Assembly: GCA_026636295.1 (NCBI GenBank)
Contig: CP089457.1
Location: forward strand, 1 to 64,000
Length of the DNA: 64,000 nt
Reading direction: 5' to 3'
From: Medakamo hakoo
Lineage: Eukaryota > Chlorophyta > Trebouxiophyceae > Coccomyxaceae
Below are positions 1-64,000 of this stretch, piece by piece (the first letter of the stretch is position 1; the number at the start of each line of letters is the position of its first letter). The position numbers and the translations under genes are program-made. The notes under the pieces were generated by a model. The model had not been told where the DNA came from, searched no databases, and saw only the letters and a list, made by a program, of their open reading frames with translations.

Positions 1-178
1 CCTAAACCTAACCCTACCCTAAACCCTAACCCTAACCCTAACCCTAACCCTAACCCTAACCCTAACCCTAACCCTAACCCTAACCCTAACCCTAACCCTA
101 ACCCTAACCTAACCCTACCCTAACCCTAACCCTAACCCTAACCCTAACCCTAACCCTAACCCTAACCCTAACTAACCT
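1..178. repeat. Telomeric CCCTAA array (left chromosome end)
   Basis: Nearly uninterrupted tandem CCCTAA units read 5' to 3' on the + strand, the orientation expected at a left chromosome end (TTAGGG running outward on the other strand). A few units are variant: CCCTAAA near the outer end, CCTAA, and CCCTACCCTAA. The main unit is the six-base human/diatom-type repeat rather than the seven-base Arabidopsis type. Confidence 0.97.
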
Positions 179-364
179 AACTCTAACCTAAACCCAACCT
201 TAAACCTAAATAAACCCTAAAAACCTAAGCGCGGCCATGCTTAGCGCAATGACAGTAGTCTAGGAACTCAGGAGAAAAAGCAAGACACGACACGCTCTCC
301 ATCCCCGCCCCGCTTTTCATAAGCGGACCCAGGCCAAGGAGGCGCCGCGCCTGTCCCCGCCCAG
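179..364. repeat. Degenerate telomere-proximal transition
   Basis: From about 179 to 228 the array decays into mutated units such as CTAACCTAAACCCAACC, AAATAAACCC and CCCTAAAAACC. It then gives way abruptly to unique, GC-rich sequence that contains the 3' flank of the first gene. No subtelomeric satellite or transposon is visible, so the transition is only about 50 bp and the first coding region ends within 200 bp of the telomere. Confidence 0.8.
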
Positions 365-1627
365 TTACGGTCTCCCCCAGCTGCGCCGACCCCATTGCCA
401 TCCGCAGGCCGTCCCCACCCACCCTTCTTCACACCGCCGCCGCGCGGGCTCGCCCACGTACTTGGCCAGGTCCTTGGCCGCCGCGTCCCAGTCCAGGTCG
501 GCCTTGCGCGCAAGGACCATCAACTCATCCACTTCATCCACGGTGTCGTAGTACTCCAGCAGCCGGCCGTACGCCTTGGCCCGGGGCGTCCAGTCGTGGA
601 CCATGACGACGGACGCGTCGTCGATGTGCCACAGCGCCTTGAGCGCGGTCGCGACGCGGAACCGGCCGTCGATGAGGACGACGTCCGCGACGACGGGCGG
701 GCCGGCCGTGTTGCCGCCCCGCTCCTCGCTCTCGCCCGCCACGACCGCCAGCTTTTCGATGGCGTTCACGTAGTCCGGCCACCGGGCGGAGTCGGACTTG
801 TTGGTGGGGAAGCCCCACTCGCCTGCCGGGCGTGGCGGGATGGGGATGGGTGGGGTGAGGGGTGAGCGTGAGAGACAGAAAGTGGGGTGGTGAGGTCGGC
901 CGACAGCGCCGACAGCGCCGCCCCGACCCCCACCACCACCACCACCACCACCAAAACGCAAATGGCACTCACCCGTCTCGCCGATGTCGACGCACGCGTA
1001 GTGCAGCTTGCCCTGGGCCTGCCAGAACGCGACGTCCGCCCGGGCCTGCATCTGCTTGCACCAGGGGACGGCGTTTTCGATGGACAGGGCCTTGGCCGCG
1101 AGCGGCGCGGCCTGGACCGTGCTCGCCCCGCTGCCGTACTCGACGTACGTGGTGGCCTGGCTGGCGTACCAGGCCAGCGTCAGCGCCTCGCCCAGCGTCA
1201 TGGCCGGCTGCATGTACTTGTCGAACGCGGAGCGGGGCAGGCCCGCGGGGCGGTCGACCGGCGGCCGGGGGCGCGCCCGCGGCGCGGCCAGGTCCAGGCG
1301 GGACGCGCTGCCGCCGAGGGCTTTCACCCGCAGGCCCAGGGCCACCAGGTCCGCGCGGGACGCGCCGTCGGAGGTGGCCAGCACGACGACCAGGGCCGTG
1401 ATCGCGACGGCGAGGAGGAAGAGGGGGAAGCGGCGGCCGCCCGCGGGCGCGTGCACGCCGCCCGTCGCCAGCAGGCTGAACGCGGCTTTCAGGCCGCCGG
1501 TGCCGGCTTCAGGGTCGGCGGCCGAGGTGGCCGGAGTGCCACGGCCGGGAGAGGCCCGGCGGGGCGACGCCAGCAGCGAGCCGGGCGGGGTCGGGCGGCG
1601 GGGCGAGGCCGTGGTCGAGGCGGGCAT
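365..1627 (-). CDS. Membrane-anchored methyltransferase-like protein
   Basis: Two exons (973-1627, 822-365) joined by an intron with a GTGAGT donor and CAG acceptor give about 370 residues. The N-terminus is Pro/Arg/Ser-rich and cytosol-like, followed by one hydrophobic segment near residues 67-84 (FPLFLLAVAITALVVVLA), so a type II membrane protein is likely. The lumenal part has the glycine-rich YVEYGSGAST motif, then VVLIDGRFRVATALKAL and MVHDW.PR, a pattern seen in Rossmann-fold SAM-dependent methyltransferase-like proteins. Substrate is unknown. I chose the ATG at 1627 because it starts the Ser/Pro-rich leader just before the anchor; longer in-frame starts exist. The intron contains a CCA-type trinucleotide run. 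This is the most telomere-proximal gene. Family is inferred from motifs only. Confidence 0.6.
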   Translation of the reverse strand: MPASTTASPRRPTPPGSLLASPRRASPGRGTPATSAADPEAGTGGLKAAFSLLATGGVHAPAGGRRFPLFLLAVAITALVVVLATSDGASRADLVALGLRVKALGGSASRLDLAAPRARPRPPVDRPAGLPRSAFDKYMQPAMTLGEALTLAWYASQATTYVEYGSGASTVQAAPLAAKALSIENAVPWCKQMQARADVAFWQAQGKLHYACVDIGETGECHLRFGGGGGGGGGRGGAVGAVGRPHHPTFCLSRSPLTPPIPIPPRPAGEWGFPTNKSDSARWPDYVNAIEKLAVVAGESEERGGNTAGPPVVADVVLIDGRFRVATALKALWHIDDASVVMVHDWTPRAKAYGRLLEYYDTVDEVDELMVLARKADLDWDAAAKDLAKYVGEPARRRCEEGWVGTACGWQWGRRSWGRP

Positions 1628-2272
1628 GGCGGGCGGTGGTGCTGGAGAGCGGGGGAGGGAACCAAAAAAAACGGTGGGTGTTGTGAGGGCGCGTCGCCAC
1701 TTGCCCCACGCGGCCTCCCTCTCCGCCGCCCGCATGCAGGGCTCTGGACCGCTCCCTCCCAAGCGCGCCACCTCTCACCTCAGGAAACGAGTTGAACAGC
1801 TCACAGGCGGCGGCCTAGACAACGCGATTGAAACGGAAATGCGCTCCGCACCACCGGCGCGCCTGTGGTGGGAAGGCGGAAGGGCTTTGGTCCCGCGTCC
1901 AAGCGAGGCCACGGTCAGACCCGGCGTGTCACGGTCCCGGCTGAGGGTCGGGCAGGCGGGCCGAGGTCCAGGCTGGTAGCGTGCGGCGGGCCGCAAAGCA
2001 GACCGCGCGCAGTTTTTTTTTGCAGAAGGTCGCGTTGCTCGACCGTGGGCCCCACACGCACACACGCACGGGAGGAGGGATGCGAGTGCACCGCTGCGCA
2101 CAGCTGGGACAGGACGCGTGGGGCGGCCAGGCAAGGAAGAGGCGAGGAAGGAGTGCGGCGGGCGGGCACAAAAACAGTGTGAGTGGGGAGTCGCGCGCTT
2201 GCGCCTCTCCCACACCCGCTTTCTCAGCGGGCCCCCCCCCCCCTTTCCGACCCCGTCAACCCACACACACCC
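1628..2272. other. Intergenic, divergent promoter region
   Basis: Lies between the start codons of the methyltransferase-like gene (-) and the phosphatase gene (+), so it should hold both 5' regions. It is GC-rich with a T9 tract near 2013 and a C12 run near 2232-2243. No conserved ORF, TATA box or RNA gene was recognised. Confidence 0.5.
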
Positions 2273-5256
2273 ATGGCGCGCAAGACGCGCGCCGCGCCCA
2301 CGGCCGCTGACCCGGCGGCCGACTTGATGACGCAGGCGCCTCGCAAACGGCGTGGGGACGGCGCGGCCGGTGAGTTTTTTTTTTTTGGTCCGCTCCGGCG
2401 AGGCGTCCAAGCTGGCATCCCATGCGGTTGGGGCCCGCGTCGCACGGCTCTCCCCGCCTCGGCCGACCTGTCGGCCGTGCCCCAGGTCCAGCCATGCTCG
2501 CAGCACCGTAGCATGTGCCCGGAGCTGACCGCCCGTCGCTCCCCCCCCACTTCCGGGGCGCGCCTTTGTCCCTCTCGCCGATTCACCGGGCCAGTGGCGC
2601 TTGCCGACGCCCGCCCGGCCCTCCCACGCCTCGCCGGGGCCTGTGCCCCACGGCGACAAGGGCAGAAGGTGCCAAGCCCCTCTGCCTGAGGTTTGCAGCC
2701 GCGTGCACCCCTCCTCCGCACGCGCCACCGCCCGCAAAACGCCCTCCCCAGCGCGTCGGACGACGCGCTGCGGTGCTGGCCGGAGCGCGGCCCATGCGTT
2801 GCGGTCGGGGCGGCCGCCCGGCCGCCCCTGCGCTCAAGCGGTCCGTCCGCCGCCCGTGGACGCAAGGTGGCTCACCCAGCCACCCTGCCTGCCGAACTGG
2901 GCGTGTCGGCGGGCCGTTTCAGGCTGCCGCACCACCCACCCCGCCCCCGCCCGCGTTGTTTTTGCCGCCGAAGCACAGCAGGGAGAGGAGATTGCTCACG
3001 CCCTCCTCTCCACCCCCAACAACAGCCCCGACGTCCGACCCGCCCACGCCGCCGCCGGCCAAGCGCCCCGCGTCCGGGGCCGGCCGCCTGACGCCGGCGC
3101 AGGTGAGTTTGGGCGGGAAGCGAGGGGACGGGCAGAGGGGACAACTCTGCGTGCGCGCCCGCCCCCGGCTTGTGCATGCGTTGGCCGTGAGGGGCCTGTG
3201 GGGCCCGCGCCGCGCCATCACACCGCCGTCCTCGCCCTCTGGGAGGGTGTGGCAAGGCCCGAGGCGGTGGCAGGCCGCGGCAAACCGCCGTCAAACGCCG
3301 CGCGGCCGGTGCCTCCCGGCCCGCGCAGGCCGGCCAACCGCCCGAGCGCACCCTGCCTCCCTCCCGAGCAGCTGCGCCGGCGCCCTTGTCCCCTCAGGGG
3401 GCCTTGACCGCCAACGCCCCGCCTGGCCGCCGCCCCCCACCCCCCTCTGACTGTGGGCTGGGTGCCCAGCACGCGCGCGCGCGGGCGCGGCCAGCCGGGC
3501 TGCGGGGGACTCCTCCTTCCCTGCCGCGCCCGTCGCCCCTGCACCATCCCCCACGCCCCCCACCCCATCCCCGTCCCCCCCACCCTCCCTCCATCTCCCA
3601 ACCCCGTGCAGGCCGCGTCCCTCGCCGCCGCCCTGCACGCGCCCGCCGCCCACGTCCCGGCCCACCTGCACCACCGCACCGCCGGTGACGCTGGCCCGTC
3701 CACCTCCTCCGGCGGCGGCGGCGGCGCTCAAGCCGCCGCGGCCGCTGCGACCGCGGCCGCCCGGCCGCGCCGCGTCCTGGAAGCCTTGTTCTCGCCCGTC
3801 CTGACGCTCTTCGGGGCGGGCGGCGGGGGTGGCAACGGCCCCGCCTCCCTGCCGCCGGGCGCCGCGCCGGCCACCGCCCGGGAGTGGGCGGCCGCTCACC
3901 ACCGCGTGACGCCGCCGCCAGACGCGGTCATGCGCGACGCCGGCGCCGGCGCCGGCGCGCCCACGGGCTCCGACGGCCCGACCACCACGGACGGAGAATC
4001 GGAAACGTGCCTGGACGCGGCTGCTGCCGCGGCGGCGGCCGCCGCGGCCGCCGCGCGCGCGCCGCTGCCGCCCAACCCAGCCCCGCCCACGCCGGGCCCG
4101 ACCCCGGGCACGGGCACGACTGCGCCGCCTGGCGCCCACCCGGCCGCCCACCCGCTCCATGACGACGGGTACGACGACGACGACGTCGATGTCGACGTCG
4201 ACGACGACCTGGACATGGCATGCGAGCGGCGGGGGGAGGCCGAGGGCGGCGGCCGCTCGTTTGGCGACGAGGACGACGACGACGACGGCCTGGACGGCGG
4301 CGACTTTGTCGACGGCGACGACTCGGACGACCCGGACGGCTGCGGCGCGGCCGGCGCGGCCGACGACGACGACTTCCTGGAGTTTGACCCGTACGCGTTC
4401 ATCAAGGCCCTGCCGCCCCTGGCGGCCGTCGCCGCGGCGGTCGGCAGCGCCGACCGCCCGGCCATCCTGCCCCGCCGCACCCGCCGCGCGCGCGCCGCCA
4501 CGCTCGTCCTCGACCTGGACGAGACCCTGGTCCACTCCACGCTCGGCCCCGCCACCACCACCGCCGCCGCCGCCCGGTGCGCGGGCGCCATCCGCGCCGA
4601 CTTCTCGTTCGACGTCGCGCTGGCCGGCCGCACGCACGGCGTCCACGTCCGCACCCGCCCCCACCTGCAGGCCTTCCTGGAACGGTGCGCCGAGCTGTTT
4701 GAGGTCGTCGTCTTCACCGCCTCCCAGCGCGTGTACGCGGACAAGCTGCTGGACGTCGTCGACCCGGGGCGGCGCCTCATCCGCCACCGCGTCTTCCGCG
4801 AGGCGTGCGTCGTCGTGGAGGGCAACTACCTGAAGGACCTGACGATCCTGGGCCGCGACCTGGCGCGGACGGTCATCGTGGACAACTCGCCACAGGTGTG
4901 TGTGTGTGAAGGGGGTTGTGAGGGTGGTGGGAGGCGGGGAGGGCGGCGGTGGGCCGGCGAGCGGCGGGTGGGGCGCGCGCCCTCGGAAAAAAGCGCTTTC
5001 CACTCAAAAAAAAAACTCACATCCCCTAACACAACAAAACACACCCCCCAACAAAAAAAAGGCGTTTGGCTTCCAACTGGAAAACGGCATCCCCATCGAA
5101 TCCTGGTACGACGACGACGGGGACGCCGAGCTACCGCGCCTGCTGCCGCTGCTGGAAGCCCTGGCCACCGCCCCGGACGTCCGCCCGCTGCTCGCGTCGG
5201 CGTTCCAGCTGCGCCGCCTGGTCGAGCGCGCGCCGTCCCTGCCGCCCGTCATGTGA
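2273..5256 (+). CDS. FCP1/SCP-like protein phosphatase (HAD, CTD-phosphatase family)
   Basis: Four exons (2273-2369, 3026-3102, 3612-4895, 5062-5256) keep frame through GT-AG introns and encode about 550 residues. The C-terminal third is a classic NLI-interacting-factor/SCP phosphatase domain: VLDLDETLVHS carries the catalytic DxDxT nucleophile pair, VVFTASQRVYADKLLD follows, then VIVDNSPQ spliced to AFGFQLENGIPIESWYDD supplies the metal-binding acidic residues. Such enzymes dephosphorylate phosphoserines, typically on the RNA polymerase II CTD or SMAD-like substrates. The N-terminal half is low complexity (Ala/Gly/Pro) with a strongly acidic DDDD/DVDVD block near residues 230-300. The two small 5' exons are supported only by phase and splice signals; the exon 3/exon 4 junction is supported by homology. 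Confidence 0.85.
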
Positions 5257-5906
5257 GGGCGCGGTGCGCGCGTGCGTGCCCTTCTTGCGTTTGCCCTGCG
5301 GCATGTGTCATTGTCTCAATTGTGTGCGTGCCTGACCCTTTCCCCCCCGCTTCGCTTTCATTTGTCCATCTGTTTTTTTTTTCTCCGCGTGCCCTCTCCC
5401 CGACCACCCACCCCAAACAACACATTGCACCGTCCAGTTTTTTTCCCCCACCCCCAACTTGCCTCTTCTTCTTTTCCGTGAGTGTGTGCGTGAGCAGTGA
5501 GCAGTGAGAGGGGGTGCGGGTGCTGCGTGCGCGTGGAGCGTGGGGAGGCGTGCGTGTGTGATCAAAACGAACGGCCCGCCGCCCCGGCTCCTCCGCGCGC
5601 GCCCGAGGAACCCCAGCCCTTGTCTTTTTTTCAACCACCCTCCCTCCTCCACTCTCGCACCCTCTCAACTCGCGTGCGTGCGTGCGCCTGCCCACAACGC
5701 GAGCTTCCGCCAGCGGCCGCGCCCGCACGCGTCGCAGTGTGGAGCGCGCACGTGCGGGCGGGAGCGCTGGGCGGCCGCGGCACGCCGCTCTCGACCACCC
5801 ATGAGCAAACAAGAAAAGGAAACAAAATAGACGCGACAAAAAACCACCCGCCCGCCCTCTCTCACGCCACCACCTCACACCCCACCCCACGCCCACCACC
5901 CACCAT
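5257..5906. other. Intergenic between convergent genes
   Basis: Contains the 3' flanks of the phosphatase (+) and CEP104 (-) genes. It is pyrimidine-rich on the + strand with T10 near 5371 and T6 tracts. No coding signal, RNA or repeat family is recognised. Confidence 0.5.
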
Positions 5907-8900
5907 TCACCCAGCCGCCGCGTCCAGCACGTCCCGGATGGCGACCACGTCAGGGTGGTCCGCCCCCAGGGCCGCCGCCTGGATGGTCAGCGCCCGCCGC
6001 AGCAGGGGCAGGCCGCGCGGCCCGTCCCCGCCCTCCAGGTGCAGCACGGCCAAGTCCGTCAGCGCGCCGGCCGTGGCGGGCGAGTCCGGCCCGGCCGACG
6101 CCTCGAACACGCCCACCGCCCGTTCCAGCAGGGTGGCCGCTTCGGCTCGCCGCCCGCGCGCCGCCAGCACCGCCGCCAGGCCCGCGAGCGCGTCGCCGAC
6201 CGCGGGGCTGGCCGGCCCGTGCGCCGCGGTGCGCCGCGCCAGCTCGGCTTCGAGGGCGGCGGGGTCCGCGTCCGCCAGCGGGTCGGGGGGTGGGGCGGGC
6301 GCGGCCGCGGCCCCGTCCGCGGCGGTGGAGGCGCCGGCGGCCCCCGCCGCGGGCGGCGCGGGGCTCGGCGGCCGCCCCGCCAGCGCGCGCAGCAGCGCCT
6401 CGCGCAGGCGGGCGTTGACGCCCGCCGCCGCCGGCGCCAGGCTGGCGCCCACGCCCGGCGGGAGCAGGGGCCCCACCGCCCGCGCCAGGTCCAGCGCCGC
6501 GACGCGGACGGGGGCCGACGCCGACCCGGCCGCCGCCAGCGCAAAGCGGGCGACACCCTCCAGGTCGGAGTGCGGCGGCGGCGGCGGCGTGGCGGCAGAG
6601 GCCGGAGAGGCCGGGCCGGCCGGGGCGGCGGCCGCGGCCGCGGCCGCGGCCGGGACCAGGTCCGCCAGCACGGCCAAGCGGGCGGTCAACGCCCGGGGCG
6701 CCATGGCCGCCACGGCCGCCGCCCAGCGCGCCCCGGTCCCACCGCCCGCCTTGACCAGCGCGGACACGACGGCGGCCACGCCCTTTGGCGCGCCCGCCGC
6801 CAGCCGTTTCAGCGCGTCCGCGGCGGCCGCGGCGGCCCGGGCGTTGGTGTCCGCCAGCCGGTCCACCGCCGGCGGCAACAGCTCGGCCACGACCGCGGAC
6901 GCGTCGCGGGCGGACGGCGCCGCCTCGACGGCCGCGCACCCGGCGCCGAGCGCGGCCGACACAACCGCCGGCACCCGGTCGCGCGCCGCCGCGGCCGCCG
7001 CCGCCCGGGCCAGCGCCCGCACGTACTCCCGGCGGTCGAGCCCGCCGCCGCACTCGGCCGCGGTCGCCAGGCCCGGCTGGGCCGCCGCCACGGCGCCCCA
7101 CCCCGCCTCGCGCAGGGCCCAGGGCCGGGAGGCCAGGGCCGCCGCGGTGTACCACCCGTGCGCGGCGGCCAGGGCGGCCGCCTCCTTGGCGGCCGCCTCA
7201 TCCCGCGGCGGGTCGGGCGGGGGCAGGTCGGCCGGCCAGCCTGGCGACGGCGGGCACGCCGCCACGAGCGCGGCCAGGGCCGCGGCCGTGTCGGCGGTGA
7301 GCGGCGGCGGCGGCGGCGGCGGCTGGGGAGGGGCGGGTGCGGACGGCGGCGACGGGGGCGCCACATCCGCGCCACCGCCACCACCACCGCTCGCGCCGTC
7401 CCAACTCGCCCTCCCCACCACCGGCCGGTCATCCAGGTCGCGCTGGGTGAGGCGGGGCGGCGGGCGGGGAGGGGGCGGGGACCACACGCCTCCTCCGCCG
7501 GCGGGCGGCGGCGGCGGCGGCGTTGGGTGTGGGTGGGCGTGGGGGAGAGGCACGGCCGGCGGGGCCCGCGCCGAGCTCGCCAGGGGAGGAGGGGCGGCCG
7601 CGCGCACGGCCTTGACCGCTGCCGCCGCCGCCTCACCCCACCGCCCGCCCTCGACGCCCGCGATCAGGGCGGCGGCCTCCGCCCGCACGGCCCCGGCTTC
7701 GGCCTTTGCAGCTTTCGCGGCTTCAAAGTCTTCCACGCCCGCCGCGGCGGCTTGGCGGGTGACGGCCGCCTCCAGCCGGGCGTCGACCTCGCGCAACGCG
7801 GCGGCAGCCGCTTTCAACGCGCCAGCCGCGTCGTAGTCTTCGGCAGCCGCGGCCGCGGCTTTCGCCGCCTCCAGGCGCGCGAGCGCGGGCACGAGCGGCG
7901 GCCTGTGCGGCGGCGGCGGGGAAGGCGCCAGGGGGGCGTGGTGCGCGGCGCCGGCCACGGCCGCGCCCGGCGCCAGGACGTGGGCCGGGTCCTCCCCGGC
8001 GGCCGCGGGCGGCGGGCGCGCCCCGACCACCGGCTCGCCGACCAGGCTGACGGCCACGAGGCCGACCTGGCGCCCGCCGTTGAGGCCGTTGGCGTGCGGG
8101 CCGTGCAGCGTCAGCCGCACCGCCACGGCCGGCACGCCGCCCAGGGCCACGGACTTGAGCTCGCGTGCCGCATGCCCGGACCGGGTGTTGGGGTCAAACG
8201 CCAGGCGGCCGAGCGGGCGCCAGGTGAGGGGCGCGCCCAGCGCGGCGGCCGCCGCAGGCGTGCGGGCGAGCGCGGCGCCCAGGCCGTCCGGCGCCGCGAC
8301 GGCCACGTCCACGGCCGCCGCGATTTTGTACTCATGCGCCAGCAGCTGCAGAGCGTGCAAGCGGGCCGGCGTGGCCAGGGACAGGACGAGCTCCTGCGGG
8401 TAAGTGCACCGCCTGTGTGTGTGTTGTTGAAGATGGGGAGAGGTCGGTGAGAGGGAGAGGTCGAGCAGCGCGCAAGGCGGGCAAGATGCGAGCGACGAAA
8501 ACAAAAAAAAACACCGCCGTCCACTCACTTTGCGCTCTGCCACCCACTCGTGCCGGGCCCACGGTTGACCAGGTCGCTGGCCGGGTGGCACGGGTCCTGT
8601 GTGCGGGAAGAGAAAGCGTGAGGGGGGGACAACGGGGAGCGACACACGCTGCCGGCGGTGCGTTTGAGCGCGGCGCGAGGATAGAGGAAGGGCTCGGCGG
8701 CGAGGCAGCCACCCGCTTCGTCTTCGCCGGCCCACCCCGTCCAATGCAGGAGGCCGCAGGCGTCCCGCGCGTGTGTATTGCGCGCAGCTCAGGCGGGCAC
8801 GGCCCCCGGCGGCCCGCCGCCGAAACGGAAAACAATCCGCTTGGTGCGCCGAAACCGACGCGCCGCCCCTCCCCTCTCCCATCAAGGCACACAGCCCCCC

Positions 8901-8987
8901 ACGCACCTCTCCCGTCGGCGCCGCGGCCGTGAACCGCAGCTTGGACGCGGCCGGCCCACCAGTGGCGGCGCCGGCCTCACCCGTCAT
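5907..8987 (-). CDS. CEP104: CEP104-like ciliary tip / centrosomal protein with TPR tail
   Basis: Three exons (8907-8987, 8529-8596, 5907-8412) give about 884 residues. The N-terminal jelly-roll region is recognisable across both introns: SGWQSAK, then RCTYPQELVLSL, then LQLLAHEYKIA and NTRSGHAARELKSV, matching CEP104/FARR1 proteins. A coiled, UVR-like segment (DYDAAGALKAA, DFEAAKAAKAE) is followed by a Pro-rich linker and an Ala-rich helical-repeat region in the TOG position. The final about 130 residues look like kinesin-light-chain-type tetratricopeptide repeats (HGPASPAVGDALAGLA, LLRRALTIQAAALGADHPDV). Known CEP104 proteins bind microtubule plus ends and the ciliary tip. Human CEP104 ends in zinc fingers, which I do not see here, so the TPR tail is unusual. 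Identification is strong for the N-terminus and weaker for the TOG part. Confidence 0.85.
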   Translation of the reverse strand: MTGEAGAATGGPAASKLRFTAAAPTGEVRGGLCALMGEGRGGASVSAHQADCFPFRRRAAGGRARLSCAQYTRAGRLRPPALDGVGRRRRSGWLPRRRALPLSSRRAQTHRRQRVSLPVVPPSRFLFPHTGPVPPGQRPGQPWARHEWVAERKVSGRRCFFLFSSLASCPPCALLDLSLSPTSPHLQQHTHRRCTYPQELVLSLATPARLHALQLLAHEYKIAAAVDVAVAAPDGLGAALARTPAAAAALGAPLTWRPLGRLAFDPNTRSGHAARELKSVALGGVPAVAVRLTLHGPHANGLNGGRQVGLVAVSLVGEPVVGARPPPAAAGEDPAHVLAPGAAVAGAAHHAPLAPSPPPPHRPPLVPALARLEAAKAAAAAAEDYDAAGALKAAAAALREVDARLEAAVTRQAAAAGVEDFEAAKAAKAEAGAVRAEAAALIAGVEGGRWGEAAAAAVKAVRAAAPPPLASSARAPPAVPLPHAHPHPTPPPPPPAGGGGVWSPPPPRPPPRLTQRDLDDRPVVGRASWDGASGGGGGGADVAPPSPPSAPAPPQPPPPPPPLTADTAAALAALVAACPPSPGWPADLPPPDPPRDEAAAKEAAALAAAHGWYTAAALASRPWALREAGWGAVAAAQPGLATAAECGGGLDRREYVRALARAAAAAAARDRVPAVVSAALGAGCAAVEAAPSARDASAVVAELLPPAVDRLADTNARAAAAAADALKRLAAGAPKGVAAVVSALVKAGGGTGARWAAAVAAMAPRALTARLAVLADLVPAAAAAAAAAPAGPASPASAATPPPPPHSDLEGVARFALAAAGSASAPVRVAALDLARAVGPLLPPGVGASLAPAAAGVNARLREALLRALAGRPPSPAPPAAGAAGASTAADGAAAAPAPPPDPLADADPAALEAELARRTAAHGPASPAVGDALAGLAAVLAARGRRAEAATLLERAVGVFEASAGPDSPATAGALTDLAVLHLEGGDGPRGLPLLRRALTIQAAALGADHPDVVAIRDVLDAAAG

Positions 8988-9467
8988 TCGTGTCAGGGGC
9001 CGGGCGGGCGCGGTGGTGCGGGTGACAGCAGGGGACCGAGAAGAAGGAGAGCGCAAAACGCGCGTGTGAGAGGCCAGGTCGAAGGCTCTGCCCTCCCCAC
9101 ACCCCATCCATCCATCCAATCCATCCACCCACCCATCCATCCTCTCTTTCTCACCCACCTCCCGCTCCACGCAACAAGAAAAAAAGAAGATTCGCAAAAG
9201 GTCGGGCAGATCCTTTCTTACAACCCCCAAACACCCCTAAAGAAAAAAACACGGCGTCCTGGGCCCGCGACTTGCGCGCGCAACTCAATCGGCGCGGCCC
9301 GCCCCGGTCCATCACGCCTCCACGCAAAGTCAAACAAGAAAAGGCATTCATAAATTAGAAAATAGATCGCTGAGAGGGCGGGGGAGGGGCGGGGGACGTA
9401 TTCCCCACCCACCCACCCGCCCAAGTCTTCACGCGCTCTCTCCCCACACCACCACCGAACGCCCTCC
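8988..9467. other. Intergenic
   Basis: 5' region of CEP104 and 3' flank of the next minus-strand gene. It holds an ATCC/CATC-rich imperfect tandem stretch around 9103-9140 and several A-tracts (9177-9187, 9239-9250). No gene recognised. Confidence 0.5.
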
Positions 9468-10421
9468 TCACGCCGAGGGCGGGCACCCGATCGACCCGTC
9501 GCACGCGTTGACGATGGGCCCGCCCAGCGCCGCCGACGAGCACCGGGACGCCTGCGCCAGCCGAATGCCGCCGGCGATGGCGTTGTCCGCGTTGGAGGCG
9601 GCCCCGCCCAGGAAGGCGCGGGCCAGCGACCCGACGACCGCGTCGCACCCGCACGAGTTGGCCGCGAACTGGCGCAGCTGGGCGCAGCACGCGTCGTTGG
9701 GCTGGGGCACGTTCTTCAGGGGGCCCGTCGCGGAGAAGGCGGAGCAGGGCGCGTTGGCGTACTTGGCCGCGATGTCGCGGAAGGTGGACGCGTAGGAACC
9801 GCACGGGCCCTGGAGTGTGTGTTGTGGGGGAGAGGTGGGTGGCGCCGGGTGAGGAGGGGCCATTCCCTTCCTCCTCCCCTCCATCGTCCCAAGCCCCACG
9901 ACCACCCACCGCCCCCCGATCTCAGGGCCCCCAAGACCGCGCGCTCACCGTCTCCAACTGGCTCCCAAGGATGCTGCACGTGATGGGGTTGGCTGTAGTT
10001 TCGGAAAAGGTGGGCGTGAGTGAGGGAGGACGGAAAAAAAGAACGCACAGGCGGGGCCAGTTGAGGTTGAGAGGCGAAGCCGCCTCCCGCGCGCTCGTGA
10101 GCGTCGGTCGCTGACCGACCCAATGGGCCGCCCCCTACCCCGTCCACACCCCCTCCCCCCAATCTCACGCGGCAGGTGGTCGGGCACAATCTCACAGCCG
10201 CCATTGTGGTGGAAAGCACGACGCCAACGCCGGCGCACGGGCCCCGGTGCGCAGACAAAGCCACCGCCCGCGCGCTCGGCTTCCACGCGGGTGGAAGCCG
10301 GCCGTCGCCCGCACGCGCACGCGCAAGCAGAGCGTCGCCCCCAAGCCTGCCCACCCATCCACGCACCGCTCACAGCGCCAGCCAGCAGGGCCAGCACGGC
10401 CAGGACGATCGCAAAACGCAT
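9468..10421 (-). CDS. Small secreted 10-Cys protein, array member A
   Basis: Exons 10367-10421, 9949-9992 and 9468-9809 encode 146 residues. The first exon is almost exactly a signal peptide (MRFAIVLAVLALLAGAVS) and the intron falls in phase 1 just after it, as in array members B and E. The mature protein has ten cysteines in the order C-x11-C-x18-C-x18-CC-x10-CxC-...-C-x12-C-x5-C, with the ending LGGPIVNACDGSIGC. The C..C..CC..CxC..C..C core recalls the plant eight-cysteine (lipid transfer / prolamin) fold, but the spacing differs and two extra cysteines are present. It is therefore secreted and disulfide-rich; lipid binding is only a guess. An (AC)n/(GT)n microsatellite lies about 30 bp upstream of the start codon. 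Confidence 0.8.
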
Positions 10422-10447
10422 GGTGGGGCGGTGTGGATCTGCGAGGG

Positions 10448-10503
<56 letters not shown>

Positions 10504-11022
10504 AGAGAGAGAAAAAGCGCATGCACCGTCGGTGAGTTTCCTTTGATGCGACCGCCTCCTGGCCGGGAGCGGACCAAACTCGACCCGCCCACCCTGCAGG
10601 CCCAAGCGCTGGAGGGCCGCGGCTGGGATGGGCGGGGGGTATGGATGCGCCCGTGCGTGCGTGCGATGTTGCGCCTCCTCCCCCCAACACACCTAGCAAA
10701 ACAAGTTGAGAGGTGTGGCCAGCGGCCGCCCTCGGTCCAACACTCACCGGTCTGGGAGTGACAGCACACAACAACAAGTGACCGAAAACAACGCGCGGGC
10801 TGGCACAATGGTAGAGTTACACTTCGTAGATTGTAAAAAAGAAAAGGCAAAAGACAAAACTCCGTGGGAAAGGAGACGCGCCGCGGGCAGGCCTGTCCCC
10901 CCACCCTCCCCGTGCACAGACGGAGTGAGAGGGAGAAAGTGTTTCCAGCCGGACGCGAAAAGCAAACCTTTGCCGCACGGCAGAGAGACGCGAGTAGTAG
11001 GGCGCCCGCCGCCGTCCAGCCA
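10422..11022. other. Intergenic with (GT)n microsatellite
   Basis: 5' flank of array member A and 3' flank of member B. The GT repeat at 10450-10500 is listed separately. The rest is unique; a stretch at 10800-10830 loosely resembles a tRNA A-box but lacks a partner B-box or fold. Confidence 0.5.
10450..10500. repeat. (GT)n dinucleotide microsatellite
   Basis: About 25 uninterrupted GT units, located 30 bp upstream of the start codon of array member A. On that gene's sense strand it reads (AC)n, inside the likely 5' UTR or core promoter. It produces artefactual Thr-His and Cys-Val ORFs. Confidence 0.97.
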
Positions 11023-11641
11023 TCACGCCGTCACGCCCCCACCGCCGACCGGGCAGCCCACCGAGCCCGTGCACGCGTCCAGCATGGGCCCGCCCAGCGC
11101 CGCGCCGGTGCAGCGCGACCCTTGGATCAGCGCGACCACGCCCGCAATCGTCGTCGCTGTGTCGGCGCCGGCCGGCAGGATGTGGAGGCCGTCCAGCAGG
11201 GCTTGGACGTCGCCATCGCACGCGCAGCCCGCCGACACAAAGGCCCGCAGGGACGTGCAGCACTCGTCGGTGAGGGCGTCGGCGCCGACGAGGGCGGCCA
11301 CGTCCGCCTGCACGGCCGGGCAGGTGACGCCGCCCTCCGCGTACGCGGCCACCGTGTTGGCCGCCCCGAAGAAGGGCTGGCGAATGCCGACGCACGCGCC
11401 GTGCGAAATGGCCGTGATCTCGGACGCGCAGTCGGCTGGGGTGAGAGAGTGTGGAGAGGTTTACGTGAGGGAAGGCGAGGGGGGGGGGATGGAGGCGTGG
11501 TTGAGGAGGTGCGGCGGAGCGGTGCGGAGGGGAGACGGGCCACCGCCACCCCGCCACCTCACCTTTCACACCGGACGCGGCAGACGCCAGCAGGGCCAGG
11601 GCGCCGACGGCTGCGACAGACGGGCGGAGGGAGGGGACCAT
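11023..11641 (-). CDS. Small secreted 10-Cys protein, array member B
   Basis: Two exons (11563-11641, 11023-11435) encode 163 residues. The leader (VGALALLASAASG) is a signal peptide and the only intron is phase 1, immediately after it, as in members A and E. Ten cysteines follow the family signature C-x11-C-x23-C-x19-CC-x10-CxC-...-C-x12-C-x5-C, with the shared LGGPMLDACTGSVGC ending. Closest by eye to member A. Secreted disulfide-rich protein of unknown role; resemblance to plant eight-cysteine proteins is by pattern only. Confidence 0.8.
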
Positions 11642-12327
11642 GTCGCTGGGCGTGGGGAGTGTGTCAGAGGAGGCGAGGAGAGTGAAAAAAAAGCAAAACT
11701 TGTTCCCCTTGCGCGCGCGCGCGGCCACGGACAGCCGGCGACGCCCCCCGGCCTGCCACCGCCCTTCCCACCCGCGCGTCCGGTGGCGCGGTATGGTTGA
11801 CGACGTACGACGAGCGTGGACGACGCTCCAGCTCCGTGCCAGCGTGCGTGGCACGACGGGCTCCCCACCACGCGCGCGCGCCCTGCCTGGAAAAAAAAAA
11901 AAGCCGATGCGTCGGCCAGGTCGGGGCCCGCCGCCCGCCGCCCAGACGCCCACCCACCCCGCCCACCCACCCCACCTCCCCACTCACCTGGAGTGGAGGG
12001 CAAACGCTGACGACTAGGGCTGGCGCAGCAGTGGGTGAGGCAAATGGCTGGCGGGCCTGCCTAAATGAGAGAGCGGGGGAGGCGCGTTTTTTCCTTGGAC
12101 GGGGGAATGAGAGGCGGGCAGAGGTGCGCGCAAAGAGGTTTTTGGTTTACACTCCCCCACACGCGCGCGGGGAAGGGCTTTTCTTTGGTTTTACAATGCA
12201 AAAGGACACACGCACACACACCACGCACACAGCAGCGCCCCAGTCCCACCACCTCCGCCGCGCCCGGCCACCCCAGCACGCGTTCGGGCTAGGGAACACC
12301 CCCACCACCCACCCTCTCTCTCTCTCT
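11642..12327. other. Intergenic within the Cys-rich array
   Basis: 5' flank of member B and 3' flank of member C, 686 bp. On the minus strand a TGTAA motif occurs near 12190, about 135 nt after the member C stop; TGTAA is the usual chlorophyte polyadenylation signal, but it is seen here only occasionally. A12 tract near 11890. No further gene recognised. Confidence 0.45.
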
Positions 12328-12810
12328 TCACCCGCCGGCCGTCATGGCGGGCTGCCCGCCCGCGGCGGCGGGCGCCGCGTCCCCGGCCGGCGGCGGCCCG
12401 ACGGGGATGCAGTTGCCACCGCACGGGTTGTTCAGCGGCTTGTAGCCGGCGGCCGGGTCGGCGCACCGGGACACGGTGGCCAGGCGCGCGCCGCCGCGCA
12501 CCGTGTCGGCCGTGTACCCGCCGACGGCGGCCAGGCGGCCCACGTCCGGGTCGCACCCGCACCCCGCCTCCACGAATTCGCGCAAGTCCGCGCAGCAGGC
12601 ATCGTCCGCGACGGGCAGGGTGAGCTGGACGGAGTGCAGGGTCGCGCAGTCGGCGGCGACGACCGACGCGGCCACGCGCGTCGACTCGGCCTGCATGGGC
12701 CGGCACGCGCCGGAGGACAGGCGCATGGCCATGCGCACGCACTCCGGGGACGCGGACGCGGAGCCAGCCATCAGGGCGGCGGCGAGGAAGGCGAGCGTGC
12801 GCAGGGACAT
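12328..12810 (-). CDS. Small secreted 10-Cys protein, array member C (intronless)
   Basis: Single exon of 160 residues with a clear signal peptide (MSLRTLAFLAAALMAGSASA). The cysteine pattern matches its neighbours: C-x11-C-x18-C-x16-CC-x10-CxC-...-C-x13-C-x3-C, with ADLREFVEAGCGCD in the centre. It differs by lacking the post-signal intron, by a shorter last loop (x3), and by a Gly/Ala/Pro tail of about 30 residues after the last cysteine. The first residues MSLR are identical to member E. Loss of the intron, perhaps through a retrocopy or gene conversion, is an inference. Confidence 0.8.
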   Translation of the reverse strand: MSLRTLAFLAAALMAGSASASPECVRMAMRLSSGACRPMQAESTRVAASVVAADCATLHSVQLTLPVADDACCADLREFVEAGCGCDPDVGRLAAVGGYTADTVRGGARLATVSRCADPAAGYKPLNNPCGGNCIPVGPPPAGDAAPAAAGGQPAMTAGG

Positions 12811-13533
12811 GGTGGCGTGTGTTTTTATTCTTTTCTTGGCTGGGGAGTGCGAGAGGGCGGGGACGGGGGGGAGGGGAAGGTGAGCGCAGGCGCGCGAGGG
12901 TGCATGCGGGGCGGGGACGAGCCGGGGCACGACGAACGAGGGCAGGAGCGCCCTCATCGCTCGCGCACCCGCATCGGCCGGAAAGCCGAGCATTTGCAGG
13001 CCCCATGCGAGGCGGAAGCGGGCCAAAAGAGTGCGTCACACGCCCCAGGTGGCGGTGTCGGAACAAGCCCGCCGAGGCTAGCTCGCGCTGCGTCGCGGCC
13101 AAGCCTGCGCAGGCAAGCAGCCCGGGGGCCAGGCTTGTGGCTCTGCCCACCGCCCACCGCGCGCCCCGTGCGTGGCCTGGCCCTGTGCCTCCGAGGAGAG
13201 CGGGTGCGGCCCAGATCCGTGGGTCCTAGCCGCGCGGCGGGGGGGAGTCATCCGCAACGGAGAGGGAGGGGGAACTGCGCGTCCGCGGGCGATGGAAGGG
13301 GGCGGCGGTGCGGCCACACCGCGCGCCTCCGCCTCCTTTAAGCATGCTTGCAGGAGCCTGACCGTCTCAAGCCTGGGCCTTGAAGGGTCAGGCAGTGGAT
13401 TGGCCACGGGCGAGCGTGTTTTTGGCGACGCACCTTGTGTGCTCGGGCCCGGAATTAGACGCAGTGTGAGCGAGCAAGCGGCGCGCCGCCACTCACTTGC
13501 TCCTTTCCCCACACAACTACACGCCCGATAAAA
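12811..13533. other. Intergenic, divergent promoter region in the array
   Basis: 723 bp between the start codons of member C (-) and member D (+). GC-rich unique sequence; no recognisable ORF, TATA box, RNA or repeat. It probably contains both promoters. Confidence 0.45.
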
Positions 13534-14296
13534 ATGAAGACCGTCGCCCTCTTCCTGTTCGTCTGCGTCGGCCTGGTGGCGGCGCTACCGCCCTTACCCA
13601 AACCGCCGGTGTTGGGCAACCCCGCGTGCTTGGCGCACGTCAACACGCTGCGCAGCGGCGCGTGCGAACCCGTTGCCAAGAAAATCACGAAAGACACGGC
13701 CGCCAAGATTTCGGGCGCGTCCTGCGCTGAACTAGAAGCCCTGGACATTGTGTCTGACGTACGAAAGGCGGGAGGCGGCGGGAGGAGGGGCGGGCGCCCC
13801 CCCCTGGCGACGCGTGTGGCGCCGCCTGCTATGGTTTTTTTTGGCATGCGCGCCGCCGCGCCGTCCAACTACACACCGCCGCCCGCCCGCCTCACCTCCC
13901 TTCCCGCCCCATCCCCCGTCCTCCAGGCCTCCGAAGCGTGCTGCGCGGACGCCGTCAAGTTTGTGCAGGACGTAAGTTTGGTGGCAGCTGTGTTTTGGGG
14001 GGGGGACCGGTTCTTGTGTCTCACACAGCTAGGCCGCCACAACCACGGCAGGTCCAAACTCACCCCCACCGACCCACCCACCACAGGGCTGCGGCTGCGA
14101 CCCGGGCATCCTGGGCTTGATCAACGCGGCCAACGTGGACGCGGACGTCCTGTCCGGCGCGGTCCGCCTGGCGCAGACGTCCAGGTGCGCGGCCGCCGCG
14201 CCGGCCGGGTGGGTCAACCCCTGCGAGGGCGCGACGTCGTGCCTGGCGGCGGCGGCGCCCGTGAAAAAAGCGCCGGCGGCTGCCAAGGCTGGGTGA
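13534..14296 (+). CDS. Small secreted 10-Cys protein, array member D
   Basis: Exons 13534-13758, 13927-13971 and 14087-14296 give 159 residues. Signal peptide MKTVALFLFVCVGLVAA. Both introns are phase 0 and sit in the middle of the cysteine domain, one before and one inside the CC-x10-CxC segment, unlike the phase-1 leader intron of A, B and E. The second exon is only 45 nt (ASEACCADAVKFVQD). Cysteine spacing is C-x11-C-x19-C-x15-CC-x10-CxC-...-C-x11-C-x5-C. A Lys/Ala tail ends the protein. It is the only plus-strand member, so an inversion separates it from its neighbours. Confidence 0.8.
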
Positions 14297-14708
14297 GGGT
14301 GGTGAGGGGGAGACCGTGCCTGCTGGGAGGGGGCGGCGTGTGGGAGCGTGTGTGTGAGAAAACACACGGCACCACCCCCTCCCTGCTGTGTGCTCCCTGC
14401 AAACCTCTCGACAAGGGAGCGCGGCAGGGCGGGGTGGGGTTTTGCTTTTTGCTTTTCGGAAACAACACAAAAGAATCATTTTTGCAAAGGGCCAGCCGGC
14501 CTGGACGGCTGGTGTTGTGGGGGGGTTCACGGTCTCTCAACTGTCCAGGGTCGAGCGCGCGGACGGAGCGGCAAGGGAGGGAAGAGCCGCAAGCCTCCCA
14601 CCCTCACCACCCGCCAGCACACGCGCGTCGCAGATATAAACACATACACACTGACTCTCAAAATCCCACGCTCCCAAAAGCAAGGCCGCCGGCTCCATGG
14701 GCGCATCA
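14297..14708. other. Intergenic between convergent array members
   Basis: 3' flanks of members D (+) and E (-). An AT-richer patch with ATATAAACA near 14634 stands out from the surroundings. No gene seen. Confidence 0.45.
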
Positions 14709-15373
14709 TCACACCGCGCCACGGCAGCCCACATCGTTGGTGCACGGGTCCATGATCGGCCCGCCGTGCGCGGCGTCCGCGCAGGAGCCGGCCTGCGCCA
14801 TCTTCAGCGCGGCCGCCAAGTCGGCGGGCGTGCCGCCGCCCAGCTGGACGAGCTCGCCCACGTCCTCGTCGCAGGCGCAGCCCATGGTGATGAACTGGCG
14901 CATCTGGACGCAGCAGTCCTCGGACGCGACGGGCATCTGGGCCTGGAACGCGATGACGGCCGGGCACTCCATCGCCAGGATGTCGGCCGTGTGGGCCTGG
15001 GTCGCGGCCTGCAGCCCCGCGCACGGGCCCGCCCGCATCTGGGTGGCCAGCGTCGCGCACTCGGACTTGGACTCCACGGACAGTTTGGCTGGAGAGTGGT
15101 GTGGGTGTGGTGTGGCGGGGGTGGAGGTGTGGGTGCGTCGCGTCGCGCGCGAGAGAGAGGGTGGCCGTCAGCCCCTTGCCTGGTTTCTTGCCCCCCGCGC
15201 ACGACCAAAACAACCGGGCACGCCGGCCGCGGCTGCACGCAGGTGCGGGCGTGCGCGGCTGCCGCCCCTGGGTGCTCCATCGCCACCTCCACCCCTCCAG
15301 ACCCACCTTGTCCGTACGCCGTGGACGACAGGGCGGCCACCAGGGCGGCGAGCAGGGCGGCGCGCAGGGACAT
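14709..15373 (-). CDS. Small secreted 10-Cys protein, array member E
   Basis: Two exons (15307-15373, 14709-15088) encode 148 residues. Signal peptide MSLRAALLAALVAALSSTAYG; the single intron is phase 1 right after it, as in A and B. Ten cysteines: C-x11-C-x18-C-x16-CC-x10-CxC-...-C-x12-C-x5-C, with VQMRQFITMGCACDED in the centre and HGGPIMDPCTNDVGC at the end. Last member of the array. Function unknown; extracellular or vacuolar location is inferred from the leader and cysteine content. Confidence 0.8.
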
Positions 15374-15916
15374 GGTTTCTGTTGCAGCGTTTTTTTTTGT
15401 TGAACGGGTGGATGGCGGGTGAGCGCATGCGGGGGGGTTGGGGGGGGCAGGGGCAGGGGCAGCAACGCGCCCGCTTCCGCGGTTCCACGCCCACAGCCCT
15501 GGCGCGTGCAGGTCATGGACTATCTACTGGCGGCAGTACATGGAGAAGCAAGCCCCTCCAGCCTCCACACGCCCCGTTCGTTGGACGAGTCGAAAGAGCT
15601 AGCCGCGTGTGTTTGGCTAGCGACCCCTCATTTTGTTTTCGACCGCCGGCGCCCCATCACCCGCCCCCGCCACTCATTCCCAGCCCACTGGGCGGTGTTT
15701 GGACGTCTATGCGGAGCCACTCACCTAGGGAGAAAGAATGAAGGAGGGGCGGCAGGCGCTGCGCTGCGAGGAAAACGGGAGAGGCTCGATGCGAGGCGCG
15801 AGCAAAATGACTGAATGCCCTTCCCCTCTCTACCGCACCCTGCCGCACCCCTCCCTCTCTCCGTGTTTGTAGCCACCGACGGTCGCCCGCCGACAAAAAA
15901 AGAAAACTACAGCCCC
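15374..15916. other. Intergenic
   Basis: 5' flank of array member E and 3' flank of the HAT/TPR gene (both minus strand). Contains a purine-rich GGGGGG/GGGGCAGGGGCAGGGGCAG stretch near 15429-15460. No gene recognised. Confidence 0.45.
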
Positions 15917-17737
15917 CTACCTCGCCCGGCCACCGCCTGCCTGCTGCAACCGCGCCCGCAACCCCGCCGCCAGCTCCGGCTCCTCCCCCCGCTCCTCCTC
16001 AAAGGCCGCCCACGCCGCGATTAGCAGCGCGTCCCCGCTGGCTGCGCCACGGGCAAACAGGGCCCGCGCCGCAGCCGGCTCGCCCGCCTCCGCTTCCAGG
16101 ACCGCCCACTCTCGCAGCACGGCGCCACCCCGGGTGCCGGGCGAGCGGCGGACGCCGGCCGCCAGCACGGCCCGCGCCACGTCCAAGTGGCCGGCCGCGC
16201 GCTCGGCCCGCGCCCAGGCCACCGTCACGCACGGGTTGAAGGGCGCCGCCTCGGAGGCGGCCGCGAACAGGGCGCGGGCAGCCTGCAAATCCCCGCGCCG
16301 GCGTTCCAGCAGCGCCCAGGCCAGCAGCGTCCGGTCGGCCGCGGCCGCCGGCCCCCGCCCCGCGGCCGCCGCGCGGCGGTACAGGGTCGCCGCGCCCCCC
16401 AAGTTGCCGGCCCGCTTTTCCATGGCCGCCCACTCGCGCAGCAGGCGGGCGGTGGCGGGGCCGGACCGGGGCAGGGCGGACGCGGCGGACGCCAAGATGG
16501 AGCGGGCGGCGGACGCGTCTCCCGCGCGTTCGGCCAGGCGGGCGGCGCCCTCGGCGCACCGCCCGCGGCCGACCGGGTCAAACCTGGGGCCGGCGCTGCT
16601 CCCCAGGCCGCGCGCGTACGCCGCCGCCGCGCCTTCGACGTCGCCCTCGCCTTCAGCGAGCGCTCCCATCGCGGCAGCGACGCGGGCGTTGGCCGGGTCG
16701 GCGGCCGCGGCGCGGGCGAGCAGCCGTGCCGCAGACTGCCTGCGGCCCTTGCTCAGCCGCAGCGCGGCCGCGCCGGCGAGCAGGCGGGCGTCCGCCGGGT
16801 GCGCCCGCAGCCCGGCCGCGTACGCGGCAGCCGCCGCGCCCACGTTTCCAGCCCGCCCCTCCAGGGACGCCAGCCCTAGCACAGCGCGGGCCGAGACGGC
16901 GGCGGCGGCGGCGGCGGGCGGCGCGTCTGCGCCACCCCCCACCACCTCGAGCGCTTGCTTGAACAGGGCGCGCGCCCGGCCCGCCCGCGCCCGCCGGGCT
17001 TCGGTAGACGCCCATTCGGTGAGCAGGCGTGCCCGTTCCACAGGCGGTGCGCTAGCGCACAAAGCGGCTCCAGCGCGGTAGCGCGTCACAGCCGCCGCCG
17101 CGTCGCCGGCCCGCCACGCCCGCCGCGCCCAAGCGCACCAGGCGTCCGCGGAGGTCGGGGCCAGGCGCACGGCGGCAGGAAGGTCACTGGCGGGTGGCGG
17201 CGGCTCTGGAGCAGGGTCTGGCGCGTCCCGGCCGACCAGGACAGCGGCTAGGCGCTCGACGACGGCAGCCTCGGCGGCGGCGTCGCCCGCGGGAGTGGCC
17301 GCCAAGGCGGCCAGGCAGGCCGCGACGGCGGCGTTGAGGGCTGGCGATGCAGCAACGGGCCGAGGAGGCCCGCCAGACGCGGCCGCTGCCGCCGCCGCTG
17401 CTTGCCGTGCCCGCTTGTCCGGGCGGGTGTTGGTCCGCCGGCGGCGAGCGCGGTGGGTCGGGTCGGGCGGGGGGGCTGCCGCGCCGGACGACGCAGACGC
17501 CGCACTCGCCCGCCGCTCGTCCAGCAGCTGTTCCACGGTTTTAGGCAGCTGCGGCCGGGCAGGAACGTCCACCACGACCTCGTACGGCTCAGGATGCGAG
17601 CGGGCTGGGCGTGGCCGTGGGAGCGTGGGACGCGCCGCCCGGCGCGGGCGTGGGCCGACGAGCGCATTCAGTGGCCGCCCCGGCGGCGGCGCACAGCGCG
17701 CCGCCGCCATGTGCTGAGCCACTGCGCAGGAAGGCAT
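15917..17737 (-). CDS. HAT/TPR-repeat organellar RNA-processing-like protein
   Basis: Single exon, 606 residues from the ATG at 17737 (an alternative ATG is at 17710). The Arg/Pro/Ala-rich N-terminus without acidic residues suggests a plastid or mitochondrial targeting peptide, followed by VVVDVPARPQLPKTVEQLLDE. From about residue 190 onward there are at least ten helix-turn-helix half-TPR units of the form W..WA..E...G....AR.LF..A (AWCAWARRAWRAGD, LLREWAAMEKRAGN, VLREWAVLEAEAGE). This is the layout of HCF107/MBB1/MRL1-type RNA-binding HAT proteins that stabilise plastid transcripts. The target RNA is unknown and other HAT-TPR roles cannot be excluded. Confidence 0.7.
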   Translation of the reverse strand: MPSCAVAQHMAAARCAPPPGRPLNALVGPRPRRAARPTLPRPRPARSHPEPYEVVVDVPARPQLPKTVEQLLDERRASAASASSGAAAPPPDPTHRARRRRTNTRPDKRARQAAAAAAAASGGPPRPVAASPALNAAVAACLAALAATPAGDAAAEAAVVERLAAVLVGRDAPDPAPEPPPPASDLPAAVRLAPTSADAWCAWARRAWRAGDAAAAVTRYRAGAALCASAPPVERARLLTEWASTEARRARAGRARALFKQALEVVGGGADAPPAAAAAAVSARAVLGLASLEGRAGNVGAAAAAYAAGLRAHPADARLLAGAAALRLSKGRRQSAARLLARAAAADPANARVAAAMGALAEGEGDVEGAAAAYARGLGSSAGPRFDPVGRGRCAEGAARLAERAGDASAARSILASAASALPRSGPATARLLREWAAMEKRAGNLGGAATLYRRAAAAGRGPAAAADRTLLAWALLERRRGDLQAARALFAAASEAAPFNPCVTVAWARAERAAGHLDVARAVLAAGVRRSPGTRGGAVLREWAVLEAEAGEPAAARALFARGAASGDALLIAAWAAFEEERGEEPELAAGLRARLQQAGGGRAR

Positions 17738-17920
17738 GATGACTGCAGATGCGCGCGCACCGCGTGAGTCAGGCACGAGGGAGCAGCATGGTCGTGGTGT
17801 GACGCCACACACCGTTTTTTTGCGGGTTGGCTAGGCCAAACGAAAAAAAAAGAGTGCGGCGCCCGACGCTCGGCCCGCTCACACACACCCACGCCGGCCC
17901 GCGCACGACAGCGCTACAGG

Positions 17921-19864
17921 ATGGCGTGCCTGTCCCCTCCGTCCGACCCGCTCCCTGTGCGGGTCGACCCGTCGACACGACGCCCAGGAACCTGGGAGGG
18001 CTGGGGCACGTCGCTGGCCTGGTGGGCCAACGTCGTCGGTGAGAGGGGCGCGGGGCGGGAGCGCATGCGTTGCGGGCGGCCTTCCAGCTATTCCCTTGGA
18101 CACAACACACCCCACGCCGCCGCCTCGCTCTCCAGCCCTCTCTCACGCCCGTGACAAACAACACCGTCGCCCCGCCACCACCACCACCCACCAGGCGCCT
18201 TCCCGCCCGCCGACCGCGACCGCATCCTCGACCTGCTGTTTTCCCTGAAGGGCGGCGGCCTGGGCCTGCAAGTCGCCCGGTACAACATCGGCGGGTCGGG
18301 GTGGGCCAGCCCCGACGCCCGCAACTTCAGGGCGGGCGCCAACGTGCCGGCGTACGCGGGCGGCCCGGGCCGCGTGTACGACTGGTCACAAGACGCCGCC
18401 CAGGTCGCCTGCCTGCTGGGCGCCCGGGACCGGGGCGCGTCCAACTTCGAAGCCTTTGCCAACTCGCCGCCGTACTGGATGACGCGGTCCGGGCGCGCGT
18501 CCGGCGCGGCCTGGGGCTGGTGCACCAACCTGCCCAAGACCGCGGTCGGCGACTTTGCGGACTACCTCGTCGACGTGGTGGCCCACTTTGACGTGGCGCA
18601 CGGCCTGCGCTTCAACACGATCGCCCCCTTCAACGAGCCGTGCGAGATTTCGTGGTGGGCGGGCACCAACCAGGAGGGCTGCCGCTTCACGCCGGTCCAG
18701 CAGCGCCGGGTGGTGGCGGCGCTGGCGGCCCGGCTGCGGGACGCGCGCCTCCTCTCACCCGCCGGCTCCGACCCGGCCGACATCAAAATCGCGGTGTCGG
18801 ACGAAAACCGGGTCGACCGCGCCACGACCTCCCTGGAAGCCGCGCTGTCGCGGCGGGTCAAGCTGCGCTCCCGCCCGCCGCGCACGCGCCCGGGCGACGG
18901 CCGCCCGCCCACGGCGGCGGCCGGCGGCGTCGTCGCCACCCTGGCCGGCCTGGCCCCCGCCGACCTGGCCGCCATCGGCCGCGTCAACACGCACTCTTAC
19001 TCCGGCGGGTCGGCCCGCCCCGCCCTGGCCGCGGTCGCGGCCCTGGCGTCCAAGCCGGTGTGGATGTCCGAAGTCGGCTACGGCGCCGCCCCGCCCTCCC
19101 ACCCCGCCTCCGCCTCTGCCCTGGCCACGGGCGTCGCGGAGGACATCAACGCCATGGGCGCCGTCGGCTGGGTGTACTGGCAAGCCGTGGAGGACGCGGA
19201 CGGCGGGTCGTGGAAGGGGCTGCTGCGCTCGGTCCGCCCGCTGTCGTCCCTGCCCTTCCGGCTGGGCTTCACCTGCGCCAACTGGTGGTGGGCGGCGCGG
19301 CAGGCGGCCAAGGGCCTGCGCGTGCGGTTGACGCGCGGCAAGGCCGCGGCGTCCGAATACTTGCAGCCGTGGTGGGGGCTGATCCTCGTCTCCTTTTCCG
19401 GGCGGAGGGGCGGCCCGGCGCGCCTCACCCTGTCCAAACAGTTTTACGGCCTGGCCCAGTACTCCCGCTTCGTGCGGGCGGGGTGGGCCATTCTGGGCGT
19501 GCCGCGCGAGCGGGAGGCCGACACCGTCCTGGCGCTGGCGCCCGACGGGTCCCGGGCCGCCATCATTGCGACCAACGACACCGACGCGGTGCGCGACGCG
19601 GCCTTCGACCTGGGCCCTTTTTTGGCCGCCGCGGCCGGCGGTGGTGGCGGCGGGAAAAAGTCCAAAAAGCCTGCTCCTGCACGCCCAGACTCTGCGTCCA
19701 CCCCTCTGTCCGGCTGGGTCCGCGTCACCCGCACAGACGGTCGCCACAACTGCGCCGACATGGGGAGTGTGCAGGTGACTGGCGCGGGCGGCGAAGCTGT
19801 GCTGGCCGTCCGCCTGCCGCCCCGGTCCGTGACGACGTACGAGGTCGGGGCCGGGGAGGCTTGA
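17921..19864 (+). CDS. GH30 glycoside hydrolase, endo-beta-1,6-galactanase-like
   Basis: Exons 17921-18038 and 18195-19864 (phase-1 intron) encode 595 residues. The start of the barrel, GWGTSLAWWANVVG|GAFP, is split by the intron and is typical of GH30 subfamily 5. Further family marks are RYNIGGSG, EAFANSPPYWMTRSG, the acid/base glutamate in FNEPCEISWW, and the nucleophile glutamate in VWMSEVGYG. A C-terminal beta-sandwich follows (LTLSKQFYGLAQYSRFVRAG to VTTYEVG). Known relatives cut beta-1,6-galactan side chains of arabinogalactans. No signal peptide is visible from this ATG, so an unplaced upstream exon may exist. A Gly8/Lys linker near residue 520 is a local insertion. Confidence 0.85.
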
Positions 19865-19941
19865 GAGAGGGAGGGAGGGAGGGAGGGGAGCGGGGTGACT
19901 GGGCGTGTGTGTGTGGTAAAACGGAACGCCTCCTCCCTCTT

Positions 19942-21397
19942 TCACAACACTGCCTCGGCCGCCCACCCATCGCCGCCGCCGCCGCTGCCGCCGCCGGCCC
20001 GCCGCTGGTACGGCTGGCGCGGCGGCTGCGGCCCACCCCCAGGCCCACCCGCACTCCCACCGCCTCCCTCCCGCCGGGGACCGGGCGGCCGGCGGCGCGC
20101 GGCCGGCCCGCCCGCCACCGTGCCCCGGCCCAGCGGCTCGAGCAGGGCCAGGCGCCGGGCGAGCTTGATGGACCGGGCCAGCGTGCGGTGGTCCTTGGCG
20201 GCCAGGCGGGTCCGCCGGCGGGGCGGCAGCTTGCCCGTCGCGCTGAGCAGCGACGCCAGCAGGGGCGCGTTCCTAAAGTCGGGCGCCGCCGCCCTCAGCT
20301 CGCCCCGCGGCGGCACGCCCGTGACGGGCGGCCGCATGGCGAGCGCGGCCGCGGTCGAGCCCGTGAAGCCCGGAATGGCTTGCGGGCCCGCCCCGGACGC
20401 GCCGCCCTCGCCCCCCTCATCCGCCACTAGATCGCCAGGGCTGTACGTCATGCCCGGGTAAAACAGGCGGTTGGGGTGCAGGCGGCCGACGGGCGGCAGG
20501 AAGTCGGACGGCGACCGCGGCGGCGGTGGGAAGGGGGCGTTGCCGCCTCCACCACTACCCTCACAGAACGGCGGCGGCGGCGGCGGCGGCACGTACGGCG
20601 CGGCAGCCGCGGCGGCCGCCGGACCACCCACCAACGCATCCGCCACCGCGTCGTCCAGGGGCACACCCAGTTCCGCGTACCCGACGACGGGCGAGGGCAG
20701 CGCGGTCGGCGGGGGTTGGGACACGGTCACGCGCGCGCCGGGCGGGCGGAAGGACAAAGCAATGGGGGTGCCGGCCGCCTCTTCCCCTTCTTGCTTGGCT
20801 GCTGCCGTAGGACCAGACGCGTCCGCGTCCTCTGGAGGCGGAGGAGGGGGAGGCGTGCCGGCGGGCGGCGCGCCGCGGTCTAGTTCTGTTGATGAAAAGG
20901 GAGGGAGGCGGGGGGGGTTGAGGCCCGGAACCGCCCCAGCCCGCTGTTACCCCCTTCCGTCCCCTCACCTGCGCGTCCCCAAAGCTCACCATTAAGCTGG
21001 TTGTCGATCCAGGACCGCCACAGCGTGCCGTCTCCTGGTGGTGGGGTGGGCGTGCCTGTGGCGTGGGAGCGCGGGAGGAGGACGTGAGAAGAAAAACTGG
21101 TTGCGTCGATCGACGCATGCGCTCCCGCAACGCTCCCACCCTTCCCTCACCGTCGCCGCCGTCCTTGTCGCCGCCGTCCGTCGTCGACGCTGCCACCCGC
21201 CCGGACGTGGACACGCCGCGAGTGAGGTGCGAGGCATTGGACGCGCTCACGGCAGGGCGGCGTGTGAACGCAGCGACGGCGGCGGCGGAGTTGCTGCTGC
21301 TCGAGGTGGTTGCGCCGGCGCTGGACGCGAGCCGCCGCCCAGCCAGGGACGCCGCCCGCCACAGGAGGGCGGCCAGGGCCGGTGGTGGGGTGGGCAT
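19942..21397 (-). CDS. Organellar small-subunit ribosomal protein bS18-like
   Basis: Exons 21151-21397, 20990-21034 and 19942-20885, all in phase 1, give about 411 residues. The bS18 core lies in the last third: DFRNAPLLASLLSATGKLPPRR, then RTRLAAKDHRTLARSIKLARRLALL, matching the GK(I/L)PRR(R)T and R.LA.AIK.AR.L.LL signature. The N-terminus (LLWRAASLAGRRLASSAG) resembles a mitochondrial presequence, so this is probably a mitoribosomal protein, though plastid targeting is possible. It is several times longer than bacterial S18 because of Pro/Gly/Ala-rich extensions on both sides. It is head-to-head with the ATP phosphoribosyltransferase gene and converges on the GH30 gene with only 77 bp between stops. 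Confidence 0.75.
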
Positions 21398-21712
21398 GGG
21401 TCGGCAGAGCGTGAGTGGTGTGTGGCCAGGGACGGCCCCGCGCACGCGCACTCGACGCGCCTGCGGCTAGTTTTGCCTGTGCGAGACAGAGCGCCCGTCC
21501 GACGCGCTCACTCCTCTCATTTTTTTGTCGCGCGAGCAGTGCGGAGGCGGCGGGCGCGCTCCCCTCCTCACACCAATCCCGGCGGGTGCTCCACGCACGA
21601 CTCTCCACCTGACAACACCGAGGACCGCCCCCCCCCCGGGCCTTCCTCTCCCGCGTGAATCGGCAAGGGAGGCCGCCGCCGCGCCCACTTTGTCCCTCTG
21701 CCCTACAAAACC
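21398..21712. promoter_or_regulatory. Shared divergent promoter (bS18 / ATP phosphoribosyltransferase)
   Basis: 315 bp separate the two start codons. A T7 tract near 21521 and a C10 run near 21629 are the only notable simple sequences. No TATA box recognised. Promoter role is inferred from position only. Confidence 0.45.
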
Positions 21713-23246
21713 ATGCAGCAGCTCCGCGTGCCGGCCCGGTGCAGCACGCCCGCCCGGGCAGCGGGCCTGACCGGACCTCGGCCTGCTGTGGCAAGCGCGG
21801 CACCCCGTGTCGCGGCTCGCCCTGCGCACCGCCGGCCACCGACGCGGCGCGCAACCGTCGCAGGCCTCAACAACACAGGTAAGAGGGCTGTCGCCGGGGA
21901 CCGGGGAAGCAGGGAATCTCACGCGTCCAGCAGTGCGGGCGCCACATAAAGATGGCGGGCCACCCGCTCGTGGCTGTGGAAGGCAGGGGAGGCGCCTGCA
22001 TCACCCGACGGCCGGCCGCCAAAGCGCGGCGAATCGACGCTCGCTCCCTCACCCCGCGCCGCCCCCCACCCTCCCACCAAACCACCCACCCCAACCCACA
22101 CACCCAGACGCGCCCGCCGCCCGCCCGCCCCCCGCCCCGCGGTCCACGCCCTTCCCCCGCCTCGCCATTCCGTCCAAGGGCCGCATGGCAGAAGACACGC
22201 TGGCCCTGCTGGCCGACTGCCAGCTGAAGGTGTACAAGCCCAACCCGCGACAGTACGTCGCGTCCATCCCCGCCCTGCCCGGCCTGGAAGTCTGGTTCCA
22301 GCGGGCGTCCGACGTGGTGCGCAAGCTGGTCTACGGCGACGTCGACCTGGGCATCGTCGGCTACGACATGCTGGCCGAAGTGGCGGGCGACGGCGCCGGC
22401 TCCGACCTGGTCGTCCTGCACGACGCGCTCGGCTTTGGCGGGTGCCACCTGGGCCTGGGCATCCCCGTCGGCGGCCGGTTCGCGGCGATCGACAGCCTGG
22501 ACGCCCTGCTGGCCATGCCGGACTGGACGCCGAGCACGCCGTTGCGCGTCGTGACCGGCTACCAAAACGTGGCGCGCGACTTTTTCGCGAAGAAAGGCTT
22601 TGCCAACGTCCGCCTCCTGGGCGCGGACGGCGCGCTGGAAGCCGCGCCGCTCATGGGCACGGCCGACATCATCCTGGACCTGGTCTCCACGGGCGTGACG
22701 CTGCGCGAAAACGGCCTGAAACAGGTGGACGGCGGCACCGTGCTCCAGTCCCAGGGCGTCCTCGTCGCCAACCGGGCGGCCCTGACGTCCTCGCCCGCCC
22801 TCCTCGACGTCGTCCACGAGCTCATCGAACGGTTTGAGGCGCACCTGAAAGCGGACGCCTACTTCTCCGTCATCGCCAACATGCGCGGCTCGTCGCCGTC
22901 CGACGTGGCGGCCCGCATCCTGGCCCGCCCGGAGCTGGGCGGGCTGGAAGGCCCCACCATCTCGCCCGTCTACACGCAGGCCTGGGCGCGTTCCGGGCCG
23001 GGCGGCGGCCCGGGCGGCGACGCGCCCGACCTGTTTGCCGCGACCGTGTGCGTCCCCAAACGCCGGCTGTACGAGAGCGTCAAGGCGCTGCGCGCGGCGG
23101 GCGGGTCGGGCGTCCTCGTCCAGCCCATGACCTACATCTTCGACGAGGAGCCGGCCCGGTGGCGGGCCCTGCTGGAAGAGCTGGGCATGGGGGACTACGT
23201 GCCGGGCAGCAATGGCAAGCCGAAAGAAGCGGCGGCGGCGGCGTGA
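21713..23246 (+). CDS. HISN1: ATP phosphoribosyltransferase, plastid-targeted
   Basis: Exons 21713-21878 and 22108-23246 (phase-1 intron) encode 434 residues. Exon 1 is essentially a transit peptide rich in Arg, Ala, Ser and Thr. The enzyme starts at RLAIPSKGRMAEDTLALL and continues with NPRQYVASIP, WFQRASDVVRKL, DLGIVGYDML, VVTGYQN and the PRPP-binding loop GTADIILDLVSTGVTLRENGL. A C-terminal domain with the regulatory ACT/PII-like fold (FAATVCVPKRRLYESVKALR) marks the long, histidine-feedback-regulated form. It catalyses the first step of histidine synthesis: ATP + PRPP to phosphoribosyl-ATP. An unusual Gly-rich insert (GPGGGPGGDAP) precedes the regulatory domain. Confidence 0.93.
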
Positions 23247-23889
23247 TGTGTGTGTGTCGGCGGCTGCGGCGGCGCCGGAAGGGGGTGGGGGGAGGGGGAG
23301 GGGTGTGGTGGGGCGTGGAGAGAGGGTGGTGGGTGGGTGAGTGACTTGCAAACAGGCGGGCAGCCGCCGCTTTCCGTTTCACACTCTCCCCCCCCCCCCC
23401 TCTCTCTCTTTCTAGTCTCCTCTACCCGAGCGTTGCGGTTTCTTAAAACAAGTTCCTAGCCGAGGTGTGTGCGCGCGCGGGCGCCAGTGTGTTCAGTGTG
23501 TTGTTTTTTTTCTCGCCTGTGTGGGTGGCGGGGGAGGTCCGTGAGTGCGCGCACGGCCACGGCTCGGGTCTGTCGCCCCATGCCCCGCCGCGGGTCCCTC
23601 ACCGCCCAGTGCGGCCCACGGGTGTGAGCGGAGCGGGAGAGCTGGAAAATCCAGCCGCGGGAGGCGGGGCACGCGCGCGCGCGTGCGGCCGGCGGGTCCA
23701 GGCAAACCTGGACCCAGGGGTGGCGCGCGCGCGCGCGCGCGGCCGTGTGCTCTGCGACAGCGTACTAAGGGCGCCCGGGTGTGATGCAAAAGCCCCGGCC
23801 CGCCCTACTCTTAAAGCTGTCGGGAGTGCTGTGTGCCTGGGTGTGGTGGCGCCCCCCCCCCCCCCCCAAAAAAAAAACGCACCTGCCCT
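23247..23889. other. Intergenic between convergent genes
   Basis: 3' flanks of the ATP phosphoribosyltransferase and SABATH genes. It holds homopolymer and dinucleotide tracts: C12 near 23389, alternating GC near 23672-23748, and C16 followed by A9 at 23851-23878. No gene recognised. Confidence 0.5.
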
Positions 23890-25348
23890 TCACTTCCGCT
23901 CCAGGTGCAGCACCAGGATCGTTTGGTCCGAGCGCTGCGGGTCGGCCGCCGCAGCCGCTTCCAGGCGGGAGAAAAACGTGTCGACGGCGGCTTGCGCCGA
24001 GGCCACGGCTTCCGCCTCGCTCATGCGGGCGCGCTTGACGGCCGCCAGTTTGGACACCATCATGCCGGCCAGCACGGCTTCGAGGAAGAGGCGGCTGCCC
24101 GCCCCAAACGCGGCCGCGTCGCCGTCGCGCTCGTACGCGAGCCAGTGCGGGAACGGCATGGTGATGGGCGTCGCGGCAATGACGCGGAAGGCTTCGGCCG
24201 CAGCATGCCCACTCCCTTCTTTGAACGGCGCCAACAGCGTGGCCGGCGGCGACAGGTTGACGGGGATCACGACGGCCGCACACTCCTCGTCCGTCAGCGT
24301 GCCGTCGTCCCGCATGCCAGCCCACGTGCTCGCGACCTGCTGCCACATCAGGGGCAGCGACGCCATGGGGTCGCCCGCATCGCCATCCATGCCCTCAGGC
24401 GCCGCGACCAGCGACGCGACAAACCGCCCGCCGGGCACCAGTTCCGCCGCCCGGTGGCGCAGGATGGCCGCCCAATCCTGCGCCGCTTGCTTGGCGCACT
24501 CGGCCCGGCGGCCCGGTTCCGACGACAGCCAGGCGAACAGCGTGCCGTCCGACAGGCTGGCCGGCGCGGTCGACGCCCAGTGGAACGTGGCGGCGCCGTG
24601 CGCCAGCGCCTGCGAAGCGGCCGGGAACGACTGCTGGTAAAACCCGGCGTCAGAGCCCTGGGCGTACACAAACAGGTCGGGCGGGGACCGGCCGTACTCC
24701 CGCGCGCATTTGAAGACCGTGTCCCACGCATTGCCCGTCAGGTCGACGTGCGTGACGGTGACGGGGCGGCCACTGGAGGAGAGCGGGCCGTCCAGGACCG
24801 CGTCGACTGCGGCCTTCATTTGGGCGACCGCGTTGGCGCCCTCCGAACAGCCGAAATCGGCAAACGCCAGGGGGGCGGACGGCGCGCCAGCAGGGGTGGG
24901 CAGGGCTGCCGCGGCGAGGGCGGCGGCGACCAGTTCGGCGCGGGCGGCCTGTGTGCGAGTGTGGGATGGGGCGGCAGTGCGCGCGCGTGAGTCAAGGGCC
25001 GGAGGGCGGCGTGAAGCCGCCTGTCGTCGCGGTAGTCACCGCCCCCGCCACACAGCCGGCCGCCCGGCTGGTGGGCAGGGCGGCGCCCGCGACCACGTCA
25101 CCACGCACACGTCCACGAGATGTCCACATCCCAGCGCTCACCGAGAGCTGCACAGCTTCACCCCGGAGAGACGCCGCCTGCTGGCGAGGCAACTCCGTCC
25201 ACCAAACACGCATGCGCTCCGCACTCGCAACACACACACTCGGACGCACTTCATTCATGCCGCGCTGGAATTGAGAGCCCTGGTTGTACATCCCTTTCGT
25301 CATGGGCGCGGCGACAGTCGCCGGGCGAGCGGCTGTGTCCAGGGCCAT
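23890..25348 (-). CDS. SABATH-family carboxyl methyltransferase
   Basis: Exons 25250-25348 and 23890-24948 join in phase 0 to give 385 residues, the normal family length. Exon 1 supplies the N-terminal MYNQGSQFQR motif, equivalent to the plant Y..NS..Q substrate/SAM contact. Exon 2 carries the SAM-binding motif ADFGCSEGANA, PDLFVYAQGSDAGFYQQSFP, the FHWASTAPASL substrate region, ELVPGGRFVASLVA, and the C-terminal FF.R.E pattern. Plant relatives methylate the carboxyl group of salicylate, benzoate, jasmonate, gibberellin or indole acetate, or xanthine nitrogens; the substrate here cannot be read from sequence. It is divergent from the DHQS-II gene with 150 bp between start codons. Confidence 0.85.
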
Positions 25349-25498
25349 TGGTGCGCGTGTGCTTGTTGTGCGGGCGTGTGGTTTTGTGCAGGCCAGTGCT
25401 TGTCTCCTTGTGTTCGTTCGGCAGTCTGGTGGCCACGCTTGTCACAAAGAAAAAACACTCGCGGCTTTTTTTGTGAGCGGCCGCCTCCACCACCACCC

Positions 25499-25985
25499 AT
25501 GCGACCGCCCGGTGCCTTGCCGGCCGCGTGCCGGGAGGCCGCGAGCGTCAGCTGCTCAGCGGCCGTGGCAGGGCCCCGGCGCGACGCCCGCACGGCACGG
25601 CCGGCCGGCCGCACCCCCGGCGCCCGACCCATTCCTCGGCCGCCCGCCCACCGCCTCGCCGCCCAGGCAGCCGCACCTGCCGCCGCCGGCGCCTCCACCC
25701 CGCCTCCCCCGCCCCCAAAGAAAGAGCTCTGGCTGCAAACCACGTCTCCACAAGCTGCCGTGGCCGCCATCGAGGCGGGCGTGACGACACTCGTCTTCGA
25801 GTCGGACGCCGACGCGGCCGCGTGGGCTGGGATGGCAGCCTTCCGCCCGGTCGTCGTCGGGCCGGGGGCAGGCGCCCGCCCCCTCACGGACGCACGCACC
25901 GGCGCCGTCATCGGCACGCAGCGCCCGATCGCGGACGCGCCCGCCGCGGCGGCCTTGGCGGACAGCCTCGCGAGCCAAGGCGGGT

Positions 25986-26020
<35 letters not shown>

Positions 26021-27289
26021 CCCCCCACCACCCCTCCCCTCGTCTGGGCGGCCGCCCCGCCCGGCGCCTGGTCCATGATCCCGACGGAGAACCTGGTCGC
26101 GGCGCTGGGCGGCCGGGCTGGGCGCGGCGGTGCCGACCCCGACCGGCCCCGCCTGTTTGTCTCCGCGCCGACCGCGGCGGCCGCGGCGGCACTGCTCGGC
26201 GCCCTGGAGGCGGGCGCGGACGGCGCGGTGCTGGTGAGCGACGACCCGGCTGAGGCGCGCGCCGCGGCCGCCGCCGTCGCCGCCGCGGCGGCCGAAGCGG
26301 CCCGCCCGCACGTCGCCCTGGTCCCCGCCCTGGTGACGGCCGTCGCCGCGGCGGGCATGGGCGACCGGGTGTGCGTCGACCTGACGACGGCCATGGCGCC
26401 GGGCGAGGGGCTGCTCGTCGGCTCGTACGCGCGCGGCCTGGCGCTCGTCCAAGCCGAGGTGGAGCCGGGCGCCGGCTACGTGGCGGCCCGGCCCTTTCGG
26501 GTGAATGCAGGCGCCATTCACTCGTACGTCGCCGCGCCGGGGGGGAGGACCGCGTACCTGGCCGAACTGGCCGCCGGGACGGAGGTGCTGGTCGTCGACG
26601 GCGCGACGGGCGTGACGCGGACGGGCGTGGTCGGCCGGGCCAAGGTCGAGCGCCGCCCCCTGACCCGCGTCACGCTCTCCGTCGTGCCGCCCGCAGGCGC
26701 AGCACCATCCCCGGGCGACACGCTCTCCCTCGTCGCCCAAAACGCGGAGACGGTGCGGCTGGTGGGGCCCGCGGCCGCGCCGCTGCCGCCTGACGCCGCA
26801 GAAGCGGTGCGGTGGGCGATGGGCGGCGGCGGGGGTCCGGCGGCCTCCCCGCCACCCGCCGCACGCTTGCGCCGGTCCGAGAGCGCGACGCTGCGGTGGG
26901 CCATGGGCGAGGACGCGACGTCGAGCGCCGAGGAAGAGGACGGCGACGGCGACGACGACGAGTCCCGCCCACCGCGCCGGCCAGAGGCCGCGCCGCCGGC
27001 GGCGTCAGACGCGCTGGCCTGGCTCATGCGCGACGCCGACGGAGACGGCCTGCCGGACGACCCGGACGTGGACGTGAGCGGCATGGATGAGGGGCTGGCG
27101 GTCGGGGCGAGGCGCGGCGGCGGCGGTGCGCGCCCGCCGCCGCCGCCACCCCCGCAGTCCCCGGGCGCGCGGGCGTGCGCGACCACGCCCGTGTCAGCCC
27201 TGGCCCCTGGCACGGCGGTGTGGGTGTGGAGAGCCCCACCGGCCCGGCACACGGGCATCGCGGTGGATGAAGCGATCGAAGAGCGGTAG
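25499..27289 (+). CDS. 3-dehydroquinate synthase II-like protein (archaeal type), plastid-targeted
   Basis: Single exon, 596 residues. A transit-like leader of about 65 residues precedes KELWLQTTSPQAAVAAIEAGV. The diagnostic C-half has VCVDLTTAMAPGEGLLVGSYARGL, RPFRVNAGAIHSYV, GGRTAYLAEL, EVLVVDGATG and QNAETVRLV, as in archaeal DHQS-II/AroB' proteins and their plant and algal homologues. Archaeal members make 3-dehydroquinate from an aminated six-carbon precursor; the role in phototrophs is not established. The conserved last block (ARHTGIAVDEAIEER) is cut off from the core by an insertion of roughly 150 residues that is acidic and Pro-rich. That insertion contains three WxM repeats and a calcium-loop-like DADGDGLPDDPDVD. 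Confidence 0.85.
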
Positions 27290-27587
27290 GGAGGCGAGTG
27301 GGAGTGGGAGGCGGGGGGCGTGCGGCCTGGGATGGGGCAAACAGGGACACACACACGCACGTGCGTGCACTGCCCGCCTCGCCCGCCCGCCCGGCTGCCG
27401 GCCATCGTGCCTCGGAGCTCGCAACTTTTGTCGCGCGCGGCGCGGAAGGAGCTTGTCGTCGAATGAGAGGGAGGAGCGCAACGGGGAGGGAGGGCGTGTG
27501 CGTGTCCCTGCAAAGCCGCGTGCCAGAAAAGACAGTTTGCAACAGCAAAAAACTTTGAGCAGGGTTGGGGTTTTTGCACCCCCCCCC
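27290..27587. other. Intergenic between convergent genes
   Basis: 298 bp between the DHQS-II and ABC transporter stops. No feature beyond short poly-A and poly-C tracts near 27547 and 27580. Confidence 0.4.
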
Positions 27588-29960
27588 TCACCGCTCCCCC
27601 TGCGTGTCCAGCGGGCCCGCGGGCGCCAGCCCCCCGTCCCCGCCGTCCCTCCCGCCCACGGCCTCCGCGCGCTCCGGCCCATCTTCCGGTGGGGGGGCGG
27701 CGTCCCCTTCCCCGCCGCCGCTGCGCCGGCCGCCCACATCCTCGTGCGGTGCCAGGTCCACCACGCCGCCCAGGCCGCCCGCGCCGGCCTGCCTGGCAAC
27801 CAGGGCCGCGTACGCCGACCCGGGCGTGGCCAGCAGGGCGGCGTGCGTCCCGCGCTCTGCCACCCGGCCGCCGTCCATGACCAGGATGTCGTCCGCCCCC
27901 CGCACCGTCGACAGGCGGTGGGCGATGATGAGGACGCAACGTGGGCGCGCGGCCGCGGCCGCGTCGAGGCCCGCCTGGACGGCGGCCTCCGACTCCGCGT
28001 CCAGCGCCGCCGTCGCTTCGTCCAGCACCAGCAGGTCCGGGTCGCGGACCAGGGCCCGCGCCAGCGCGATCCGCTGGCGCTGGCCGCCGGACAGCAGGCG
28101 GTCCGTGACGGGCGTGGCGTAGCCGCGCGGCAGGGCCATGATGAAGTCGTGCGCGTTGGCGGCCTTGGCGGCCGCCACGACGGCGGATCGACTGGTCGTC
28201 GGCCGCGGGATGGGCGCGCGTGCGGGCGACGGCGCCTGGCCGCGTCCGCCGCCGCCGCGCCCCCCGCCCCCCTCCCCCTCGCCATCCACAATGTCCAGGC
28301 CGTACGCGATGTTGGCCTCCACCGACCCCGCAAACAGCCGGGGCTCCTGCTCCACCAGCGCCACCCGGCCGCGCAGCCAGGCTGCGTCGATGGCCCGGGC
28401 GTCCATGCCGCCGATGAGCACGCGCCCGGCGTCCGGGTCGCGCAGGCGCAGGACGAGCTGGACGAGCGTGGACTTGCCCGACCCCGACCCGCCGACCAGG
28501 GCGACGCGGCGGCCCGCGTCCAGGCGCAGGCTGACGCCGCGCAGGGCGGGCGACCCGGGCCGGGACGGGTAGGTGTAGTGGACGTCGTCCAACACCACCG
28601 AGTCGATGTGGGCGGAGCGCGGCGCCAGTCCCGTGCGGGCCAGCTGCGGCGCGGGCGGCGCGTCCAGGTACGTGATCACGCGCTCGGCCGCGCCCAGGGC
28701 CTCCATGACCGCGCCCCACTGGTCGCACAGGGACAGCAGGGCGGACGCCGTGGCGTCGACGTACAGGAGGACGGCCGTCAGGGCGGGCGCGCCCAGGCCG
28801 CCCCTCAACGCGGCCGACCCCGCGGCCGCGAGGGCGACGGCCTTGGCCAGGTTGAACATCGACGCGTTGGCGACGATGACGGCGCTGTACGCCAGGGCCT
28901 GCCTGTGCGCGACGCGGCGCAGGCGGGCCAGCGCGCCCTCGTACCGCCCGGCTTCGGCGCGCTCCCCGCCCAGGGCGCGCACAGTGGCCGCGCGCGCCAG
29001 CGCCTGCTCGGCCAGCCCGCCCGCGTCCGCCAGGCGGTCCTGGTACGCGCGCGCGGCGGCCCGGCTGTACGCGCCGTACGCGACGGCGACGGCCGCCAGG
29101 GCGGCCGCGACGCCCGCGCACGCGGCCGCGGCGTCGGGTGAGGCCCGCACCAGGTACGCCGAGCCGCCGACGACCGCCAGCGCGTTGCGGGCCGCGACGT
29201 TGAGGTTGGTGGACAAGCACCTCGCGACGGCCGCGCAGTCTGCGCCCAGCCGCGTCGCCGCCCCCGCCGCGTCACCGCCGTCGTAAAAGTCGGCCGGCGC
29301 CGACACCAGGCTGCCAAACAGCTGGGACCGCAGGTTGTGGACGAGCTGGGTGTTGAGCAGGGTGAACAGGCCGCCGCGAGCGGCGGCGCACGTGCCGTAC
29401 AGGACCGCGACGGCGGCGAGGCGGGCGACGGCGCTGTGCAGCGCGGCTTCCTTGGCGGCCATGGCGGCCGCCAAGGCCGCACCTTTTTTCTTGAGCACCG
29501 CTGCTGGCACAGCACTGGTCGCCGCGTCGATCGCCGCGCCCGTCAAGGCCGGGACGGCCAGTTCAGCGGCTGCGGCCGCGACGAGGAAAAAACACGCGGC
29601 AAACAACAGGCCCGGGTGCGGGTTGAGGACGCGCCACAGGCGGGCGCCCAGGGCGGCGACGGACGGGGGCGTCGTCGTCGACGGCTTGCCTTCTTCATCG
29701 TCCGCCACGCTCAGGCCGTCGTCCAGGGACCACCAGGCCAGCCATGCGGGGAGGCGGAGAGGTCGGTGGGGTGGTGGTGGGGATGATGCGGGTGGTGGTG
29801 TGGCCGCGAGTGCAGCCGCAGCTGGCGCGGCCGCAATTGCTCGCCTGAAGCGTGCAGGCGGCAGCGCCGGCCTCCTCCTTCCGGCCAGGCGGGGCGGCTG
29901 CCAGCCCGGGGAAAGCGGTGACCGCCCATCGGGTCGGCGCACCGGCGCGGGCGGGCGCAT
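27588..29960 (-). CDS. ABCB-type half ABC transporter, probably organellar
   Basis: Single exon, 790 residues from the ATG at 29960 (an upstream in-frame ATG is at 29984). An Arg/Pro/Ala-rich presequence precedes one ABC membrane domain with several hydrophobic segments (LLFAACFFLVAAAAAELAVPAL, AVLYGTCAAARGGLF). The ATPase domain has Walker A GGSGSGKST, Q-loop VEQEPRLFAGSV, signature LLSGGQRQR, Walker B LLVLDEATA and switch histidine IIAHRLST. Half-size exporters of this TAP-like ABCB class dimerise; plant relatives sit in plastid or mitochondrial membranes. A Gly/Arg/Pro insert of about 30 residues lies between the Q-loop and the signature, and the C-terminus ends in a Gly/Glu-rich tail. Cargo unknown. 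Confidence 0.88.
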   Translation of the reverse strand: MRPPAPVRRPDGRSPLSPGWQPPRLAGRRRPALPPARFRRAIAAAPAAAALAATPPPASSPPPPHRPLRLPAWLAWWSLDDGLSVADDEEGKPSTTTPPSVAALGARLWRVLNPHPGLLFAACFFLVAAAAAELAVPALTGAAIDAATSAVPAAVLKKKGAALAAAMAAKEAALHSAVARLAAVAVLYGTCAAARGGLFTLLNTQLVHNLRSQLFGSLVSAPADFYDGGDAAGAATRLGADCAAVARCLSTNLNVAARNALAVVGGSAYLVRASPDAAAACAGVAAALAAVAVAYGAYSRAAARAYQDRLADAGGLAEQALARAATVRALGGERAEAGRYEGALARLRRVAHRQALAYSAVIVANASMFNLAKAVALAAAGSAALRGGLGAPALTAVLLYVDATASALLSLCDQWGAVMEALGAAERVITYLDAPPAPQLARTGLAPRSAHIDSVVLDDVHYTYPSRPGSPALRGVSLRLDAGRRVALVGGSGSGKSTLVQLVLRLRDPDAGRVLIGGMDARAIDAAWLRGRVALVEQEPRLFAGSVEANIAYGLDIVDGEGEGGGGRGGGGRGQAPSPARAPIPRPTTSRSAVVAAAKAANAHDFIMALPRGYATPVTDRLLSGGQRQRIALARALVRDPDLLVLDEATAALDAESEAAVQAGLDAAAAARPRCVLIIAHRLSTVRGADDILVMDGGRVAERGTHAALLATPGSAYAALVARQAGAGGLGGVVDLAPHEDVGGRRSGGGEGDAAPPPEDGPERAEAVGGRDGGDGGLAPAGPLDTQGER

Positions 29961-30121
29961 TTTTGGTGAGCAAAAAGAGTGCAACGCAAAAATGAGAGGG
30001 TCTCACACACGCCCGGCCCGACCGCACCCCCCCTTGCCCCCCTCCCGTCGCTCACCCATCAAATCCACTTCAACCCCATGCTCCCTCCTGTCACCTCTCA
30101 CCTCTCACACCTCCCCCGCAC

Positions 30122-33100
30122 TCACGCACCACCGCCCACCCACTCCGCCAGGGGCAGCCGCCCGACCGCCTCCCGCACGGCCCGCGGCGTCGCGGGCGCC
30201 GTCAGCAGCGAGGCGGGGGCCGGGCGCGGCGCCTGCCCACGCACGACCACCTCGCCGTTGGTGGGCGGCGGCTCCGCCGCCTCGCCCAGGGCGTCCCGCA
30301 CCGCGTTGATGGCCGCCTGGGTCGCTGTCAACGCCGTGACGGCCAGCAACAGCGGCGGCTCGCCCACGGCTTTGGACGAGTAGACGCCCCGGGCGTGGGA
30401 CCCGCCCTCCAACAGCGCGACGTTGAAGCGGCGCGGCAGCGTGTCGACCGTCGGGACCTTGTACGACCACAGGTCCTTGGACAGCAGGCCGCCGGTGCTG
30501 CCGTCCACGCGCACGGCTTCGGACGTGAACAGGCCCAGGCCCTGGATGTAGCCGCCCTCGACTTGGCCTGTGGGTGTGGTGGTGGTGGGAGGACGTGGAA
30601 AGGGGATTGAGGGGGGGTGCGTGGACGCGGGCAGGGGCGCTGGTCAGTGTGCCTCGCGCGCGCCCCGCGCCCTCCTCTCTTCCATCCGTACCCAAGTCGC
30701 CGTCCGGCCACAGGCTGTGGCCCGCGTCCAGGATGATGTCGGCGCGCAGCACAGTGACCGCGCCGGTCAAAGCGTCGACTTCGACTTCCGTGGCGGCGAC
30801 ACCGTACCTGTCGCGTTTTTTTGGTGTGGGGGTGTTGGGGGGTGTCGTGAAAAGATGCCAGGCACACACGCCCGCTGCGCGCCGGCTCCCCCCCCCCCAA
30901 AACGCACCCATTGTATGACAGCGCATCTTTGCCCGCCCCGCCGTCGTGGCGCTGGGTGCCGTCGTAAAAAGCGTACGCCGTCAGAGGTTGGGAAGACGCG
31001 GAAAAGCCCGGGGAAGGGTGGACGGCCTTGATCAAATCCGCCCAGGTGGGGGCGGGCGCGCCGCCCTTGGCCGCGGCCGCCTCCAGTTCTTCGTACTTGG
31101 GGCGCAGGCCGGCCGCGAGTTGGGCGGCCGCCTGGCGCACGGCTTCGCACGCGGCTTCAGATGTGGTCGACCCCCAGGACGGGCCGGTGTTGGGCAGCGT
31201 GTCCGTGGACACGTCGGCGACGCGGAAGAGGGAGAGCGGGAGGTGGCCGTCGGCGTCACCGCACACGGCCGCCCGGCCGGCCGGCGTGAGGGCGTGCGAC
31301 AGCGCCGCCGCGGCGGCCAGCAAAGATTTCGTCGCGGCGCCCTGGCCCATCTCGTGCGCGGGTCCGTTGACGAGGACCGACCCGTCAAAGTGGATGGAGA
31401 CCATGGCGGGCTTGGGGTCGACGGACATGACGAAGCGGCACGCCGTCGCGGCCAGGCCGCGCTTGGTCCAGGGCGGCGCCGCCGGGTCGGCGTTGGCCGC
31501 CGCCACCGCGTCCATGCGGGCGCCCAAGTCCGCTTTGTCTTTCAGCGCATCCCACAGCTTGGGGATGGAGTACTGGTCGAGTGGCAGCTCTTTCCCGAAC
31601 GCAGATTTCACGGCGACGTCGGTCGTGCCATCGGCGTTGAAGGCCGGGCCGGCGGGGAGCGTCCCGTCGGCGTTGTACGCCGCCGGGCCGCCGCCCGCAC
31701 GCCCCGTCTCGCCCGCCATGACTTCGGCGTCGGCGAGCTCGGCCGCGGACGGGTGCGGGTCGCCGCCGTGGCCCGCCGCCGCGTCAGCCGCCGGGTCGTG
31801 CGTGCCGGCGGCGAGCACACCAGCGCATGGTTTGCGCGGGCCCGCCAGGAGCGGGTGCGTCAGTAAATTGCGTTCCCGGACGAGGATGGGATGGACTCCA
31901 GTCGCGGCCGACACGGCTTCGAGCACGGCTTCAACGCACAAGACCGCCTGCAGCGTTCCCGGGGCTCTCATAATGGTCCGCGGCGGAAGGTTGCATTTCG
32001 CCAGCCGGACGCGCGTCCTCGACGCGGGCAGGTCGAAGTTTTGGTCCATCGTGTTGGCGGCCAGGAGCGGGATGAACGTGGAAATTTCGGGTTGGGCGCC
32101 CCCTAGGAAGACAGCATCTGCGTCACGTGTGCATGGCCGGCAAGCGCAAGGGCGTGTGGCGGAGGAGTGGGAGGAGAGTGAGGGCGGCGCTCTCAAAGGC
32201 GCGGCGAGCCAAACAGGTGGCGTGCCCGCCGACCGCGAAAGGAACGTTGCGGCTGAAAGAAACGCGGTCGCCGGAGTGGTGTCGGCAGCTGGCCACACGA
32301 TGAACGGCCGGGTGAGGGCATACCTTCCCCTCCACCCGACAAAAAAAACGCACCGATGTCCACGGCCGTGACCTTGCCTTCCGGCGTGCAGCCCACACTG
32401 AATGTCGCCTCCATCTCGCACCGCCCGCCGATGGACGCCAAGTCGTCCGACCGGGTCAGGGCCCACTTGACGGGCGCGCCCGCCGCGACGGCCGCGACGG
32501 CCGCGCACGCGGCCACAGGCTCACTCCGCGCGGATTTGCCGCCAAAGCCACCGCCCACACGCGACACCAGCTTGGCACACACGGCGTGCGCGGGCGCGCC
32601 CAGGGCTTGGCACACCGCGTGTTGGACCATGTCGATGCACTGGGTCGCGGAGTAGACGGTCACCCCGCCGCCCTCCCCGCCCGGCACGGCCATGGCGGTC
32701 TGGTTTTCCATGTACAGGTGGGCTTGGGACGGCATGGACACCTTGACGCCGCGGACGACGATGGGCGAGGCGTCCAGCGCCGCGTCCACGTCCCCGCCGT
32801 GCGCCTTGGTGGTGGGCCCAATGACCGGTTCCAGCTCGTAAAAGGAGTCGGCAGCGAGCGCGTCCGCGATCGACAAAATGGGCGACCCGTCGGGCGCGCC
32901 CAGCGTGCCTGGCGGCGGGGCGTCGGTGTAGCGCACGGTGACGGCGGCCGCGCCCGCCGCCGCCGCCGCGTGGCTCGTCCCCAGCACCAGGGCGACCCGT
33001 TGGCCCACGTACGTGACGGCGTCGCTCGCAAACAGGATGTCGCCGTGCGGGGCGTCGTTGGAGCCGCCGGGTGGGATGTCGGCCGCGGTGACGACGCGCA

Positions 33101-35142
33101 CGACGCCGGGCAGGGCCAGCGCCGCGGCCGTGTCCAGGCCGGCCAGGCCTGCGCGCGCGCGGGTCGACAGCACGGGCGCGGCGTGCAGCCCGCCCGCCGG
33201 CAGGGGCAGGTCGCCCGTGTAGACCGCCGTCCCGGCCGCTTGCGCGCGGACGCGGTCTTTTGTGGTGCCGGGGCGGCCGACGGGGGCGCAGCCGGGCAGT
33301 GGCGCGCCGTGGGAGCGGGTGCCGGTGACGGGCGCCGGGGGTGGCGGCGCGCTGGCAGCAAACACGGCCGCGGCTTTGGGTGGAGGGGTGGTGCCGGCCG
33401 CGGCCGCGCCCGCCGCCCACAGGCCGCCCAGCGCCGCGACGATGGCGGCTTCGGCCAGGCCGTCGACGTACGGGTCTTCATCCCCGCCAGGGACGGCGTC
33501 GCGGGCGGCCCGGATGGCGGCCGCCAACGCGGCCGGGTCGCCCGCGGTCGCGCCGCCCAGGGCTTGTTCCACGGCCGCCGCCCGCACCGCCCGCCAGGGC
33601 GTGCCTGGGCCGGCGCTGGGAGCGCCAAAAACAATCACAGGGTCCCGGCCAAGCTTCCAGGCGCCGTCCACCGTGACCGACAGCGCGGCGTTGAAGTCCG
33701 CGACCGCGTGCGAGTAGCGCGCGGCCGTGCGGGTGCTGAAAAACACTTCCGTCTCGCCGCCTTGCGGCGGCGGCGGGACGGTCAAGCCCTCGATCAAAGC
33801 AGAGCTGCCTAGGCGGGAGGCCAGGGCGTGCGCCGGCGCCGAGCCCAGGCCCAAGAGTTCGTCCAAGCTCAGCCGGACGGCCCCGCCCTCCGTCGCGACG
33901 GTCGCGCGGGCGCGCGCCGCGGCGAGGATGGTCACGGGATCGCTCTCCAGCGCCCTGTGCGCGGCCAGGGCGACATTGCCGCCGATGGTGGCGGCGGCCC
34001 GGACGTGGGCGCCGGCCACACGGCGCAAGTGGGCGGCCAGGGCCGCCCACCGCCCCGGACCCGCCCAGGCCGGGCGGGTCGCAGGATTCTCACCACCCCC
34101 GGCAGCTGCGGCTGCGTCGCACGCCGCCGCCAGCTGCGCGAGCGTCGCCCCACCGCTGGCAACGATGCCGGTGGACGGGAGGAACGCCGCGCCGCTGACC
34201 AGCTCTGCGACGCAAGACAGGGAGACGACGGGCGTGCCGGGCGGAGGGGGCCACGTCCCCTTGTACACGCCCGACCCCGTGTTGCCCGCGACGACCGTCG
34301 TGGTGGCCGGGCCTGACGCGGACCCAAACGCGCTCATCGTCGCCCAGAACTCGGCCAGCGAGCGTGGCGCCGCCCAGGGACGGTCAGACGCAGGCAGCAG
34401 GCAGGACGGCGCGGCCGCGGTCACAGCAGCGTGGGCGGCCAGGCCGGCCGCGCGGGCCGCGCACGCGGACCCCAAGTCTTCCACGTCCGCCGGGCCCAGG
34501 GAGCGGGCGGCGTCCAGGATGGGGCGGTACCCCGTGCACCGGCACAGGTTGCCGTCCAGGGACCGGGCGATGGTGTCTGTTTGGGCGTCGGGCCCGGCGG
34601 CGGCGGCGGCGGCGGCGGCGGCCGCGCACGCGACGGCCATGCCGGGCGTGCAGTACCCGCACTGCGACGCGTGGTGGGACGCCAGCGCGTCGATGACGCC
34701 GTCGCCCAGTCCCGCGGCAGTGGTGATGGCGGCGCCGTCCAGGGACGCGATGGGCGTCAGGCACGCGTTGACCGTGCGCTGGACGGTCGGCGTCGCGGCG
34801 CCGGACACCAGCACGGCGCACGCGCCGCACCCGCCCTCCCCGCACCCGACCTTCACGGACGTGATGCCGGCCGTGTCGCGTAGGTAGGCGGAAAGCGGGG
34901 TGGCGGGGTCTTCGGACGGGTGGTGGGCGGTGCCGTTGACGGAAAAGGTGAGGGGAGGGCGGGCGCCTGTGTGGTGGGGAGGGGGTGGGGGTGGGTGGGT
35001 GGGTGGGTGGGTGGGTGGGTCGGGAGAGGCATGGGGGCCGTCGCCGTTGAGAGACGGGAGACCGCCGGCCGGGCTGGCCTCCTTTTCTTCTCATCCCGCC
35101 TGCTTCATACAGTGCTGTACCTGGCTGAGAGAGGCTGCCCAT
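30122..35142 (-). CDS. Molybdo-flavoenzyme of the aldehyde oxidase / xanthine dehydrogenase family
   Basis: Five exons (35121-35142, 32354-34966, 30908-32102, 30692-30807, 30122-30567) give about 1463 residues. The first exon is only 22 nt (MGSLSQP). Domains in order: 2Fe-2S plant-ferredoxin type (CGEGGCGACAV), second 2Fe-2S (CGYCTPGM, CRCTGYRPI), FAD domain (VVAGNTGSGVYKG, AAATIGGNVALA), then the molybdopterin domain (GQRVALVLG, GGGFGGKSARS, MRAPGTLQA, HEMGQGAATK, and catalytic Glu in KAVGEPPLL). MRAPG rather than FRGFGG suggests an aldehyde-oxidase-like substrate pocket over xanthine dehydrogenase. An insertion near residue 950 carries two NADGT repeats. It requires sulfurated Moco; location is probably cytosol or peroxisome. 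Confidence 0.88.
34988..35022. repeat. (GGGT)n tract in first intron of the molybdo-flavoenzyme gene
   Basis: Six to seven GGGT units on the + strand inside the intron 34967-35120. Runs of three G at regular spacing could form a G-quadruplex on the non-template (plus) strand; on the transcript the sequence is C-rich and lies near the acceptor side. Confidence 0.85.
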
Positions 35143-35533
35143 GGCGGCGGGATTGGTGTGGTGGGTGGAAGATGCGGGTGTTGTCGGGTGGCGGAGTCCC
35201 ACGGAAGACCGGTCTGGGGGCCGCAATGCGCATTGCGGGGGGGGGGGGGCGGGCGGCGCTCAGACCTTGCACCGCGATACACACACACACGAAGTGCGCG
35301 GACGCCGCGCGCGCGTGTGGGCGAGGCAGCCGCACGCGCCCCTGACCCGGCTCTCTCACCCCACGACCGGGAAGCGCGGCCTGTTTGCGCTTCAACGAGC
35401 GCGCGAAAGCGGGCCCGAAGGCTCTCCCGCCTCCCCCAAACGGGCCGAGTCCGTGCCTGACTCGCGTGTGGTGTGCTCTTAGCTCGTGACGACATAAGGG
35501 GGGACTACTGCGACAGGCGTGCCCCCTGCAGCC
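35143..35533. promoter_or_regulatory. Intergenic, divergent promoter region
   Basis: 391 bp between start codons of the molybdo-flavoenzyme (-) and the Cys-rich/PAS-like gene (+). Contains a G11 run at 35238-35248 and a CA-rich patch at 35279-35292. No TATA box identified. Promoter role is positional inference. Confidence 0.4.
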
Positions 35534-37435
35534 ATGGCCGACGGCCTCCGCCCGTCCAATCCCTGGGACGGCCCACTGCCCTCGTCCTGTGGCTGTGGCG
35601 ACGCGTGCGTGGCCATCACCTCCGGCGGCGCACTCCCTTGCGGCTGTGGGTGTGCGTGCCAAGCGCGGGCGGCCGCATTGCCCGCCAATGCGGCCGCGCT
35701 GGTGGCGGCCCTGGCCCGGTCAGCCGGGGCGCATGGCCAGGGCGGTGTACCAGTCAGCCTGCCGGCGGCGGGCGGCCTGCAAGTGACGGCGCGTGCGGCG
35801 GTCGCGCCTGCGCCTGCTGTTGTTGCGCCGCTACCCCCCACGCGCCCGTGCTGCGGCGGCGGTGGGGCACCAGCCAAGAAGGCGCGCGCGCCGGCGGCGG
35901 CCGCCGCGGCTCCGTCCACCGCCCTGGACGCGCTGGCGGCCCTGGCGGCGGGCTTTGGCGGGGGCGCGGTGTCGCCGCCTGCCGCGCCAAAGCCCGACCC
36001 GTCGGCCGACCCAGCCGAGCTGCGCCTGGTGACGCCATCCGATGCGCCGGCCATCGCCACCGCCGCGTCGGCCGCCCTCCAGGCCGTCCTGGGCAGCGGT
36101 GGTGACGCGTGTTGCAGTCCCACAGCTGTCGCCGCCGTCGCGTTTGCGCACCCGACGACGGCGGCGCCGAGCGTGGTGCTGCACCCGCACCCGACCGGGC
36201 TGGGCACGGGCCTGGCGGGCCTGGCGTCGGCCCTGGCCGCGGGCTGGGTGCAGGCGGGCGCGCCGCCGTCCCTCGTCTCCGTCCCGGACGTGGCCGCGCC
36301 CGACGTGCCGCCGGCCGTGGCGGCCGCCCTCGCCGCCACGTCTGCCGTGCCCATCTCGCTCACCTGCCCGACCGCGCTGCTGGGCTGTCCCGCCCTGGCC
36401 GCCGTTGCGCACGGCCCGCCGTTGGGCGCCCTGTGCATCGTGGGCACGGGCCTGCCCGCCCGGGCGCGGTCGGCCATGGGCACGGCGGCCGCGGCCGTGA
36501 CGGCCGCGCTGGCGGACGCGTTTGCTGCCGCGGGGCGCGCGGCCGCGACCGCGCCCGCCCTGGCCCGGGCCGCCGCCGCGGCCGTGCCGCCGCCCGCGCC
36601 CGGTGCGGTGGCGGGGCACCCGACCGCCGTGGCCGACGCGGCATCCCCCGGCTGGCCGCTCTTGGCCGTCAACCCGGCGTGGGCGGCCGTGCTGGGCGGC
36701 GTGCGCGGCCCCCGTGGCGCGGCGCCTGCGGCGGCCTTGGCCGCTGCCGCGTCGGCCGGCGCCCCGCTCTGGGACATCCTGCGCCCGGCGGTCGGTGGGG
36801 CTGCGCCGTCGTCGTCGTCGTCGGCCCTTGCACGGCGCGGCGGCCGGGCGGGCGCGTCCACGACCGCGACCCCCGCCGCCGCCACCGCGGGCGAAACGCT
36901 CGCGGCCGAGCTCGGCCTGGGTGAGCGCTCCCCCGCCCCCGCCCTCGGCGCCCGCGTCCGCGTCCGCGTCCGCGGCGGCGGCGGCGCCGAGTACGAGGCC
37001 GACCTGTTGCCGGCGCCGGCGCCGTGCGTCGCCCTGACGTCCGGCGTGGCGTGGGAGGGCGGCGCCGGCGGCGACGGCGCGGGGTACTCGCCCGCGCCGC
37101 CGGGGCGGTCCGCGTCCGGCGTCCAGCTGGCCGGCGTGGCCCGCCCGCGCGGCGCGGGTGGCAAAGCGCCTACGTCTGGTCCGTCGGCAGCCATGGTGGG
37201 GCGGCGGGCGCACCCCGTCGTGGTCGTGCTCTCGCCGGTCGTGGCCGGTGGCGGCTGTGCAGCGGCGGCGGTGGAGGCGGCCGCGGGCGACCGACCTGCA
37301 CCTCCGTCCTCTTCTTCCATCGCCGCCGTGCTGGACAGCTGGGGTGGGGCGGCGGGCCCACCGGGCGCGACAGCCCGCGCGGTGGTGGCCCTGGCCAGAG
37401 CGCGGCGGGCGGGTGGTGATGGCGGCGGTGCGTGA
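35534..37435 (+). CDS. Unrecognised Cys-rich protein with PAS-like segment
   Basis: Single ORF of 633 residues. The N-terminal 45 residues have a striking cysteine cluster, SCGCGDAC...LPCGCGCACQA, with a later CCGGGG. A middle region with alternating helices and strands (LRLVTPSDAPAIATAASAAL to GALCIVGTGLPARARSAMG) resembles GAF-like folds, and GWPLLAVNPAWAAVLGG resembles the start of a PAS domain. No catalytic motif seen. The opposite strand also holds an open frame of 613 codons, but it reads as Arg/Thr/Ala-rich low complexity without motifs, so the plus frame is preferred. Function unknown; could be a redox or metal sensor, but that is speculation. Confidence 0.5.
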   Translation: MADGLRPSNPWDGPLPSSCGCGDACVAITSGGALPCGCGCACQARAAALPANAAALVAALARSAGAHGQGGVPVSLPAAGGLQVTARAAVAPAPAVVAPLPPTRPCCGGGGAPAKKARAPAAAAAAPSTALDALAALAAGFGGGAVSPPAAPKPDPSADPAELRLVTPSDAPAIATAASAALQAVLGSGGDACCSPTAVAAVAFAHPTTAAPSVVLHPHPTGLGTGLAGLASALAAGWVQAGAPPSLVSVPDVAAPDVPPAVAAALAATSAVPISLTCPTALLGCPALAAVAHGPPLGALCIVGTGLPARARSAMGTAAAAVTAALADAFAAAGRAAATAPALARAAAAAVPPPAPGAVAGHPTAVADAASPGWPLLAVNPAWAAVLGGVRGPRGAAPAAALAAAASAGAPLWDILRPAVGGAAPSSSSSALARRGGRAGASTTATPAAATAGETLAAELGLGERSPAPALGARVRVRVRGGGGAEYEADLLPAPAPCVALTSGVAWEGGAGGDGAGYSPAPPGRSASGVQLAGVARPRGAGGKAPTSGPSAAMVGRRAHPVVVVLSPVVAGGGCAAAAVEAAAGDRPAPPSSSSIAAVLDSWGGAAGPPGATARAVVALARARRAGGDGGGA

Positions 37436-37667
37436 GGTGCCTGCCTTTTCCCCCCCCCCTCTCTCTCTCCCCTCCATTAGACAGTCGCCCCTTTCTTTTT
37501 CCTTCCTTTTCCTTTCCTGCAAAAAAAAACATGGACCGATGGATCAGATGCTCTCCTACGTTGTTGTGTTTCTCACACTTTGCGGCATGGCGAGGAGACG
37601 GCTGCGGGGCCGTGGCAAGTGGACCGGGCCGCCTGGACGGCGCAGGCACGAGCGTTTTTTTTTTTTT

Positions 37668-37693
37668 CCTCACTGTCCAGATGGACAGTGAGG
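37668..37693 (-). other. Perfect 11-bp inverted repeat spanning the 2OG-oxygenase stop codon
   Basis: CCTCACTGTCC and GGACAGTGAGG flank a 4-base loop (AGAT on +). On the gene's sense strand the hairpin covers the last seven codons plus the TGA and is followed directly by A13-A14. It looks like a terminator or 3'-end stem-loop embedded in coding sequence. Confidence 0.85.
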
Positions 37694-38812
37694 AACACCT
37701 CCACTCCCGCCGTCCGCCAGCCACATGAGCCCCAGCTTCTCCAGCATGTACCGACCCGCCGTCGTCGGCTTGCCTCCCTCCTCAACCCCGCCGCCATCCA
37801 CGACCAGGGCGTGCGTCGCCGCCCCCACCAGCGGCACCACCTCCGCGTCAAAGTTGGCGTTGGCAAAGAGGACGACCGAGTCGCGGGGCGGGCCCGGCGA
37901 CGGAGGGCTGACGACGCGGTGCAGGGTGCTGGCAATCCGCCCACCGCTCCAGAAGCTGGCCAAATCGCCAAAGTTGACGACGAGCGTCCCAGGCACGGGC
38001 GGCGCCGTGACCCACACATCCCCGCCGCTGCCCGGGCGGGCGACCTGCAGGCCGGGCGGGCCGCGCTGCGCCACGAGCGTGATCAGGCCGCAGTCCGTGT
38101 GCGCGCCGCACCCGGCTGGGGTGGCAGCCTCGCCGTCGCCGTCGCCGCCCCGCCCGCCACCGCCGCCGGCAACGCCCGGGTAGCGCAGCAGGACGGCCTG
38201 GGCGACGGGCGAGGTCAGGCTGCCGTCAAACCAGGCCGGGCCCAGGCCCAGCGCCGCCGCCGTGCCGCGGGCGACGGCGCGGGCGGCGCGCAACCCCGCC
38301 TCGATGTACGCGCGCACGGCCGCCTCAAAGTCCGGCAGCCCGGCCGGCCACTGGTTGGGCCCGTGCATTGGGGATGGGGCACACCCAGGCGCGGGCGCCT
38401 CCATCCCCACCGTCATCGATTCCTTCAGGTCGCCCGTCGCCCTGCCGGCGTTCTGTCCGGGCGCGCAGGAATGCTCCAGCGCACCGGGTCCCACATACCC
38501 GCGGTGCAGCGGGTTGCGGGCCGCGGCGACCGCGTCTTTCACAGGCTGCGGCGACGAAAAAAAGGCGTCCAGGGCGCCAAACACGGCGTCGGTGGTTGCC
38601 GGCGGGATGCCATGGCCCGTCGCATAGAAAAACCCCGCACCGCCGGGGGCGGTGAAAGCTGCACGAATGGCGGCTGCGGACGCGGCTGCAGCGGGCGAGG
38701 TGGCCGTCTCCAGGGACAGGAAGGGCGAGACGTCGATGGTCGGGAGTGGCGGAGGAGGCGTGGTCGAGGCGGGTGGTGCGGGCGACGACGGTCCGTCGTC
38801 GTCGCCCGACAT
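37670..38812 (-). CDS. 2-oxoglutarate/Fe(II)-dependent dioxygenase (isopenicillin N synthase-like)
   Basis: Single exon, 380 residues, the usual length. The N-terminal DIOX_N region has PTIDVSPFLSLE and GFFYATGHGIPP, then FFSSPQPVKDAV and RGYVGPG. The catalytic double-stranded beta helix has the iron ligands HTD (CGAHTDCGLITL) and H (ASTLHRVVSP), with the 2OG-binding R.S in PRDSVVLF. Relatives include plant hormone and flavonoid oxidases and many fungal/algal enzymes of unknown substrate. A Gly/Asp-rich insert (GGGGGRGGDGDGE) sits before the iron-binding motif. The last codons form a perfect hairpin. Divergent from the fructose-bisphosphatase gene. Confidence 0.88.
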   Translation of the reverse strand: MSGDDDGPSSPAPPASTTPPPPLPTIDVSPFLSLETATSPAAAASAAAIRAAFTAPGGAGFFYATGHGIPPATTDAVFGALDAFFSSPQPVKDAVAAARNPLHRGYVGPGALEHSCAPGQNAGRATGDLKESMTVGMEAPAPGCAPSPMHGPNQWPAGLPDFEAAVRAYIEAGLRAARAVARGTAAALGLGPAWFDGSLTSPVAQAVLLRYPGVAGGGGGRGGDGDGEAATPAGCGAHTDCGLITLVAQRGPPGLQVARPGSGGDVWVTAPPVPGTLVVNFGDLASFWSGGRIASTLHRVVSPPSPGPPRDSVVLFANANFDAEVVPLVGAATHALVVDGGGVEEGGKPTTAGRYMLEKLGLMWLADGGSGGVPHCPSGQ

Positions 38813-39069
38813 GGTGAGACGAAACTGCTAGACTTGCGGACTCACTGCAAGCTGCCCCACGCCTTGTTCTACCGCGTACGAGGGGGACGTGGGTGCGGGC
38901 CGCTCTGGGCGCGGCGACGAAAAAACGTCGGCCGCGCGCGCTGTGTCGGTGTGTGTGTGTGTGTGTGTGTGTGCTGCGCTAGCCGTGCCGTTCCCATTCG
39001 AGCGTTGTCTCTCCTCCTCGTCCGGCGCGGGAGAGCGATCCCCTCCCGACGCCCAGCCCAGGCCAGCCC

Positions 39070-40311
39070 ATGGCGGTTGCCCTCCGGCTGACCAGTCCGG
39101 CTTGTGCGCATTCAAGAGCGCCGCCCCGCAAGCCGCACGGCGCCCAATTCGCGTCGCGCCTGGCGTCGCACCGCCGCCCGACCCGCACCACCAACCTGCA
39201 CCGCCCCGTCCGCCCGACCTTTGCCATGGCCGCTCCAGCCTACCCGGGCGCCACGCACGGCGCAGCTTTGCCCGACTTTATCGCAGCCCAAATTGCGGCG
39301 GGCCCGTGCCCAGGAGACGGCCCGGCCGCCCCGACGGCCGCCGCCGACGGCACCGACCTGGCCGCCGTCCTGGACGCCATCTTCGGCGCCTGCTCCACCG
39401 TCGCCGACCGCCTCGCGTCCGCGGGGATCGATGGCTTGCTGGGTGCAGCAGACGCCGCGCATGCAGCTGCTGCGACCGCCGGCGGGCGGGACGCGCCCAA
39501 GGCGCTGGACGTCGTCGCGAACGAGGCGTTCAAGGCCGCGCTGGCGGGGACGGGCGTCGTGGGGCTGCTGGCGTCGGAGGAAGAGGACGCAGCCGTGGCC
39601 GTGCCCGGCTGCCGGTCCAACAAGTACGTGGCCGTCTTTGACCCGCTGGACGGGTCGTCCAACCTGGCGTCCTCCCTGCCGACGGGCTCCATCTGGGGAC
39701 TGTACAGGGCGAGCGGGCGCCACCCCGACCCGGCCGACGCGCTCCAGCCGGGCGCGTCGCTCGTGGCGGCGGGCTACGCCCTCTACTCCTCCGCGACGGT
39801 GGGCGTGCTGAGCCTGGGGCTGGGCCGGGGCGCGCACGGCTTCACGCGCTGCCCCACGAGCGGGGCGTGGGTGTGCACCCACCCTGGCATCCGCGTCCCC
39901 GCCCGCGGCCAGACCTATTCGTTGAACGACGCCCGCCAAGCCGACTGGCCGGACGGGCTGCGCGCCTACGTGGACGCCATCCGGTCCGGGCGCGGCGCGT
40001 CAGGCAAGAAGTACGCGGCCCGGTACGTGTGCGCCCTGGTCGCGGACCTGCACCGGACGCTGGTGGGCGGCGTCGGCGGGTGGGCCGCCAACCCGCGGCC
40101 GCACTTGCGCCGGGTCTACGAGGCTGCCCCCCTCTCCTTCGTCACCGTCGCCGCCGGCGGGGCCGCGACAGACGGCGTGGACGACGTGCTGGGCGTGACA
40201 CCGGACGGCGTCCACGCCCGGGCGCCGCTGTGGATGGGGAGCGCCGACGACATCGCAGAGTTGCTGAGCTACGGCGAGGTGCGGCAGGGGGTGACGCGGT
40301 ACGACGTGTGA
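39070..40311 (+). CDS. Fructose-1,6-bisphosphatase (class I), plastid-type
   Basis: Single exon, 413 residues. The first about 50 residues (Arg, Ser, Ala, Thr, Pro) look like a plastid transit peptide. Family motifs are LDVVANEAF, the metal site VFDPLDGSSNLASSLPTGSIWG, the substrate-binding YSLNDARQADWP, KKYAARYVCALVADLHRTL, and the C-terminal YEAAPLSFV...GGAATDG...HARAPLWMGSADDI. It removes the 1-phosphate of fructose-1,6-bisphosphate in the Calvin cycle or gluconeogenesis. I see no cysteine-bearing redox-loop insertion typical of the thioredoxin-regulated isoform, so this may be the redox-independent type. Sedoheptulose-bisphosphatase activity cannot be excluded. Its stop is 55 bp from that of the converging mutase gene. 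Confidence 0.9.
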   Translation: MAVALRLTSPACAHSRAPPRKPHGAQFASRLASHRRPTRTTNLHRPVRPTFAMAAPAYPGATHGAALPDFIAAQIAAGPCPGDGPAAPTAAADGTDLAAVLDAIFGACSTVADRLASAGIDGLLGAADAAHAAAATAGGRDAPKALDVVANEAFKAALAGTGVVGLLASEEEDAAVAVPGCRSNKYVAVFDPLDGSSNLASSLPTGSIWGLYRASGRHPDPADALQPGASLVAAGYALYSSATVGVLSLGLGRGAHGFTRCPTSGAWVCTHPGIRVPARGQTYSLNDARQADWPDGLRAYVDAIRSGRGASGKKYAARYVCALVADLHRTLVGGVGGWAANPRPHLRRVYEAAPLSFVTVAAGGAATDGVDDVLGVTPDGVHARAPLWMGSADDIAELLSYGEVRQGVTRYDV

Positions 40312-40366
40312 ATGGGTGGAACACGTGCCACATGGCACAACACTACCAGGACAAGCGACTCTCTCT

Positions 40367-42225
40367 CTACAGGCCACCCCACCCGGCCGCCAGGCGGGCC
40401 AGCAGCGGCATGACTTCCGCGCCTTGAAACCGGCCCAGGCACCCCGCTGCCGCCGCGGCTTCTTTAAACGCGGGCGGCGGCGGGAAGGGGCAGCGCTGGC
40501 GACCGGGCTGGCCGCCGCCTGCGTCCACCACGGGGACGGGCTCGATCCGGTCGGGTCCGCCGTACCGGGCCAGCAGGCCGGCGCCACCGCCCTCGCTCGC
40601 GCCTGCAACGCGCCTCACAGTCGACGCCGCAAAGGGCACGGGCTCCACGGAATGGTCGCCAAACAGGGCGGGCGTGGAGTGGTCGCCCGTGGCCGCGAGG
40701 ATAAAGGTGGCCGGCTCCGCGGCGAGCCGCCCCGCCAGGCGCCCGACCATGGCGTCCACCGCGCCCAGCCACGCCGCTTTCAGCCCGGGGTCTCGGTCGT
40801 GGCCCGCATCATCCACGGCCTTGACGTGGAGGAGGAGGAAGGCCGGGCGGCCGTCGCCACTCCTGCCCTCCGCCGCCGCCGCGGCCGCCAGCCAGGCCGC
40901 GGCCGCGTCGGCTTTCGAGCCCAGGGCCGTCGCGTAATCCCCCGTCCCGCCGGGCGCGTCCACCAGCGCGGCGCCCACGCTGGCGCCCAGACCTCTGATG
41001 ATGCGAGTGGGCGCCAACACGGCGGCCGTGGACCACGCCGCGGCGTCCCCGCCCGCCAGGGGCGGCGCGTCCAGCCGTACGCCGCACCCGCGCAGCAGCA
41101 GCGCGGTCGCGGGCCGGGCGCCGCGGGCGGCGCGGGCGGCGTTGACCGGGTGGGAAGCCAGGGCGCGGCGGAATGCCGCACACACCGCATTCACGGCGTC
41201 GGCTGTGCGGGCGGGGTCGCCTGCACAGCCGGCGGCGGCATCCGCCGTCGGCACGCACCGCACCAGGCGCCGCCCGTCCTTGAGCGGGTCCGTCCCGCTG
41301 ACCGCGTCGGACAGCCAGGGCGGGGAGTCGGCGGCGGACAGCACCACGCCCGCCCTGTGCTCCGTCGCGTACTTGACGCGGACGGTCAGGTCGGGGAAGC
41401 CCGGGATGGGCAGGCCGTCCAACGCGGCGCAGAGGGCCGGGCCGTCGGCCTCAAACGCGCGGTCGGCGCGGCGGGACGTGACGAGGGGGGCGCCGCCGCG
41501 CCCGCCCGCTTCCTCCTCCACGCACGCGAAATTGCATTTGAACGCGATGTCGCCCGCCCGCATGTCCAGCCCCGCGCCCATGGCTTCGAACGCACCCCGG
41601 CCGCGGTAATAACTTTTTTTTTTTTTGGAGGGGGGGGAGGGGGACGGGTGGCGTGGGGAGCGCGGACGTGGCGCAGCAGGGGCGGGCGGGGGAGGACACG
41701 GGGGAGAGTAGCCCCGCCGCCCCTCTCTCTTCTACCTAACTCACATTCTGGGATCGTAGCCAAGCAAGGACAGGTGTGCGGTGTCGGACCCGCAGGCCCG
41801 GCCGGGCTCGACGGGGTCGAGGAGGCCCAGGACGCCCGTGGCTGTGGGTGGGTGGGTGGAGCGAGGAGGGTTGGGGCAGTGGGCGTGTGGGTGCGTCGCA
41901 TGCCCCCCTCTAGTGAGTTTGTTCGCGCCCCGCCGCCCCACACCCACCGTCCACACCACACACAACCGCCCCACTCACACGACGCCCACACACCTGCAAT
42001 CGCGTCCAGGACGGGCGTGGCGGCCGCTTGCAGGGGCGTCGCGCCGGGCGGCAAGGGACTGGGCAGCGGCGGCGCACCCGCGCCGTCCCACCCGCCGACG
42101 TCGCCGACGCCGTCGATGAGGACGAGGACGACGCCCGCTGCTGGCGCGGGACGGGCTGGGTCGGTGGGTGAGCGGGCTGCCGTGCTGGCCTCCCCACCGG
42201 TGGGAGGGCGGGCGCACGCGTCCAT
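40367..42225 (-). CDS. Archaeal-type cofactor-independent phosphoglycerate mutase (apgM-like)
   Basis: Exons 41994-42225, 41745-41841 and 40367-41612 give about 524 residues. Splicing reconstructs the alkaline-phosphatase-superfamily start [14 protein letters not shown], then [42 protein letters not shown] (catalytic Ser region), and [29 protein letters not shown] across the last intron. C-terminal metal ligands appear in [14 protein letters not shown] and ATGDHSTP. It interconverts 3- and 2-phosphoglycerate without 2,3-BPG. Plants carry a homologue of this archaeal form besides the normal iPGM. The 5' end is less certain; 42225 is the first ATG of the open frame. Confidence 0.9.
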
Positions 42226-42548
42226 GAGGGGGTGGATGGGGGGGGCCCGTCGGCGGGCGCGGGCACGCTGCCTGGGAAGGCAGGTGTGAGTGGCGGGGCA
42301 GGGGGCTTAATCCTGTGTGCACAGGGGGTTGGAAAAAAAAACACGGAAGGGCACGGGGGCCGCAAGCTTACACGCGCGCGCCAGGACGCGCCACCACACA
42401 CACACGCGCGCGCACGCGTGCGCGCGCGGCGCCCGGTGCAACGCACTCGCCGCGGACCCCAGCCCCTCCCCGCACTGCCACCCCCCGGGCCCTCTCTGAA
42501 AACAGACGCCACACCACGCTTCACCCCCCACCCCCACGTCGCACGTTC
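42226..42548. other. Intergenic between tandem minus-strand genes
   Basis: 3' flank of the eS6 gene and 5' flank of the mutase gene, 323 bp. Contains alternating CG/CA (42393-42430) with Z-DNA-prone character and an A9 tract near 42332. No gene recognised. Confidence 0.4.
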
Positions 42549-44090
42549 TCACTTGCCGGCCGCGTCCTTGGACGCCTGGGACGCCTGGCGCAGCGCGCGC
42601 TTCTTGGCCAGGGACTCCGACCGCCGCTCGCGCTGCTCCTTGAGGCGGGTGACCAGCAGCTTGTGGTAGTCGGCCGCCTCGGCCTTGGCCTTTTCAATCT
42701 TGGCGGCCTTGACGGCCTTGCGGTGGCGCTTGCGCTGCAGCGTCTGCGGCGTGACCAGGCGCTGGATCTTGGGCGCCTTGGAGTGCGTCTTCTCGCCCAC
42801 CGTGAACTTGCGGCGGTAGGTGTTGACGTACTTGCGCACGTCGTCGTCCTTGCCCAGGTTGAACAGCTTGCGGATCTTGGACGCGCGCTTGGGGCCGCGC
42901 ATGCGGGGCTTTTCCTCGTCGGTCAGGCCGGGCAGCTCGGCGTCGCCTGGTCGGGGGTGGTGGTGGGGTGGGGGCGTGCGGGTGTGGGTGTGGGGTGGCC
43001 GTGGAGGGCGTGGGAAACAGAGGGGCGTGCGTGCGGGCCCCGGGGCCGCCGCGGCCAGGTTGGGGGGAGGGCCGATCGGCGCCGAAAACACTCGACGCCG
43101 CCCCTCCTCCCACCCGACCAACGCACCCTTCTTGACGATGACCAGGTTGAGCACAGACAGGTCAGGCGAGACGATGCAGCCGCGCACCGATTTGCGGCGG
43201 CGCTCGCCCTTGCGGCGGCCGTGGCCGCGGAAGCACGAGTCGCCCGGCGACATCAACACGCGCACGCGGGTGTTCACGAGCACGCCCTGCTTCATGGGGA
43301 AGCCCTGCTTGTCCTGGCCGCCCATGATCTTGACGATGTAGCCCTTCCATTCCTGTGTGGGCGCGGGAGGGGGCGGGGTGTGGAGGGACGGGAGAGGGTG
43401 AGCAGAGTTTTTTGGCGGCGGCGGTCGAGACGTGAAGGGCGTGCAGCTTGCCCGCGCGCGGAGGGGGCGGAGGGCGTTCCAGGAGATGCACTGCATGTGG
43501 CTGTGTAGCCAGAATGCGGGAGCACCTGATCCACCGGGCGGAGAGGCCAGGAGACCGCTGGCCTGGCTGTGGTCGGCGGCGGGCGGCCGGGCTTCAATCG
43601 CGGGCGCGCGCGCCGACGGTCGGCCGCCGTCGGCAACGGGCCGACGGCAGCCCACGGAACTCAAACAAAAGCAACGTACATCACCCAGCGTGTCGGCAGG
43701 GACCTCAGCGGCCAAGCGGCGGTCGAAGAAGACGCGCCTGGAGGGTGTGGGTGGGTGGTGGGAGGGGTGAGAGCAGGGCGACGGCCGGTCAAAGGCGTGC
43801 GGCGCAGCAAACGGCAAACAACCCCGCCCCGCCGCCATTGGGCGCCGTTTAAACGTACAGGCGCTGGTCGTCGTCAATCTCCAGCTTCTTTTGGCATCCC
43901 GTAGGAGGGTAACTGATGTTGAGCTGCAGTGTTGTGATGGTGGGAAAAGGGGAAAGGTCAGCCGCGGCGGCAAGGGTGCGGCCGTCGGGAGGTGAAGCCC
44001 CGCCGTCGCGCCCGTGCGCCGGGCTTTGCACACCGCCGCGCCGCTGGCGATGGAGAGCCAGAACGCTCTCGATCATGTGCGCACCTTCAT
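42549..44090 (-). CDS. RPS6: 40S ribosomal protein eS6
   Basis: Five exons (44085-44090, 43859-43923, 43680-43737, 43127-43352, 42549-42946) give 250 residues, exactly the eukaryotic length. Exon 1 is only ATGAAG. Reconstructed sequence includes [62 protein letters not shown] and [27 protein letters not shown]. The C-terminus keeps basic [20 protein letters not shown], with the serines that TOR/S6-kinase pathways phosphorylate in other eukaryotes. Each junction matches the conserved protein, so this is the best-supported gene structure in the window. Confidence 0.97.
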
Positions 44091-44391
44091 GGTTCAAGAA
44101 TGCCGGCAGGAGTCGCGGCGAGCGAGCTGCAAGCGGAAAACTAAGTGTGAGGGGCACGGGCGAAAAAGCTCTCCACACACACACCCGACTGCCTTCCCTC
44201 AACCCGCGACGGCCTCGTGTTTCTTTTTTTCTCTTGTCTACAACAAAACTCTCGCACGCACCAGCGCGTGTCGCGCCCCCCTGGTAGCAGCAGCAGCAAC
44301 ACGCTGCAACGCACGAAAAAAGAATTCCACCCACCCACGCGCAGGCGTGGAATCTCACCACCCTCCCCATCCCCCCACGGCCTCTCTCACC
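44091..44391. other. Intergenic between tandem minus-strand genes
   Basis: 301 bp between the eS6 start and the upstream DUF1517-like gene's stop. Has T6/TTTCTC pyrimidine tracts near 44219-44235. No gene recognised. Confidence 0.4.
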
Positions 44392-45270
44392 CTAGTTCCA
44401 CCCATCGTCCTCATCGTCGTCCTCGCTCCGCCCGGCGCCGCTGGCGCCACGGAACGCGGACAGCACAAAGGACGCGACCATGCCAAAGAACAGCAGGTTG
44501 AAGAACAGGCCGCCGCCGCCGGACACGACCAGGCCCGGGCCGGCCATGCCATAACCGTAGCCCCACGGCGAGAAGCCCCAGGGCATGCCGAAGCCGTACC
44601 CGCCGACCAGGGGGGGCGCGGCGTAGTAGTTGTAGGACGTGCCACTGGGGATGGGGGGAGGGGGTTTTTGGGGGGCGGGCGGGGTGAGTGTGGGGGACGG
44701 CGGCGGGGGACGTGCGAGGGATGGTGGGGGGTGTCCCATCACGAGAGCGGTGGTGTGGGGTCGTGCCACGCGCGCCGCCCACCTTCCGCGCGGCGTGCGG
44801 AACGCGCACAGCCCCACTTTCGCGGTCGACGCACGCGCGGCCCGAAGCGCACGCATCCCCGTGTTTTTCACACGGCCGCCTCACGTTGGCACTCGACTTT
44901 CCCTGCGGCGCGGCAAAAGCCCCAATGCACGGTCGCATGAGGGGCGGGCGCGGCGATCCTGACGAGCCAATGGACATACTCACCCTTGGCGCGGCGCCGG
45001 CCGGGGCGCCGCACGAGGCGCAGAACGGAAGCCGGCCGACCCACCCACGCGGCCGCCCGACCGCGCGGCTTCCGCGGGCGCGGGCGAGCCCAGGAGGAGG
45101 GCGGCTGAGAGAGCGAGGGCGGCGAGCTTTGCAGCTGACGGCGTGGTGGTGGCGTCATCTTTTTTAGGCGGTAAAGCGGACGCGCGGGGAACCAGTGCCG
45201 CCCGGCGCGCGGGCAGGGGGGCCAGGCGCGCGCGTGGGGCCAGGCCGCGGGTGGCGGGGAGGGCAAGCAT
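44392..45270 (-). CDS. Short DUF1517/FLAP1-like plastid membrane protein
   Basis: Exons 44984-45270 and 44392-44644 (phase 2) encode 179 residues. The N-terminus (RGLAPRARLAPLPARRAALVPRA) is transit-like, followed by a thylakoid-type hydrophobic stretch (LAALALSAALLLGSPAPAEAA). Then comes ARSGGRVGGSAGFRS, SYNYYAAPPLVGGYGFG, FSPWGYGYG and a transmembrane helix (LFFNLLFFGMVASFVLSAF), as in plant DUF1517 proteins such as FLAP1. It ends with an acidic tail (EDDDEDDGW). Plant homologues continue for another 200 or more residues after this helix; that soluble domain is absent here. FLAP1 affects photosynthetic acclimation to fluctuating light; the role here is inferred. Confidence 0.75.
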
Positions 45271-45715
45271 GGGTGTGTTGTGCGTGATTTGTGTCTGGCT
45301 TCAGAAAAAAGGGGGAGTGAGTAAGGCCGAGGGGCGAAGACGCACACCGCACGCTCTCACACCTCTCATTCCACTCACCGCCCGGCGGCGCAGCGCCCGC
45401 GGCGCGCCACGCCTCCGTCGCCCCGGCGATCGGTCACCCAGTGATCTCGCCTCCTTCCCTCCGCGTGCGCGGCGCTGGGGTGCAACAACCGCCACCGCAT
45501 TTTCTTGGAGACGGTGAGCCTCGCGTGTCAATCCGTGCCCCGACGGGCCAAACAAAACACGCGCCACTGGCACCGCTGACGGCCGACCCACGGCCACCCT
45601 TCCTGCCACGCGGGTAGCACAGTCCTCGCAGACGGCCCCCGCGCGGCGAGAACGCAGGGTTTGGCTCCCTCCGCCCTCACTTTTTTCAAACCCTCCAACC
45701 TCAGGCACCGCTAGG
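45271..45715. promoter_or_regulatory. Intergenic, divergent promoter region
   Basis: 445 bp between the starts of the DUF1517-like (-) and CDPK-like (+) genes. GC-rich with A6 and T6 tracts; an imperfect hairpin GATCGGTCACCCAGTGATC lies near 45429. No TATA box or ORF supported. Confidence 0.4.
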
Positions 45716-47970
45716 ATGGCTGCGGCCGGTGGTGCGCCCGCGCGCCAGCCCTCCCTCTCCGCCCGCCTCTGGTCCGCGCTCTCAGAACCGATGAGCAAGA
45801 TTTCAGACTGGCTCCCACCACCGGCAGCGCACATCAAAGCGCTTAAAGTAAGTCAGGACGGCGGCGCAAAGGCGGGCGCGTGCGAACGACGGCGGGCGAC
45901 GCATGCCGTGCGGGCCGCACCTTCGGCCCTTGCGCCGCCTCGCCGCCCCCGCTCCGCCGCCTGCAGCAAGCAGACGGCCTCGGGGCACGCAGCGGACGGT
46001 GGCGTGGCCCAGTCCGCCGCGGTTCACGTCCCCGCCTGCGCCACTGCACCTTCCGTTCCGGCAACTGCCGTGGCTTCGGCTGCGTGGCGCCCAGCGTGCG
46101 ACGCCCCTGTCGCGCTCACAAACACCCTCCCACCCCACCCTGCAGGCGGCGGACGCCATGCTGCGTGCGTCCCGTGCGCGCTCCTTCGCGGCGGAGTACG
46201 AGGAGTGCGCCGGCAGCGGCCCCGGCTCGTCGTCGCGGCTGGGCAGCGGCTTGAGCGGCTGTGTCTTGCGCGTCAAGCACCGCGCCTCGGGCGCCATGGT
46301 GAGTTCGTGCGGGGACGGGGGGGGGCGCGCCTGGCAGCGTGTGGATGGGGAGCGGGGCGGGCAGGGCGCCGGAAGGCGGGCGCGGACGCGTGCGCGGGCT
46401 CCGGGACGCGGGGGTCCCGCCCGCATGCCTCGTCACCAGGCGCGCCGCGGCCACAGGTGCTGCGCTGCCCCCTGGCTCGTGAGCCCTCACCCCCCTCCCT
46501 CCCCCCGCCGCCCCGATTCCCCGCCAAAACACTAGGTTGCGGTCAAGCTCCTTCAGGTGCCGCCCGGCGACAAGGTCGCCCGCCGCCTCGTCGTCCGCGA
46601 ACTGGCGTGCATGCTCCTGCTCCAGGTGAGGAGAGGCGCGCCCGCAAAAAAACGAAAGCCACGCGCGCGCGCACCACTACGCCACCACAGCGCGCGCGTG
46701 AGGGTTCCCGCTCCCGCCCGCGCGCCCGCCCGCGCTGGACTGCACGTCCTGCGTGCCCATGTGTGCGACACCCAGCGCGGTCGCGCCTGGCCGCCGGCCC
46801 GCACACACACTGGGCGTGTGTGTGCGTGCGGCCGGCGCGCCGGCCGCACCGTTGGGAGCGCTCCCTCCCCCCTCACCCCCCCCCCCCCCCCCACACGCCG
46901 CCCACCCCCACAGGGCGCCCCGCACGCGATCGAGCTGCTCGACGCGATCGAAGACCAGGCCGCCGGCCGGGTCGCCGTCGTCATGCGCCTGTGCGCCGGC
47001 GGCGAGCTGTTCGAGGACGTCGTCCGCAAGACGCACTACGGCGAGCGCCAGGCGGCGGCCGCGGTGCGCGCGCTGGCCTCCTACCTCGCGGCCGCGCACG
47101 CGGTCGGCATCGTCCACCGCGACCTGAAGCCGGAGAATATCCTCCTGGTCGCGGCCGGGTCCGGGTACGACGCCGGCGCGGGTGGCGCCGGCGGCACGGG
47201 GCCGTCCACCTCCGGTCCGGACGATGTCCGGTCCCGCAACCCGGCCCCCGGCCCGGGCGGGACGTGTTCGTGCGCGCGCCGGGGCGGCCTGCGCGTTGTC
47301 GACCTCGGGTGCGCGGCCCTCGTCCGCCCCGGCCAGCGCCTCAAGCCCCGGGTCGGCACGCCCTACTACGTCGCGCCCGAGGTGCTCACCGGCCGGGGCG
47401 CCGGCCCGCCCTCCGACGTCTGGTCGCTGGGCGTCATCGCCTACATCCTCCTGTCCGGCCGGCCGCCGTTCGGCGGCGCGGACGACGCGGCCGTCCTGCG
47501 CCGCGTCCGGCGCGGCGCGTACTCTTTTGCCGGGCCGGAGTGGGGCGCCGTCAGCGCCGCGGCAAAAGACGCCGTCCGCCGCATGCTGGACCCCAACCCG
47601 GACACCCGGCTGACGGCGGCGGACGTGCTGGCGCTGCCCTGGCTGGCGCCCGGCGGGGCGGGCGCGCCGGCCGCGCCGCTGGCCGACGCGACGCTCGCCC
47701 GCCTGCGCGCCTTTGCCGCCGCGTCCCGCCTGCACCAGGTCGCGGCGCTGACGCTCACGCGCAGCGTGTCGGAAGCGGGCGCGGCGCAGCTGGCGGACGT
47801 CCTAGCGGCGGCGCGCGAGGCGGCCGGGCAGGGCGGGCACGGGCCGGGCGGCGGCGGCTCGCCACGTGGCGACCGCCCGGCCGGGCTGCTGTCGATGGGC
47901 TCCCTCTTTGGCTCGACCGGCTCGCACGGGTCCGGGTCGGGGGGCTACACCGCCGCCGCCGCCGCGGCCG

Positions 47971-48012
<42 letters not shown>

Positions 48013-49646
48013 AACCGGGCATGACGACCAAGCTGTCCGACGCGCCGCCGTCGCTGCCGTCGTCCTCGCCGCCGCGCACGCCGCGCGGGTGGAGCGCCGG
48101 CTTTCGCGCGCCCTCGCGCTTTGGCCCGGCCGCCGCCGCCGCCCGCGCCGCGGCCGCGACCGCGCCGCCCCCTCCCGTCCCGCCCCTGGGCTCGTCCCCG
48201 CCCCAGCGGAGCGGCGGCGACCGGGACCAGCCGTCGACGCCGGCGTCCGCCTTCGCGTCCCACGCCCCCGCGTCGGCGTCCTTTGGCCTGGGCTCGCACC
48301 CCATCACCTTTTCGGAGGACGCGCCGCCCCTGACCTGCCCGGCCGACGCCATTTGCGCGGTGTGCGGCGGTGTCAAGCCCGGCGCGGCCGCCCCCCTGCC
48401 GGCCCTGCGCAAAGCCCGCACCGAAAACGTGGCGGCGCTGCTGGCCGACGCGGGCTCGGGCCTGGGCGCGCTCGCGCTCGGCGGCGGCGCCTCCTCCACC
48501 GCCGACGGCGACGGCGGCGCGACCTTCCGGTCCGCGCACTCCCGGTTTTCGGAGGGCGGTGGGTGTGGCGCGACGTCCGCCGCCGCGGCGGCGTGGGGCG
48601 CGCCCGGCACGTCGTACGCCGACTCCGTCCTCGCCTACCTGACGATGATGGACGGTGGCGCGGCCGGCGGGGACGCCGCCGGCGCCTCCTCCTACCCGGC
48701 CGCGTCCGAGGACGGGTCGGGCGGGCCGGCCGTCGACTACTGGGCGGGCGGGCAGGGTGGGGCGGGCCTGGACGCGGACGACCCGCGCCTGGCCGCGGCG
48801 TTGGCGCGCGGCGCTGCCTGCGGCGGCGACGAAACGCCCCGGGCGGGCGGCCGGTCGGGCGGGTCGACCCCGCGCGGCCCGCCGCCGGCGACCGAAGAGG
48901 CGTCCTCCCTGCCGCCGCTGCGCCCGGCGCCCTCTGGCATCCCGCGCCCGCCCACGCTCGTCCGCACCAGCACGGGCACCGGCCCACTCCCCGTCCCACC
49001 GGCCGCCCCCGCCGCGGGCGCCGCGCTGGCGGCCGAGCTCGCGTTTGCCGCGCTCGACGCGGGCGGCGACGGCTTCATCTGCGCGGCCGACCTCGCCGCC
49101 GCCGCCGCCGCCGCCGGTGAAACCTTGTCCCTGTCCGACGCGGCCGCCGCCATCGCGGCCGCCGACGGCGACGGCGACGGCAAGCTGGACCTGGCGGAAT
49201 TCGTGGCGGCCATGTGGACGGTCGGCGGGAGCGCGACCGCCCGGCTCGGGGCGGGCGGCGGTGGGCCGCCGTCAGCCGCCGCCCCGCCCGCCTCCCTGCC
49301 CGCCCGCCTGGGGTCCGCGTCGGTTGTGCCGACCACCGCCGAATCGTCCGGCGGGTCGTCCGCCGGTTCCCTGTCCGACGGCCTGGCCGGCGGCGACGCG
49401 TCGTCCGGCTCGGACGATTCCTCGTCCCTGCTCACGCCTCCGCCCTTCCCGGCCAGTGGCGCGCTCCCGTCGGCGGCCGACCTGCTGGCGGGCGCCGCCG
49501 ACGCGGGCGGCGCGGCTGAGGTGACGTCCGCCCCTTCCCGCTCGGCGTCCGCATCCGGTGGAAAGGACGGCCCGGCGACGATCGAGGCGACGGCCAGCGG
49601 CGGCCTGCGTGCCCTGACGCCGCCCGTCGCGCCGTCCTGGGGCTGA
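45716..49646 (+). CDS. CDPK-like calcium-dependent protein kinase with long low-complexity linker
   Basis: Exons 45716-45847, 46146-46298, 46536-46625 and 46914-49646, all phase 0, give about 1035 residues. Kinase domain: Gly loop LGSGLSGCVLRVKH, spliced to VAVKLL (catalytic Lys about residue 99), HRDLKPEN, RVVDLGCAAL (DLG instead of DFG), VGTPYYVAPEV, SDVWSLGVIAYILLSG. Insertions of Gly/Ser lie between HRD and DLG. After the kinase comes a 400-residue low-complexity segment with poly-Ala, then two EF-hands: a loop at DAGGDGFICAAD, less usual, and a canonical DGDGDGKLDLAE. Plant CDPKs have four EF-hands directly after an autoinhibitory helix, so this architecture is divergent. Ser/Thr-rich tail. 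Confidence 0.88.
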
Positions 49647-50164
49647 GGCGCGAGAAAAAAAACACAGCACTGCCCACCTTTTTTTTTCCTTTCTTTTTGC
49701 TTACGACTGTCCTGCTACCTACGAGCGCGCGCGTGGTGTTGAGCGGAGTGCGTCCTTTTCTTTTTTGCCGCCTTTATTGAAGAGAGAGTGAATGAAACGA
49801 GCGAGAGGGCCGTGCTTGTGGTCGAGCGCGCGCCTGGGACTGGCTGAGTGGTTGCGCTGCATGCGCGCGCGCGACCATCACCCACCCACGCCCACGCGCC
49901 CGACGACGACGCGCAACCTCGAATAGAGAGACCGGGTGAAAACAACAACAACGACGAGAAATGGAGAGAGAGTGGCTGTAAGGAGAGGGAAAGACTCCCG
50001 TGTCCGCGTTGCTTTTTTTTTTCCTCGTCTTCACACGCCGCCCGCCGCCCGCACCCCTCACGCCGCTGCAAATTCACCTAGCTCCTACGCTCTCCCCTGT
50101 CACATGACGCATCCCTGTCGAGGAAAAAGTCCTACCCCCTCTCCGCCCCCCCCTCTCACCCCAT
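49647..50164. other. Intergenic between convergent genes
   Basis: 518 bp between the CDPK-like and BCKDH E1-alpha stops; AT-richer than average. Contains T9-T10 tracts near 49679 and 50012, and an ACAACAACAACGACG stretch near 49942. No gene recognised. Confidence 0.45.
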
Positions 50165-51771
50165 TCACTCGATCGCGACGCCAGGTGGCAGGCTGGCTGG
50201 GTGCGCGCGCGCGTGCGCCACCGCCGCGTCCCGCTGTTCGCGCAGGTGCCAGGGCGGGGACGCGTACACGTCGTCAAACAGGGAGGTCAATGGAGCCCTG
50301 GTTTGAGGGTGTGTAAGGGGGGGGGGGTGGCGAAACGTGAGACAGGAAAAAACACCCGGGGCCGTGGGCCGGGCGGGGCTGTGTGTGAGGGCGCGCAGCC
50401 GCCGCCACCCACTGCTGCCGCGGTTGCCGTCGCGGCTCCCGTCGCGGCTCCACCGCCCGTGCCTCCCCCTCTCAACACCAAAAAAACGGACTTGGGCTCC
50501 TTTTCCGCAGCCGCCAGCGCCGCCACAGCCTCGGCCCGCGCGCTCCGCCGCAGCTCCGCTTCCTTCTCCCCATCCCACCACCCGCGCCGCTCCAACCACG
50601 CCGCCAGGCGGGACGCCGGGTCGCGCGCCCGCCAGCCCGACGGCGCGCCCCCACCCCCGGCCCGGTACCGGGACGCGTCGTCGGACGTGGAGTGGTGGCC
50701 CGCCCGGTACGCGACGCATTCCACCAAGGCGGGGCCGCCGCTGTCCAGCACGAGCGCGCGCGCGGCGGCCACCGCTGCGTGGACGGCGCGCGCGTCCCCG
50801 CCGTCCACCCGCACGGACGGGATGCCGTACGCGGGCCCGCGGGCGGCGATGCCGTCGCCCGCGTACTGCTGGTGGGCCGGCGTGGAGATGGCCCACCCGT
50901 TGTTGCGGCAGATGAAGAGGACGGGCGCGCGCAGCACGGCCGCAAAGTTGCAGGCGGCGTGGAAGTCGCCCTCGGAGGCGGCGCCCTCGCCAAAGTAGGC
51001 GGCGACGACCGTGTCGCCGGGCGGGCCGGTGGCGCCAAACAGCTTTTCCGCGTACGCCGCGCCGACGGCGTGCGGCAGTTGGGTGGCCAGGGGCGAGGAC
51101 ACGGTGTGGAAGGCCCGGCCCCGGTCGCCGTAGTGGATGGGCATCTGGCGGCCCTTGCCCGCGTCGCGGCCATTGCCAAAGCACTGGTCGGCCATGTCCC
51201 GGAAGGACGCGCCGCGCTGCAGGAGCACGCCGTGCTCGCGGTACTGGGCAAAGACGGGGTCGGTTGGCTTCAGCGCCGCCGCGCTCGCCACCGTGGCCGC
51301 CTCCTCGCCCGCGGCCGTCATGTAAAAGGAAAACCGGCCCTGGCGCTGGGCCTCGAAGAACAGGGTGTCCATGACTTGCAGGCGGGCCATGGCCGCGTAC
51401 GTGGCGACGGCGGTGCCCTCGTCCCAGTCGTGCGGCGCCGCGGCGCCGGGCAGGCCGCCACCGGCGCTGGCCACGTCCCTGCCGGACCCGTCGACCGCCC
51501 AAAACGCGGGGATGGGGCCGCCACCGGCCGGGGCGGGCGGCCGCCCCGGCCCGCCGTAAAAGGTCAGGTCGGCCGTGCAGGGCAGGGCCCGGCCCCCGAA
51601 ATCGAGCGAGGCGGCCGGGTCGGGGTGGGCGGCTTGCAGCGCCTCTGCCGCCGCCGCCGCGGAGGCGGCGCCCGGAGTGCTCCGGGACGAGGACGCCGCC
51701 ATGGTCCTGGCCTGCGCGCGGCGGACCCGGTGCGCGGCCGACGCCAGGAGGGCAGAGGCGCGGCGCATCAT
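50165..51771 (-). CDS. BCKDHA: Branched-chain 2-oxoacid dehydrogenase E1 alpha subunit, mitochondrial
   Basis: Exons 50492-51771 and 50165-50297 give about 470 residues. The N-terminus (MMRRASALLASAAHRVRRAQAR) is a mitochondrial presequence. Key regions: FYMTAAGEEAATV, PVFAQYREHGVLLQRG, SPLATQLPHAVGAAYA, the thiamine-diphosphate motif GEGAASEGDFHAACNFA to RNNGWAIS, and the phosphorylation-loop YRAGHHSTSDDASRYR. The spliced C-terminus reads EPK|APLTSLFDDVY and PWHLREQ, as in other E1 alpha chains. It decarboxylates the oxoacids of valine, leucine and isoleucine with the beta subunit. The donor is GTCCGT, unlike the usual GTGAGT/GTGCGT here, but the junction is supported by homology. ATG 51771 is chosen for the presequence. 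Confidence 0.93.
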
Positions 51772-52137
51772 GAGAGCGCGTGGAGCGGACGGGGGGGTGG
51801 GAGGCGGGGGGAGTGGGGGGTGGGGGTCTGGGGCGTGCGCGCGCGCTGCGTCGCCGAGCAGGCGCGACAAAAAAAGCGGGAAGCCGGCCACGCACGGCCC
51901 AGCTGTCGCTTTGAGCAAGGACCCAGACGTGTGGGTGTGGGCCTGGCGCGGCGGAGCGAGCTGCCCAGGCAGTCTGGGCCGGTCTGCACACGGGGCGAGG
52001 AGCAAAGCGGAAAGTGGAACGAGTGTGAAAAAAACACATGCCTGCGCTCCACAAAAGAGTTGAGAGGGGAAAGGGGGCGGCGCGCTTTCCACGCGCACCC
52101 CTCCCTCACTTTCACCCCTCTCTCACACGCCACACAC
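51772..52137. promoter_or_regulatory. Intergenic, divergent promoter region
   Basis: 366 bp between the starts of BCKDHA-like (-) and Ulp1-like (+) genes. G-rich repeats at 51789-51826 (GGGGGGTGGG, GGGGGGAGTGGGGGGTGGGGG) could form quadruplexes. Promoter role is positional. Confidence 0.4.
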
Positions 52138-55032
52138 ATGGGCCTTGCCTCGGCCTTGAAGCGCTTCTTGCCGTCCGCCCTGCAGGCGCCGGCGCTGTCC
52201 CCCAAACGGGCGCGGACAGAGCGCGACGAGCAGCAGCGGCGCGGCATTGGTGCTGGCACCGGCAGCCTCGCCGGTCCCTCGGCCTGCGACGCGCGCATGG
52301 ACGACGCGGGTTCTACCGGCGGCGGTGATGGCGGTGGTGGTGACGTGCGGCGGCGGCAAGACGACGGCCGCGGGCGCGGCGGGCGCGCCGGCGCACCGCA
52401 CCACGCCGCCGGCGCCGCCCAGGCGTGGGCCCCGCCGCCGCCGCCGCCGCACGCGTCCGCCTTCGCCTGGGGTGGGCCCCGCGGCGGCGGCGCGCCGCCC
52501 GCCCTGGCCGGAGGCGCCCCCGTCCTGCTGGCCAGCCCGGGCCTGCACCGCAAGCACGTGCCGACGACGGACGACGCGGACGCGGCCACGACCCTGGCCG
52601 CGCGGCGGCGCCTCCACGGCCCGGCGGGCACGCCCCGCGTCCAGCCGCCGCCGCCGCCTCCGCCTCCGCCCGCGGCTGTTGGGCGGACGGGCAAGGCGGG
52701 CGGCAAGGCGCGGCGCGGACCGGCAGCCACCGCCCCGCCGCCGCCTCCAGCCCCGTTGTTGGGCCTGACGGCGCCCTGGCTGGACGGCGGCCGGTCATCG
52801 GGCGGCGGCGGGGCTGGCCCCGGCCCGGCGTCCGCCGCCCGCTTCGGCGCCAGGCGGCCCGGGCGCGGCGGGCGCACGGCGTCGCCGCCGCCTGGCGCCG
52901 GGGCCGCGGCGGCCGGCGCCGCGTCCTGGGTCGTGCCGCCGCCGCCGCGCTGCCCCCCCGCCGCGGCCGGCCCGCCGTCCCAGCCGCCCTCCGTGCGCAT
53001 GCCGTCCGCCGCCCTGGCCGCGTCCCAGGCGTCGGTGGACGAGGCCAGCCTGAGAGCGTACGCCGACCTGCTGCGCCGGCGGCCCGGCGGCGGGTCCCTC
53101 GGCGCGGACGGCCCTGGCGCCACCGAGGCCGGTTTGGCTGGCCTGGCTGCGGCCGCGCGCAAGGCGGCCGCGTCGTCCGCGGCGTCCGCCGGCCTGCCCG
53201 CACCCGCCCAGACGGAGACGGCCGCCCTGATCCGGGCGGCCCAGGCCGGCCTGCGCGACGGGTACGAGAGCGGCGGCGGCGGCGGCGGCGTCCGCGCCGG
53301 CGGCGCCGTCGGCGGCGTCGGTGGCCCAAAGGGTGGGGAGCGGGCCGCGCGCCGCGCGCCGTCGGCGGCGCCTGGTCCGTCCGCGGCCGCCGCCGCCGCC
53401 GCGGCCGAAGCCGCCCTCCGCACCTCGTTCGCGGACCTGCACGGCATGATTGACGACTTCCGCGCGAAAGCCACCCTGGCCGCCGCCCCGCCGCCGCCGC
53501 CGCCGCCCACCGGCCTGCCGGGCCTGGCCGCCGCACACGCGGTGGAGGAGAAGCTCAAGGCCGACCTGGCCAAGCTCACGGCCGCCCGCCTGGCCAGCGG
53601 GGCCAGGGCCAGCGCCGCGGCTGCAGCGGCGCGGCTGGCGTCGCCCGCTGTGGCGGCGCGGCCGGTCCCGCCGCCGTGGCGGCCCGAGCCGGTGGTCGCG
53701 CGTCCACCACCCCCTGTCGCGGTGGCGCGGGGCAAGGCCAGGGCCAAGCCGAAGCCGAAGCCCCAAGCGCCCAAGCCCAAGCCCGTGCCCGCGGACGAGT
53801 TTGATTCCATCATCCTACTATCCTCGTCGGACGACGACGACGACGACGACGACGAGGGCGCGAAGGCCGCGGCCGCGGCCGCGCCCGCCGGCGCCGCGGA
53901 CGACGCCGGCGCCATCCTCATCCTGTCTTCGTCGTCCGACGACGATGAAGAGGGCGGCGGCGCCGCGCCCGCTGCGACCGCGCCGCCCGTGCCGACGACC
54001 CGGGCGGCGGCGGACGGGCCGGCGTGGGCCGCCGCCCTGACGGCCCCCCTCCCGGGCGAGGACGAGATGGAGGTGGACGACGCGCGCGCCGCCCTGACCG
54101 TCGCCGCCACCCGCGCCCGCCTGGGCGGCGCCGCGTACCCGCTCGACGAGCCCGCCCTGGCGGCCGCCATCGCCCGCCTGTCCCCCGACCAACGCGCCGC
54201 GGCGGTGGCGGCCCTGGCGCCCGGCCCGCCGGCGGCGCCCGTCGCGGCGCACGCGCGCGCGGCCATCACCATCACCCGGTCCGACGCCGCGTGCCTGAAA
54301 GGGCGGGCGTGGCTGAACGACGAGGTCATCAACACGTACCTTGCCCTGCTGCAAGACCGGGACGTGGCCTGGCGGCAAGGCAAGGGCGGCGCGGCGGCGG
54401 CGGCGGGCGCGGCGGCGGGAGCGGGCGGCCCGGCTGGCCAGTGCCGCCGCCGCCGCGCGCATTTCATGACCTCCTTCTTCGCCAACAAGCTTTACACGGA
54501 CGCGGGCGCGTACGGGTATGCCGGCGTGCGCCGGTGGACGGCGCCCGCCCGCCTGGCCCGTGTCTACGGCGGCAAAGTCGGGTCGGCCGACAACCCGCCG
54601 CCGGGCTGCGTGCTGGCGTCCTGCGACGCCGTGGTCGTGCCGCTCCACCTCACCGTCCACTGGGCGCTCGCCGTCATCGACCTGGCCGCCAAGCGCCTGG
54701 AGTTTTGGGATTCCATGGGCGGGGCGGAGCCTGAGCTCATGTCGGCCCTGGCCCGGTGGGTGGCGGACGAAGCCGCGGACAAGCTGCCGCCGGGTGAAGC
54801 CGCCCGCTTTGCCGACGCGGCGGCCTGGCCGGTCACCTGCCCGGCCGCGCCGCGCCAGGCCAACGGGTCCGACTGCGGCGTCTTCGCCCTGCGCTTTGCA
54901 GAGTGCGCGGGCCGGGGGGTGGCTCCCGATTTCAGTCAGGCCGACATGGACGCGCTGCGCCTGGTCGTGGCAGGGGATTTGGTGCGGGGCCGGGTGTCGG
55001 CCGTGCCGCCGCGCGCGGGCGGGGGTGGGTAA
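52138..55032 (+). CDS. Ulp1/SENP-type SUMO protease (C48) with long disordered N-terminus
   Basis: Single exon, 964 residues. The catalytic domain fills the last about 250 residues: RGRAWLNDEVINTYLALLQ, HFMTSFFANKLY, catalytic His in PLHLTVHWALAVID, Asp in LEFWDSMGG, and Gln/Cys in RQANGSDCGVFALRFAE. The first 540 residues are Ala/Pro/Gly-rich and presumably disordered, with basic patches (LSPKRARTERD) that could act as a nuclear signal. Two SUMO-interacting-like motifs follow: DSIILLSSSDDDD and AILILSSSSDDDE, each a hydrophobic core flanked by Ser and Asp. A Gly/Ala insert lies inside the protease domain after the substrate-binding motif. It would process SUMO precursors or deconjugate SUMO. 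Confidence 0.92.
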   Translation: MGLASALKRFLPSALQAPALSPKRARTERDEQQRRGIGAGTGSLAGPSACDARMDDAGSTGGGDGGGGDVRRRQDDGRGRGGRAGAPHHAAGAAQAWAPPPPPPHASAFAWGGPRGGGAPPALAGGAPVLLASPGLHRKHVPTTDDADAATTLAARRRLHGPAGTPRVQPPPPPPPPPAAVGRTGKAGGKARRGPAATAPPPPPAPLLGLTAPWLDGGRSSGGGGAGPGPASAARFGARRPGRGGRTASPPPGAGAAAAGAASWVVPPPPRCPPAAAGPPSQPPSVRMPSAALAASQASVDEASLRAYADLLRRRPGGGSLGADGPGATEAGLAGLAAAARKAAASSAASAGLPAPAQTETAALIRAAQAGLRDGYESGGGGGGVRAGGAVGGVGGPKGGERAARRAPSAAPGPSAAAAAAAAEAALRTSFADLHGMIDDFRAKATLAAAPPPPPPPTGLPGLAAAHAVEEKLKADLAKLTAARLASGARASAAAAAARLASPAVAARPVPPPWRPEPVVARPPPPVAVARGKARAKPKPKPQAPKPKPVPADEFDSIILLSSSDDDDDDDDEGAKAAAAAAPAGAADDAGAILILSSSSDDDEEGGGAAPAATAPPVPTTRAAADGPAWAAALTAPLPGEDEMEVDDARAALTVAATRARLGGAAYPLDEPALAAAIARLSPDQRAAAVAALAPGPPAAPVAAHARAAITITRSDAACLKGRAWLNDEVINTYLALLQDRDVAWRQGKGGAAAAAGAAAGAGGPAGQCRRRRAHFMTSFFANKLYTDAGAYGYAGVRRWTAPARLARVYGGKVGSADNPPPGCVLASCDAVVVPLHLTVHWALAVIDLAAKRLEFWDSMGGAEPELMSALARWVADEAADKLPPGEAARFADAAAWPVTCPAAPRQANGSDCGVFALRFAECAGRGVAPDFSQADMDALRLVVAGDLVRGRVSAVPPRAGGGG

Positions 55033-55103
55033 AACACACACACACGCTAGAAAACACCATTTATCACACACCACGCACACACACACATCCCCCCACACGC
55101 CCC

Positions 55104-56129
55104 TCAAATCCACTCACACCTCGGCCCGGGCGGCGGGGACACCAGGTCGCCCGCCGACTCAACCAGGCGGAGTTCGGCTGCTGCCAGGACGGCCGGGTCG
55201 CGCGGAGCGGTGCACCCCGCAGCCGCCAGCGCTGGCGCGGCCGCGTCCGCCGCGGCCGCGGTCCTGGCCAGGACGGCTTGCACGCCCGCGATGGACGCCT
55301 CCAATGCGGAAGCCACCGCCGCGGCCGTCAGCGGCACGGAGGGCGCGCCCAGGCGGGCCGTGAGCAGCGCCGCCGTCAGGTCGCCCGTCCCGGTGAAGGT
55401 CCGGGGCAGGGCGGGGACCCGCGCCCGCAGGCGGGTCGGCCCCGCCCGCCCGGCCTCCACCACGCTGGCGTACAGCACAATGTCGCCCGGCCACTCATCC
55501 ACCTCCACCGACGTCAGGACGACGGCCGCCGGGCCCAGGCCGTGGAGGGCGTCGAGCGCGTCGAGCGCGCCCGCCTCTGTCGAGATGGGGCGGGGGCCGA
55601 GCCCCGCGCCCGCCGCCTCCAGCAACGCCACCGCTTCCGTGCCGTTGGGCAGGATGACGTCGGCCAGGCGCAGCAGGGGCAAGTACGCGGCGGGGACGTC
55701 GGGCGGGACGTACAGGGCGCCGCCGTCGCCCAGGACCGGGTCGACGATGAGGCGGGCGGGCGGCGGCGCTCCGCCCCGCCCCGCCCCGCCCGCCCCGCCC
55801 GTGGCGCCACGGGCGGCGTGCAACGCTTCACCCAGCGCCCGCACCGTCTCCGCTCGACCGACATACCCCGTCAGCACGGCGTCGTACGCGCCGCGCGCCT
55901 CCAGGCCCAGCCCGTTTGCGCTCAGCCCTCCCAGCAAGTCTCGCAACCCGTCCGCACTCAGGGCGGCGCCGCCGCGGTGCGGGTAGGCGGAATGGTTGGA
56001 GAAGGACACGGTCGCCAGGGGACACACCTCCCAGCCGTGCAGTTGGAGGGGGAGCGTGGAGGCGGCCAAGCCTACGACGCCGTGCACGACGGACGACTGG
56101 ATGGAGAGCACGCGCGGCGGTCGCGCCAT
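55104..56129 (-). CDS. PDXK: Pyridoxal kinase
   Basis: Single exon, 341 residues, the normal size. Motifs: RVLSIQSSVVHGVVGLAAST at the start, ATVSFSNHSAYP, AVLTGYVG, LIVDPVLGDGG, LPNGTEAVALL and the anion-hole/catalytic FTGTGDLTAALL. It phosphorylates pyridoxal, pyridoxine or pyridoxamine with ATP in vitamin B6 salvage. The start codon lies only 10 nt downstream of the stop codon of the small complex-I-like ORF on the same strand, so the two may share a dicistronic mRNA. Converges on the Ulp1 gene with 71 bp between stops. Confidence 0.93.
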   Translation of the reverse strand: MARPPRVLSIQSSVVHGVVGLAASTLPLQLHGWEVCPLATVSFSNHSAYPHRGGAALSADGLRDLLGGLSANGLGLEARGAYDAVLTGYVGRAETVRALGEALHAARGATGGAGGAGRGGAPPPARLIVDPVLGDGGALYVPPDVPAAYLPLLRLADVILPNGTEAVALLEAAGAGLGPRPISTEAGALDALDALHGLGPAAVVLTSVEVDEWPGDIVLYASVVEAGRAGPTRLRARVPALPRTFTGTGDLTAALLTARLGAPSVPLTAAAVASALEASIAGVQAVLARTAAAADAAAPALAAAGCTAPRDPAVLAAAELRLVESAGDLVSPPPGPRCEWI

Positions 56130-56139
56130 GGTCCCCCTT

Positions 56140-56579
56140 TTACTGCCCCGCCGACGCTTTGGCGATCAGCTCAGACACGGGGGGCGGGACGTGGCGGGCG
56201 CTGGGCTTGGCGAACGACTCCCGGATGGGCGGGACGATGAGGGGCAGGCCGAGGCCTGGAGGTTTGCGAGAGTGAACGAGGGGGTTGGGGATGGGGGAGG
56301 GTGGCGAGGTTGAGAGGGGCGCGTGCGCTCGATCGACGCGGCGCCACGAAAAACGACCGGCGGCCGCACCGCACTCCCCGCTCCCTTGTCTCCCAGGCAC
56401 CCGCAACACGCACCGATGCCGCCGATGATGAAGGACCAGGTGATGATGGGCTCCTGTTTGTTGGGGAGAGGCGTGCGTGAGCGCGGGGCGGCGTGCATTT
56501 TTTCCTGCGTCCACATGTTTTCCGTCTGGCTTCATGTCCAACGCACCCGGTGCATCCAGTAGCGCAGCCAGCCAGCCAT
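56140..56579 (-). CDS. 62-residue single-TM protein, complex I NDUFA3/B9-like
   Basis: Three exons (56547-56579, 56414-56453, 56140-56255) splice to a 62-residue protein. It starts MAGWLRYWMHR, has one membrane helix (ITWSFIIGGIGLGLPLIV), then PPIRESF and a Pro-rich tail ending KASAGQ. The pattern of a short aromatic/basic head, W..(I/V)GG.G...P...PP(I/L)R and a short tail resembles the B9/NDUFA3-type accessory subunit of mitochondrial complex I; I rate that assignment as plausible, not certain. Intron phases agree and all three pieces are conserved-looking, so the small gene is likely real despite its size. Its stop is 10 nt before the pyridoxal kinase ATG. Confidence 0.6.
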
Positions 56580-56902
56580 GGTGGGGTGGGCGTGACCGCG
56601 GGACCGAGGGAAAGGGCGCCCCGAACGAAAGGAAAACAGACGAGCCCAAAAAGACAAACTTGGTAGTGACGCACACGCAGCGCGAGACCTCGCCACCCCC
56701 GCGCCGCACAGACTGCTGTTTCTCTCTGTCCCTTTTCCGCCGGCGCCCGGGGCGCTGGACGAGAGGCACGGGCGAGAACCTCCGCGTGCCCAGCGCCACC
56801 CACCCGACCACCATCCCTGCATAGAGACAGGCGAAGCGCCCCGCGCGCCCCGCAGGACCTGCAACCCGCGCGCTGTGCCGCAACTTTTGTCGACGAAAAA
56901 AC
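56580..56902. promoter_or_regulatory. Intergenic, divergent promoter region
   Basis: 323 bp between the small complex-I-like gene (-) and ZC3H15-like gene (+). No ORF supported, no TATA box. Likely shared promoter, from position only. Confidence 0.4.
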
Positions 56903-58438
56903 ATGGCGCCCAAAGCCGCCAACAAGCAGGCCAAAGCGCAGGAGCAGGCCAAAGCCAAAGCGCGCGCCAAGGTATGAATGCGGGTGCGGGAGTTTGGAGG
57001 GCGCACGGGTGGAGCTCGCAAAAAACGCGCCCGAGCATCGGCGCGCCGTCGGAAGGAGAGATCTCTCCCGCGTCTTGTCGCCCACAAAACTCACGGCGGC
57101 CAATCCCCCCACTGCCCAATCCACCCTAGGCCGTCGAGGACAAGACATTCGGCCTGAAGAACAAGAACAAGTCGGCCAAGGTTCAAAAGTAAGAGCGGAG
57201 GGGCTGTGTGCGTGCGAGAGAAAGCGCACTCCGGCCGCGCGCGCTCGTCCCCACCCGCACCCTCCCACTCACACTCACCTCCCCCACCCCACCCCCCGCC
57301 GCCCACACACAACACACACACCAGCTACGTCAAAACCCTGTCCAAATCCGTGCAAAACCCGACGGGCAAACCCGGTCCGTCCGTCGAAGAACAGCGCAAA
57401 GCCAAGAAAAAAGCGGAGGAGGAAGCCAAAAAGGAGGCGGCCGCCCTGTTTGCCGTCTCCATCAAGCAGCCCAAGCTGCCGCCGGGGGTCGACCCCAAGT
57501 CCGTCGTGTGCGAGTACTTCCGCGCGGGCGTCTGCACAAAGGGCTTCAAGTGCAAGTACGCGCACGACCTGGCGGTGGAACGCAAGACCCAGAAGATCGA
57601 CCTGTTCTCCGACCGGCGGGATGACGGCGGTGGTGAGGAAGGCGGCTCGACCATGGAGGATTGGGACCAGGCGACGCTGGAGGAAGCCATCGCCAAAAAG
57701 CACGGGGGCGAGGCCGTCAACAACCCGAACAACCGGACGACCATCATCTGCAAGTACTTCTTGGAGGCCGTCGAGAAACGGTTGTACGGCTGGTTCTGGG
57801 CGTGCCCCAACGGCAAGGAGTGCAAGTACCGGCACGCCCTGCCGCCGGGGTACGTCCTGCCCTCCCAGATGAAGGAGCTGCTGGCCGCGGAGGCGGCGTC
57901 CGCGCCCGCCATTGAAGACCAGATCGAGGCGGAGCGGGCGGCGGTCGACGCGCGGACGCCGATCACGGCCGAGGTCTTTGCGAAGTGGCGGGCGGACCAG
58001 GAGGCGGCCAAGGCGGCGGCGGAGGGCGCGGCGGCTGCGGCGCGGGCCAAGGCCGGGACGCTGACTGGCCGCGAGATCTTTGCGCTGGACGGTTTCATTG
58101 CCGAGGACGACGCGTCCGCCGCCGCCGGCTATGAGCGGGAAGTGGACGACGAGGCGGAGATCGCGCGCGTCGCGGCGGCTGCGGCGGCCGCGGAAGCGGC
58201 GGCGCGGGCGGAGGCGGGGGACCGGCCGGAAGCGAGCGGGAGCGCTGACGGGCCGACGGTGCGGGAGCCACGGCCTGCCGCTGCTGCGCCGGCGGCCGCA
58301 GCACCCGCGCCCGCCCCTCCGGCCGTCTCGGCGGCCGTCGCGGCCGAGGCAGACGGGTTGCTCGACGACGACGAGGACGACGACGAGGACTTGGACGACT
58401 TGGAAGCCGAACTGGCGGGGGCGAGCCTGGATGGCTGA
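56903..58438 (+). CDS. ZC3H15: CCCH zinc finger protein ZC3H15 / DFRP1-like (Tma46)
   Basis: Exons 56903-56971, 57130-57188 and 57325-58438 give 413 residues. The start MAPKAANKQAKAQEQAKAK and the spliced DKTFGLKNKNKSAKVQ|NYVKTL are hallmarks of the DRG-family-regulatory-protein 1 group. Two CCCH zinc fingers follow: CEYFRAGVCTKGFKCKYAH and CKYFLEAVEKR...WACPNGKECKYRH. The DFRP domain (ALPPGYVLPSQMKELL, ITAEVFAKW, LTGREIFAL) comes next. An Ala-rich coil and a strongly acidic C-terminus (DDDEDDDEDLDDLEAEL) end the protein. Relatives stabilise the GTPase DRG1 and act with ribosomes in translation. Confidence 0.93.
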
Positions 58439-58591
58439 GAGGCGCGAGAGAGCTGCTTGTTTTAGAAGGGGGGGGGGGCGTTGTTGAGTTTCTGCTCCGG
58501 CCCTGTTTTGGTCCGCTCCAGTTTTGTGGCCCGGGCGAGGGTGTGAGCGCGTCCATTTTTTTATTGTCGACGCCAAACACAGCGAACAACT

Positions 58592-60078
58592 ATGCGCCGG
58601 ACCCGCCCCTCCGACGACGTGGAGGGCGATGCACTCCTCTCACCCACGTCCACATCCAGCCCTGGGCCACCGCCCGCCCGCCCGTCCAGGCGCCTGCTCG
58701 CTGCCCTGGCCGTCGGCACGACACTCGGCCTTGCTGCGGCGGGCGCGACCGTGGGTGTGCGAGCCCCGTCGTCGCCCGCCGCCCTGGCTTCGTCCCCGCC
58801 TCCTCCTTCCACGGCGGCCCAGCTGCAGGCCCTGCTGGACCAGCGGGTGAGTTTGTGCCGTGTGGCGGCGTGGAGCGGGGGAGCCCGGAGACGCGAAAAC
58901 CTCCCTCCCCCTCGCATGCCGTCGCGCGCGCGCCTCCCAACCCTGTCCCCCCCCCCCCCCCCCACCTCCCCTCTCACGCAACCTCGCCCCAGTCCGCCAT
59001 GCTCGCGGAAGTCATGCGCCAGCGGGACGCCCTGCGCGCCCAGGTCGACGCCCTGAAGCCCAGCCGCGCCCTGGCGTGCACCGACCGCCACGCGCCGGCC
59101 TCCCCCACACCAGAGTCTGCCGCGGCCGACCCCGCGCTCGCCGCGGCGCTCTCGGCCGTCGCGCCGGCCGGCTCCGTCCTCGTCGCCCTGGCCAACGCGG
59201 CCTACGCGTCGGGCCCGGGCGGCGGCCTCGTCGGCCTGTGGGCGAGCGCGGCCGCACGCGCAGGCGCGCCCGCGCTGCTGTTCGCCCTGGACGACGACGC
59301 GGCAGCGGCGGCGGAGGCTGCGGGCGTGCGGGCCTTCAGAGTCGACCTGCCCATCCCGGCGTCCCAACAAGCAGCACAGGGCGGCGCCGGCGGCGGTGCC
59401 GCGCCTCCCTCCAACCACGCCGTCTCCTCCCTGAAATTCGGGTTGGCGCGGCGCGTCCTGGCCCTGGGCTACACCCTCCTCTTCTCCGACGTCGACGTCC
59501 TCACCTTCCGCAACCCGTTTGGGGACGGCGAACACGACGGGTCGCCCTCCCCGCCCGGCGGGCTCGTGTTGGACACCGACCTCGCCGCCGCGTCCGACGG
59601 GTGGGACGCGCCGTCCGCGTTCGGGTGGGACGACGTCCTGGATGAGCCCGCCCTGGGCTGGGCCCGGTACGCGCACTCCACGCGCATCCTGCACCTGAAT
59701 TCCGGGCTGTGGGCGGCCCGGCCGACGCGGGCCGCGGCCGACACCCTGGCCCTGGTCGAGGCCCGCGTCTCCACCGAGCCGGGCTGGGACCAGGCCATCT
59801 TCAATGAAGTCCTGCTGACGCCCAGCCACGGAGCTTACGCGTCCCCCGGCGCGAGCGTGCGCGTCCTGGACCCGGCCGCCTTCATGAATAGCCGGGTGCT
59901 GTGGACGACGGTGAAGGACGCGGCCGTGGCCGCGGGGGCCGTCCCCCCGCCGCCGACGATGCTGCACGCCAACTACCACCCGGACAAGGGCGCACGGCTG
60001 GCGGCGGCGGCAGCATTCTACGAGGGCGGGGATGTGAAGGCGTTGGACGCCCTGCCGCTCAAGGGCGGCGGGGAATGA
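58592..60078 (+). CDS. Golgi glycosyltransferase, GT77-like
   Basis: Exons 58592-58846 and 58993-60078 (phase 0) encode 446 residues. Type II topology: a short basic cytosolic head, one signal anchor (LLAALAVGTTLGLAAAGATVGV) and a coil (AQLQALLDQRSAMLAEVMRQRDALRAQV). The catalytic domain has VLVALANAAY, LLFALDD, KFGLARRVLALGYTLLFSDVDVL with the DxD metal site, FRNPF, HLNSGLWAARPT, WDQAIFNE and HANYHPDK. This is the nucleotide-diphospho-sugar transferase pattern of GT77 enzymes (RRA/XEG113 arabinosyltransferases, RGXT xylosyltransferases). It probably modifies secreted glycoproteins or wall polysaccharide. It starts 153 bp after the ZC3H15-like stop on the same strand. Confidence 0.82.
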
Positions 60079-60158
60079 GGCGGGTTGGGGTGTGTGTCCG
60101 CACTCTATCTCTGTTCTCTGTTGCTGTCTAACTCACACGGGGGTCGCTCCCTCACCCC

Positions 60159-60962
60159 TCACACCTCAATCACCGAATTCTCGTTGCCCAGGCCGTCCAC
60201 CTCTGTCGGCCACCCGTCCACCAGGCGCCAAGTGCGGCCGTCCACCCTGAGCTTGGCTGTGTGCCGCCCGGGCGGCAGCGTCACAGTGCCGCGGAACAGC
60301 GCCAGCCCACCACCCCCACCTCCTCCCTGCCTCCTCAAATCCAGCCCTTCCGACCAGCCGTTGAAGGAGCCGTGCAGGGCGACGGCCTCCGCGGCCGCTT
60401 CCACGGAGATGGTGACTGGCACGGGCGCGGCAGAGCGCGCGGTGGCAGCCGCTGCCTCAGCGCCGGCCGCTGCCGCCTGCAACCGTGCCGCCAGGGCGGT
60501 CAGCCGGGCGGCGCAGTCCGCGCCAGACACAGCAAACGCTGTCGCAGCTGCGCCGGTGGTGGCGACCTCTGCGCACGAAGCCAGGGCTGCCGCCGCTTCC
60601 TCCAGCGCGGTCGCCGCCGCCGCGAGTGCCACGCCGCGTGCGTCCGCGTCTTTCTTCGCGGCGCGGGCGGCGCGGGTGCGGGACGAGAGGCGGTCGGCCA
60701 AGGCGCGGTGCGCGTCTGGGAGAGGTGCTGCGGGTGCGAGGGCGGGCGACGACGCTGGTGGTGGAGGTTGCGCGGCCGGCGGCGGCGGGCGCGCGTCTGG
60801 GAGAGGTGTTGCGGGTGCGGTGGCGGAGGACGACGCTGGTGGTGGAGGTTGCGCGGCCGGCGGCGGCGGGCGCGCGTCTGCCATTGCCGGCCACTCCGCG
60901 CCGGCGCGGGCGAGGGCCACCCGTCGGCTGCTCCTGGCCGCGCCTTGCAGGCCCAGCCTCAT
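60159..60962 (-). CDS. PTST-like protein: coiled coil plus C-terminal CBM48
   Basis: Single exon, 267 residues from ATG 60962 (alternative in-frame ATG at 60992 adds 10). The leader LQGAARSSRRVALARAGAEW looks like a plastid transit peptide. A Pro/Ala region contains a 27-residue exact-phase duplication (LPDARPPPPAAQPPPPASS twice), then an Ala-rich helical coil (AAKKDADARGVALAAAATALEEAA). The last 85 residues are a CBM48 glycogen/starch-binding domain: VALHGSFNGWSEGLDL, LFRGTVTLPPGRHTAKLRVDG, TWRLVDGWPTEVDGLGNENSVIEV. This order matches PROTEIN TARGETING TO STARCH, which delivers starch synthases to granules, though the coil is Ala-rich. An AMPK-beta-like alternative is less likely. Confidence 0.78.
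   Translation of the reverse strand: MRLGLQGAARSSRRVALARAGAEWPAMADARPPPPAAQPPPPASSSATAPATPLPDARPPPPAAQPPPPASSPALAPAAPLPDAHRALADRLSSRTRAARAAKKDADARGVALAAAATALEEAAAALASCAEVATTGAAATAFAVSGADCAARLTALAARLQAAAAGAEAAAATARSAAPVPVTISVEAAAEAVALHGSFNGWSEGLDLRRQGGGGGGGLALFRGTVTLPPGRHTAKLRVDGRTWRLVDGWPTEVDGLGNENSVIEV
60712..60873. repeat. Two-copy 81-bp tandem duplication in the PTST-like gene
   Basis: The block beginning GCGTCTGGGAGAGGTG recurs exactly 81 bp later with a handful of substitutions, and GCGTCTG appears a third time at 60874. Period is a multiple of three, so it adds a 27-residue Pro-rich unit without frame change. Confidence 0.9.
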
Positions 60963-61443
<481 letters not shown>

Positions 61444-63402
61444 TCAGCCGACGATCCGGATGTCGTCCAGGCACACCGCCGTGTACGGGCCGTTGATGTT
61501 GGCCTTGGACCCGTCGTCCGTGGACGTGAAGCCGACGCCCGTCAGGTCGGACAGGGGGCACTTGAAGTCGGACAGCGGGATGGTGAACTTGTGGTAGCCC
61601 TCGCCCACGGACTGCACGCCCTTGTACGACTGCGTGAAGATGTCGGCGCAGTCGAACGATTCCTGGCCGTCGGACCCGCGCACGAGGAAGACTTTCAGGG
61701 GCGGGATGGAGTCCTTGGGCGTCGCCGCAAACTCCAGGACGGACGTGTCGGCCTTGACCACGAATTCCAGGGCCTTGGCGCCGTTGAACGGCTGGTAGCC
61801 CGGCTTGTCGCACCCGCGACACACAAAGCGCATGCCGCCGCCGACCATGAGGGACGCGCACACGGCGTGGCTGCCGCCCCGCCCCGACCCGGCCGCGCTG
61901 TACAGCTGGTACCCGTTTTTCCAGGACTGCCAGGACCAGCCGACGCCGGTGCCGTCGTGGTAGATCTGGCGGGAGATGGCGCCCGGCAGGAGCATGAGCG
62001 GGCGCTTGGAGTCGCAGTCGACCGGGCGGAACTGGACGGCCATGGCGCCGTACAGCGGGTGGGCGAGCTGCTCAAACGCCCAGTAGGACAGGTCGAAGTG
62101 GTAGACCGTCGAGTCGGCGGAGCACCAGGGCGAGTTGGGGTTGGGCGGGCACGAGTCGATGATGCGGACCCAGGTGGTGGGCGAGCCCGGCCAGCACTTG
62201 ACGGCCTGCAGCCCGGCCGCGTCCTCCGGGTTGCCCGGCCACGACCGGCCCTGGGTGTCGGTCACGCCCGGGTTGACGGACGGCATGTAGTAGTGTTCCG
62301 CCACCTTGACGGGGGTGACGCCGCCGCCGGGCGTGTAGTCCATGGGCACGACGCCGTCCTTGCACCGGACCTGCGCACAGGGCAAAGGGTGGGTGGGTGT
62401 GGGGCACGCGGGGGCGGGTGGGGGCGGGTGAGGGCGGGGGTGTGTGTCCCTTGTCTCCCGGGGCGGGGCGCGCCCCTCAGCCTCCCATCTCCCCCCCCCA
62501 CCCACCTACCCCCCACTCCACCCTCTCTTCACCTCGTAGCACCGCCCACACGACCCCGGGAAGTCAGGGTTGACGTTGGCCAGCGCCGCGGCGTGCTCCT
62601 TTTCAAAGGGCAGGTCTTCCTCCCGGATCTTGTCGACGCCCTGTGTGTTTGGAGTGATGGGGAAAAAACGGGCGGGAGTGGGGTGAGAGGGAGAGCCACC
62701 GCGCGCCCGGCGCCCGGCGCGCGCGGAGACTGCGGGCCCCGTTTCCAACACGCGTCCCGCCGCCTCATCGCCGCATGTCCACCCCGTCCAACCACCATTT
62801 TCCGGTAGCGCACATCACACCCGTTCAAATGGGTGGAATGTGCAGATGCGATCGTCCCTGACCGCGCCGCCGTTGCCTTTCCCGCGCCGCAATGCCAGCT
62901 ACGGCTAGCGGGCCTCCCCCCGCATCAAAGGAAAAGGAGAAACGAGGCGGCAGCGAAAAGGCCTGAGGCGCCTATGGGCCACCAGCCTACGTCAGAACTC
63001 ACGCCCAGGGCATCCACGCCGGTCTGGGATGGAGAGAGCGGGCTAGCACGCCCCCCGACCGCTCGCCCGCCCCGCAAAAACGGCGCGAGCGAAACCTCCG
63101 GCGCCGCGCGCGGCTTCCGCGCCTGACTGATTGCCTCGCCCGCGCCCGGGCGCCCAGGCACCCCTCTCCACCCCACACACCTGGGGCTTGTTGAAGTAGC
63201 CGCACGACCCCCACAGCAGGTCGCCAAACGCGCCCTCGCCCCGGTCTTTGAACGCGTTGGCAAACTCGGACGGCGCGCCGAAGAACGTGGCGCGCCCGTC
63301 AAACCAGCCGTCGCCGGAGGACGGGGTCTGGACGTACGCGTGCGCGGTGTTGAGGGTAAAGGCCGCCAGGGCCGCCGCAAACGCGGCGGTCGTGGGCGCC
63401 AT
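61444..63402 (-). CDS. Secreted expansin-like double-psi beta-barrel protein
   Basis: Four exons (63181-63402, 63003-63023, 62533-62640, 61444-62370) give 425 residues. Signal peptide MAPTTAAFAAALAAFTLNTAHA. The barrel begins GWFDGRATFFGAP and LLWGSCGYFNKP, continues to PGSCGRCYE|VRC, and contains a proton-donor-like aspartate in VRIIDSCPPNPNSPWCS followed by FDLSYWAFEQLA, close to the expansin HFD motif. A second domain of about 180 residues (FKNGYQLYS region to CLDDIRIVG) is beta-rich and ends like a carbohydrate-binding module, with many cysteines. Exon 2 is a 21-nt micro-exon whose TGVDALG resembles the start of exon 3 (GVDKIRE); it may be optional. Likely loosens or binds wall polysaccharide. 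Confidence 0.8.
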
Positions 63403-63596
63403 GTTTTTTTTGTCTCGGTCTCAGCCGGGGCGGGGGAGCAAAACAGATTCGAGTCTGGCCAGGCCACCAGCGTGCCTCTCTCTTGCTCTTTACAAAAGCG
63501 TTTTGCGCGGGAGCGGGCCGGGCACAGGGAGGGGCGCACCTCGCGCCGCTGCATCCCCGTCGTGGGGCACCACGCCACGCCTGCGCCGGCTAAGCC

Positions 63597-64000
63597 ATGC
63601 CCGGCCGCCCGCCGCCGACGGCTGATGCGGCCGCTTCGACGTCCGAAGTGACGGCCGCCGCGGGTGCCGTCGCGTCTGCTGCCGCCGCCTTGCCGACAGG
63701 CGCGGACTACCAGGTGAGGGAATGGATCGCATGGAAGTGAGCAGACAATGCATGCGGTCCTGACGAGGCATTGAAGTGGGTGAGCCGGGGCGTCGCCCGC
63801 TGGCGCGGCGGGCGTGCACAGGCGGCGCCAACACGCATGCGGCGGCAGCCCTCACGCACCCTCTCCCCCCCTCCAACGCACACCCTCGTCCCCACCAGTT
63901 CCACGCTGCCCTCACCCCGTCGGCCTTCCCGCCCCGGGCGGCCGCCCTCCACGCCCGGGCCGCGGCATTGGCGAGCCGGCTGCCGACTGCTTCGTCTCAC
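63597..64000 (+). CDS. Unrecognised gene, 5' part only (cut by window end)
   Basis: Exon 1 (63597-63713, 39 codons, Ala/Thr/Pro-rich, ending PTGADYQ) is spliced in phase 0 to an exon beginning at 63899 (FHAALTPSAFPPRAAALHA) that runs off the window. ATG is in a good context (GCCATGC) and lies 194 bp from the divergent expansin-like start. No domain can be named from about 73 residues. Confidence 0.45.

Follow-up and report, generated by a model that had tools for sequence, protein, structure and literature searches.

Subtelomeric genes for putatively secreted ten-cysteine proteins of the green alga Medakamo hakoo and their likeness to lipid-transfer proteins

Introduction

For a long time algae were believed to lack non-specific lipid-transfer proteins (nsLTPs) (PMC6698131; PMC9832785). 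A 2023 survey of 35 algae reports 29 nsLTP genes from 13 of them; most of these genomes have one or two and none more than eight, and the products range from 10.4 to 50.3 kDa with 24% above pI 8 (PMC9832785). According to the same text, the algal proteins with the eight-cysteine motif (8CM) cluster with nsLTPs and not with inhibitors, 2S albumins or HyPRPs, a group named AI has an extended C2-C3 loop (Huang et al. 2023, PMC9832785), and the Chlamydomonas protein CrLTP2 binds C20-C24 fatty acids (PMC9832785). M. hakoo is an alga with thick cell walls, a genome of 15.6 Mb with 7,629 predicted nuclear coding sequences and contigs flanked by TTAGGG. Neither an LTP family of this species nor a ten-cysteine nsLTP of any source is described in the literature among the matches listed, as judged by titles and the beginnings of abstracts.

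Results and discussion

The window analysed here is the first 64,000 nucleotides of contig CP089457.1 (C10). TTAGGG-type repeats begin at its first base, and the five genes of the array, A to E, assemble at 9,468-15,373, that is 9-15 kb from the telomere, with all introns GT...AG (Table 1); the initial annotation was thus right to place them there and to call the array subtelomeric. Only D lies on the plus strand. Introns interrupt the cysteine motif once in A, twice in D and nowhere in B, C and E. The second splice junction of A is read through by the environmental homologs P0006 and P0008 (...QLETGPCG...), and both junctions of D are spanned unbroken by P0016, a looser support as this homolog is only 42% identical; these splices are supported independently of transcripts. 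Of the stop-to-stop frames that span 80 aa or more in the window (485 in number), a loose eight-cysteine pattern fits four, which belong to A, B, C and E. The predicted signal-peptide-like start is present on all five proteins, whose N-termini are hydrophobic (judged by hydropathy, with cleavage sites guessed). Scans for tRNA genes with the bacterial code and for bacterial promoters in 61 bases returned nothing and have no bearing on the family question.

Table 1. Features at the start of contig C10, with the spacing of the cysteines in each protein
Feature	Position	Strand	Exons and product	Cysteine spacing
Telomeric repeat (CCCTAA)n	1..180 (end approximate)	.	start of contig C10, read directly	
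Gene A	9468..10421	-	3 exons: 10367-10421, 9949-9992, 9468-9809; 146 aa, 10 Cys; borderline PF00234	11-18-18-CC-10-CxC-34-12-5
Gene B	11023..11641	-	2 exons: 11563-11641, 11023-11435; 163 aa, 10 Cys	11-23-19-CC-10-CxC-35-12-5
Gene C	12328..12810	-	intronless; 160 aa, 10 Cys	11-18-16-CC-10-CxC-29-13-3
Gene D	13534..14296	+	3 exons: 13534-13758, 13927-13971, 14087-14296; 159 aa, 10 Cys	11-19-15-CC-10-CxC-29-11-5
Gene E	14709..15373	-	2 exons: 15307-15373, 14709-15088; 148 aa, 10 Cys; mature part modelled	11-18-16-CC-10-CxC-29-12-5

The ten cysteines occur in each of A-E exactly as first described, with 11 residues between C1 and C2 and 10 between CC and CxC in all five, the C2-CC loop measuring 35-43 residues. 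The GGP(I/M)..C ending that had been called usual holds for A, B and E and is absent from C and D. The signature is real in the array but not peculiar to it, because no fewer than 15 genes across the genome carry it. In total, 18 loci in 10 clusters on six contigs belong to the family, and ten cysteines are present in 15 of the 17 modelled genes, of which C1b, C5b, C8c, C11a, C11b and C14a have splices set by eye. The remaining locus (C5:358109) has the CC-CxC exon, its N-terminal exons being uncertain. A match at C4:207427 was dropped, as it does not have the CC-CxC motif, and a weak one at C14:51184 (E 0.38) stands outside the locus set. The middle residue of CxC is A or G in A-E and A, G, V or T in 16 of the 17 modelled genes; P is found only in C11b and S in none of the 17.

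When the genome was searched with E, genes C, A and B were recovered at E 1.3e-18, 3.4e-12 and 5.7e-12, D, which is split by introns, being absent from the list; with D as the query, C, A, E and B were recovered at E 5.6e-17, 5.5e-11, 3.5e-6 and 7.1e-4. These values indicate that the kinship of the array members is beyond chance. Outside the array, B is 43% identical to the paralog C8b, and the paralogs C1a and C5a have Pro/Gly/Ala-rich stretches upstream of the cysteine domain, a layout that to us recalls that of HyPRPs.

The closest environmental homologs, among the about 8,000 candidates scored per search, are 83-85% identical for A, 74-80% for B, 96-97% for C and 79-98% for E, whereas that of D, at 42%, is loosely conserved. 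Each of the three protein-database searches scored only those candidates sharing most words with the query, so more distant relatives may exist. The protein of E had no match in viral contigs and, in genome contigs, 15 pattern matches of which none was confirmed. In the family tree, which like the identity set omits the B-like fragment P0014 and in which P0008 equals P0009 over the part used, 6 of 30 inner branches are well supported and 16 are weak; no deep grouping is therefore drawn. Since the join of D and P0016 is itself weak (85/53), the counterpart of D is uncertain. The TPR/HAT gene adjoining the array has one homolog at E <= 1e-30, the limit of that listing, which is 64% identical and possibly from another species.

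These identities bear on the proposal that the genes form a fast-evolving subtelomeric family for recognition or allelopathy. The position of the array, that of the C14 pair (6-7 kb from the telomere) and the poor homolog of D among the candidates scored would fit it. However, the array as a whole is not fast-diverging as had been claimed, D alone having no close homolog among those candidates, 8 of the 10 clusters are separated from the contig ends by more than 20 kb, and A-E are old, distinct paralogs with mutual identities of 29-44%, so that we regard this explanation as very improbable. Genome-wide, the outermost 20 kb of the contigs contain 7 of the 18 loci but only 2 of the 10 clusters (cluster binomial P 0.06), and the outermost 100 kb contain 4 of the 10 clusters (binomial P 0.13); as to a family-wide preference for subtelomeres, P 0.06 decides neither for nor against it.

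The relationship to LTPs was addressed with the Pfam family PF00234 (LTP/seed storage/inhibitor), whose gathering cut-off is 21.7 bits. Gene A scored 21.4 bits as the spliced protein, 21.8 as an unspliced draft of the mature part and 21.9 in a six-frame genome search, and its homolog P0006 lies above the cut-off with 25.8 bits (E 1.3e-5). Among Pfam families, PF00234 ranks first or is the sole match for A, P0006, C10b (E 0.0094), C11a (0.0039), C1b (0.079) and B (0.18), and ranks second for C11b (E 0.044). A likeness to the plant eight-cysteine LTP fold, as suggested by the initial annotation, is supported by these matches. The proteins B-E stay below the cut-off (B 12.5 bits; no match listed for C, D and E). 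The search of the genome with PF14368 gave no match and is uninformative, since 14 controls were equally silent. Sequence searches of the PDB with A1, P0006 and A2 gave no match, and NCBIfam over 25 rows of A2 gave no family at E <= 0.01.

The mature part of E was modelled with confidence, its order being the CC helix, then at once CxC, two helices, C8 and the tail, which we take to be the order of nsLTP2. Neither this model nor a second predicted structure has a significant PDB match. Together with the scores of B-E and a low HHalign probability, these models would agree with a new secreted helical disulfide fold, of a structural protein of the wall or surface, whose CC...CxC likeness to LTPs would be convergent. 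Against this stand residue-level signals beyond the cysteine spacing. Decoys that keep the cysteines of A or of P0006 in place, five for each protein, give no match to any Pfam family (0 of 10), and the family profile scores 25.1 against seven solved plant LTP sequences, above all 60 column-shuffled decoys (maximum 22.4), which keep the cysteine columns. Against type 1 or type 2 LTPs alone, the local score exceeds all 60 decoys, and the global score exceeds 59 of them for type 1 and all 60 for type 2. The similar stretch reads ACCxxLR...GCxC, PF00234 recurs for several divergent paralogs in this same CC-CxC stretch, and eight-cysteine paralogs exist; a new fold is, in our opinion, unlikely.

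These eight-cysteine paralogs, C11a and C11b on contig 11, both read C-12-C-36-CC-10-CxC-29-C-12-C. Neither has C3 nor C10, and they therefore show the bare eight-cysteine motif in nsLTP order with an extended C2-CC loop like that published for group AI (PMC9832785). That exactly these two cysteines are missing agrees with the extra pair of the earlier description, and we take the family to be nsLTP-like, with an extra pair of cysteines that is probably C3-C10. This pair, like an LTP/prolamin ancestry, is supported but not proven.

All five array proteins follow the 8CM rule C-Xn-C-Xn-CC-Xn-CXC-Xn-C-Xn-C with n = 8-50, as applied to algae in the 2023 survey (PMC9832785), and the masses and pI of their mature parts lie within the range of algal nsLTPs. 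With land-plant nsLTP types 1 and 2 (PF00234/PF14368) they share the order C..C..CC..CxC..C..C besides the similarity around CC and CxC. In contrast, their C2-CC distance of 35-43 residues exceeds the about 13-14 residues of solved land-plant LTPs, they carry two more cysteines, and their mature parts are larger and neutral to acidic (12.4-13.9 kDa and pI 4.2-7.6 with cleavage sites guessed, B, C, D and E being acidic), without a significant structural match; they lie outside the canonical pattern (n = 8-30, exactly eight cysteines) and the canonical size and charge (6-10 kDa, pI 8-12). Compared by description, HyPRPs, 2S albumins and amylase/trypsin inhibitors have the superfamily cysteine core in common with them, and A-E differ from HyPRPs in having no long proline-rich repeat.

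The closest likeness is to group AI (Chlamydomonas CrLTP1/2 and Coccomyxa C-169), a comparison that rests on the published description of its sequences (PMC9832785). As described there, both have a secretion-type N-terminus (by hydropathy in A-E), a mass above 10 kDa, a mostly low pI, the 8CM order with an extended C2-C3 loop, adjacent genes and a motif that introns interrupt, which in the array holds for A and D. The differences are the ten cysteines of most Medakamo genes, the middle residue of CxC, which is mostly P or S in group AI, the multiple introns inside the 8CM region there, whereas B, C and E have none, and the gene number, 18 loci against one or two per algal genome and eight in Coccomyxa C-169 (PMC9832785). 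The statement that the spacing fits no family went too far, since nsLTPs of green algae in which the spacing is stretched have been in print since 2023, as described in that source (PMC9832785). We read the ten-cysteine proteins as a variant of this known kind.

Membership in the wider prolamin superfamily would also admit antimicrobial proteins, or inhibitors that act on proteases or amylases, instead of lipid carriers, as PF00234 takes in inhibitors and storage proteins besides LTPs, and secretion-type N-termini with many cysteines would suit such functions. Antimicrobial proteins are typically cationic, unlike the acidic B, C, D and E. Moreover, the published algal 8CM proteins group with nsLTPs and one binds fatty acids, as far as that source describes them (PMC9832785), and this alternative appears improbable.

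The explanation we favour, to which we give about an even chance, is that A-E are secreted, all-helical, disulfide-locked proteins descended from or built like eight-cysteine nsLTPs, and putative lipid carriers of the wall. The nsLTP core would consist of C1, C2, CC, CxC, C8 and C9, the C2-CC loop, lengthened to about 35-43 residues, would carry C3, and C3 probably bonds to the added C10 near the C-terminus. A long-chain lipid would most likely be held in the helical core; we infer that it is bound there and carried as far as the thick cell wall or moved about inside it, and separate paralogs may serve separate lipids or stages. A more far-reaching version, which we put forward tentatively, is that a chlorophyte radiation of the LTP superfamily, distinct from that of land plants, gave rise to at least 15 ten-cysteine Medakamo proteins. 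An extra helical segment, fastened by C3-C10 as a fifth disulfide, would give these an enlarged helical cage for carrying wall lipids, unlike solved structures.

Conclusion

Probably held together by ten cysteines, these proteins look like relatives of the land-plant lipid carriers that have become larger and more numerous. If the family is LTP-like, its 18 loci in a 15.6 Mb genome exceed every count tabulated in the 2023 algal survey (PMC9832785), and, if true, the expansion of the LTP family would not be bound to life on land. As a single genome encodes natural forms with eight and with ten cysteines, it would offer a clean test of the effect of the added disulfide on the cavity.

Gene structure and distribution of the family

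Medakamo hakoo is an ultrasmall trebouxiophyte green alga. According to the genome paper (PMC9871001), its assembly has 72.7% GC and 16 nuclear contigs with TTAGGG on their flanks; here the genome comprises 15.64 Mb in 16 contigs. The window covers bases 1-64,000 of contig C10, which measures 861,458 bp, and TTAGGG-type repeats are found at its very start. The initial annotation of five secreted-type genes (A to E) was borne out: with GT...AG introns, proteins of 146 (A), 163 (B), 160 (C), 159 (D) and 148 aa (E) were assembled, all with hydrophobic N-termini and ten cysteines (C1 to C10) at the spacing proposed. An intron near the signal peptide end, after base 1 of an alanine codon, is common to A, B and E, and the second intron of A lies immediately before the G-x-C2 motif, where C14a, a paralog on contig C14, also appears by eye to have an intron. 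The splices at this second junction and in D are supported independently of transcripts, since environmental homologs read through them: P0006 and P0008 are uninterrupted through the former, and P0016, though far less identical, is so through the two in D.

When the genome was searched with E and six paralogs, at least 18 loci were recovered, six on C10 (the array and one at 792.7 kb), three each on C8 and C5 and two each on C14, C11 and C1. Gene models were obtained for 17 of the 18 loci; CC-x10-CxC is kept in all of them, with ten cysteines in 15 and eight in two (C11a, C11b). Among the ten-cysteine genes, eleven have a C1-C2 spacing of 11, two have 10 and another two 13; in the C11 pair it is 12. 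The C14 pair adjoins a telomere too (5.8-7.4 kb), but 8 of the 10 family clusters are over 20 kb away from any contig end. In C1a (region L016, C1) and C5a (L011, C5), long Pro/Gly/Ala-rich stretches ahead of the ten-cysteine domain resemble the HyPRP layout and recall the proline-rich N-terminal regions of the Chlamydomonas proteins CrLTP1/2.

Features with coordinates (window positions unless a contig is named)
Feature	Position	Strand	Evidence or remark
CEP104-like frame (CEP104_N, TOG) with TPR repeats	5910-9236	-	Pfam
Long GT/CA dinucleotide run	10451-10501		~30 bases upstream of gene A start codon
SAM-dependent carboxyl methyltransferase (PF03492)	23893-25035	-	Pfam
Frame with sub-threshold DPBB_1 match	61447-62505	-	Pfam, 26.5 vs 28.8 bits
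L013, two eight-cysteine paralogs (C11a, C11b)	C11:754001-761500		C11b with long A/E-rich tail after domain

Proposed relationship to lipid-transfer proteins

The Pfam evidence points one way, to PF00234 (LTP, seed storage, inhibitor). The A homolog P0006 reaches 25.8 bits, above the cut-off of 21.7, and A itself straddles it (21.4 bits spliced, 21.8-21.9 in other forms). Weaker matches to the same stretch were found for B, C10b, C11a, C11b and C1b, and no PF00234 match was listed for C, D and E, for the paralogs C5a, C5b, C1a, C8a, C8c and C14a, or for the environmental proteins P0016 and P0017; a scan of the alignment gave matches at E <= 1 for 5 of its 25 rows. The LTP signal goes beyond cysteine spacing, as none of ten spacing-preserving decoys matched any Pfam family. 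Against seven solved plant LTPs the family profile scored 25.1, exceeding 60/60 column-shuffled decoys with cysteine columns kept (maximum 22.4). By LTP type, local scores were above 60/60 decoys for types 1 and 2, and global scores above 59/60 and 60/60, respectively. The HHalign probability against plant LTPs was only 27%.

The C11 genes (C-12-C-36-CC-10-CxC-29-C-12-C) lack both C3 and C10, and this joint absence suggests that these two are bonded to each other and that the remaining eight cysteines form the core of an nsLTP whose C2-CC loop is long. Since C11a and C11b (49% identical) look like sister paralogs, the absence probably reflects one evolutionary event, not two. The core may map otherwise onto the LTP cysteines, as the HHalign match aligns C3 to the first of them and the Pfam match to A starts at C3 as well. 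An eight-cysteine core with such a loop is the shape of algal nsLTP group AI in Huang et al. 2023 (PMC9832785), from which the array proteins differ in the added cysteine pair, the CxC middle residue and number. That study set n = 8-50 for its search, as the spacing of land plants had given no hits in algae, and all five array proteins fall within this rule.

Conservation and neighbouring genes

Environmental protein data contain homologs of all five genes, close for A, B, C and E but distant for D. Mature-part identity to M. hakoo is 83-85% for A (three proteins, two identical to each other there), 74-80% for B (five), 96-97% for C (two), 79-98% for E (four) and 42% for D (one), against 29-44% among A to E themselves. 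The array thus consists of old genes, each kept individually, D excepted. The same longest contig, 83,297 bases, is given for P0015, P0004 and P0005 (homologs of B, C and E), which suggests that the three sit together in a relative. The neighbouring TPR/HAT gene offers a rough yardstick: of the 7,988 candidates with the most words in common, which were those scored, a single one reached E <= 1e-30, with 64% identity over 77%, and its species may differ from that of the array homologs.

A Pfam scan of 19 of the window's longer coding-like frames identified, among others, a NIF-type phosphatase, the CEP104-like and TPR/HAT genes, a GH30 glycosidase, HisG, a carboxyl methyltransferase and an ABC transporter; these genes do not form an obvious cluster for lipid-polymer biosynthesis. 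The CEP104-like frame is odd in a coccoid alga that is not known to us to have flagella, CEP104 being a protein of ciliary tips and centrosomes. The PF03492 family is best known from plants, and the DPBB_1-like frame possibly encodes a wall-loosening protein.

Proposed function

CrLTP2 of Chlamydomonas, which increases in late zygotes with thickened walls, binds C20-C24 fatty acids (PMC9832785); M. hakoo is thick-walled and produces lipid droplets when its medium is depleted of nitrogen. The superfamily relationship alone deserves somewhat higher confidence than the whole of the most economical reading, to which we give about an even chance and whose lipid step is drawn by analogy: the family proteins would be secreted and would carry long-chain lipids destined for the wall, different paralogs serving different cargoes or stages.
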